A stretch of 32,810 nucleotides of DNA from the NCBI RefSeq assembly GCF_027706725.1, contig NZ_JAQFWQ010000080.1:1-32810 (forward strand), written 5' to 3'. The stretch comes from Nocardiopsis endophytica (lineage in GTDB: Bacteria; Actinomycetota; Actinomycetes; Streptosporangiales; Streptosporangiaceae). Below the pieces are notes generated by a model. It was not told the DNA's origin and made no database searches. It saw nothing but the letters and a program-made list of their open reading frames with translations. The translations under genes and the position numbers were made by a program. Below are positions 1 through 32,810 of the stretch, piece after piece; the stretch's first letter is position 1; each line of letters opens with the position of its first letter.

Positions 1-225
1 GCGGAGGGGCCCGGCGCCCGGCAGGCAGGGCCGAGAACCACCCCGCTGTCGCCGTCGCTGCCATCTCCGGCGACCACGCACACGCCTCACGGTCGACAGC
101 GCTGCGGCGTGGGCCGCCGACCTTCGTCGTCGCTGCCCTTGCGACCTTGCACCCCGGCGGCCCGCCGCCCGGCCAGGGCCCTTGAGCGGGGTACCTGATC
201 AGCCGTCCGCCCGGACTACTAGCGA
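1..225 (+). repeat. Dispersed repeat core, copy 0 (cut by window edge)
   Basis: This is the first of five copies of a roughly 220-bp intergenic repeat seen by eye in the window. Landmarks in order are GGCAGGCAG (about 21), GAACCACC, TCGCCGTCGCTGCC, GACCACGCACACGC (about 72-85), CGACAGCGCTGC, a GGCCGCCGACCTTCGTCG block, and GAGCGGGGTACC near 185. The same landmarks recur in the same order in copy 1, about 217 bp downstream, so the two stand in tandem. The copy starts before the window. No reading frame is kept between copies because of indels, so I treat it as non-coding. Confidence 0.75.
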
Positions 226-480
226 CCTGCCGGACGGCAGGCAGCGCCCGGGAACCGCCTGGCTGTCGCCGTCGCCGCCCAACACGGTGACCACGCACAC
301 GCGCCGTGCCCGACAGCGCTGCCGCAAGGGCCGGCGGCCTTCGTCGCTGCCCCTGCGACCTTGCACTCCGGTGGCCTGCCGCTCGGCTGGTGTCCGTGAG
401 CGGGGTATCACCCCAGCCGTCCGGCCCCCCGGACCGCGAGGGGCCCACCGCCCGGCCGGGAGTGGTGACGGGGGCTGCCT
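226..480 (+). repeat. Dispersed repeat core, copy 1, with start of a third unit
   Basis: This is the second tandem copy. It has CGGACGGCAGGCAG at about 231, GGGAACCGCC near 250, CACGGTGACCACGCACACGC at 283-302, CGACAGCGCTGC after it, and GTGAGCGGGGTATC near 400. After the CAGCCGTCCGG end, a CCGGACCGCGAGGGG stretch at about 437-452 matches the left edge of copy 3, so a third unit seems to begin and break off. Copies 0 and 1 lie just downstream of the smc stop codon and lack the long palindrome attached to copies 2, 3 and 4. Positions 481-536 hold nothing else recognisable. Confidence 0.75.
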
Positions 481-536
481 CGGTGCAGGGGTGGGATCCA
501 CCGCTCGACCGGAGGTGCGGGTGTCCCGGCGGCTGG

Positions 537-3500
537 TCAGGCGATGCGGGGGTTGATCTCCTCCGCGGCCTTGCGGTCGAGTTTCTGGCTGATCACCTGG
601 GAGATGCCGTCGCCCTGCATCGTCACGCCGTACAGGGCGTCGGCCGCCTCCATCGTGCGCTTCTGGTGGGTGATCACGATCAGCTGGGACGACTCGCGCA
701 GCTCCTCGAAGATCACCAGGAGGCGCTGGAGGTTGGTGTCGTCCAAGGCCGCCTCGACCTCGTCCATCACGTAGAACGGCGACGGGCGGGCCTTGAAGAT
801 CGCGGCGAGGAAGGCCACCGCGGTCAGCGACCGCTCCCCTCCCGACAGCAGGGACAGGCGCTTGACCTTCTTGCCCGGCGGGCGCGCCTCCACCTCGACG
901 CCGGTGGAGAGCATGTCCTCGGGCTCGGTCAGCACCAGCTTGCCCTCGCCGCCCGGGAACAGGCGGCCGAAGATCTTCGCGAACTCCCGCTCCACGTCCG
1001 AGAAGGCCGCCGTGAACACCTCCTGCACCCGGTCGTCCACCTCCTTGACGACGGTGAGCAGGTCGCGCTTGGTCTTCTTCAGGTCCTCCAGCTGGGCGTT
1101 GAGGAACGCGTGCCGCTCCTCCAGGGCCGCGAACTCCTCCAGCGCCAGCGGGTTGATCTTCCCGAGCCGGTTGAGGTTCCTCTCGGCCTCCTTGAGGCGC
1201 TTCTCCTGCACCTCGCGGACGTAGGGCACCGGCACCGCGGCGTCCCCCTCGGCGTCCGCCGGGGGCGGGACCGGCACGTCGGGCCCGTACTCGGCGAGCA
1301 GCACCGGCACCTCGACGCCCAGCTCCTCCACGGCGCGGGTGTGCATCTGCTCCAGGCGCATGCGGCGCTCGGCCCGCGCCACCTCGCTGCCGTGCACGCT
1401 GTTGACCAGCTTCTCCAGCTCCACCGACAGCTCCCGGACCCGGGCGCGCACGGTCTTGAGCTCGGCCTCCTGCTCCTGGCGGCGGCGGTCGGCCTCGGCC
1501 CTCACCCGCTCGGCGTCGGCCAGCGACCGCTCGATGCGCTCCAGCGCCAGCCGCGCCGCCTCGGCCACCGCCTCGGCGACCCGCGCCTGCTCGGCGCGGA
1601 CGCGGCGGCGGCGCGCCGCCCGCTCGCGGGCCTCCCGCTCGGCCTGGGCCTGGCGCATCAGCCCGGCGGCCCGCCCCTCGATGGAGCGCACCCGCTCCTC
1701 GGCGGTGCGCACCGCCAGCCGGGCCTCCATCTCCGCCTGGCGGGCCTCGGAGGACTCCCGGGCCAGCTCGTCGCGGCGCCCGGTGTCGGGCTCGTCGTCC
1801 TCGTCGGGCTCGGCCTCGGCGGCGGCGAGCCGCTGCTCCAGGTCGGCGAGCTTGTCCAGCTCTGCCTGGCGCCCCGCGGCGGCCTTGGCGGCGGCGGCCG
1901 CGTACCGCTCCACCTCGGCCTCGGCGGACCGGGCCTGGCCGCCCAGCTTGCCCAGGCGCTGGGCCAGCTCGTTGCGGCGCTTGTCGCCCTCCCTGCGGCG
2001 CGTCCCCAGCTCCTCGACCCTGGCGGCGGCGCCGGCCCGGCGCTCCTGGGCCGCGGCCAGGGCGTCGCCCGCCTCCCGGCACGCGTCGTCGGCGGCGGCG
2101 ATGCGCTCGGCGGCCTCGTCGACGGCGGCCTGCACCTCCAGCACGCTGGGCGCGGCGGCCGAACCGCCGTGGACCAGCGCCCCGCCGAACAGGTCCCCCT
2201 CCGGGGTGACGCAGGTCAGCGCGGGGTCGGCGGCGGCGATCCGGAGCGCCTGCGCGGCGTCGGCGGCCAGCACGGTCCGGTCCAGCAGCGCGGTGACCGC
2301 GTCGGCCAGGCGGTCGGGGGCGGTCACCGCGTCGCGGGCGTAGCGGCACCCCTCGGGCGGCTCGGGCCATTCGACGCGCGGGACGGCGGGGCGGGCCCGG
2401 GCGAGGACCACGCCCGCGCGCCCGGCGTCGTTCTCCTTGAGCAGGGCGAGGGCCGCCTCGGCGCCGTCGTCCCCCTGCACGGCCACGCCCTCGGACGCCG
2501 CCCCGAGGGCGGCGGCGACGGCGGTCTCGTGCCCCGGCTCGACGTCCACGAGCTCGGCCATGGCGCCGATCGCGCCGGGCAGCGCGTCCCCGGCGGCGAG
2601 CAGGGCCGCGGCACCGTCCTTGCGCTCCAGGCCCATCTCCAGGGCCTCCTTGCGAGCGGCCAGCGCGGCGCGCTCCCGCTCGGCGGTGCGCTCGGCGTCG
2701 CGCAGCCGGGCCAGCTCGGCGTCGGCCTGCTCCAGGTCGGACCGGGCCTGCTCCAAGGCGCCGTCGAGTTCGGCGTCGCCCTCCTCCAGGCCCTCGGAGG
2801 CCTCGGCCGCCTCCTCGTACTCCATCTGGGCGGTCTCGGCGCGCTCGCGGGCCTCGGCCGCGGACTCGTCGAGCCGCTGGACCTCGGCCTCGCCCGCGGC
2901 CAGGCGCCCGCGCACGGCGTCGACCTGCCCGCGCAGGCGGACCAGGCCCTCCCTGCGGTCGGCGGCGGCGCGCGCGGCGGCGGCGATCCGCTTCTCCTCG
3001 GCCTCCAGGGAGGATTCGGCCTCGGTGCGGACGCGGACGGCCTCGTCCAGCCCTTCGCGGGCCTCCTCCAGGCGGAACCGGAGGGCCTCCTCCTGGGCGG
3101 CGGCCTCCTCGGCCTCCTGCTCCAGCTCCTCCGGGTCGGGGCCGCCGCGCCCCTCCTCGGGGGCGGCGGCGAGGTTGCGGTGGCGCTCGGCGGCCAACCC
3201 GGCGACCGCGCCGAGCCGCTCCCTCAGCCGGGACAGCCCGTGGTAGGCCTCCTGGGCGCGGCTGAGGGCGGGGGCGGAGCGGGCTGCGTCCTCCTCCAGG
3301 ACGGACTCCCGCTCCTGCGCCTCGCTCAGCGACCGCTCGGCGGCCTCCCTGCGGCGGCGCACCTCGGCCTCGTCGGCCTCCTCCTTCTCCAGCTCGTTCG
3401 TGAGCGTGGCGATGTCGTCGGCCAGCAGGCGCAGGCGCGCGTCGCGCAGGTCGGCCTGGATGACCTGGGCCTTGCGGGCGAGCTCGGCCTGGCGCCCCAG

Positions 3501-4112
3501 CGGCTTGAGGCGGCGGCGCAGCTCGGCCGTCAGGTCGGTGACGCGGTCCAGGTTGCCCTGCATCGCGTCCAGCTTCCGCAGCGCCTTCTCCTTGCGCTTG
3601 CGGTGCTTGAGGATGCCCGCGGCCTCCTCGATGAGGGCCCGCCGCTCCTCGGGGCCGGCGTGCAGGACCGTGTCGAGCTGGCCCTGGCCGACGATGACGT
3701 GCATCTCACGGCCGATGCCCGAGTCGCTGAGCAGGTCCTGGATGTCCAGCAGGCGGCAGGTGTCGCCGTTGATGGCGTACTCCGAGCCGCCGTTGCGGAA
3801 CATCGTCCGCCTGATGGTGACCTCGGTGTAGTCGATCGGCAGGGCGCCGTCGGAGTTGTCGATGGTCAGGGAGACCTCGGCGCGCCCCAGCGCCGGGCGG
3901 GAGGACGTTCCCGCGAAGATCACGTCCTCCATCTTGCCGCCGCGCAGGCTCTTGGCCCCCTGCTCGCCCATCACCCACGCGAGGGCGTCGACCACGTTGG
4001 ACTTGCCCGAGCCGTTGGGCCCCACCACACAGGTGATCCCGGGCTCGAAGCGCAGGGCGGTGGCGGAGGCGAAGGACTTGAAGCCGCGCAGCGTCAGGTT
4101 CTTCAGGTACAC
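537..4112 (-). CDS. smc: Chromosome segregation protein SMC
   Basis: This is a full-length 1191-aa SMC ATPase, which condenses and organises the chromosome with ScpA and ScpB. The N-terminal head has a Walker A, GPNGSGKSN, near residues 30-40. Long Ala/Glu/Arg-rich coiled coils follow on both sides of a hinge at about residues 515-655. The C-terminal head has the signature LSGGERSLTA near 1087 and Walker B with the D-loop (VMDEVEAALDD) near 1115-1125. The start is GTG at 4112, preceded by GGAGGGG about 8 nt upstream. It is the last gene of the minus-strand run; ftsY, the usual downstream neighbour, would lie outside the window. The gene accounts for several long open frames on the opposite strand. 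Confidence 0.98.
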   Translation of the reverse strand: MYLKNLTLRGFKSFASATALRFEPGITCVVGPNGSGKSNVVDALAWVMGEQGAKSLRGGKMEDVIFAGTSSRPALGRAEVSLTIDNSDGALPIDYTEVTIRRTMFRNGGSEYAINGDTCRLLDIQDLLSDSGIGREMHVIVGQGQLDTVLHAGPEERRALIEEAAGILKHRKRKEKALRKLDAMQGNLDRVTDLTAELRRRLKPLGRQAELARKAQVIQADLRDARLRLLADDIATLTNELEKEEADEAEVRRRREAAERSLSEAQERESVLEEDAARSAPALSRAQEAYHGLSRLRERLGAVAGLAAERHRNLAAAPEEGRGGPDPEELEQEAEEAAAQEEALRFRLEEAREGLDEAVRVRTEAESSLEAEEKRIAAAARAAADRREGLVRLRGQVDAVRGRLAAGEAEVQRLDESAAEARERAETAQMEYEEAAEASEGLEEGDAELDGALEQARSDLEQADAELARLRDAERTAERERAALAARKEALEMGLERKDGAAALLAAGDALPGAIGAMAELVDVEPGHETAVAAALGAASEGVAVQGDDGAEAALALLKENDAGRAGVVLARARPAVPRVEWPEPPEGCRYARDAVTAPDRLADAVTALLDRTVLAADAAQALRIAAADPALTCVTPEGDLFGGALVHGGSAAAPSVLEVQAAVDEAAERIAAADDACREAGDALAAAQERRAGAAARVEELGTRRREGDKRRNELAQRLGKLGGQARSAEAEVERYAAAAAKAAAGRQAELDKLADLEQRLAAAEAEPDEDDEPDTGRRDELARESSEARQAEMEARLAVRTAEERVRSIEGRAAGLMRQAQAEREARERAARRRRVRAEQARVAEAVAEAARLALERIERSLADAERVRAEADRRRQEQEAELKTVRARVRELSVELEKLVNSVHGSEVARAERRMRLEQMHTRAVEELGVEVPVLLAEYGPDVPVPPPADAEGDAAVPVPYVREVQEKRLKEAERNLNRLGKINPLALEEFAALEERHAFLNAQLEDLKKTKRDLLTVVKEVDDRVQEVFTAAFSDVEREFAKIFGRLFPGGEGKLVLTEPEDMLSTGVEVEARPPGKKVKRLSLLSGGERSLTAVAFLAAIFKARPSPFYVMDEVEAALDDTNLQRLLVIFEELRESSQLIVITHQKRTMEAADALYGVTMQGDGISQVISQKLDRKAAEEINPRIA

Positions 4113-4410
4113 CCCGCGTCCCCTCCGGCCTCGGCGTCACCGGTGCTCCCGGTTCCGGTCCGGATTTCGGACCGGCGGTCTCAAGGGTGCCACGAGACGC
4201 GGAGGAAAACGGCCGCATTCGGCCCGAGAGTCGCCCCCTGCGGCGAGGATTGTGCGATATCACCGGGGGTACACCCCCGGGTGAGGACAGCGGAGCCGCG
4301 GAGAGGACGGGAAGAGTATCCCCTTGGAGTGCACCCAAGGGACGCCTGTGCTGCCGGCGCCGGAACGGCGGCCGGGGCGTCCCTTATCCCGAGTGCGTCA
4401 GGGTCGTGAA
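4113..4410. other. Intergenic region upstream of smc with imperfect hairpin
   Basis: There is no gene here. An imperfect inverted repeat, TCACCGGGGGT / ACCCCCGGGTGA, lies at 4260-4284 with a one-base bulge, and a weaker CCCTTGG / CCAAGGG pair lies near 4320-4350. Either could end transcription from the 63-aa gene or shape the smc leader. Neither has a T-run, so no firm terminator call is possible. Confidence 0.3.
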
Positions 4411-4602
4411 TTACGCGAGCGCGGGCTCGCGGTCGGTCGCGCCGACGGCGACATCGGCGACGGACGCGGAGAGTTGGTCGTTGCGCGCCTGGAGCCGACC
4501 GATCTCGTCTTCGAGGTCGCGTACCCGCTGCTGCAGTCGTCGCATCTCCTGAACCATACGAGGGTCAGGACCGCCGACGTGGCCGAGTAGAGCCTTCGCC
4601 AT
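4411..4602 (-). CDS. Conserved small coiled-coil protein (63 aa), function unknown
   Basis: The 63-aa product begins MAKALLGHVGGPDPRM. A heptad-rich helix follows (roughly residues 15-45, EMRRLQQRVRDLEDEIGRLQ), then an acidic tail ending EPALA. I recall very similar short proteins in streptomycetes with the same MAKALLG start and EPAL ending, so this looks like a conserved actinobacterial family rather than a chance frame; that is from memory. ATG at 4602 is chosen over an upstream in-frame start because GGAGG lies 9 nt before it. It has no signal peptide or membrane segment. It sits between acyP and smc. The coiled coil suggests self-association or a protein partner; I assign no function. 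Confidence 0.8.
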   Translation of the reverse strand: MAKALLGHVGGPDPRMVQEMRRLQQRVRDLEDEIGRLQARNDQLSASVADVAVGATDREPALA

Positions 4603-4712
4603 GATGTGGGTCCTCCACACTGAGTGACCAGATGAGGTTCACACGCATATGAGCCACGAGCAGGATCGCGCCACCCGCCTCGTGGGTGGAATCGGAGCGC
4701 GGTCTGCCTTCC

Positions 4713-4741
4713 AGAGTCTCACCGCGGACGTCACTGGTCAA
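4713..4741 (-). promoter_or_regulatory. Possible promoter for the 63-aa gene
   Basis: On the minus strand, TTGACC (4741-4736) and GACTCT (4718-4713) are separated by 17 nt, about 110 nt before the small gene's start. The -35 is good for an actinobacterial housekeeping promoter; the -10 is mediocre. The rest of 4603-4878 holds no gene. Confidence 0.3.
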
Positions 4742-4816
4742 GGTTGCACGGAACTGTCGGTAACCGCACTGTGACCTGGACAGGACACAGCGCACGACCC
4801 GCACAGGGGCACCCCT

Positions 4817-4833
4817 TTCCCGCCTTGCGGGAA
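4817..4833 (-). terminator. Short hairpin downstream of acyP
   Basis: TTCCCGC and GCGGGAA form a perfect 7-bp stem with a 3-nt loop, about 46 nt past the acyP stop. It lacks a T-run, so it could be a weak terminator or only an mRNA 3' stabiliser. Confidence 0.35.
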
Positions 4834-4878
4834 GCGTTGCGGGGGGCGCCCGCGAATCGCGTCACCCTCCCAGGATAC

Positions 4879-5178
4879 TCAACGCTCGGCGAACCCTGTG
4901 TAGGAACCCCGGTACTGCGCCCACGTCTCCACGACCCCGTCCACGCGGCCCGGGGTCGCACCCCCTTTGAGCTGCGAGAGGAGCTCCTCACACCGTTCGC
5001 GCGGCCCTTCCGCGACGACCTCGACGCGCCCGTCGGGCAGGTTGGTCGCCGCGCCGGCGAGCCCCAGCTCCAGCGCGCGGGCGCGGGTCCACCACCGGAA
5101 CCCCACGCCCTGCACGCGCCCGCGCACCCACGCCGTCATCCGCGCGGGGTCCGCCGCGTCCTGCCCGGTCTCCCCCAT
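4879..5178 (-). CDS. acyP: Acylphosphatase
   Basis: This is a 99-aa cytosolic acylphosphatase, which hydrolyses acyl-phosphates to carboxylate and phosphate. The family fingerprint is present: [11 protein letters not shown] supplies the phosphate-binding loop and catalytic Arg, and [11 protein letters not shown] supplies the catalytic Asn. The C-terminal YRGSYTGF fits the family's last strand. The frame opens as far as 5220 inside mutM, but ATG at 5178 is preferred because AGGAGGG lies 6-7 nt upstream. That leaves 25 nt between mutM and acyP, consistent with one transcript. Its physiological substrate is not known in this family. Confidence 0.93.
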
Positions 5179-5203
5179 GGCCGGTCCCTCCTCGCTCACC
5201 TGG

Positions 5204-6082
5204 TCACGCCCGCGCCGCACCCGCGCCCCGCGGCCGGGGCTGGCAGCGCGGGCAGCTGAAGGAGGAGCGGTTCATGAACGCGTCCCGGCGGATGGGTGTG
5301 GCGCACCGCTCACACGGCTCGCCGCGCCGCCCGTAGGCCTTGAGCCCGCGCTCGAAGTACCCGCTCTCCCCGTTGACGTTCACGTACAGCCCGTCGAAGG
5401 AGGTCCCGCCCTCCTTGAGGGCCTCGCGCAGCACCTCGCGCACCTGCTCCAGCAGCAGCGAGACCTGCGCCCTCTTCAGCCCGGACGCCGGCCGCGCCCA
5501 GTGCAGCCGCGCGCGCCACAGCGCCTCGTCGGCGTAGATGTTCCCGATTCCGCTGACCAGCGACTGGTCCAGCAATGCGCGCTTGACCTCGGTGCGCTTG
5601 CGGCGCAGCGCGGCGGCGAAAGCGTCCTCGTCGAACAGCGGGTCCAGGGGATCGGGTGCGATGTGCGCCACGACGTCGGGCACCACGCCCCCGTCCGGCG
5701 CCTCCACCAGCGGGGCCACCATCAGGTGCCCGAAGGTGCGCTGGTCGGCGAAGCGCAGTTCGCGGCCGTCTCCGGGCAGCGGGAGCCGCACCCGCAGGTG
5801 CCGCTCGGCCGGGGCGCCCTGCGGCTGCACCAGCAGCTGGCCGCTCATCCCCAGGTGCGCCAGCAGCGCATCACCGGAGTCCAGCGTCAGCCACAGGTAC
5901 TTGCCGCGCCGGGCGGCGCCTTCGGCGGTGCGGCCGGACAGGCGGTCGGCGAAGTCGTGTGGGCCCGCCGCGTGGCGGCGCACCGAGCGGGGGTGCAGCA
6001 CCTCGACGCCGTCGAAGACGCGGCCCACCACCCAGCGCTCGACACCGCCCCGGACGACCTCGACCTCGGGGAGCTCGGGCAC
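5204..6082 (-). CDS. mutM: Formamidopyrimidine-DNA glycosylase (Fpg/MutM)
   Basis: This is a 292-aa bifunctional DNA glycosylase/AP lyase that removes 8-oxoguanine and formamidopyrimidines in base excision repair. It begins [12 protein letters not shown] after the initiator, giving the N-terminal proline nucleophile and the following Glu. The ARRGKYLW segment carries the conserved Lys of the catalytic domain. The [10 protein letters not shown] helix-two-turn-helix motif is in the middle. The C-terminus holds a four-cysteine zinc finger (CERC...CPRC). It starts with GTG at 6082, only 6 nt after the rnc stop, so the two are almost certainly co-transcribed. All catalytic features are intact. Confidence 0.98.
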
Positions 6083-6088
6083 CGGGAC

Positions 6089-6817
6089 CTACCCCTGGGC
6101 GTCGGTCGAGGCGGACTCCGAGCGGGCGCGGATGGCCTTCCAGGCCGACTCGGCGGCCTGCTGCTCGGCCTCCTTCTTGCTGCGGCCCTCCCCGGCGCCG
6201 TAGTCGGTGCCGGCCACCCGCACCGTGGCGCGGAAGGTCTTCTGGTGGTCGGGGCCGCTCTCGTCCACGTGGTACTCGGGCACCCCGAGCATCTCCGAGG
6301 CGGTCAGCTCCTGCAGCGAGGTCTTCCAGTCCAGCCCGGCGCCGAGCCCGGAGGCGGTGGAGATGAGCGGGTCGAAGAGCCGGTGCACCAGCTCGGAGGC
6401 GGTGTCCAGGCCGCGGTCGAGGTAGACCGCGCCGATGATGGCCTCCAGGGTGTCGGCGAGGATGGAGGACTTGTCGCGCCCGCCGGTGCCCTCCTCGCCG
6501 CGGCCCAGCCGGATGTAGCCGCCGATGCCCAGGCCGCGCGCGACGTCGGCCAGGGCGCGCATGTTCACCACGGCGGCGCGCAGCTTGGCCAGCTGCCCCT
6601 CGGGCAGGTCGGGGTGCTCGCGGAAGAGCGTGTCGGTGACGATCAGCCCGAGCACCGAGTCGCCGAGGAACTCCAGGCGCTCGTTGGTGGGCAGGCCGCC
6701 CTTCTCGTAGGCGTAGGAGCGGTGCGTCAGCGCCCGCGCCAGGACCTCGCCGTCGATTTCCACGCCGATGGCCCTGTGGAACTCCTTGGCCTCGGCCGCA
6801 CTGATCTGAAAGGACAC
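6089..6817 (-). CDS. rnc: Ribonuclease III
   Basis: This is a 242-aa double-strand-specific endoribonuclease acting in rRNA processing and mRNA decay; its streptomycete counterpart is AbsB. The signature [11 protein letters not shown] (about residues 45-55) supplies Glu46, Glu49 and Asp53. The second acidic pair is in [12 protein letters not shown]. The C-terminal double-stranded RNA binding domain runs from [10 protein letters not shown] to the [13 protein letters not shown] helix. The frame opens to 7000, but that upstream part is low-complexity and translates the leader hairpin. GTG at 6817 with GGAG 10 nt upstream matches the family start. A long stem-loop lies about 90 nt before the start and could be an autoregulatory target. 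Confidence 0.96.
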
Positions 6818-6905
6818 CGGACGCTCACTCCCTAGATCCACGGCGGCCCACGCCCCCGGCCGGGGCACGCGGCCGCTTCCGAGCCGTCCAGGGTCGCTCG
6901 AAGCC

Positions 6906-6965
6906 GTGGTGGCCGCCGCTGTGCGGCGGGGCGCCGGGCGCCGCACCGCCATCGGCGGCCACCAC
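6906..6965 (-). promoter_or_regulatory. Long leader hairpin upstream of rnc
   Basis: A perfect 13-bp outer stem (GTGGTGGCCGCCG at 6906-6918 with CGGCGGCCACCAC at 6953-6965) encloses a perfect 8-bp inner stem (GTGCGGCG at 6921-6928 with CGCCGCAC at 6939-6946). The whole forms an extended near-continuous duplex. It has no T-run. In the rnc leader it would be a natural double-stranded substrate for RNase III. Confidence 0.6.
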
Positions 6966-7038
6966 GACCTCGGGATGGGCCCGAATCGGCGCGAAGTCAA
7001 GCTTATTCGAGGTTGTCGGGCGGGGGGCGGCCCAGCCC

Positions 7039-7082
7039 AAAAGGCGGGTCCCCTCCCGGGTGCCCCCGGGAGAGGACCCGCC
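7039..7082 (-). terminator. Intrinsic terminator of rpmF
   Basis: An 18-bp stem (7065-7082 with 7043-7060), perfect apart from one G-U wobble on the minus-strand RNA, with a 4-nt loop. It is followed by TTTT (7042-7039). It begins 12 nt past the rpmF stop codon and separates rpmF from rnc. Confidence 0.85.
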
Positions 7083-7093
7083 GCGCGCGCACG

Positions 7094-7270
7094 CTAGGCC
7101 GGGTTGACGACCTGGCGGTTGTTGTAGGTGCCGCACGTCGGGCAGGCCTGGTGCGGGACCTTCGGGTCGCGGCAGCGGGGGCAGTTCACCAGCGACGGGC
7201 GCTTCGCCTTCCACTGGGAACGGCGCATGCGGGTGTTGGCCCGCGACATCTTCCGCTTCGGGACGGCCAC
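7094..7270 (-). CDS. rpmF: 50S ribosomal protein L32
   Basis: This 58-aa protein of the large ribosomal subunit begins [20 protein letters not shown], the classic L32 N-terminus. It carries two CxxC pairs (CPRC and CPTC) that form a zinc ribbon, so it is the zinc-binding form. It starts with GTG at 7270, with AGGAGG 7 nt upstream. It follows yceD by 72 bp, the widespread yceD-rpmF pairing. A strong intrinsic terminator lies just downstream. Confidence 0.98.
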
Positions 7271-7342
7271 TTCAATCCTCCTGGGTCACCCCCGCGGCGC
7301 GGGAGCTCACTTACCGGTACCCCCGCCGGTCGCGGGGAAGAA

Positions 7343-7921
7343 CTAGCTGTCGCCCGAATCCAGGCCCAGCTTGCGCAGCGCCTCCCACCGGGGATCGACG
7401 CGCTCGCCGTGGCCGTGGTCGGCGCCGGCCTCGGCGAGTTTGACGCCGCACTCGGCGCACAGGCCGGGGCAGTCGTCCCGGCAGAGCGGCGAGAGCGGCA
7501 ACGCGAGCACGGTCGCGTCGCGGACGACCTGCTCCAAGTCGAGCAGGTCGCCCTCAAGATAGTAGTCCTCTTCGTCGGCGTCCGCGTCCGCGCCCTCCTC
7601 GGGCCGGCCGTAGGCGTCCTCGTCCGGGTAGTGGAAGAGCTCCTGGAAGTCCGACTCGAAAGAGGCCGACACCGGGTCCAGGCAGCGCCCGCACTCCCCC
7701 TCGTAGCGGGCCCGGGCCGTGCCGGTCGCCAGCACCCCCTCCAGCACCGCCTCGAGCCGGAAGTCCAGCTCGATGTCGGAGCCCTCGGGGACCGATGCCG
7801 TGCCGACCGCCAGCGACGCGGGCGCGGGCACCATGCGGACCATGGTGCGCATGCTGCCGGGCTGGCGCCCCAGCGGCCGGGTGTCGACCGCGAACGGGGA
7901 CCGGGGATCGATACGAGTCAG
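7343..7921 (-). CDS. yceD: YceD/DUF177 family protein
   Basis: This DUF177 protein is of the family almost always encoded just upstream of rpmF and linked to 23S rRNA or ribosome biogenesis. The first ATG is at 7852 (169 aa), but the conserved family N-terminus (DPRSPFAVDTRPLGRQPGS) is encoded upstream in the same frame. No ATG, GTG or TTG exists between the upstream stop (8036) and 7852. I place the start at CTG 7921, which has GAAGG 10 nt upstream; this gives 192 aa. Six cysteines (CGRC near 77-80; C147, C151, C155, C158) could bind a metal. An acidic stretch (EEGADADADEED) sits mid-protein. Start confidence is about 0.6. Confidence 0.88.
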   Translation of the reverse strand: MTRIDPRSPFAVDTRPLGRQPGSMRTMVRMVPAPASLAVGTASVPEGSDIELDFRLEAVLEGVLATGTARARYEGECGRCLDPVSASFESDFQELFHYPDEDAYGRPEEGADADADEEDYYLEGDLLDLEQVVRDATVLALPLSPLCRDDCPGLCAECGVKLAEAGADHGHGERVDPRWEALRKLGLDSGDS

Positions 7922-8080
7922 TGTGATCGTGCCTTCGGTACGGTCGGCCGGGGCCGACGCGGGTGGTCGCCTTGACGTGGCCGCGGCCCCTTCCCCGCGC
8001 GCCGTACGCGCGGAGGAGGGACCGCGGTCAAACCGTCAGTCTAGCGATCCGGCAGGTCGCGCCCAAATCGCCCGGGCGCC
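7922..8080. other. coaD-yceD intergenic region
   Basis: This 159-bp gap is open in the yceD frame back to a stop at 8036 but has no standard start codon. A CGCGCGCCGTACGCGCG palindromic stretch lies at about 7995-8012. I see no convincing promoter or terminator. Confidence 0.3.
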
Positions 8081-8563
8081 TCAGCCGCGCTCGGCGTACT
8101 TGGCGCGCAGCCGGTCCCGCACGTACGGGGTGACCAGCCCGTCGACGTCGCCGCCGTACTGGGCGACCTCCTTGACCAGGCTGGAGCTGAGGAAGGAGTA
8201 CTGCGGGTTGGCCGTGAGGAAGACGGTCTCCACCTCGGCCAGCCGGTAGTTCATCTGGGCGATCTGCAGCTCGTAGTCGAAGTCGCTGACCGAGCGGAGG
8301 CTGCGGACGATCATCGCGATGCCGTTGTCCCGGCAGTAGTCGACGAGCAGCCCGTCGAAGGTGTCGACGGTGACGTTGTCGAACGGCTTGACGCTCTCCT
8401 GGAGCATGTCGAGCTTCTCGTCGACGCCGAACAGCCCGCGCTTGTTGACGTTGGTCAGCACGGCGGCCACGACCTCGTCGAACTGCCGGGCGGCCCGGCC
8501 GATGATGTCGATGTGGCCGTTGGTCACCGGGTCGAACGACCCGGAGCACACGACGCGTCGCAC
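8081..8563 (-). CDS. coaD: Phosphopantetheine adenylyltransferase
   Basis: This 160-aa enzyme transfers AMP from ATP to 4'-phosphopantetheine, the penultimate step of coenzyme A synthesis, in the cytosol as a hexamer. The nucleotidyltransferase motif GSFDPVTNGH is at residues 8-17, and the C-terminal SSSLVKEVA (the SSTxVR-like ATP site) is present. The usual GLR of the middle motif reads RSLRSVSDFDYE here, a Gly-to-Ser change that keeps the Arg. It starts with GTG at 8563 behind AAGGAG. It lies 39 bp downstream of rsmD, its usual partner. Confidence 0.97.
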   Translation of the reverse strand: MRRVVCSGSFDPVTNGHIDIIGRAARQFDEVVAAVLTNVNKRGLFGVDEKLDMLQESVKPFDNVTVDTFDGLLVDYCRDNGIAMIVRSLRSVSDFDYELQIAQMNYRLAEVETVFLTANPQYSFLSSSLVKEVAQYGGDVDGLVTPYVRDRLRAKYAERG

Positions 8564-8602
8564 GGTGACCGCTCCTTCCTGCCGGGCGGGGCGCTGCCCC
8601 CT

Positions 8603-9208
8603 CTACCCGGGATCATCCCCCTCGGCAGGGGCGTGTTCGGGACGACTCGCGGCGCGACCGTACCAAAGCGCCGCCTCGCCGTACCGCCGCACCCGGGTCC
8701 CTTCGAACCCGCGGGGCCACTCCTGGTCGGAGCCGCGCGCGGGGCGCTCCAGCACGACCAGCGCGTCGGGGGCGAGCCAGCCCCGGTCGCGCAGGGCGGC
8801 CAGGACCGCGCCCACCTCGTCGTCGCCGACCGCGTACGGCGGGTCGGCGACCACCAGGTCGTAGGGCCCTCCGCCGGGGCCGCGCTCCAGTACCCGGGCG
8901 ACCTTGTCGGCGGCCAGCTCGGCGCCGGGCAGGCCCAGGGAGGCGATGTTGCGCCGGACGACGGCGGCGGCCCTGCGGTCGGACTCGACCATGAGGGCGT
9001 GCGCGGCGCCGCGGGAGAGCGCCTCCAGCCCGATCGCCCCCGACCCGGCGTACAGGTCGAGCACCCGCAGCCCGTCCAGCGGCCCGAGCTCGGACTGCAC
9101 GGAGGCGAAGAGCGCCTCGCGGGCGCGGTCGCTGGTGGGCCGGGTGGTGCGGCCGTCGGGGACGGCGAGGCGGCGTCCCCCCGCCGTACCGGCGATGATG
9201 CGGGTCAT
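8603..9208 (-). CDS. rsmD: 16S rRNA (guanine966-N2)-methyltransferase RsmD
   Basis: This 201-aa SAM-dependent methyltransferase modifies G966 of 16S rRNA. It starts MTRIIAGTAGGRRLAVP, the standard RsmD N-terminus. The SAM site VLDLYAGSGAIGLEAL is near residues 45-60, and the catalytic ADPPYAV motif is near 130. The frame extends to 9367, but ATG at 9208 matches the family start, and the extension would overlap the recG 3' end. It sits 40 bp after recG and before coaD, a conserved order. Confidence 0.96.
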   Translation of the reverse strand: MTRIIAGTAGGRRLAVPDGRTTRPTSDRAREALFASVQSELGPLDGLRVLDLYAGSGAIGLEALSRGAAHALMVESDRRAAAVVRRNIASLGLPGAELAADKVARVLERGPGGGPYDLVVADPPYAVGDDEVGAVLAALRDRGWLAPDALVVLERPARGSDQEWPRGFEGTRVRRYGEAALWYGRAASRPEHAPAEGDDPG

Positions 9209-9248
9209 GCCGTAGACCGTACCGGGGCGGGGGCGACGGCGGCCGAGG

Positions 9249-11462
9249 CTAGGCCTTCTCCAGGAAGTCGGCGCGGTCCTCGCCCAAGAGTTCGTCGAGG
9301 GCGGCCGACAGGGGCGGGTGCGAGGACAGCTCCGGGTCGCGTTCGACCAGGCCGGCCGCCTCGGCACGGGCCTCGCCGATGAGCTCCTCGTCGCGGAGCA
9401 GGGTGAGCATCCGCAGCGACGAGCGCCGGCCCGACTGGGCGCCGCCGAGCACGTCGCCCTCGCGGCGCTGCTCCAGGTCGACCCTGGACAGCGCGAACCC
9501 GTCGGTGGTGGAGGCCACCGCGTCCAGCCGCTGCCGGGACGGGCCGCCCTCCTCGGCCTCGGTGACCAGCAGGCACAGCCCCGGCAGGCTCCCGCGGCCC
9601 ACCCGGCCGCGCAGCTGGTGGAGCTGGGAGACGCCGAACCGGTCGGCGTCCATGATCGCCATCACCGTGGCGTTGGGCACGTCCACGCCCACCTCGATCA
9701 CGGTGGTGGCCACCAGCACGTCGGTCTCCCCCGCGGCGAAGCGGCCCATGACCGCCTCCTTCTCCTCCGGGGCGAGCCGCCCGTGCAGCACCTCCACCCG
9801 CAGTCCGGACAGCGGCCCCTCGGCGAGGGTGCGGGCCACCTCCAGCACCGCCAGCGGGGGGCGGCGCGCCTCCTCGCCCTCGTCCGGGGCGGGCGCGGCG
9901 GCCCCCTCCTCGTCCCCGTCGCCGTCGCCGCCGATGCGCGGGCAGACGACGTAGGCCTGGCGCCCCTGGGCGGCCTCCTCGCGGATGCGCTCCCAGGCGC
10001 GGTCGAGGAAGTGCGGCTTGTCGCGGGCGGGCACCACGTGGGTGGCGATGGGCGCGCGCCCGGCGGGCAGCTGGTCCAGGGCGACCACGTCCAGGTCGCC
10101 GTAGACGGTCATGGCCACCGTGCGCGGGATCGGCGTGGCGGTCATCACCAGCACGTGCGGGCGGCCGTCGGCGGCCTTCTCGCGCAGGGCGTCGCGCTGC
10201 TCGACGCCGAAGCGGTGCTGCTCGTCGACCACGACGAGGCCCAGGTCGGCGAAGGAGACGTGCTCCTGCAGCAGGGCGTGGGTGCCCACGATGATCCCGG
10301 CCTGCCCGGAGGCGGCCTCCAGCAGCGCCTCGCGCCGGGCGGCGGCGCCCTGGGAGCCGGTGAGCAGCGCCACCCGGGTGGCGTTCTCGGCCCCGCCGAG
10401 CAGCCCGCCCTCGGCCAGTGGGCCCAGCATCCGGGTGATGGAGCGGTGGTGCTGCTGGGCGAGGACCTCGGTGGGGGCGAGCAGCGCGGCCTGGCCCCCG
10501 GCGTCGACCACCTGGAGCATGGCGCGCAGCGCCACCAGGGTCTTGCCCGCGCCGACGTCGCCCTGGAGCAGCCGGTGCATCGGGTGGGCGGAGTCCAGGC
10601 CGGCGGCGATCACCTCGCCGACCTCCTTCTGCCCGGCGGTCAGCTCGAAGGGCAGCTCGGCGTCGAAGGCGTCGAGCAGGCCGCCGGAGGCGCGCGGCCG
10701 CGGGCGGGCGGGAACGTCGGCGGCGGCCGCACGCCGCTGGGCCAGGGCGAGCTGCAGCACGAAGGCCTCGTCCCACTTGAGGCGCTTGCGGGCGCGGCCG
10801 ATGTCGTCGCCGTCGGCGGGGCGGTGGATCTTCTCCAGGGCCTCGCCGATGCCGACCAGGCGGTGCCGCTCGCGCAGGTCGGGCGGGAGCGGGTCGGCGA
10901 ACCCCCCGCCGCCGTCGGCCTGGTCCAGCAGGGTGGCCACGCAGCGGGCGATGGTCATCGAGGTCAGGCCCTTGGTGGCCGGGTAGACGGGGATGGGGCG
11001 GTCGGCGAACTCGCGGGCGCGGTCGTCGCCGGTGCCGTCGTCGGGCAGCATCTCGTAGACCGGGTGCGCGAGCTGCTTCTTGCCGCGGTAGGTGGAGACC
11101 TTTCCGGCGAACATGCCGCGCCGCCCCGGGCGCAGCTCCTTGAGGTGGTACCCGGCGTTGTGGAAGAAGGCCAGGGTGAGCCGCCCGGTGCCGTCGGTGA
11201 TCACCACCTCCAGCAGGCTGCGGGGGCGCCCGCGGCCGCCGCCGCGCAGGTCGCGCTTGGTGGCGCTGAGCACCTCGGCCACCACCGTGGCCTGCTCGCC
11301 CTCGGCCAGCGCGGCCAGGTCGGTCAGCTCGCCCCGGTAGGCGTACCGGCGCGGGTAGTGCCGCAGCAGGTCGCCCGCGGTGTGCAGGTCGAGCTCGGCG
11401 GCGAACTTCTTGGCCGCGGCCGCGCCCTGGGTGGTGCGCAGCGGCTCGTCCCAACTGATCAC
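9249..11462 (-). CDS. recG: ATP-dependent DNA helicase RecG
   Basis: This 737-aa superfamily 2 helicase reverses stalled replication forks and branch-migrates Holliday junctions. Its N-terminal wedge/OB domain (about 50-200) has the family's RYAYRGELTDL. The helicase core has Walker A LLQGDVGAGKT, Walker B VVDEQHRFG, MTATPIPRT, and the C-terminal GRVGRGSLPG. A Gly/Asp/Glu-rich insert (GDGDGDEEGAAAPAPDEGEE) sits between the helicase lobes, beyond the motif VCPRIG. The start is GTG at 11462 with GGAGG 7 nt upstream; the open frame extending to 12212 is not coding. It is the first gene of the minus cluster. Confidence 0.97.
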   Translation of the reverse strand: MISWDEPLRTTQGAAAAKKFAAELDLHTAGDLLRHYPRRYAYRGELTDLAALAEGEQATVVAEVLSATKRDLRGGGRGRPRSLLEVVITDGTGRLTLAFFHNAGYHLKELRPGRRGMFAGKVSTYRGKKQLAHPVYEMLPDDGTGDDRAREFADRPIPVYPATKGLTSMTIARCVATLLDQADGGGGFADPLPPDLRERHRLVGIGEALEKIHRPADGDDIGRARKRLKWDEAFVLQLALAQRRAAAADVPARPRPRASGGLLDAFDAELPFELTAGQKEVGEVIAAGLDSAHPMHRLLQGDVGAGKTLVALRAMLQVVDAGGQAALLAPTEVLAQQHHRSITRMLGPLAEGGLLGGAENATRVALLTGSQGAAARREALLEAASGQAGIIVGTHALLQEHVSFADLGLVVVDEQHRFGVEQRDALREKAADGRPHVLVMTATPIPRTVAMTVYGDLDVVALDQLPAGRAPIATHVVPARDKPHFLDRAWERIREEAAQGRQAYVVCPRIGGDGDGDEEGAAAPAPDEGEEARRPPLAVLEVARTLAEGPLSGLRVEVLHGRLAPEEKEAVMGRFAAGETDVLVATTVIEVGVDVPNATVMAIMDADRFGVSQLHQLRGRVGRGSLPGLCLLVTEAEEGGPSRQRLDAVASTTDGFALSRVDLEQRREGDVLGGAQSGRRSSLRMLTLLRDEELIGEARAEAAGLVERDPELSSHPPLSAALDELLGEDRADFLEKA

Positions 11463-11846
11463 CGGTGTTCCTCCCGTCGCGCAGGTCCGCCGGACACCTA
11501 CCGTAGGACCTCCCTGCGACGTGCGGGGGCGCGCCGCCCGGAGGGGTCCGGGACCGGGGCCGATGCGGCACCGGACCGGCGGGGGGCCGGGCCGGGCTAT
11601 AATCGGAGCACGCACCGCCGTCCCGGGTCCGGCCGGATCCGTCGGGACGCCGCCGCGGGCGGCCGATCGGGCGGTGCGGGCACGGGCCCTTCGGGGGCGT
11701 CCGCTCCGTTTAGCGGCCGCCCTGGGCATCGTGTACGCTTCCACGGTTGGCGCACCGCGCCGACCTGCATGATCATCAGACCTCTCTCGGGTCGACCAGC
11801 ACGCGTGCGGAGCGCATGCGGGCCCGAGCGCTTGAATGGAGTTACC
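11463..11846. other. recG/rpmB divergent intergenic region
   Basis: This 384-bp gap separates divergent recG and rpmB. A perfect TATAAT lies at 11598-11603 on the plus strand, without a recognisable -35. A second AT-rich patch with TACGCT near 11735 may be closer to the true rpmB promoter. Many actinomycetes have a DAK2-domain gene between rpmB and recG, and none is present here. No other gene is visible. Confidence 0.4.
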
Positions 11847-12032
11847 GTGGCTTCCGTCTGCGACGTCTGCGGCAAGGGCCCAGGGTTCGGTAACAGTGTC
11901 TCCCACTCGCACCGCCGCACCCGCCGCCGCTGGAACCCCAACATCCAGACCGTGCGCACCCGCGTGGGCGGTACGCCCAAGCGCCTGAACGTGTGCACCT
12001 CCTGCATCAAGGCGGGCAAGGTCGACCGCTGA
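11847..12032 (+). CDS. rpmB: 50S ribosomal protein L28
   Basis: This 61-aa large-subunit protein begins MASVCDVCGKGPGFGNSVSH and contains the conserved TRRRWNPNIQTVR segment. It ends in CTSCIKAGKVDR. The two CxxC pairs mark it as the zinc-binding form. The start is GTG at 11847 with TGGAG about 6 nt upstream. The gene stands alone on the plus strand and ends in a strong intrinsic terminator 40 bp downstream. Confidence 0.98.
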   Translation: MASVCDVCGKGPGFGNSVSHSHRRTRRRWNPNIQTVRTRVGGTPKRLNVCTSCIKAGKVDR

Positions 12033-12072
12033 ACCGCGGGCGGTTCCGACCGCCGACGCGCTCACGCATGGA

Positions 12073-12117
12073 CGGAGGGCGCCGCAGCCGGTGATCCGGC
12101 GCGGCGCCCTCCGTTTT
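12073..12117 (+). terminator. Intrinsic terminator of rpmB
   Basis: A perfect 13-bp stem, CGGAGGGCGCCGC (12073-12085) with GCGGCGCCCTCCG (12101-12113), encloses a smaller GCCGG/CCGGC stem. TTTT follows at once. Confidence 0.92.
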
Positions 12118-12132
12118 GTTCGGTGAACGCCG

Positions 12133-12167
12133 CCCCTCGGCGTTGTCCTCTGGAAAAGCGCCCCTGA
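12133..12167. repeat. Short dispersed repeat, copy A
   Basis: This segment aligns with 32361-32393 at about 29 of 33 positions, with two single-base gaps. The shared parts include GTCCTC and AAGCGCCC followed by TGA. It lies just past the rpmB terminator. No coding sense is apparent. The remainder, 12168-12249, shows nothing recognisable. Confidence 0.6.
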
Positions 12168-12249
12168 GAGCGGACCGGTAGCGTCGTTCCCCCCGGGGTC
12201 AACGCCGGGCACACCCGCCTGTCCGTGCGCATTCCTGCAGGGGGCGGGC

Positions 12250-12882
12250 TTACAGGGAGCAGGGGTTCCCGTTGAAGGTGCAGCTGCTGGGCGCCTGTGC
12301 GGTGCCCTCGGCGGTGAAGGTGACGTCGACCGACTCCCCCGGCGCCAGGCCGCCGTCCGAGGCGGGCGCCCGGGCCACCACGCCGTCGCCGGTGGCCTCC
12401 CAGTCCACGTCCCAGGCGGAGGTGACCGTCGCCCCGTCGAACCCCAGCACCAGCTCCCAGCCCTCCAGGGCGGTCGAGCCGGTGTTGGTGAGGGTGACCC
12501 TGCCGGTGAAGGCCGTGGCGGAGGACTCGACGGTGGTGTAGCTCAGGTTCGCCGGGGCGCCTGCGGCGTCCTCCTCGGCGCGGGCCTCCCCGCCCTCGGA
12601 GTCCTGGGTGCTCGGCCCGGCGGAGGGGCCTGCGGGGGTGGTGCCGTGCTCGACGGGCGGCTCGCTGAACCGGAGGTAGATCTGGGTGGTGCTGTAGCCG
12701 AAGAGCACGAGCCCGACGGTGACCCCGGAGATCAGCAGCACGCTCAGCAGCCGGGGCGGGCGGACCCTCTTGGGCACGGTGCTGCCCAGCATCAGGCCCA
12801 CGGTCCTCAGCGGGCCGGAGTCCTCGGGCTCGGAGCGGTGCGCACCGCGCCGGCCGCCGCCGGACCCGCTTCTGCGCCCCAT
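12250..12882 (-). CDS. Membrane-anchored protein with CBM2-like domain
   Basis: This 210-aa protein has a Gly/Arg-rich cytoplasmic N-terminus (about 1-43) and one membrane segment (about 45-64, LLSVLLISGVTVGLVLFGYS). A Pro/Ser/Glu-rich external linker runs to about 107, followed by a C-terminal beta-sandwich resembling the bacterial cellulose-binding CBM2 family. Supporting motifs are VTLTNTG, the GWEL Trp, SAWDVDWEATGDGV, GGLAPGESVDVTF, and a terminal CTFNGNPC cysteine pair. The usual Trp before the GxLxPG turn is absent (APASDGG), so classic cellulose binding is uncertain. No catalytic domain is attached. The start ATG has GGAAGG upstream. It lies downstream of thiL, separated by 160 bp. 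Confidence 0.82.
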   Translation of the reverse strand: MGRRSGSGGGRRGAHRSEPEDSGPLRTVGLMLGSTVPKRVRPPRLLSVLLISGVTVGLVLFGYSTTQIYLRFSEPPVEHGTTPAGPSAGPSTQDSEGGEARAEEDAAGAPANLSYTTVESSATAFTGRVTLTNTGSTALEGWELVLGFDGATVTSAWDVDWEATGDGVVARAPASDGGLAPGESVDVTFTAEGTAQAPSSCTFNGNPCSL

Positions 12883-13042
12883 AACGAACAGCCTTCCGAT
12901 CCACGCTCCGTCCCCCGCCCCGCACAGGCGGCGCGGGGCGCCAGCTTAGCGTGATTTACCCCCCAAACCCGACTCTCTCACCCCGCCCGCACGACCGCCC
13001 CCTTCGCCCCTCCTCCCTCTGTTTCGGCCGCGGACCCCTCTG
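12883..13042. other. thiL/CBM2-gene intergenic region
   Basis: This 160-bp C-rich gap probably holds the promoter of the CBM2-like gene. On the minus strand an AT-rich TAAATCACGCTAAGC lies near 12942-12957, the only plausible -10 region. No hairpin with a T-run is evident. Confidence 0.3.
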
Positions 13043-14050
13043 TCACCGGCCGAAATGGTCCCAACCGCCGCCCGTGGGCGGCCCTCCGTCGACGGTGACA
13101 CCCGGCCCTTCGGGGGCGGCCTCGCGCACCGCCCCGATGACCGACCAGCCGTCCGGCGGGGCGGCCCCGGGCGGGAAGGCGGCGGCCAGCGCGTGGTCCT
13201 CCCCTCCGGACACCATCAGGTCGGCGGCGGCCTCCCGGGGCGGGCGCCCCGCTCCCCCTGCGGGGTGGCCCGATGCGGCCAGCATTTCCACGGCGGAGAG
13301 CAGCCCCGGCGCCGGGTCGAGGGCGTCGCGCCGGATGTCGATGCCGACACCTGAGGCGGCGGCGATGTGTCCGAGGTCCTGGGCGAGCCCGTCGCTCACG
13401 TCGAGCATGGCCCGCGCCCCCGCCAGGGCGGCGCGGGGCCCCTGCGCATAAGGCGGGGCGGGGCGCCGGTGCTCGGTCACCGCGGCGCGCGCGGCGTCCT
13501 CGCCGGCCAGCCCCGCCTGGAACAGCGCCAGGCCCGCGGCCGACAGCCCCAGGGGGCCGGCGACGGCGATGCGGTCGCCCGGCCGTGCTCCGCTCCTGCG
13601 CACCGAGCAGGCGCCGTCCAGGGAGCCCAGGGCGGTGACGGAGACGGTGAGCGTGGGGGATCCGACGGTGTCGCCGCCCACGACCGTGCAGCCGACGGTG
13701 GCGCACTCCTCGCGCACGCCTTCGGCGAACTCCTCCGCCCACGCGAGGGGGAGGTCCTTGGGCGCGGCCAGGCCGATGAGGAGCGCGGTGGTCCGCGCAC
13801 CCATTGCCGCGATGTCGGCGGCGTTCTGCGCGACGGCCTTGTGGCCGATGTCGCGCGCGCTGGACCAGTCGAGCCGGAAGTGCCTCCCCTCGACGAGTAC
13901 GTCGGTGCTGGCCACCACGCGCTGATCTGCGGCGGAGACGATCGCGGCGTCGTCTCCCGGCCCGAGGATTACATCGTCCGTCTCAGGGAATCTGGCCGTC
14001 ACGCGCGCGATCAGGCCGAATTCGCCCAGGTCCCCAATGGTGCTCGACAC
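13043..14050 (-). CDS. thiL: Thiamine-monophosphate kinase
   Basis: This 335-aa enzyme phosphorylates thiamine monophosphate to the coenzyme thiamine diphosphate, the last biosynthetic step. It belongs to the PurM/SelD-like ATP-grasp-unrelated fold. Metal and nucleotide motifs are visible: ILGPGDDAAIV near residue 30, STDVLVEGRHF near 50, the VVGGDTVGSP loop near 120, MLDVSDGLAQDL near 215 and VSGGEDHALA near 280. The start is GTG at 14050. It is divergent from the Lrp-like gene. The promoter region contains a DasR-site-like palindrome. thiD, with a TPP riboswitch, lies 13 kb away. Confidence 0.95.
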   Translation of the reverse strand: MSSTIGDLGEFGLIARVTARFPETDDVILGPGDDAAIVSAADQRVVASTDVLVEGRHFRLDWSSARDIGHKAVAQNAADIAAMGARTTALLIGLAAPKDLPLAWAEEFAEGVREECATVGCTVVGGDTVGSPTLTVSVTALGSLDGACSVRRSGARPGDRIAVAGPLGLSAAGLALFQAGLAGEDAARAAVTEHRRPAPPYAQGPRAALAGARAMLDVSDGLAQDLGHIAAASGVGIDIRRDALDPAPGLLSAVEMLAASGHPAGGAGRPPREAAADLMVSGGEDHALAAAFPPGAAPPDGWSVIGAVREAAPEGPGVTVDGGPPTGGGWDHFGR

Positions 14051-14081
14051 AGCCCTCAGGGTACGGTGACCAATCCGGCGC

Positions 14082-14097
14082 AGTGGTCTAGACCCGC
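14082..14097. promoter_or_regulatory. DasR-site-like palindrome in divergent promoter
   Basis: AGTGGTCTAGACCCGC matches 14 of 16 positions of the DasR-responsive element consensus, as I recall it (A[CG]TGGTCTAGACCA[CG]T). Its GGTCTAGACC core is a perfect palindrome. Each strand reads TAGACC, which resembles an actinobacterial -10. On the plus strand GTGACC lies 17 nt before it, and on the minus strand TTGATG lies 15 nt before it. It could therefore control both thiL and the Lrp-like gene. Confidence 0.5.
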
Positions 14098-14185
14098 GCG
14101 CACCCCATCAACAGCGGCGCGTGGCCGTAATCGGACGCCGCCGCTCCGTCCGCGTGTTCTCTGGGTGATCTGGGAGGGTTCCACC

Positions 14186-14419
14186 GTGGTGCAGGCCTAT
14201 GTTCTGGTGCAGACCGAGGTCGGCAGGGCCGGGGATCTGGCGGAGCTCATCCGCGGGATCGACGGAGTCCGCGAGGCCGACGACGTGACGGGCCCCTACG
14301 ATGTGATCGTGCGCGCACAGGCCGAGGACATCGACGCGCTGGGGCGGCTCGTGGTCGCCCGCATCCAGCGCCTTGAGGGCATCGCGCGCACGCTGACCTG
14401 CCCGATCGTGCAGATCTGA
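14186..14419 (+). CDS. Stand-alone Lrp/AsnC ligand-binding (RAM) domain protein
   Basis: This 77-aa protein (MVQAYVLVQTEVGRAGDLAE...) consists only of the alpha/beta RAM domain of Lrp/AsnC regulators and lacks the DNA-binding helix-turn-helix. The conserved VREADDVTGPYDVIVRAQ and ARTLTCPIVQI segments fit the family. Such proteins are thought to sense amino acids or to partner with full-length Lrp proteins; the ligand here is unknown. The start is GTG at 14186 with GGAGG about 8 nt upstream. It precedes the DUF3515 lipoprotein by 24 nt, suggesting an operon. Confidence 0.93.
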   Translation: MVQAYVLVQTEVGRAGDLAELIRGIDGVREADDVTGPYDVIVRAQAEDIDALGRLVVARIQRLEGIARTLTCPIVQI

Positions 14420-14443
14420 GCGAGCGAGGACCCGGGAGGGCCG

Positions 14444-14908
14444 ATGCACAGGCGAGCGGCGGGAGCCGCGGCGGGGACGGTCCTGGTGCTGGCGGCCGGC
14501 TGCACCGGGGGCGCCGTCGAGGTCCCCGTCCCCGAGCCGGACGAGGAGACGGCGGCGCTCTGCGAAGCGTTGGCCGAGCGGCTCCCCGAGACCCTGTACG
14601 ACCAGGAGCGCGTCGCCACGGACCCCGACTCCCCCCTGGTGGCGGCCTGGGGCGACCCGGTGATCGCGATGCGCTGCGGGGTGGAGCGGCCCGAGGCCTA
14701 CCGCCCCGACGCCGAGCTGACGGTGGTCGACGGGGTGGCGTGGCTGCCCGAGCCGGAGGACGAGCCGACGATGTACACGTCCATGGCGCGCGAGGCCTAC
14801 GTCGAGGTGTCGGTCCCGGCCTCCTACGGGGCGCCCGCCCAGGGGCTGGTGGCGATCAGCGAGGCGATCGCGGCCGAGATCCCGGAGCTGCCCCCGGGCG
14901 AGTACTGA
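14444..14908 (+). CDS. DUF3515 family lipoprotein
   Basis: This 154-aa predicted lipoprotein has a short basic start (MHRRAAG), a hydrophobic stretch, and the lipobox LAAGC with the lipidated Cys20. The mature part carries DUF3515 features: an early CEALAERLPETL, CGVERPEAY near 78-86, and TMYTSMAREAYVEV near 115-130. The function is unknown. In related actinomycetes the family lies next to ddl and thiL. It is probably co-transcribed with the preceding Lrp-like gene. No obvious terminator follows. Confidence 0.9.
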   Translation: MHRRAAGAAAGTVLVLAAGCTGGAVEVPVPEPDEETAALCEALAERLPETLYDQERVATDPDSPLVAAWGDPVIAMRCGVERPEAYRPDAELTVVDGVAWLPEPEDEPTMYTSMAREAYVEVSVPASYGAPAQGLVAISEAIAAEIPELPPGEY

Positions 14909-15245
14909 CCCGGAGCCGCCCCGCCCGCCCCGGCCATGAGGTCTCGGTCACCCCGCGCGCCCTCCGCGCGGCGCCCCCGGAGCGGGCACGGCCGCTCCCC
15001 CGGTGCGCAAGGGCACCGGAAAACTCCGCATCACCCCTGGTAAAGAGCGGCCCGCCGGTACTGCGCCGACGGGCCGCGCCCGTCTAGCGTCGTCCCGGGG
15101 CCCGGTGCGCGGGCTCCCCGGCCGCGATACCCCGGTGGAACTACTACATGGCGTAGCACTACGCTGTGTCGTACTACGGCTCGTCGATCCGGTTCCCCCG
15201 GACCGCCGGCCGCGTCCATCGGTCCATTGCCGACAGGAGAGGCGC
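14909..15245. other. Intergenic region upstream of cydA
   Basis: This 337-bp gap contains the cyd promoter region and the ACTAC repeat cluster annotated separately. GC-rich inverted repeats near 14965-15010 could end transcription of the DUF3515 gene but have no T-run. No small coding frame with a ribosome binding site was found. Confidence 0.35.
15140..15177 (+). promoter_or_regulatory. Operator-like ACTAC repeats before cydA
   Basis: ACTAC occurs at 15140, 15143, 15158 and 15173; the last three are spaced exactly 15 bp apart. Overlapping them is a perfect inverted repeat, GCGTAG-CA-CTACGC (15151-15164). The cluster ends 69 bp before the cydA start. The layout suggests a regulator binding site for the oxidase operon. 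The sequence does not match the Rex consensus TGTGAAC...TTCACA. Confidence 0.4.
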
Positions 15246-16697
15246 ATGGAAGCACTCGACCTGGCACGGTGGCAGTTCGGTATCACCACGATCTACCACT
15301 TCCTGTTCGTCCCGCTGACGATCGGCCTGTCGGTCATCGTCGCCTCCCTGCAGACCGCCTGGTACCGGACCGGCAGGCACGAGTACCTGCGGGCCACCAA
15401 GTTCTTCGGCAAGCTCTTCCTGATCAACTTCGCCATGGGCGTGGTCACCGGGATCGTGCAGGAGTTCCAGTTCGGCATGAACTGGAGCGAGTACTCCCGG
15501 TTCGTCGGCGACGTGTTCGGGGCGCCGCTGGCCATGGAGGCGCTGCTGGCGTTCTTCCTGGAGTCCACCTTCATCGGGCTGTGGATCTTCGGGTGGGACC
15601 GGCTCCCCCGCGGCGTGCACCTGGCCTGCATCTGGCTGGCCGCGATCGGCACCAACCTGTCGGCCTACTTCATCCTGGCCGCCAACGCCTGGATGCGGCA
15701 CCCGGTCGGGTTCACCGTCAACCCCGAGAACGGCCGCACCGAGCTGACCAGCATCTGGGCGGTGCTCTCCAACACCCAGGCCTGGTCCACCTACCTGCAC
15801 GTGGTCTCGGCCGCCTTCATCACCGCCGGCATGTTCGTCGCCGCCGTCAGCGCCTTCAAGCTCTGGCGCAGCCGCCGCCACGGCGACACCGGGAACAAGG
15901 GCGTGGCGCCGCCCAAGGGCGACCACGAGCTGTTCCGCAAGACGCTGCGCGCGGGCATGGTCGTCACGCTGCTGGCCGGGGTCGTGGTCGTCTACTCCGG
16001 CGACCACCAGGCCAAGCTCGCCGCCGAGTACGAGCCGATGAAGCTCGCCGCCGCCGAGGCCCACTGGGAGACCGAGGAGGGCGCGCCCTTCTCCACCTTC
16101 GCCGTCGGCGACACCGACAGCGGCGTCAACACCATCGACATCACCATCCCCCGCGTGCTGAGCTTCCTGGCCACCGGCACCATCGACGGCACCGTCCAGG
16201 GCATGAACGACCTGCAGGAGCAGTACAACGAGGAGTACGCCGAGTACGGGGACGTGAACTACATCCCCAACGTGTTCATCATGTACTGGTCGTTCCGCCT
16301 GATGATCGGGTTCGGCCTGTTCGGCGTCGCGGTGTCGGCGCTGGGGCTGTGGCTGACCCGACGGCGGCGGCTGCCCAGGACCCGCTGGTTCTACTACGCC
16401 GCCATCGCCGCCCTGCCGGCCGCGCTGGCCGCCAACATCCTCGGCTGGATCCTCACCGAGATGGGCCGCCAGCCCTGGACCGTGCACGGCGAGCTGCTGA
16501 CCGCGATGAGCGTCTCCCCCGGGGTCAGCCTGGGCCAGGTCGCCTTCTCGCTCGCCGTGTTCACCCTCATCTACGGCGTCCTCGCCGTCGTCGAGGCCGG
16601 GCTGCTGTGGCGCTACGTCAAGGCCGGGCCCTCGCACATCGTCCCCGAGCCCGAAGAGGGCGAGGAGACCGGCGACGTCCCCGCGTTCGTGTACTGA
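15246..16697 (+). CDS. cydA: Cytochrome bd ubiquinol/menaquinol oxidase subunit I
   Basis: This 483-aa integral membrane quinol oxidase subunit carries hemes b558, b595 and d and reduces oxygen to water at high affinity. Likely heme ligands are His18 (TTIYHFLF), His185 (TYLHVVS) and Met353 (WSFRLMIG). The conserved GRQPWTVHGELLT segment is near 415. The loop that faces the quinol is the short form; total length is close to mycobacterial CydA and shorter than the enterobacterial protein. The start is ATG at 15246 with AGGAG upstream. It is the first gene of cydABDC. Confidence 0.98.
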   Translation: MEALDLARWQFGITTIYHFLFVPLTIGLSVIVASLQTAWYRTGRHEYLRATKFFGKLFLINFAMGVVTGIVQEFQFGMNWSEYSRFVGDVFGAPLAMEALLAFFLESTFIGLWIFGWDRLPRGVHLACIWLAAIGTNLSAYFILAANAWMRHPVGFTVNPENGRTELTSIWAVLSNTQAWSTYLHVVSAAFITAGMFVAAVSAFKLWRSRRHGDTGNKGVAPPKGDHELFRKTLRAGMVVTLLAGVVVVYSGDHQAKLAAEYEPMKLAAAEAHWETEEGAPFSTFAVGDTDSGVNTIDITIPRVLSFLATGTIDGTVQGMNDLQEQYNEEYAEYGDVNYIPNVFIMYWSFRLMIGFGLFGVAVSALGLWLTRRRRLPRTRWFYYAAIAALPAALAANILGWILTEMGRQPWTVHGELLTAMSVSPGVSLGQVAFSLAVFTLIYGVLAVVEAGLLWRYVKAGPSHIVPEPEEGEETGDVPAFVY

Positions 16698-16737
16698 GCC
16701 CCGCCGACACGGCGCCACGCGCTAGGAGACCTGAGAC

Positions 16738-17790
16738 ATGGATCTGGCAACCGTCTGGTTCCTCGCCATCGCGGTCCTGTGGACCGGCTACTTCATCCTG
16801 GAGGGGTTCGACTTCGGCGTCGGCATGCTCCTGCCCGTCCTCGGGCGGCGCGATGTCGACCGGCGGGTCATGATCAACGCGATCGGCCCGGTCTGGGACG
16901 GCAACGAGGTGTGGGTGATCACCGCAGGCGGCGCCATGTTCGCCGCCTTCCCCGCCTGGTACGCCACCGCCTTCAGCGGGTTCTACCTGCCGCTGCTGCT
17001 GATCCTGCTGGCGCTCATCGTGCGCGGGGTCGCCTTCGAGTACCGCGGCAAGGGCGACACCGACCGGTGGCGCGCCTGGTGGGACCGGGCGATCTTCTGG
17101 GGCAGCGCCGTTCCCGCCTTCCTGTGGGGGCTGGTCTTCGCCAACATCGTGCGCGGGATGCCCGTCGACGCCGACGAGATCCTCCGCGCCGGGCTGCTCT
17201 CCCTGCTCAACCCCTACGCGCTGCTGGGCGGCCTGACCACGCTGTCGCTGTTCGTCCTGCACGGGGCGCTGTTCCTCACCCTCAAGACCGGCCAGCCGGT
17301 GCGGGCCCGCGCCCGGACCGCGGCGCTGCGCGCCGCCGTCGTGGCGGTCCCGGCGGGGGCGGTGTTCCTGGTGTGGACGCAGCTGGCCCACGGCAAGGCC
17401 TGGACGTGGCCGGTCGTGGCCGCGGCGGCCGCCGCCCTGGTGGCGGGGGTGCTGCTGGCGCTGCGCGGCTCGGAGGGGCGCTCGTTCGCCTGCACCGCGG
17501 CGGCCATCGGGCTGGCGTCGGTGACGCTGTTCGGGTCGCTGTTCCCCGCCGTGCTGCCCTCCACCCTGGACCCGGCCTACGACCTGACCGTGGCCAACGC
17601 CTCCTCGGCGCCGTACACGCTGACCGTCATGAGCTGGGTGGCGGTGGTCTTCCTCCCGGTGGTGCTCGGCTACCAGGCCTGGAGCTACTGGGTCTTCCGC
17701 AAGCGGGTGACCCGGGAGCAGATCGAGCCGGTGCCCGCCTATGGTGGCGGTGGCGGACAGGGCTCCGGCCCCGCGTCCGCCGCCGAGTAG
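16738..17790 (+). CDS. cydB: Cytochrome bd oxidase subunit II
   Basis: This 350-aa multispanning partner of CydA begins MDLATVWFLAIAVLWTGYF, then EGFDFGVGMLLP, with the conserved GPVWDGNEVWVITAGGAMFAAFP region near residues 55-75. CydB binds no heme in most species but is needed for complex stability. The C-terminus ends in a short cytoplasmic Gly-rich tail (YGGGGGQGSG). It begins 40 nt after cydA, with a GGAG-like site in the gap. All family landmarks are intact. Confidence 0.98.
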   Translation: MDLATVWFLAIAVLWTGYFILEGFDFGVGMLLPVLGRRDVDRRVMINAIGPVWDGNEVWVITAGGAMFAAFPAWYATAFSGFYLPLLLILLALIVRGVAFEYRGKGDTDRWRAWWDRAIFWGSAVPAFLWGLVFANIVRGMPVDADEILRAGLLSLLNPYALLGGLTTLSLFVLHGALFLTLKTGQPVRARARTAALRAAVVAVPAGAVFLVWTQLAHGKAWTWPVVAAAAAALVAGVLLALRGSEGRSFACTAAAIGLASVTLFGSLFPAVLPSTLDPAYDLTVANASSAPYTLTVMSWVAVVFLPVVLGYQAWSYWVFRKRVTREQIEPVPAYGGGGGQGSGPASAAE

Positions 17791-17833
17791 CGCGCCACCG
17801 AGCGGCGTCCGCCGCTCCACCGAAGGGATCCGA

Positions 17834-19636
17834 ATGCGCCCCCTCGACCCGCGTCTGGTCCGGACGGCCGACGCCGTCCGCGTGCACCTGGCCGTCGCCG
17901 TGGCGAGCGGCCTGCTCACCACGGGCATGGTGCTCGCCCAGGCCTGGCTGCTGGCGTACACGATCGCCGGCGCCGCACGCGGGGCGGGTCTGGAGGCGCT
18001 CTCCTGGGCGATCACCGCCGTGGCCGCGGTGGCGATCGCCCGGGCGGCGCTGTCGTACGGCGCCGAGACCGCCGCCCTGCGCTCCGCCGCGCGCGCCAAG
18101 TCCCAGCTCCGCCGACGCCTGGTCGCCCACGTGACCGGCACCGGCGCCGGGCCGGGGGACGGCGCCCGCGCGGGGGCGAAGGACGGGCCGGGGGACTCGC
18201 CTCCCCCGGACGGCGGGACGGTCCGATCGTCAGGGGGGACCGTCACCGCCGGGACGGGTACGGCCGACGCCGGAGAGGTCGCCACGCTCGCCACGCGGGG
18301 CCTCGATGCGTTGGACGACTACTTCGCCCGGTATCTCCCGCAGTTGGTGCTGGCCGTGCTCGTCCCCCTGGCCGTGCTCGTCGTGGTGGCGGGCGCCGAC
18401 TGGATCTCGGCGGCGGTCATCGCCGTCACCCTGCCCCTGATCCCCGTCTTCATGGCGCTGGTCGGCTGGCACACCCAGGAGCGCACGCAGCGCCGGTGGC
18501 GCCGCCTGAACCGGCTGGGCGGCCACTTCCTGGACGTGGTGGAGGGGCTGCCGACGCTGGCGGTCTTCCGCCGCACCAAGGCCCAGGCGCGCATCATCCG
18601 GCGGATGACCGACGAGCAGCGCTCCAGCACGATGGCGACGCTGCGCATCGCGTTCCTGTCGGCGTTCGTGCTGGAGCTTCTGAGCACCCTGTCGGTGGCG
18701 GTGGTCGCCGTGGAGATCGGCATCCGGCTGATGTACGGGATGCTCGACTACCAGACGGCGCTGCTCGTGCTGATCCTGGCGCCCGAGGCCTACCTGCCGC
18801 TGCGCGAGGTCGGCTCCCGGTTCCACGCCAGCATGGAGGGCGTGGCAGCGGCCGAGCAGGTCTTCAAGGAGCTGGACAAGCGCGCGGAGGGCGCCCCGCG
18901 CGCGCCCGAGCCGTCCCGGGACCGCACCGCCGACCTGCCCGACAGCGGCGTGGGGCTGCGCCTGGAGGGGGTCGGCCTGACCTACCCGGGCCGGGACGCC
19001 CCGGCGCTGGCCGGTGTCGACCTGGAGGTCCCCGCAGGACGGCGGATCCTGCTGGCCGGTCCCAGCGGGTCGGGGAAGAGCTCGCTGCTGTCGCTGCTGC
19101 TGCGCTTCATCGAGCCGACCGAGGGGCGGATCCTCGCCGTGCCCGCCGGCGCCGCCGAGGGCGTTCCCCTGGACGAGGCCGACCCCGCCGCGTGGCGGCG
19201 CCGACTGGCGTGGGTGCCGCAGCACCCCTACCTCTTCGACGACACCGTGGCCGGGAACATCCGGCTCGGCGCGCCGGACGCGGACGACGGGGCCGTGCGC
19301 CGGGCCGCCGAGCTGGCCGAGGCCGACGCCTTCATCCGGGAGCTGCCCGAGGGGTACGCCACCCCGCTGGGCGAGCGCGGCGCCCGCCTGTCGGCCGGAC
19401 AGCGCCAGCGCGTCGCACTGGCGCGGGCGTTCCTGCGGGACGCGCCGGTGGTGCTGCTGGACGAGCCGACGGCGCACCTGGACCCCGAGAACGCGGCGGC
19501 GGTCCGGACGGCGGTCGCACGGCTGCTGGAGGGGCGCACCGGTGTCGTCGTGGCCCACGACACCGGGTGGGCCGAGCACGTTGACGAGACGGTCCCCGTC
19601 CGAGCGGGCCGCCTGGAGCGGGAGGCCCTCCGATGA
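17834..19636 (+). CDS. cydD: ABC exporter subunit CydD (thiol exporter for cytochrome bd assembly)
   Basis: This 600-aa half-transporter has an N-terminal six-helix membrane domain fused to an ATPase. CydDC exports glutathione and cysteine, or acts as a heme-linked thiol transporter, in E. coli, and is needed for cytochrome bd maturation; an actinomycete would supply other thiols. The ATPase has Walker A GPSGSGKSS (about 409), signature LSAGQRQRVALARAF and Walker B VVLLDEPTAHLD. A Gly/Asp/Pro-rich insertion (about residues 101-146) interrupts the cytoplasmic loop after helix 2. ATG at 17834 was chosen because it follows GAAGGGATCC and starts at the first conserved helix. It overlaps cydC by 4 nt. 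Confidence 0.95.
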   Translation: MRPLDPRLVRTADAVRVHLAVAVASGLLTTGMVLAQAWLLAYTIAGAARGAGLEALSWAITAVAAVAIARAALSYGAETAALRSAARAKSQLRRRLVAHVTGTGAGPGDGARAGAKDGPGDSPPPDGGTVRSSGGTVTAGTGTADAGEVATLATRGLDALDDYFARYLPQLVLAVLVPLAVLVVVAGADWISAAVIAVTLPLIPVFMALVGWHTQERTQRRWRRLNRLGGHFLDVVEGLPTLAVFRRTKAQARIIRRMTDEQRSSTMATLRIAFLSAFVLELLSTLSVAVVAVEIGIRLMYGMLDYQTALLVLILAPEAYLPLREVGSRFHASMEGVAAAEQVFKELDKRAEGAPRAPEPSRDRTADLPDSGVGLRLEGVGLTYPGRDAPALAGVDLEVPAGRRILLAGPSGSGKSSLLSLLLRFIEPTEGRILAVPAGAAEGVPLDEADPAAWRRRLAWVPQHPYLFDDTVAGNIRLGAPDADDGAVRRAAELAEADAFIRELPEGYATPLGERGARLSAGQRQRVALARAFLRDAPVVLLDEPTAHLDPENAAAVRTAVARLLEGRTGVVVAHDTGWAEHVDETVPVRAGRLEREALR

Positions 19637-21483
19637 GCACCGCCGACGTCTCCCCCGTGGCCGCCGAGGGCGCCGACGCCCCCGGCCGCGGCCGCGACCC
19701 GCTGGTGCGGATGGTCCTGCTGGCCTGGCCCCGGGGCAGCCGGTTCGCGCTCGGGGTCCTGCTCGGCTCGGTGGCCACCGGGTCGGCGGTGGCACTGCTG
19801 GGCATCGCCGCCTGGATGCTCGCCAAGGCGGCCGAGCACCCGCCGATCACCGCGCTGAGCGTGGCGATCGTGGCCACCCGCGCCCTGGGCGTCACCCGCG
19901 GGGTGGCGCGGTACCTGGAGCGGCTGGTCACCCACGACGCCGCCTTCCGCACCCTGGCCGACGTGCGGGTGAAGGTCTACGAGCGACTGGCCCGCACCGA
20001 ACCCATCCGCCGCTTCCGCTCCGGCGACCTGGTCTCCCGCCTGGTCAGCGACACCGAGTCCACCCAGGACCTGCTCCTGCGGGGGCTCACGCCGCCGCTG
20101 ATCGCGGTGGTGGCCGGCGGGGTGACCACGGCCGTGTGCACGGCGCTGCTGGTCCCCGGCGGGCTGGTGCTGGCCGCCGGGCTGCTCCTCACCGGGCTGG
20201 CGGTGCCGCTGGTCGCCGCGCGGCTCGGCCGGGCGCCCGGCGAGCGCCAGGCGGAGGCGCGCGGACGCCTGTCCACCTCCCTCGTCGACGCCCTGCACGG
20301 CGCCCCCGACCTGGTCGCCTACGGGGCCATGGACCGGGCGGTGCACCGGGTGGAGGAGGCCGACGCCGAGCTGACCCGTCTGGCCCGCCGGGACGCGGGG
20401 CTGCTGGGGTTCGGTGCCGGGGCGACCGCGCTGGTCACCGGCCTGACGGTGTGGGCGTCGCTGCTGCTGGGGGTGGCGGCGGTCGACGACGGGTCGCTGC
20501 ACCCGGTGCCGCTGGCGGTGCTGGTGCTGACCACGCTGGCCGCGTTCGAGATCGTGCAGCCGCTGCCCGCGGTGGCGGCGCGGCTGGGGGCGCTGCGGGC
20601 CGGGGGTGCACGCCTGTTCGACGTGCTGGACACCCCGGCCATGGTGGAGCCGCCCGCCGAACCGGCCGCCCTGCCCGAGCCGCCCCCGGCCGACCTGCGG
20701 GTGCGGGGGCTGAAGGTGCGGTACGGCCCACAGGAGCCGTGGGCGCTGCGCGGCATCGACCTGGAGGTGCCCGCGGGGGCGAAGGTGGCGGTGCTGGGGC
20801 CCAGCGGCGCGGGGAAGAGCACGCTGGCGGAGGTGCTGCTGCGCTTCCGGGACCCCGACGCGGGGGGCGTGGAGCTCGGCGGCGGCGACCTGGTCGGCTA
20901 CGACCGGGACGACGCACGGCGGGCGATCGGGGGCGTGCCGCAGGACCCGCACGTGTTCGCCTCCACCCTGCGGGAGAACCTACGGCTGGCCCTGCCAGAG
21001 ACCGGCCCCGCCGGGAACGGGGACGCCGACAGCAGCGGGGACACCGACAACGGCCAACACACCGATGGCGGCGACGAGCGGCTGTGGGAGGCCTTGGAGC
21101 GGGCGCGCCTGGCCGACGAGGTCCGGGCGATGCCGCACGGGCTCGACACCGAGGTGGGAGTGCACGGCACCCGGCTGAGCGGCGGCATGCGCAGCCGCCT
21201 GGCAATGGCCCGGGCGGTGCTGGCGGCGCCGAGGATCCTGGTCCTGGACGAGCCGACGGCGCACCTGGACCCCGACACCCGGGACGCGGTCATGGCCGAC
21301 GTCCTGGACGCGGCGGACGCCGAAGGGTTCTCGACCCTGCTGATCACCCACGACCTGGCGGGCCTGGAGCGGATGGACCGCATCTACGTGCTCTCCGAGG
21401 GCCGCGTCCTCCAGGAGGGCACCCCCCATGAGCTGGCCGAGCAGGATGGCTGGTACCGCGACGCCCTGCGCCTGGGGAGCTGA
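19633..21483 (+). CDS. cydC: ABC exporter subunit CydC
   Basis: This 616-aa half-transporter pairs with CydD. The membrane domain covers about residues 35-290, including ARYLERLVTHDAAFR. The ATPase has Walker A GPSGAGKST (389-397), a Q-loop in GVPQDPHVFAST, Walker B ILVLDEPTAHLD and switch His in LLITHDLAG. The ABC signature reads LSGGMRSR, with Met in place of the common Gln. An Asp/Gly/Asn-rich insertion (about 457-482) lies between the Q-loop and the signature. The start overlaps the cydD stop (ATGA), indicating translational coupling. It is the last gene of the operon; downstream is the repeat array. Confidence 0.95.
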   Translation: MSTADVSPVAAEGADAPGRGRDPLVRMVLLAWPRGSRFALGVLLGSVATGSAVALLGIAAWMLAKAAEHPPITALSVAIVATRALGVTRGVARYLERLVTHDAAFRTLADVRVKVYERLARTEPIRRFRSGDLVSRLVSDTESTQDLLLRGLTPPLIAVVAGGVTTAVCTALLVPGGLVLAAGLLLTGLAVPLVAARLGRAPGERQAEARGRLSTSLVDALHGAPDLVAYGAMDRAVHRVEEADAELTRLARRDAGLLGFGAGATALVTGLTVWASLLLGVAAVDDGSLHPVPLAVLVLTTLAAFEIVQPLPAVAARLGALRAGGARLFDVLDTPAMVEPPAEPAALPEPPPADLRVRGLKVRYGPQEPWALRGIDLEVPAGAKVAVLGPSGAGKSTLAEVLLRFRDPDAGGVELGGGDLVGYDRDDARRAIGGVPQDPHVFASTLRENLRLALPETGPAGNGDADSSGDTDNGQHTDGGDERLWEALERARLADEVRAMPHGLDTEVGVHGTRLSGGMRSRLAMARAVLAAPRILVLDEPTAHLDPDTRDAVMADVLDAADAEGFSTLLITHDLAGLERMDRIYVLSEGRVLQEGTPHELAEQDGWYRDALRLGS

Positions 21484-21493
21484 CCCGGTCTCA

Positions 21494-21809
21494 TCTCAAG
21501 GGCCCCGACCAGGCGGCAGGCCGATGGGACGCCAAGGCAGAGGTCGGCAGCCCATGCTGCAGCGCTGCCGACCGCCGGGCGTGTGCGTGGTCACCGTGAT
21601 GGGCGGCGACGGAGTGAGCGGGGCGGTTCCCCGACCCCACCAGCCGGGCGGCAGACTCCTCGCGGTCCGGGCGACGGCGCGATCAGGTGGGCGTGTGGTC
21701 GCCCGCGCTCGTGGCGGCCGTCAGGCCGGTGTGCCCCTGCCCGGCGATGATCTCGACAAGGGTGCTGTCAAAACCGGCGGAATGACAGCACTTCCGCCGA
21801 GATCATCGC
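21494..21809 (-). repeat. Composite repeat unit, copy 2 (core + linker + palindrome A)
   Basis: Reversed relative to copies 0, 1 and 3. The core has GGCGGCAGGCC near 21514, GCAGCGCTGCCGAC near 21560, GCGTGTGCGTGGTCACCGTG at 21579-21598 and GGGGCGGTTCCCC near 21619. A linker (about 21693-21743) carrying TCGCCCGCGCTCGTGGCGGC leads into palindrome A (21744-21809). The same core-linker-palindrome order is seen in copies 3 and 4. Confidence 0.75.
21744..21809. repeat. Palindrome A
   Basis: The outer arms GCGATGATCTCG and CGAGATCATCGC are a perfect 12-bp match, and the inner arms GTGCTGTCA and TGACAGCAC a perfect 9-bp match. They are separated by unpaired 6-nt segments, with loop AAACCGGCGGAA. Palindrome D at the window end shares these arms. 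Confidence 0.85.
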
Positions 21810-21836
21810 GGGGGTGGCCGCTCGGCGCCCGCCCTC

Positions 21837-21898
21837 GTTGATCTCGGGGAAGTCGGGGTTAAACCGGACACGATAAGCCCGACTTCCCCGAGATCAAC
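21837..21898. repeat. Palindrome B
   Basis: Perfect 21-bp arms (21837-21857 with 21878-21898) surround a 20-nt loop. The outer part of each arm is GTTGATCTCG / CGAGATCAAC, as in palindrome C. It sits between palindromes A and C with no repeat core of its own and forms the approximate centre of the array. Confidence 0.9.
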
Positions 21899-21924
21899 AA
21901 CAGCACGCCCCAGCGCCGCCGCTC

Positions 21925-21994
21925 CCTCGTTGATCTCGGGGAAAACGACGCTACCGGGGCGGTTTTAGCGTCGTTTTTCCCGAGATCAACGAGG
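21925..21994. repeat. Palindrome C
   Basis: The 29-bp arms (21925-21953 with 21966-21994) match except for one G/T wobble, around a 12-nt loop. The outer sequence CCTCGTTGATCTCGGG resembles palindrome B. The inner parts, AAAACGACGCTA and its mate, are unique to this copy. Confidence 0.9.
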
Positions 21995-22275
21995 AGGGGC
22001 ACCGGGCAGACGGCCGCCACGGGCGCGGGCGAGCACCCGTCCTCCTCGCCGCGCCGCCTACCCGGACCGCGAGGGGCCGGACGGACGGCAGGACCGGCCG
22101 GGGAACCGCCCGCTTCTCGCCGTCGCTGCCATCTACGGTGGCCGTGCACACGCGCCGCGCTCGACAGCGCTGCGGTAAGGGCCGCTGGCCTGTTCTCGTT
22201 GGCGCCCTTATCGGTGTGCTCCGTCGGCCTGCCGCTCGACTGGGGCCCGTGAGTGGGGTACCCCCCAGCCGCCTG
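21925..22275 (+). repeat. Composite repeat unit, copy 3 (palindrome C + linker + core)
   Basis: Plus-oriented unit. Palindrome C is followed by a linker (about 21995-22042) whose reverse complement, containing TCGCCCGCGCCCGTGGCGGC, matches the linkers of copies 2 and 4. The core follows: CGGACCGCGAGGGGCC near 22059, GACGGCAGG near 22084, GGGGAACCGCC near 22100, TACGGTGGCCGTGCACACGC at 22134-22153, CGACAGCGCTGC near 22162, and GAGTGGGGTACC near 22251. Confidence 0.75.
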
Positions 22276-22570
22276 CCCACCCGCACCGCGAACGGCCGAG
22301 GCTCGAGCCGTGCCGGCAGCGTCGTTCATCGCGGGATCAACGACGGCGGCGCTGGAGCCGCTCGTACGCTTCCGGTTCCGGCCACAGTGTGACGCGTCCC
22401 TCTCCGCTCGCGTCCTGGCTGGTCGTCGGCGCGCACCGACGCCGCGGCCCCTTTCCGGCGGCCCGGCGGGTCCGGGGGCGCCCGTGCCGTTCCCCCTGTA
22501 CCGCCGCGGCCGCGGGTACTCTGCCCTTCGGAACCCGGGCGACAGGACGTTCGAGGGGCGGTGGCCGACA
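22276..22570. other. Gap between repeat array and SGNH gene
   Basis: There is no gene with a usable start. A small hairpin, CGTCGTT (22320-22326) with AACGACG (22339-22345), may be a remnant of a GATCAACGA-type palindrome. The SGNH hydrolase promoter should lie in the right part, but I see no clear hexamers. Confidence 0.3.
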
Positions 22571-23683
22571 GTGCGCAGACTCGGGGACGTCCGCCGCGGT
22601 GTCCTCCTCGTCGCGGCCGCCGCGGTGTCCCTCCTCCTCGTCCTCGTGCTCGCGGTGCCCGTCACCCGCGACGGCCTGGCCGGGGCCTGGTGCTCGCTGA
22701 CCGGGTCGGGGTGCGCGCCCGGCGGGCGCCCGCCGGGCGAGGAGCCCGGCTCCAAGGACGACTGGCGGGTGGCCATGGACCCGGTCGAGGCCGCCACCTG
22801 GGGCCACTACCTCGCCCTGGGCGACTCCTATTCCTCCGGCGACGGCGCCGGCTCCTACCTGCCCGGCACCACCGGTGAGGACGGCTGCTTCCGCTCCGCC
22901 GACGCCTACCCCTCCCGCGCCTCCGAGGCCTTCGACTTCGCCGGGGGCTTCGCGTTCGTCGCGTGCAGCAAGCACAAGGGGTCCCAGCTCCTGGACGAGG
23001 CCGGGGCCGAGGACGCCCAGCTCGACGCGATCGGCGAGTACACCTCCCTGGTGAGCCTGGGCATCGGCGGCAACGACCTGGGCTTCACCCCCGTCCTGCG
23101 CACCTGCATGGTGCGGGTGCCGCTGGTCTCCGGCGGGGTCTGCCAAGGGCAGGAGGAGGACATCGACCGCCGGATGCGGACCTTCGACGACACCCTGGAG
23201 GAGATCATCGCCGAGGTGCGCGACCGCGCCCCCGACGCCCGCCTGCTGCTGGTCGGCTACCCGCGCCTGTTCCCCAAGGAGCCGTCCGGCATGTACTACA
23301 CGCTGACGGTCGAGGACCAGACCTGGCTGAACGGGAAGGTGCGCGCCTTCAACGACCGGCTGCGCACCGCCGCCCGCGAGGCGGACGAGAAGATCGCCGA
23401 GGAGGGCGACGTCGGCAGCGTCGAGTTCGTCGACGTCTACACCGCGCTCGCGGGCCATGAGGTGAGCGCGGAGGACGCCTGGCTGAACGGGGTCGTGCTG
23501 CAGGACCTGACCGACGGCATCCAGGTGCACCGCAGCAGCTTCCACCCGACCGCCGCGGGCCAGCGGGCGTTCGCCGACCGGGTCGGCGAGCGGATCGAGG
23601 AGGGACCGGGGCGGGAGCTGTACGTCGCCCGGGACACCGTCGACGCCGCCGGGCCCGAGGTCCTCGCCCGGGACCTCGACTGA
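22571..23683 (+). CDS. SGNH/GDSL-type secreted or anchored esterase/lipase
   Basis: This 370-aa protein has a hydrophobic N-terminal segment (residues 11-30, LLVAAAAVSLLLVLVLAVP) that serves as a signal peptide or anchor. The catalytic SGNH domain follows from about residue 79. Block I is LGDSYSSGDG with nucleophile Ser86, the block III oxyanion Asn168 is in GIGGNDLGF, and block V is SSFHPTAAG with His325. Six cysteines in the exported part could form disulfides. It resembles streptomycete extracellular esterases. The start is placed at GTG 22571, just before the hydrophobic segment; a GAGGGG lies about 12 nt upstream, so the start is moderately certain. Substrate unknown. Confidence 0.9.
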   Translation: MRRLGDVRRGVLLVAAAAVSLLLVLVLAVPVTRDGLAGAWCSLTGSGCAPGGRPPGEEPGSKDDWRVAMDPVEAATWGHYLALGDSYSSGDGAGSYLPGTTGEDGCFRSADAYPSRASEAFDFAGGFAFVACSKHKGSQLLDEAGAEDAQLDAIGEYTSLVSLGIGGNDLGFTPVLRTCMVRVPLVSGGVCQGQEEDIDRRMRTFDDTLEEIIAEVRDRAPDARLLLVGYPRLFPKEPSGMYYTLTVEDQTWLNGKVRAFNDRLRTAAREADEKIAEEGDVGSVEFVDVYTALAGHEVSAEDAWLNGVVLQDLTDGIQVHRSSFHPTAAGQRAFADRVGERIEEGPGRELYVARDTVDAAGPEVLARDLD

Positions 23684-23726
23684 CCCGGCACCAGGCCTGA
23701 GTCGGCACCGGCCCCGATACGGCCGG

Positions 23727-23753
23727 GGGCGGGCCGCGCGGTGCGGCCCGCCC
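23727..23753. terminator. Hairpin between convergent SGNH and rocD genes
   Basis: A perfect 11-bp stem, GGGCGGGCCGC (23727-23737) with GCGGCCCGCCC (23743-23753), and a 5-nt loop. It lies between two converging stop codons, so it can end transcription both ways. No T-run is present on either side. Confidence 0.6.
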
Positions 23754-23760
23754 GGTCAGG

Positions 23761-25038
23761 CTAGGCCCGCCCCGCCTTCAGGTCGGCCAGGACCGCTCCG
23801 AGCTGGTCCAGGCCCCAGTTGAGGTCCTCCTCGGTGATCACCAGCGGCGGAGAGAGCCGGATCGTCGACCCGTGGGTGTCCTTGACCAGCACGCCCCGCT
23901 CGGCGAGCAGCTCGCACATGCGGCGGCCGGTGGCCAGCGACGGGTCGATGTCGATGCCCGCCCACAGCCCGATGCTCCGGGCCGCGACCACGCCTCCGCC
24001 CACGAACTCCTTCAGGCGGGTGCGCAGCACCTCCCCCAGCGTCCGGGCGTTCTCCAGGTACGGCCCCTCCTTGAGCATCCGCACCACGGTGCGCCCCATC
24101 GCCCCGGCCAGCGGGTTGCCGCCGAAGGTGCTGCCGTGCTGGCCGGGCTGGATGACGCCGAGCACCGACTCGTCGGCGACCATCGCCGAGACCGGGAGCA
24201 CGCCGCCGCCCAGCGCCTTGCCGAACAGGTAGGCGTCGGGCACCACGCCGGTGTGCTCGCAGGCCCGCACGGTGCCGGTGCGGCCGAGCCCGGACTGCAC
24301 CTCGTCGGCGATGAGCAGCACCCGCTCGGAGTCGCACAGCTCGCGCAGCCGCGGCAGGTAGTCCGGCGGGGGCACCACCACCCCGGCCTCGCCCTGGACC
24401 GGCTCCACCAGCACCGCGGCGGTGGTGCCGTCGACCGCCTCGGCCACGGCCTCGGCGTCGCCGTAGGGCACCGCCCGGAACCCGGGCGTGTAGGGCCCGA
24501 AGCCGCCGTAGGCGTCGGGGTCGGAGGAGAAGGAGATGATCGTGGTGGTGCGGCCGTGGAAGTTGCCGCCCGCCACCACGATGGTGGCCTCCCCGTCGGG
24601 GACCCCCTTGACGTCGTAGGCCCATCTGCGGGCCACCTTGATGGCGGTCTCCACCGCCTCGGCCCCGGTGTTCATGGGCAGCACGCGCTCCTTGCCCACC
24701 AGGTCGCCCAGGGCCGCGACGAACGGCGCGAACTGGTCGTTGTAGAAGGCGCGGCTGGTGAGCGTCACCCGGTCCAGCTGGTGGTGGGCGGCGGCGAGCA
24801 GGTCGGGGTTGGCGTGCCCGAAGTTCATCGCCGAGTACCCGGCGAGCATGTCGAGGTGGCGCCGGCCCTCGACGTCGGTCGCCCAGGCGCCTTCGCCGGA
24901 GGCGATGACCACCGGCAGGGGCGCGTAGTTGTGGGCCGAGCGGGCCTGGGCCAGGGCGATGTGGTCGGCGGTGGAGACGGGAGGTCCGGAGGGGTCGCCC
25001 CCGGAGTGCCTGCTTCCCAGAACGCGGGTGTCGCTCAT
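23761..25038 (-). CDS. rocD: Ornithine aminotransferase (ornithine--oxo-acid transaminase)
   Basis: This 425-aa PLP enzyme moves the delta-amino group of ornithine to 2-oxoglutarate to give glutamate semialdehyde, linking arginine breakdown with proline and glutamate. Class III features are present: NTGAEAVETAIK (phosphate binding, about 130), LLIADEVQSGLGRTG with the PLP Asp (about 245), LFGKALGGG with the Schiff-base Lys (about 270), and HGSTFGGNPLA. The RAFYNDQFAPF segment is typical of ornithine aminotransferase rather than acetylornithine or GABA enzymes. The start ATG follows AAAGGGA. A perfect 16-bp palindrome lies 16 nt upstream. It is convergent with the SGNH gene. Confidence 0.93.
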   Translation of the reverse strand: MSDTRVLGSRHSGGDPSGPPVSTADHIALAQARSAHNYAPLPVVIASGEGAWATDVEGRRHLDMLAGYSAMNFGHANPDLLAAAHHQLDRVTLTSRAFYNDQFAPFVAALGDLVGKERVLPMNTGAEAVETAIKVARRWAYDVKGVPDGEATIVVAGGNFHGRTTTIISFSSDPDAYGGFGPYTPGFRAVPYGDAEAVAEAVDGTTAAVLVEPVQGEAGVVVPPPDYLPRLRELCDSERVLLIADEVQSGLGRTGTVRACEHTGVVPDAYLFGKALGGGVLPVSAMVADESVLGVIQPGQHGSTFGGNPLAGAMGRTVVRMLKEGPYLENARTLGEVLRTRLKEFVGGGVVAARSIGLWAGIDIDPSLATGRRMCELLAERGVLVKDTHGSTIRLSPPLVITEEDLNWGLDQLGAVLADLKAGRA

Positions 25039-25053
25039 CCAGGTGTCCCTTTC

Positions 25054-25069
25054 CGATCAGCGCTGATCG
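25054..25069 (-). promoter_or_regulatory. Perfect 16-bp palindrome upstream of rocD
   Basis: CGATCAGCGCTGATCG is fully self-complementary and lies 16 nt upstream of the rocD start, next to its ribosome binding site. It looks like an operator for a dimeric repressor or amino-acid sensor. I do not recognise the regulator. Confidence 0.5.
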
Positions 25070-25645
25070 TGTCGCTCTTGGGATACCCCGCGGCCCGCGG
25101 ACGATACGCGTGCCGGTCGGGGGACCCACAGCAGCAGAACAGACGCCCCGGACGAGGCACAAGTGTCCGAACGGAGACGAAGAGGACGAGAGGCCGCACG
25201 GGCGCCGACCCTGGACATATGGACCCGCGGGACCCGCGGGCGCGGCCGTTAGCCCAGCGTCGCGGCGAAGATGTTTGCGCCGCGTTCAGGGCCGCGGACG
25301 GCGCTTCCGCCCGGGGAGCGATCCGGGACGGACCGGGCCGGGCCGGGCGCACCGCACCCTCCCGGTTCCGGTTATCCGCACGATCGGCCGCGGAGTTCCC
25401 GAAAACCCGCTCCCCAGGCCGCTTCCGGCGCCCCGGACCGGGCCGGAGTCCTTACACTAGGGCGTGTTTCCCGCGCTCCGCGCGAACCCGCTGAGCCCGA
25501 GCGGCCTCGGAACGGGTGACGGCCGGCCTGAAGCCGGGGCCGTCCGGGAAGACGAGACGTCCGGGGCGCGGCGTCCCGACGCCCGCCTCCCCGCGGCCGG
25601 TGCCGCGCGCCCCGCCTCCCCAGACCCATCGACGAAACGCGAGAC
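25070..25645. other. rocD/DUF368 divergent intergenic region
   Basis: This 576-bp gap separates divergent genes. TACACT at 25453-25458, within CTTACACTAGGG, is the best -10 candidate for the plus-strand DUF368 gene but has no clear -35. It would leave a leader of roughly 180 nt. I found no supported small gene in it; the frames crossing it are low-complexity. Confidence 0.35.
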
Positions 25646-26665
25646 ATGGCCAAACCAATCGGCACCCACGCCCTCAACCTGGTCCGCGGCGCCCTGATCG
25701 GCACCGCCGAGGTGGTGCCCGGGATCAGCGGCGGCACGGTCGCCCTGATCACCGGCATCTACGAGACCATCATCACCTCGGCCGGCCACGTGGTCAGCGG
25801 CATCCGCCTCACCGTCTCCGACCTGCCCCGCGGGCGCGGCATGGCGCGCGCCGGCGCCGAGTTCCGCCAGGCCGACTGGGCCGCCGTGATCGCGGTGCTG
25901 ATCGGCATGGCCACCGCCGCGCTCACCGCGGCCAAGCTGCTGGCCCCGCTGGTGGAGTCCGAGCGGCAGTTCGCCTACGCCGTCTTCTTCGGCCTGGTGC
26001 TGGCCTCGGTGTACGTCCCCTACTCCAGCACCACGAAGCGCTGGCGGGTGGGCGACTACCTGCTGGCCCTGGGCGTGGCGGCGGTGGCGTTCGTGCTCAT
26101 CGGGCTGCCGCCCTCCGAGATCGACCCCAACCCGCTGATCATCACCGCCGCGGCGGCGGTGGCCGTGTCCGCCCTGGTGCTGCCCGGCATGTCGGGCTCG
26201 CTGATCCTGCTCACCCTGGGCCTGTACACCTCCACCATGAACGCGGTGAACGACCGCGACATGGGCTACCTCGGGTTCTTCTTCCTCGGCGCGCTGCTCG
26301 GCGGCGCCCTGTTCGTCAAGCTGCTGCAGTGGGTGCTGGAGCACCACCACCACCTGGCGATGGTGGTCATGACCGGCCTGCTCGCCGGGTCGCTCCGGGC
26401 GCTGTGGCCCTGGCAGGAGGAGGACCGCACCTTCACCGCCCCCACCGAGGTGCCGTTCACGGTGCTGCTGATGGCCGTCGGCTTCGTGCTGGTGGTCGCG
26501 ATCCTGCTGCTGGAGCGCGCGACCCGCTCCCGCCGCGGGGGCGCCGAGGAGGGCCACGGCGGCCGCCACGGCGGTCACGGCGGCCACGGCGGGGGCCACG
26601 GCGGCGGCGCGCCGCAGGGCGGGCGCCACGCACGCCCCGCCTCGGGGTCGGCACCGCGCATGTGA
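25646..26665 (+). CDS. DUF368 polyprenyl-phosphate flippase (PopT-like)
   Basis: This 339-aa multispanning protein of the DUF368 family has two similar halves marked by GTAEVVPGISGGTVAL (about residues 20-35) and ALVLPGMSGSLILLTLGLY (about 175-195). DUF368 members were shown in recent work to recycle undecaprenyl phosphate across the membrane for peptidoglycan synthesis. The C-terminal cytoplasmic or external tail (about 300-339) is rich in His and Gly (for example HGGRHGGHGGHGGGHGGG), which is unusual for the family and could bind metal. The gene stands alone ahead of the thiD riboswitch. The RBS is weak (GCGAGAC). The function is inferred from the family. Confidence 0.9.
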   Translation: MAKPIGTHALNLVRGALIGTAEVVPGISGGTVALITGIYETIITSAGHVVSGIRLTVSDLPRGRGMARAGAEFRQADWAAVIAVLIGMATAALTAAKLLAPLVESERQFAYAVFFGLVLASVYVPYSSTTKRWRVGDYLLALGVAAVAFVLIGLPPSEIDPNPLIITAAAAVAVSALVLPGMSGSLILLTLGLYTSTMNAVNDRDMGYLGFFFLGALLGGALFVKLLQWVLEHHHHLAMVVMTGLLAGSLRALWPWQEEDRTFTAPTEVPFTVLLMAVGFVLVVAILLLERATRSRRGGAEEGHGGRHGGHGGHGGGHGGGAPQGGRHARPASGSAPRM

Positions 26666-26716
26666 CACCCTGATCGCACGCCGGGCCGCCCAGTGCGGCC
26701 CGGCTCCCGAACACAC

Positions 26717-26806
26717 CCACCGGCGCGGGGTGCCGCGGAGCCTCCTCCCACCGCGGCTGAGAACACACCCGTCGAACCTGCACTAGCTCGCACTAGCGAA
26801 GGGACG
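26717..26806 (+). promoter_or_regulatory. TPP riboswitch (THI element) of thiD
   Basis: The conserved aptamer landmarks occur in order: GCGGGGTGCC (26725-26734), GGCTGAGA (about 26756-26763), ACACCC, GAACCTGC (26774-26781), a CTAG...CTAG stem, and GCGAAGGGA (26796-26804). The final AAGGGA is also the thiD ribosome binding site, 6 nt before the start codon. Ligand binding could therefore block translation directly, with no separate expression platform visible. Confidence 0.92.
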
Positions 26807-26809
26807 CCC

Positions 26810-27613
26810 ATGAGCTCCTTCAACATCCTGTCCATCGCCGGGACGGACCCCAGCGGCGGCGCGGGGATCCAGGCCGACCTCAAGGCCTTCTCCGCCCTCG
26901 GGGGCTACGGCATGAGCGTAGTGACGGCCCTGGTCGCGCAGACCACCACCGGGGTCGCCGAGGTGCACCGTGTGCCCCCGGAGTTCATCACCCGCCAGCT
27001 CGACGTGCTGCTGGACGACGTGCGCACCGACGCGGTCAAGATCGGCATGCTGGCCGACACCGGGGTGATCGACGCGGTGGCGGGGGCGCTCGACGCGCAC
27101 CGGCCGCCGAACGTGGTGCTCGACCCGGTCATGGTGGCCAAGAGCGGCGACCGGCTGCTGGCCGCCGACGCCATCGGGGCGGTCCGCGCCCGCCTGCTGC
27201 CGCGCGCCGACCTGATCACCCCCAACCTGCCCGAGGCCGCCGAGCTGCTCGGGGTGAAGGAGGCGGCCGACACCGCCGAGATGGAGCACCAGGCGCGCGG
27301 CCTGCTCGACCTGGGCGCCCGCCGGGTGCTGATCAAGGGCGGGCACCTGGACACCGCCGAGAGCACCGACCTGCTGGTGGAGCCGGGGCGCCCGGCCGTG
27401 CCGTTCACCGCGCCCCGGGTGGCCACGAAGAACACCCACGGCACCGGCTGCACCCTGTCGTCGGCCATCGCCGCGCTCCTGCCGCAGCGGGACGGCTGCG
27501 CCGCGGCGGTGCGGGAGGCCAAGGAGTACCTGACCGAGGCGCTGCGCCGTGCCGACGACCTGGAGGTCGGCGCGGGCAAGGGGCCGGTGCACCACTTCCA
27601 CGCCTGGTGGTGA
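26810..27613 (+). CDS. thiD: Hydroxymethylpyrimidine/phosphomethylpyrimidine kinase
   Basis: This 267-aa ribokinase-fold enzyme phosphorylates HMP and HMP-phosphate to HMP-pyrophosphate, the pyrimidine half of thiamine. It shows SIAGTDPSGGAGIQADL at the N-terminus, LDPVMVAKSGDRLL near 105-118, and the anion-hole/catalytic NTHGTGCTLSSA near 210-220. The frame opens further upstream through the riboswitch, but ATG at 26810 gives the family start (MSSFNILSIAGTDPSG). Regulation is by the TPP riboswitch. A bidirectional hairpin lies downstream, before the convergent symporter gene. Confidence 0.97.
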   Translation: MSSFNILSIAGTDPSGGAGIQADLKAFSALGGYGMSVVTALVAQTTTGVAEVHRVPPEFITRQLDVLLDDVRTDAVKIGMLADTGVIDAVAGALDAHRPPNVVLDPVMVAKSGDRLLAADAIGAVRARLLPRADLITPNLPEAAELLGVKEAADTAEMEHQARGLLDLGARRVLIKGGHLDTAESTDLLVEPGRPAVPFTAPRVATKNTHGTGCTLSSAIAALLPQRDGCAAAVREAKEYLTEALRRADDLEVGAGKGPVHHFHAWW

Positions 27614-27667
27614 CGCGGGGGGCGCGGGGACGCCCCCTGGGGGAACGGCCGGACACCCGGAACGGCC

Positions 27668-27698
27668 GAAGGGCCTGTCCGTATCGGACAGGCCCTTC
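27668..27698. terminator. Bidirectional terminator between thiD and symporter
   Basis: A perfect 14-bp stem, GAAGGGCCTGTCCG (27668-27681) with CGGACAGGCCCTTC (27685-27698), and a 3-nt loop. It lies between converging stop codons (thiD ends 27613, symporter ends 27720). The T-run is weak (CTTCTC). Confidence 0.8.
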
Positions 27699-27719
27699 TC
27701 ATGTCGCGCCGCTCGCGCG

Positions 27720-29129
27720 CTACTGCTTCTCGGGGACCCGGAAGTCCGGGTTCTTCCACTCGGGGTTGGCGAAGTAGCGCCGCGTCTCGGCGACCACCAC
27801 CGGCGACAGCAGCAGCAGGCCGACCAGGTTGGGCAGCGCCATCAGGCCGTTGGCGATGTCGCTGAACAGCCAGACCACGTCGAGCTGGGCGGTGGCGCCG
27901 ATGAACACCACGACCACGAACAGCACCCGGTAGAAGACCACCGCGCGGTGCCCGATCAGGTAGTCGATGCAGCGGTCGCCGTAGTAGGACCACCCGAGGA
28001 TGGTGGTGAAGGCGAACACCACCACCGCGATGGCGAGCATCGGGCCGGCCGCCGCGCCCAGGGCCGGGCTGATGGCGCCCAGGCCCTCCTCCAGCCCGGC
28101 GGAGGTCAGCGCGGCGCCGTCGTCGTCGCCGAGCTTCCACACCCCGGTGACGATGATGACCAGGCAGGTCATGGTGACCACGACGATGGTGTCGATGAAG
28201 GTCTGGGTCATCGAGACCATGGCCTGGCGCACGGGCTGGTCGGTCTTGGCGGCGGCCGCCGCGATGGCGCCGGTGCCCAGGCCGGACTCGTTGGAGAAGA
28301 TGCCGCGGGCGACGCCCATCTGCAGGGCGATCAGCACGGTGGAGCCGACGAAGCCGCCGGTGGCCGCGGTGCCGGTGAAGGCGTCGGTGACGATCAGCGC
28401 CAGGGCGGCGGGCAGGTCGGCGACGTGGACGATGAGGACCAGCAGCGTGACGACGATGTAGAGCAGGATCATCACCGGCACGACCGCCGAGGCGACGCGG
28501 CCGATGCTCTTGATGCCGCCGATCACGACGATACCGATGAGCACCATCATCACCAGGCCGGAGACCCACGGGGCGATCGCGAAGTTCTCGTCGAGCTGCT
28601 GGGCGACGGTGTTGGCCTGGGTGCCGTTGCCGATGCCGAAGGCCGCGACCGCGCCGAAGAGCGCGAACAGGAAGCCCAGGGTGGTGCCGAGCCCGCCGGA
28701 CAGGCCGTTCTTCAGGTAGAACATCGGCCCGCCGCTCTGCTTGCCGACGTCGTCGCGCTGGCGGTACTTCACGCCCAGCAGCGCCTCGCTGTACTTGGTG
28801 GCCATGCCGACCAGGCCGGTCATCCACATCCAGAACAGCGCGCCGGGGCCGCCGATGCCGATGGCCAGGCCCGCGCCGGCGATGTTGCCGACGCCGACGG
28901 TGGCCGCCAGCGCGGTGCTGAGCGCCTGGTAGTGCGAGATGTCGCCCTCGCCCTCGGTCTCCTTGCGGCGCACGAAGGCCAGCCAGAGGGCGTGGAAGAG
29001 CTTGTGGAACTGCAGCAGACCCAGGCGGACCGTGAGGAACAGCCCGGTGATCAGCAGCAAGGGGATGAGGACCCATGGTCCCCAGATGATGGACGATAGG
29101 TCTTCCAACAGGCTCACGGTCTGGTCCAC
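27720..29129 (-). CDS. Sodium:alanine symporter (AGCS family)
   Basis: This 469-aa integral membrane transporter of the AGCS family takes up alanine, glycine or a related amino acid with sodium. The family motif VGVGNIAGAGLAIGIGGPGALFWMW is split over about residues 75-100 and is intact. It is followed by MATKYSEALL, GGPMFYLKNGL, the FSNESGLGTGAIAAA loop near 290-305, and GWSYYGDRC near 405. About ten to eleven membrane segments are apparent. The frame opens to 29264, but GTG at 29129 with GGGAG 7 nt upstream gives the natural start (VDQTVSLLEDL). It is convergent with thiD. Possible operators lie about 110-160 bp upstream. Confidence 0.94.
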   Translation of the reverse strand: MDQTVSLLEDLSSIIWGPWVLIPLLLITGLFLTVRLGLLQFHKLFHALWLAFVRRKETEGEGDISHYQALSTALAATVGVGNIAGAGLAIGIGGPGALFWMWMTGLVGMATKYSEALLGVKYRQRDDVGKQSGGPMFYLKNGLSGGLGTTLGFLFALFGAVAAFGIGNGTQANTVAQQLDENFAIAPWVSGLVMMVLIGIVVIGGIKSIGRVASAVVPVMILLYIVVTLLVLIVHVADLPAALALIVTDAFTGTAATGGFVGSTVLIALQMGVARGIFSNESGLGTGAIAAAAAKTDQPVRQAMVSMTQTFIDTIVVVTMTCLVIIVTGVWKLGDDDGAALTSAGLEEGLGAISPALGAAAGPMLAIAVVVFAFTTILGWSYYGDRCIDYLIGHRAVVFYRVLFVVVVFIGATAQLDVVWLFSDIANGLMALPNLVGLLLLSPVVVAETRRYFANPEWKNPDFRVPEKQ

Positions 29130-29236
29130 GTGAGGGCTCCCAATCGATCTCGGACGGGGGACGGGGGCGCGGCGCGCCCGAGGATCACCGGGCGCTCCGA
29201 GGGGGTGCTCCCCTTCCGGACACGGCTTCCGGGGTA

Positions 29237-29288
29237 CGGAACCGCGGTGTTCCGCCAGGTTCACACCGATTCGTCACATTCGCGTCAC
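29237..29288 (-). promoter_or_regulatory. Possible regulator sites upstream of symporter
   Basis: On the minus strand, GTGAC occurs at 29288-29284 and 29277-29273, 11 bp apart, followed by TGTGAACC. This resembles the GTnAC-n6-GnAAC layout of GlnR boxes, though the second half is GTGAC. An inverted repeat, CGGAAC-n6-GTTCCG, lies at 29237-29254. Either could control the amino acid transporter. Confidence 0.3.
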
Positions 29289-29341
29289 GGTCCCTCCACA
29301 CACCGGTTGCGGAGAGGCCCTGACCAGCGGATATCACCCGG

Positions 29342-29632
29342 TCATCCGCTGTTTCCGCCTTCTGGGCCCCCGCCGTCGGCGCCGTCCGGGCCGTCGGCGC
29401 CCCCGGCCCGGCTCAGCGCGAGCCGGGTCAGCACGCGGGCGGCCTCGTCCGGGTCGGCGCCGCGGCCGACCGCGATGCCCAGCAGGAACGTGGTGAGCGG
29501 GGCCGCCGGGCGGGCCACCGAGTGCGCCGCGTCGCGGGCGAGGTCGAGGACGCGGTCGACGTCCTCCTTGACGACCTCCTCGGGGAGGTCGAGCTCGGCG
29601 CACACCTGGCGCGCCCACTCCACGAGCGTCAT
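29342..29632 (-). CDS. DUF6457 domain protein
   Basis: This small protein of 96 aa begins MTLVEWARQVCAELDLP. The core LDLARDAAHSVARPAAPLTTFLLGIAVGRG matches the DUF6457 family, often found beside or fused to molybdenum cofactor guanylyltransferase. There is no MobA in this window, so any cofactor link is only by family. The C-terminus is a Gly/Asp-rich low-complexity tail (GADGPDGADGGGPEGG). ATG at 29632 is preferred over GTG one codon earlier because GAGGAG lies 5 nt before the ATG. It sits between the symporter and an aminotransferase, all on the minus strand but separated by over 200 bp. Confidence 0.85.
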   Translation of the reverse strand: MTLVEWARQVCAELDLPEEVVKEDVDRVLDLARDAAHSVARPAAPLTTFLLGIAVGRGADPDEAARVLTRLALSRAGGADGPDGADGGGPEGGNSG

Positions 29633-29834
29633 CACTGCTCCTCAGAAGGAAAATGCGTTGAAGACTGCTCGCGATCCTAGAGCCATCCGGCGCCCGGCGC
29701 GCGGCAGAGGCACGCCGCAGGCGCGTCACGGAGGCGAATACGCCGCGGAGGCGAGGGGCCGGAGGGGTGTTTCGGCGGCGCACGGGTCCCGCCCTCCGCC
29801 GTTCCGGGGGCCTACCGCTAGGGTGGCCCGCGCA
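29633..29834. other. Intergenic region upstream of DUF6457 gene
   Basis: This gap has no gene with start and ribosome binding site. It probably holds the DUF6457 promoter; the AT-richer stretch near 29645-29665 is the best place, but hexamers are not clear. Confidence 0.25.
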
Positions 29835-29878
29835 GAGGAGCGGGACCGGCCCTTCCGCGATGTCCGGCCCCGCTCCTC
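29835..29878 (-). terminator. Hairpin downstream of the class I/II aminotransferase
   Basis: A 15-bp stem, GAGGAGCGGGACCGG (29835-29849) with CCGGCCCCGCTCCTC (29864-29878), with one G-U wobble on the minus-strand RNA and a 14-nt loop. It lies 77 nt past the gene's stop. There is no T-run. Confidence 0.6.
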
Positions 29879-29954
29879 GCCCCCGTTCTCCGGGTTCGCC
29901 TCGGCGTTGGCGTCCGTGTTCGGTTGTCGGTGCCCCTCGCGGGCGGTGCGCGCC

Positions 29955-31232
29955 TCAGGCGGCCGCCGCCACGGGTTCGACGACCTCGGACAGCACCTCC
30001 TCCAGGCGGTCGAGGTGCGCGCGGATCCACGGCAGGGAGGTGGGGTCGTCCACGGCCAGCGCCGCCCAGCGCTCGGCGTCGGTGTCGCCGTAGAGCAGGC
30101 TGGTGGCGACGCGCAGGCGCAGGGCCTCGGGGCACTCGCCGAACTCGACCCCGGGCAGCGCGCCCAGGCCGTAGCGCTCGAGCAGCATCCGGCTCAGGCC
30201 CGGCCCGTCGTCGACCCCGAAGACGGCGGCCAGGCGCTCGCGGTGCGGCTCGAAGTCGGGGTAGAGGTAGAAGGCGGCGCGCGGCGCGGCCACGGTGGCC
30301 CCGGCGTCGGTGAAGCGGTCGGCCACCGCGCGGGCGACCGTGCCGTGCAGGCGGCGGCTGCGCCCGATGTGGTCGGTCAGCTCGGCCGGCTCGCTGAAGG
30401 CCAGGGCCCCGGCGCGCTGGACCGGGCCGCTCGGGCTGGACCACAGCTCGCTGGCGATGCCCAGGAGCTCGGCGCGCAGGTGCGCCCCGCGCGGCCCGTC
30501 GGGCAGGCGCGCCACGCCCAGGCGCCAGCCGCCCAGGGCCAGGTTCTTGCTCAGGCCGGTGGTGACCACGGTCCGCTCGGGGGCGAACTCGGCGGGGCTG
30601 TGCACCGTGGTGGCGGCCGGGTCGTGCACCAGGTCGCGGTAGATCTCGTCGGAGATGACCACCAGGTCCAGGGCGCGGGCGACCTCGGCCAGGCGCCGGA
30701 CGGTGTCGGCGCCGGCGACGGTGCCGGTCGGGTTGTCGGGGAGGGTGGCGATCACGGCCCGCACGTCGCGGCCCTGGGCGCGCGCGTCCCGGACGGCCTC
30801 GGCGAGCAGGTCGGGCTGGGGCACGCCGCCCTGGCCGCGCTCGGTGGGCACGAACAGCGGGCGGTGCCCGGACAGGCGGCTCTGGGCGGCGTAGCTGACC
30901 CAGCTCGGGGCGGCGACGGCGACGTCCCCGCCGATGCTCATCAGCAGCGCGTACAGCAGCGGCTTGCTTCCCGGCCCGGCCACGACCATGTTGGGGTCGG
31001 TGTCCAGGCCGCGGCGCGACCAGTACCCGGCGGCGGCCTCGCGCAGGCCGCGCTCTCCGGCGACCGGTCCGTAGGAGTTGCACCCGCCCCCGGCCGCGAG
31101 GGCGTCCCGCAGCGCGGGGTGGACGGGCAGTCCCGCCTCGCCGAACCCCAGAGGCAGGACGGGGGCGCCGGCGCGGCGCCGGGCCTCCAGGGCCTCGTTC
31201 ACGGCGAGTGTGGCGGAAACGGCAACAGACAT
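29955..31232 (-). CDS. Class I/II pyridoxal-phosphate aminotransferase
   Basis: This 425-aa fold-type I PLP enzyme is related to aspartate and aromatic aminotransferases. It has the Asn of PDNPTGTVAG near 167, the Asp/Tyr of VISDEIYRD near 194, the Schiff-base Lys in TTGLSKNLALGGWRLG near 227, and a C-terminal substrate Arg in EALRLRVATS. No feature tells the substrate. ATG at 31232 fits the family start (MSVAVSATLAVNEAL), although its ribosome binding site is weak; an open extension to 31325 has no homology-like features. It is divergent from a LysR gene 140 bp away, which is probably its regulator. Confidence 0.9.
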   Translation of the reverse strand: MSVAVSATLAVNEALEARRRAGAPVLPLGFGEAGLPVHPALRDALAAGGGCNSYGPVAGERGLREAAAGYWSRRGLDTDPNMVVAGPGSKPLLYALLMSIGGDVAVAAPSWVSYAAQSRLSGHRPLFVPTERGQGGVPQPDLLAEAVRDARAQGRDVRAVIATLPDNPTGTVAGADTVRRLAEVARALDLVVISDEIYRDLVHDPAATTVHSPAEFAPERTVVTTGLSKNLALGGWRLGVARLPDGPRGAHLRAELLGIASELWSSPSGPVQRAGALAFSEPAELTDHIGRSRRLHGTVARAVADRFTDAGATVAAPRAAFYLYPDFEPHRERLAAVFGVDDGPGLSRMLLERYGLGALPGVEFGECPEALRLRVATSLLYGDTDAERWAALAVDDPTSLPWIRAHLDRLEEVLSEVVEPVAAAA

Positions 31233-31372
31233 GAAGAGATCGACCCCGCATACGTCCGGCGGCTGGTGGGAGGCCTGGGGCCGCTGGTGCTCCCGGCCTC
31301 GCACTTTCACTCTGCCCACTTCCACCCATCAGTACAAGCGACTCTTTTCGATGGTGAGCGTAAGGTGGCCTT
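31233..31372. promoter_or_regulatory. Divergent aminotransferase/lysR promoter region
   Basis: This 140-bp region separates the two divergent starts. The AT-richer part (about 31330-31370) includes AAGCGACTCTTTTCGATGG, where a LysR T-N11-A site may lie, and the lysR ribosome binding site AAGG. No precise operator can be called by eye. Confidence 0.4.
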
Positions 31373-32347
31373 ATGCTCGATCTCCGCAGGCTCCAACTGC
31401 TGAAGGAATTCGCCGATAAGGGGACGATCGCGGCGACCGCCGCCTCGCTGGGGTATACGGCTTCGGCCGTTTCGCAGCAATTGTCCGCCCTGGAGCGCGA
31501 GGCGGGGGCCCAGTTACTGGACCGCACCGCGCGCAGTGCCGAACTGACCGAAACCGGCAGGCTGCTGGCCGACCAGGCCGAGCAGATCCTCGCGCTGGTG
31601 GAGGCGGCCGAGGCGGTGCTGGACGAGCGGCGGGGGCGGGTGACCGGCCGGGTGACGGTGGCGGCGTTCCCGACGGCGGCGGTGGCGTTCGCGCCCCGCC
31701 TGGCGCAGAGCCTGCGCCGCCACACCGGCATGCAGCTGGTGCTGCGCCAGACCACCGAGGGGGCGGGGATCCGCCAGGTGAGCGCCGCCGAAGCCGACAT
31801 CGCCCTGGTCGACGACTGGACGGGGCGGCGCCCGGACACCGGCGCGGGCAAGCTCCGCCACGAGCACCTGCTGCGCGACCCGATGGTGCTGGCGGTGCCC
31901 GAGGGGCACCGGCTGGCGGACCCGGCGGTGCCGGTGGAGCTGGAGCGGCTGCGGGACGAGGCCTGGATCGCCGCACCGCAGGGCGAGCCGTCCCGGTACG
32001 GGACCGACACCCTGCTCGCCGACCTGGGCGGCGCCCCGGCGGCGGCGTGGGAGTTCGAGGGCCTGGGGACCATCCTGAGCCTGGTGTCGCGGGGCATCGG
32101 CATCGCCGCCGTCCCGGCGCTGTCCCTGAGCGCCGGGACGGCCGGACTGGCATTCCGCAGACTGCCCGAGGACGCGCCGTCGAGGGACGTCTACATGGCC
32201 GTCCGGGCGGCGAGCCTGCGCAGGCCGGCGATCGGGGTGACGCTGCGGGCGCTGAAGGAGGCGGCGGTCGACGTCCAGCGCGACCTGGAGGAGGTCCTGG
32301 ACCGCATCCCGGGCCACCGCCCCGGCCGGGGAAACGGGGGTGACTGA
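31373..32347 (+). CDS. LysR-family transcriptional regulator
   Basis: This 324-aa regulator has an N-terminal winged helix-turn-helix (LQLLKEFADKGTIAATAASLGY... with SAVSQQLSALEREAG, about residues 7-50). A linker helix follows, then a type 2 periplasmic-binding-like effector domain from about 90 (GRVTVAAFPTAAVAFAPRL) to about 300. The effector is unknown. ATG at 31373 has AAGG 7 nt upstream. LysR proteins usually control the divergent neighbour, here the aminotransferase, and themselves. The C-terminal helix is followed by a short Gly/Arg tail. Confidence 0.95.
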   Translation: MLDLRRLQLLKEFADKGTIAATAASLGYTASAVSQQLSALEREAGAQLLDRTARSAELTETGRLLADQAEQILALVEAAEAVLDERRGRVTGRVTVAAFPTAAVAFAPRLAQSLRRHTGMQLVLRQTTEGAGIRQVSAAEADIALVDDWTGRRPDTGAGKLRHEHLLRDPMVLAVPEGHRLADPAVPVELERLRDEAWIAAPQGEPSRYGTDTLLADLGGAPAAAWEFEGLGTILSLVSRGIGIAAVPALSLSAGTAGLAFRRLPEDAPSRDVYMAVRAASLRRPAIGVTLRALKEAAVDVQRDLEEVLDRIPGHRPGRGNGGD

Positions 32348-32360
32348 TTCTCTGCACGCT

Positions 32361-32393
32361 CCCTCCGCGTCGTCCTCGGGAGAAGCGCCCTGA
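32361..32393. repeat. Short dispersed repeat, copy B
   Basis: This is the counterpart of 12133-12167 (about 29 of 33 positions identical, two single-base gaps), again directly after a gene end (lysR stop at 32347). Confidence 0.6.
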
Positions 32394-32437
32394 AGCCGTG
32401 CCGTCGGGTTCGGGTTCTCGGCGTGCGGCCATGCGGC

Positions 32438-32462
32438 TGCATGGATCAGTTGCATGGATCAG
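32438..32462 (+). repeat. Tandem 13-bp direct repeat at edge of repeat unit 4
   Basis: TGCATGGATCAG occurs at 32438-32449 and again at 32451-32462, one base apart. It lies just before the boundary of the dispersed repeat unit and may be a target duplication remnant or replication slippage. Confidence 0.6.
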
Positions 32463-32477
32463 CCGAGCAGACGGCCG

Positions 32478-32810
32478 GGCTGGTACCCCACTCCAGGACT
32501 CCGGCCGGGCGGCGGGCTGGCGGGGTGCGGCGTGATCGGCGGCGACGAGGACAGGTCGGCGGCCCTCGCGGCAGCGCTGTCGGGCGCGGCGCGTGTGCAC
32601 GGTCACCGTGATGGGCAGCGACGGCCAGAGCCGGGCGGTTCCCGGGCCTTGCTTACCGTCCGGCTGGCCTCTCGTGGTCCGGGTGGGCGGCGCGGCCGAG
32701 TGGGTGCGTGGTCGCCCGCGTTCGTGGCGGCCGCCGCCCCGGTGCACCCCCTCCTGGCGATGATCTCGACAAAGGTGCTGTCATTCCGGCGGTTTTGACA
32801 GCACTCTTGT
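32478..32810 (-). repeat. Composite repeat unit, copy 4 (core + linker + palindrome D, cut by window edge)
   Basis: This is a reversed unit like copy 2. It runs from GGTACCCCACTCC (near 32481) through GGCGGCCCTCGCGGCAGCGC, GCGTGTGCACGGTCACCGTG at 32591-32610, GGCGGTTCCCGGGCC and CGTCCGGCTGGCC to the linker (TCGCCCGCGTTCGTGGCGGC, near 32712) and palindrome D. The linker is nearly identical to that of copy 2. The end lies outside the window. Confidence 0.75.
32757..32810. repeat. Palindrome D (partial)
   Basis: The left arm GCGATGATCTCG is identical to palindrome A, then ACAAAG, GTGCTGTCA, loop TTCCGGCGGTTT, TGACAGCAC and TCTTGT. The right outer arm should follow beyond the window. The 6-nt segments pair here, unlike in A. 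Confidence 0.8.

Follow-up and report, generated by a model that had tools for sequence, protein, structure and literature searches.

BIMEs and REPs are the closest known system to the repeat described here. Outside genes and in high copy number, they combine palindromes with spacers in a mosaic; they favour gene 3′ ends and convergent neighbours and carry complementary changes in their stems, and the available parts of four accounts describe their RAYT association, their GTAG/CGTC tags and a preference for convergent and same-strand genes (PMC2817692, PMC3733652, PMC3116915, PMC12306157). Our repeat is alike in layout, placement and stem changes. It differs in having 58-bp palindromes with identical ends, where REPs measure 20-40 bp and bear a GTAG or CGTC tag, and in its outward tandem 217-bp cores with a linker, its lack of an adjoining RAYT and its actinobacterial host. 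REPINs, in the accessible part of PMC3116915, likewise have a variable hairpin interior between two conserved ends in inverted orientation and are non-autonomous. Unlike them, the palindromes here have conserved ends of 8-12 bp and an interior that is itself a stem of near-fixed length, and no linked RAYT was found for the family. In Streptomyces clavuligerus, U-lacking and bidirectional termini, with stable hairpins devoid of a T-run at convergent 3′ ends, are also similar, but the portion of that study available to us describes no family of repeats whose ends are invariant and whose length is fixed (PMC8269248). MITEs too are short, non-coding, multi-copy inverted repeats; terminal inverted repeats at fixed ends are seen here in the 58-bp palindrome, whereas the outer copies of the composite are cut variably, its ends are not fixed and no target duplication was seen. 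Finally, integron attC sites have conserved ends and an interior conserved in structure but variable in sequence, as our palindromes do, yet here no cassette array is seen and the palindromes lie between convergent host genes.

Whether extragenic palindromes owe their spread to transposition or to gene conversion is an old question; a 1988 review by Higgins and colleagues reportedly asks in its title whether theirs is evolution by gene conversion. The question becomes directly testable here, through species pairs that share a site but differ in the inner arms and, for the larger composite, through near-empty sites. Below, we describe a lineage-wide family with ends fixed in sequence and an interior fixed in structure only, placed where the transcripts of two genes meet. 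With moderate confidence, we read the whole as a BIME-like non-autonomous DNA mosaic built round bidirectional terminator-type palindromes and spread by recombination or copying.

Architecture of the composite repeat

The window analysed is the entire contig C80 (positions 1-32,810) of G000, a draft genome of Nocardiopsis endophytica (7.26 Mb, 211 contigs), and both ends of the contig lie within the repeat. An initial annotation, made from the letters of the window, had described five cores, three of them with a linker leading to a long palindrome, as one unit. Profile matches recover all five cores (Table 1), and three do carry the linker on their palindrome side; these are the third, fourth and fifth cores, however, and the numbering "2, 3 and 4" holds only if counted from zero. 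The one long palindrome of the middle composite resolves into three, A, B and C. The first two cores have lost their palindrome side at the contig start. The middle composite lies after cydD-cydC, with the outer end of its first core 7 nt past the cydC stop codon (21483), and before a same-strand GDSL-lipase-type gene, while the cores at the contig ends follow the smc stop codon by 127 nt and that of a LysR-type regulator gene by 134 nt. As annotated, no transposase adjoins the repeat in the window, and no gene is called within the composite. In none of the five relatives searched (G001-G005) are the left and right flanks of the middle composite adjacent; those of the 21483-22484 junction are found there on separate contigs or at a great distance from each other (5.75 and 2.70 Mb in G004). 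This junction possibly reflects a rearrangement in the lineage or a false join made at the repeat in the draft assembly.

Table 1. Coordinates of repeat features in the window and of PF01797 genes or fragments elsewhere
Feature	Position	Strand	Basis
Core copy 1	4-196	+	Profile match; proximal end cut by contig start
Core copy 2	211-410	+	Profile match and direct repeat; tandem with copy 1
Isolated palindrome, subfamily C	12143-12203	.	Profile match and gene context
Core copy 3	21490-21670	-	Profile match
Linker of core copy 3	21697-21722	+	24/26 consensus bases
Palindrome A, 58 bp, TGATCTCG...CGAGATCA	21748-21805	.	
Palindrome B, 58 bp	21839-21896	.	
Palindrome C, 58 bp	21931-21988	.	
Linker of core copy 4	22009-22034	-	22/26 consensus bases
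Core copy 4	22062-22262	+	Profile match
Core copy 5	32481-32681	-	Profile match
Linker of core copy 5	32710-32735	+	26/26 consensus bases
Palindrome A, cut by contig end	32761-32810	.	
PF01797 gene or fragment	L061 1441-1914 (G000 contig C7)		
PF01797 genes or fragments	L082, L083, L084, L369, L370, L371		

Across G000, the repeat gives 227 blast matches, the best outside the window with an E value of 1.7e-113, which refutes the absence of further copies that the annotation had named as fatal to its reading. Among the matches listed, it occupies at least 40 places (a hand count that includes the middle site of the window). Many of these places sit at contig ends, and the repeat thus helps explain the breaks in the draft genome. 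Similarity is far above chance; the mean pairwise identity among 57 copies of the ~217-bp core is 73%. Core copies are clear in G000, G001, G002 and G005; G003 and G004, of the same genus, hold single weak matches. No core was matched in G025, the only genome of a second genus searched for it, nor in four palindrome-bearing Nocardiopsis stretches (three of N. suaedae, one of N. halophila), and phage and plasmid collections returned no composite match at E 1e-5.

The architecture was read from the window and 40 further stretches of G000, of which 20 were picked for the repeat and 20 were tiles of contigs C2, C4 and C6. Cores and palindromes are combined in 27 clusters with 87 cores in total, and all 87 point outward from the palindrome cluster, one to five per side at a spacing of ~215-220 bp. 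The linker is present at 31 of the 42 cores whose palindrome side is free of other cores for 60 bp and at none of the 37 with a core there. Where a cluster holds at least two palindromes (n = 21), their order, read by hand, is A-D-B-C or its mirror in 4 and partially so in 12; the remaining 5 (L086, L093, L095, L096, L097) are off this order. Core arrays have a fixed inner edge and a ragged outer one: the far end is cut in 23/43 outermost against 5/43 inner cores, and the near end in 5/43 against 4/43, contig-edge copies excluded. No gene is called inside any composite examined, using an in-house caller with 76-85% coverage of the tiles. The repeat is thus high-copy, extragenic and mosaic.

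Two further modules occur in these mosaics. Palindrome D, whose GCATCCTGCGTCGT ends are unlike those of A, B and C, is also found alone (L114 19149-19208, L115 2519-2581) and therefore seems to form a palindrome family of its own that the mosaic has taken up. Module E, which measures ~250 bp and has long inverted ends (TACCAGAACGGGATTCGG), is confined to four composites (L086, L088, L093, L101). Insertion of the composite into an older palindrome was also considered and is not claimed, since most outer edges score no higher than shuffles; split halves are suggestive on both sides of L091 (scores 12 and 14, shuffles at most 11), on one side only of L087 and of L099 and, within the window, to the right of 22262 and to the left of 32481.

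A palindrome family at gene 3′ ends

Palindromes A, B and C are members of a more widespread family of 58 bp with the same invariant ends and with inner arms that are variable yet complementary. The consensus of the ends, with both orientations pooled, is CGWTGATCTCGR; it contains no GTAG/CGTC tag, and the flank consensus contains no T-run. Counted with the exact pattern TGATCTCG-N(36-60)-CGAGATCA, the family has 367 members in G000, 123, 67, 33, 15 and 13 in five other genomes of the genus, and 151 and 108 in two genomes of the second genus. The reversed pattern, used as a control, has no match in these eight genomes and one match in one other of the 297 genomes of the taxonomic family, of which 83 contain any palindrome match and only these eight at least 10. 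Three further genera hold 3, 3 and 8 members near 58 bp, and a scan of named genomes found at least four Nocardiopsis matches among 80 listed (N. suaedae three, N. halophila one), all of 58 bp. Members of 58 bp in several genera carry other inner arms. In a length scan from 44 to 75 bp, 58 bp was found in 31/31 palindromes of G000 and 20/21 of G025, the exception lying inside a gene; G004 is looser, with 12/23 at 58 bp and the others at 54-59 bp.

In 124 palindromes with exact ends, inner pairs 9-23 are Watson-Crick in 72-98% and exceed the shuffle at all 15 positions (shuffle 30-61%; 91% at position 17), although the copies are related and the shuffle is no strict test. The pooled central six pairs exceed it by at most a few percent, and members in G004 and some in G025 are palindromic to the centre. 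Within single genomes, pairs 12 and 20 in G000 and pairs 11, 15 and 23 in G025 are not above the shuffle. Fixed ends combined with paired variable arms indicate constraint on sequence at the ends and mainly on structure in the interior. Nine low-E Rfam matches are to microRNA families, far below the gathering score, and were taken as chance hits of plain hairpins. Along contig C1 of G025, the matches listed (to 1.64 Mb) fall at 5 places up to 0.82 Mb and at 30 between 0.82 and 1.44 Mb; palindrome density along this chromosome may be uneven. Among the papers listed by searches on the end sequences, on Nocardiopsis or actinobacterial palindromes or repeats, on terminators and on REP gene conversion, none concerns the family by its title, and the main text of a Nocardiopsis comparison contains neither 'palindrom' nor 'intergenic' (PMC3634020). 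Judged by these title-level searches, the family appears undescribed.

Isolated palindromes lie at gene ends. Sequence from G025 (620 kb), G102 (580 kb) and G000 (400 kb) contains 63 of them; 57 could be placed between called genes, 39 convergent, 18 same-strand and none divergent, against a background of 215 convergent and 218 divergent among 1212 gene pairs (convergent excess, P 4e-18). The median distance from stop codon to palindrome is 24.5 nt, and for 6 of the 96 distances the gene stops at a TGA that belongs to the palindrome itself; the isolated palindrome of the window lies 47 nt past the stop codon of a minus-strand gene called at 12250-12882. Median best 64-nt hairpin energies are -37.3 in convergent gaps with the family (n = 26), -40.0 in convergent gaps without it (n = 60) and -28.2 in divergent gaps (n = 64). 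Convergent gaps without the family thus hold equally stable hairpins, and we conclude that the palindromes replace ordinary terminator hairpins.

From sequence and position, we infer that the palindromes probably stop transcription from both sides, as U-lacking and bidirectional termini do in the available account of S. clavuligerus (PMC8269248). A/B/C palindromes at gene 3′ ends would act as bidirectional U-tract-free terminators or as 3′-end insulators, with transcripts arriving from either side folding the same ~26-bp stem. A stable hairpin shortly past stop codons, with a preference for convergent genes, is found for isolated palindromes and not for composites: the 22 core-bearing clusters with both neighbours called include 5 convergent and 4 divergent gaps, with no convergent preference, and termination therefore does not explain the core.

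Turnover between species

Comparison of orthologous sites, as the annotation had proposed, shows that the composite is gained or lost en bloc between related species, in keeping with the single architectural unit that it had postulated. At three of six composite sites, the blocks in G000 and G002 measure 1450 vs 24, 1257 vs 9 and 1462 vs 13 bp, leaving near-empty sites whose flanks are alignable and 83-97% identical; the other three measure 707 vs 115, 1005 vs 200 and 442 vs 403 bp. No target duplication was seen by eye at the empty sites, which diverged flanks blur. Composites as points of rearrangement were also considered and set aside. Among 12 composite junctions, 10 have their two flanks side by side in one or more of G002-G005 and 2 (L094, L086) in none of these; among seven control junctions, the flanks stay together in one or more relatives in 6, and one flank of the seventh has no match. 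These adjacency counts were read by hand from tables and may include contig breaks.

Palindromes turn over as well. Among 32 G025 sites scanned (one of which lies in a gene), 21 are syntenic in G102, 4 with a palindrome by script and 17 without, and 11 are not syntenic; among 23 G102 sites, G025 has a palindrome at 5 and none at 6, and 12 are not syntenic. Where a palindrome is present in one species and absent from the other, the gap is mostly 36-110 bp shorter in the latter. One more shared site was found by eye (offset 248403; the G102 palindrome is longer), which brings the shared G025/G102 sites to six, with flanks 81-93% identical. Their inner arms differ: of 15 positions, 6, 5, 6 and 7 match on the G025 side (four sites) and 6, 6, 6, 6 and 11 on the G102 side (five sites), giving five inner-arm swaps and one partial swap (offset 334633, where the flanks are nearly identical).

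The fetched stretches of G000 and G002 contain five sites with a palindrome in both (one found by eye), of the same subfamily at 2 and of different subfamilies at 3. Two of the latter three bracket a replaced 1.2-kb segment and may therefore represent one event. Here, on G000 contig C4 (28399-29710; L113 8399-9710), two inverted palindromes frame a segment with a 372-aa minus-strand ORF. The 1.2 kb enclosed by this pair (C4 28399/29653) is 59-81% identical to G002, against 95-97% on both sides, and C4 28399-29710 accordingly looks, by alignment, like a replaced segment with its edges at the palindromes. A general role of palindromes as recombination borders was considered and rejected: pooled over both directions of one species pair, synteny or identity breaks occur at 13/52 palindrome junctions vs 324/975 other junctions, and at 60/139 convergent junctions without a palindrome.

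Accounts of spread and function

The BIME-like mosaic that we prefer is centred on a palindrome cluster of A, D, B and C, sometimes with E, and continues on each side with a linker and then one to five tandem outward cores of ~217 bp. Palindromes and composites would most likely spread within the genome as DNA, by ectopic recombination, gene conversion or template switching, a mechanism that we infer; the invariant outer arms would seed exchange of the palindromes, and the longer homology of linker and core that of the composites.

The strongest competing account, appreciably less probable, is that the palindromes are miniature elements mobilised in trans. A transposase or recombinase from elsewhere, perhaps the IS200-type PF01797 protein, would read the CGWTGATCTCGR ends or the hairpin and move 64-bp palindromes, with composites built incidentally. 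The invariant ends, near-fixed length and free inner arms favour it, as do the palindromes present or absent at orthologous sites and the 58-bp members with other inner arms in several genera. The annotation had offered a non-autonomous transposable element; its classical form is weakened by the variable outer ends of the arrays and by the lack of any target duplication seen, and it is the version with a trans-acting transposase that survives, itself facing both observations, the second blurred by divergence at the empty sites.

PF01797 bears on this account in both directions. It is matched in 6 of 11 genomes, namely G000, G005, G025 (two matches) and G102, with fragments in G001 and G002, and is unmatched in G003, G004, G069, G083 and G014. 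Palindrome counts are 367, 151, 123, 108, 67 and 13 with it and 33, 15, 9, 4 and 4 without it. The PF01797-bearing genomes include all five richest in palindromes (4 of 462 rank orders are as extreme, by hand and uncorrected for relatedness), which speaks for help in trans and counts against the mosaic that we prefer. All positives come from two genera, however, and shared ancestry can also explain the association. Palindromes occur despite the lack of a PF01797 match in G003 (15), G004 (33) and, in small numbers, G069, G083 and G014. The fragments in G001 and G002 span only 40 and 30 profile positions, in genomes with 13 and 123 palindromes, and none of the seven PF01797 loci (3.1-3.4 kb each) contains a family palindrome. 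The PF01797 proteins are 49-74% identical to that of G000, a 158-aa protein that looks like an IS200-type transposase.

More doubtful is an interchangeable terminator cassette. A putative dedicated enzyme would read the 8-12-bp ends of near-fixed-length palindromes and replace or insert the inner hairpin at gene 3′ ends, yielding genome-specific inner-arm families, and the outward core arrays would come from the same reaction repeated from the palindrome centre. Termination needs neither invariant ends nor a near-fixed length; both count against the mosaic that we prefer and hint that some protein recognises the ends.

A role of the composite in chromosome organisation, in which its outward arrays would bind gyrase, a nucleoid protein or condensin, seems improbable. 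The regular ~215-220 bp spacing and strict polarity would suit such a role, and gyrase and IHF bind BIMEs according to the available part of PMC2817692, but the core is present in G003 and G004 only as single weak matches and composites are gained or lost at single sites.

A strict RAYT/REP system, also suggested by the annotation, in which the palindromes would be REPs and the composite a BIME moved by a RAYT, is highly unlikely. The palindrome/spacer mosaic at gene 3′ ends recalls BIMEs and REPs as far as the available accounts describe them, but the GTAG/CGTC tag is absent, the palindromes are symmetric and of 58 bp instead of 20-40 bp, five palindrome-bearing genomes lack PF01797, no PF01797 gene was found flanked by palindromes, and the G000 protein looks to be of IS200 type. 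By tag and by linked gene, membership in REP/RAYT is not supported.

The annotation's structured RNA fares no better, and it is hard to credit that the core specifies a structured RNA or a small RNA terminated at the palindromes: 39 of 206 columns are invariant (40 of 53 full-length copies aligned), but the consensus fold of 24 pairs over these columns reaches -17.4 kcal/mol with a two-sided change in only 1 pair, and the window composites have no Rfam match at the gathering score. By this covariation test, conservation of the core lies in its DNA sequence and not in an RNA fold. The one element of the window above the gathering score lies apart from the repeat; it is a TPP riboswitch aptamer (26716-26821, + strand) at the start of a gene called at 26810-27613.
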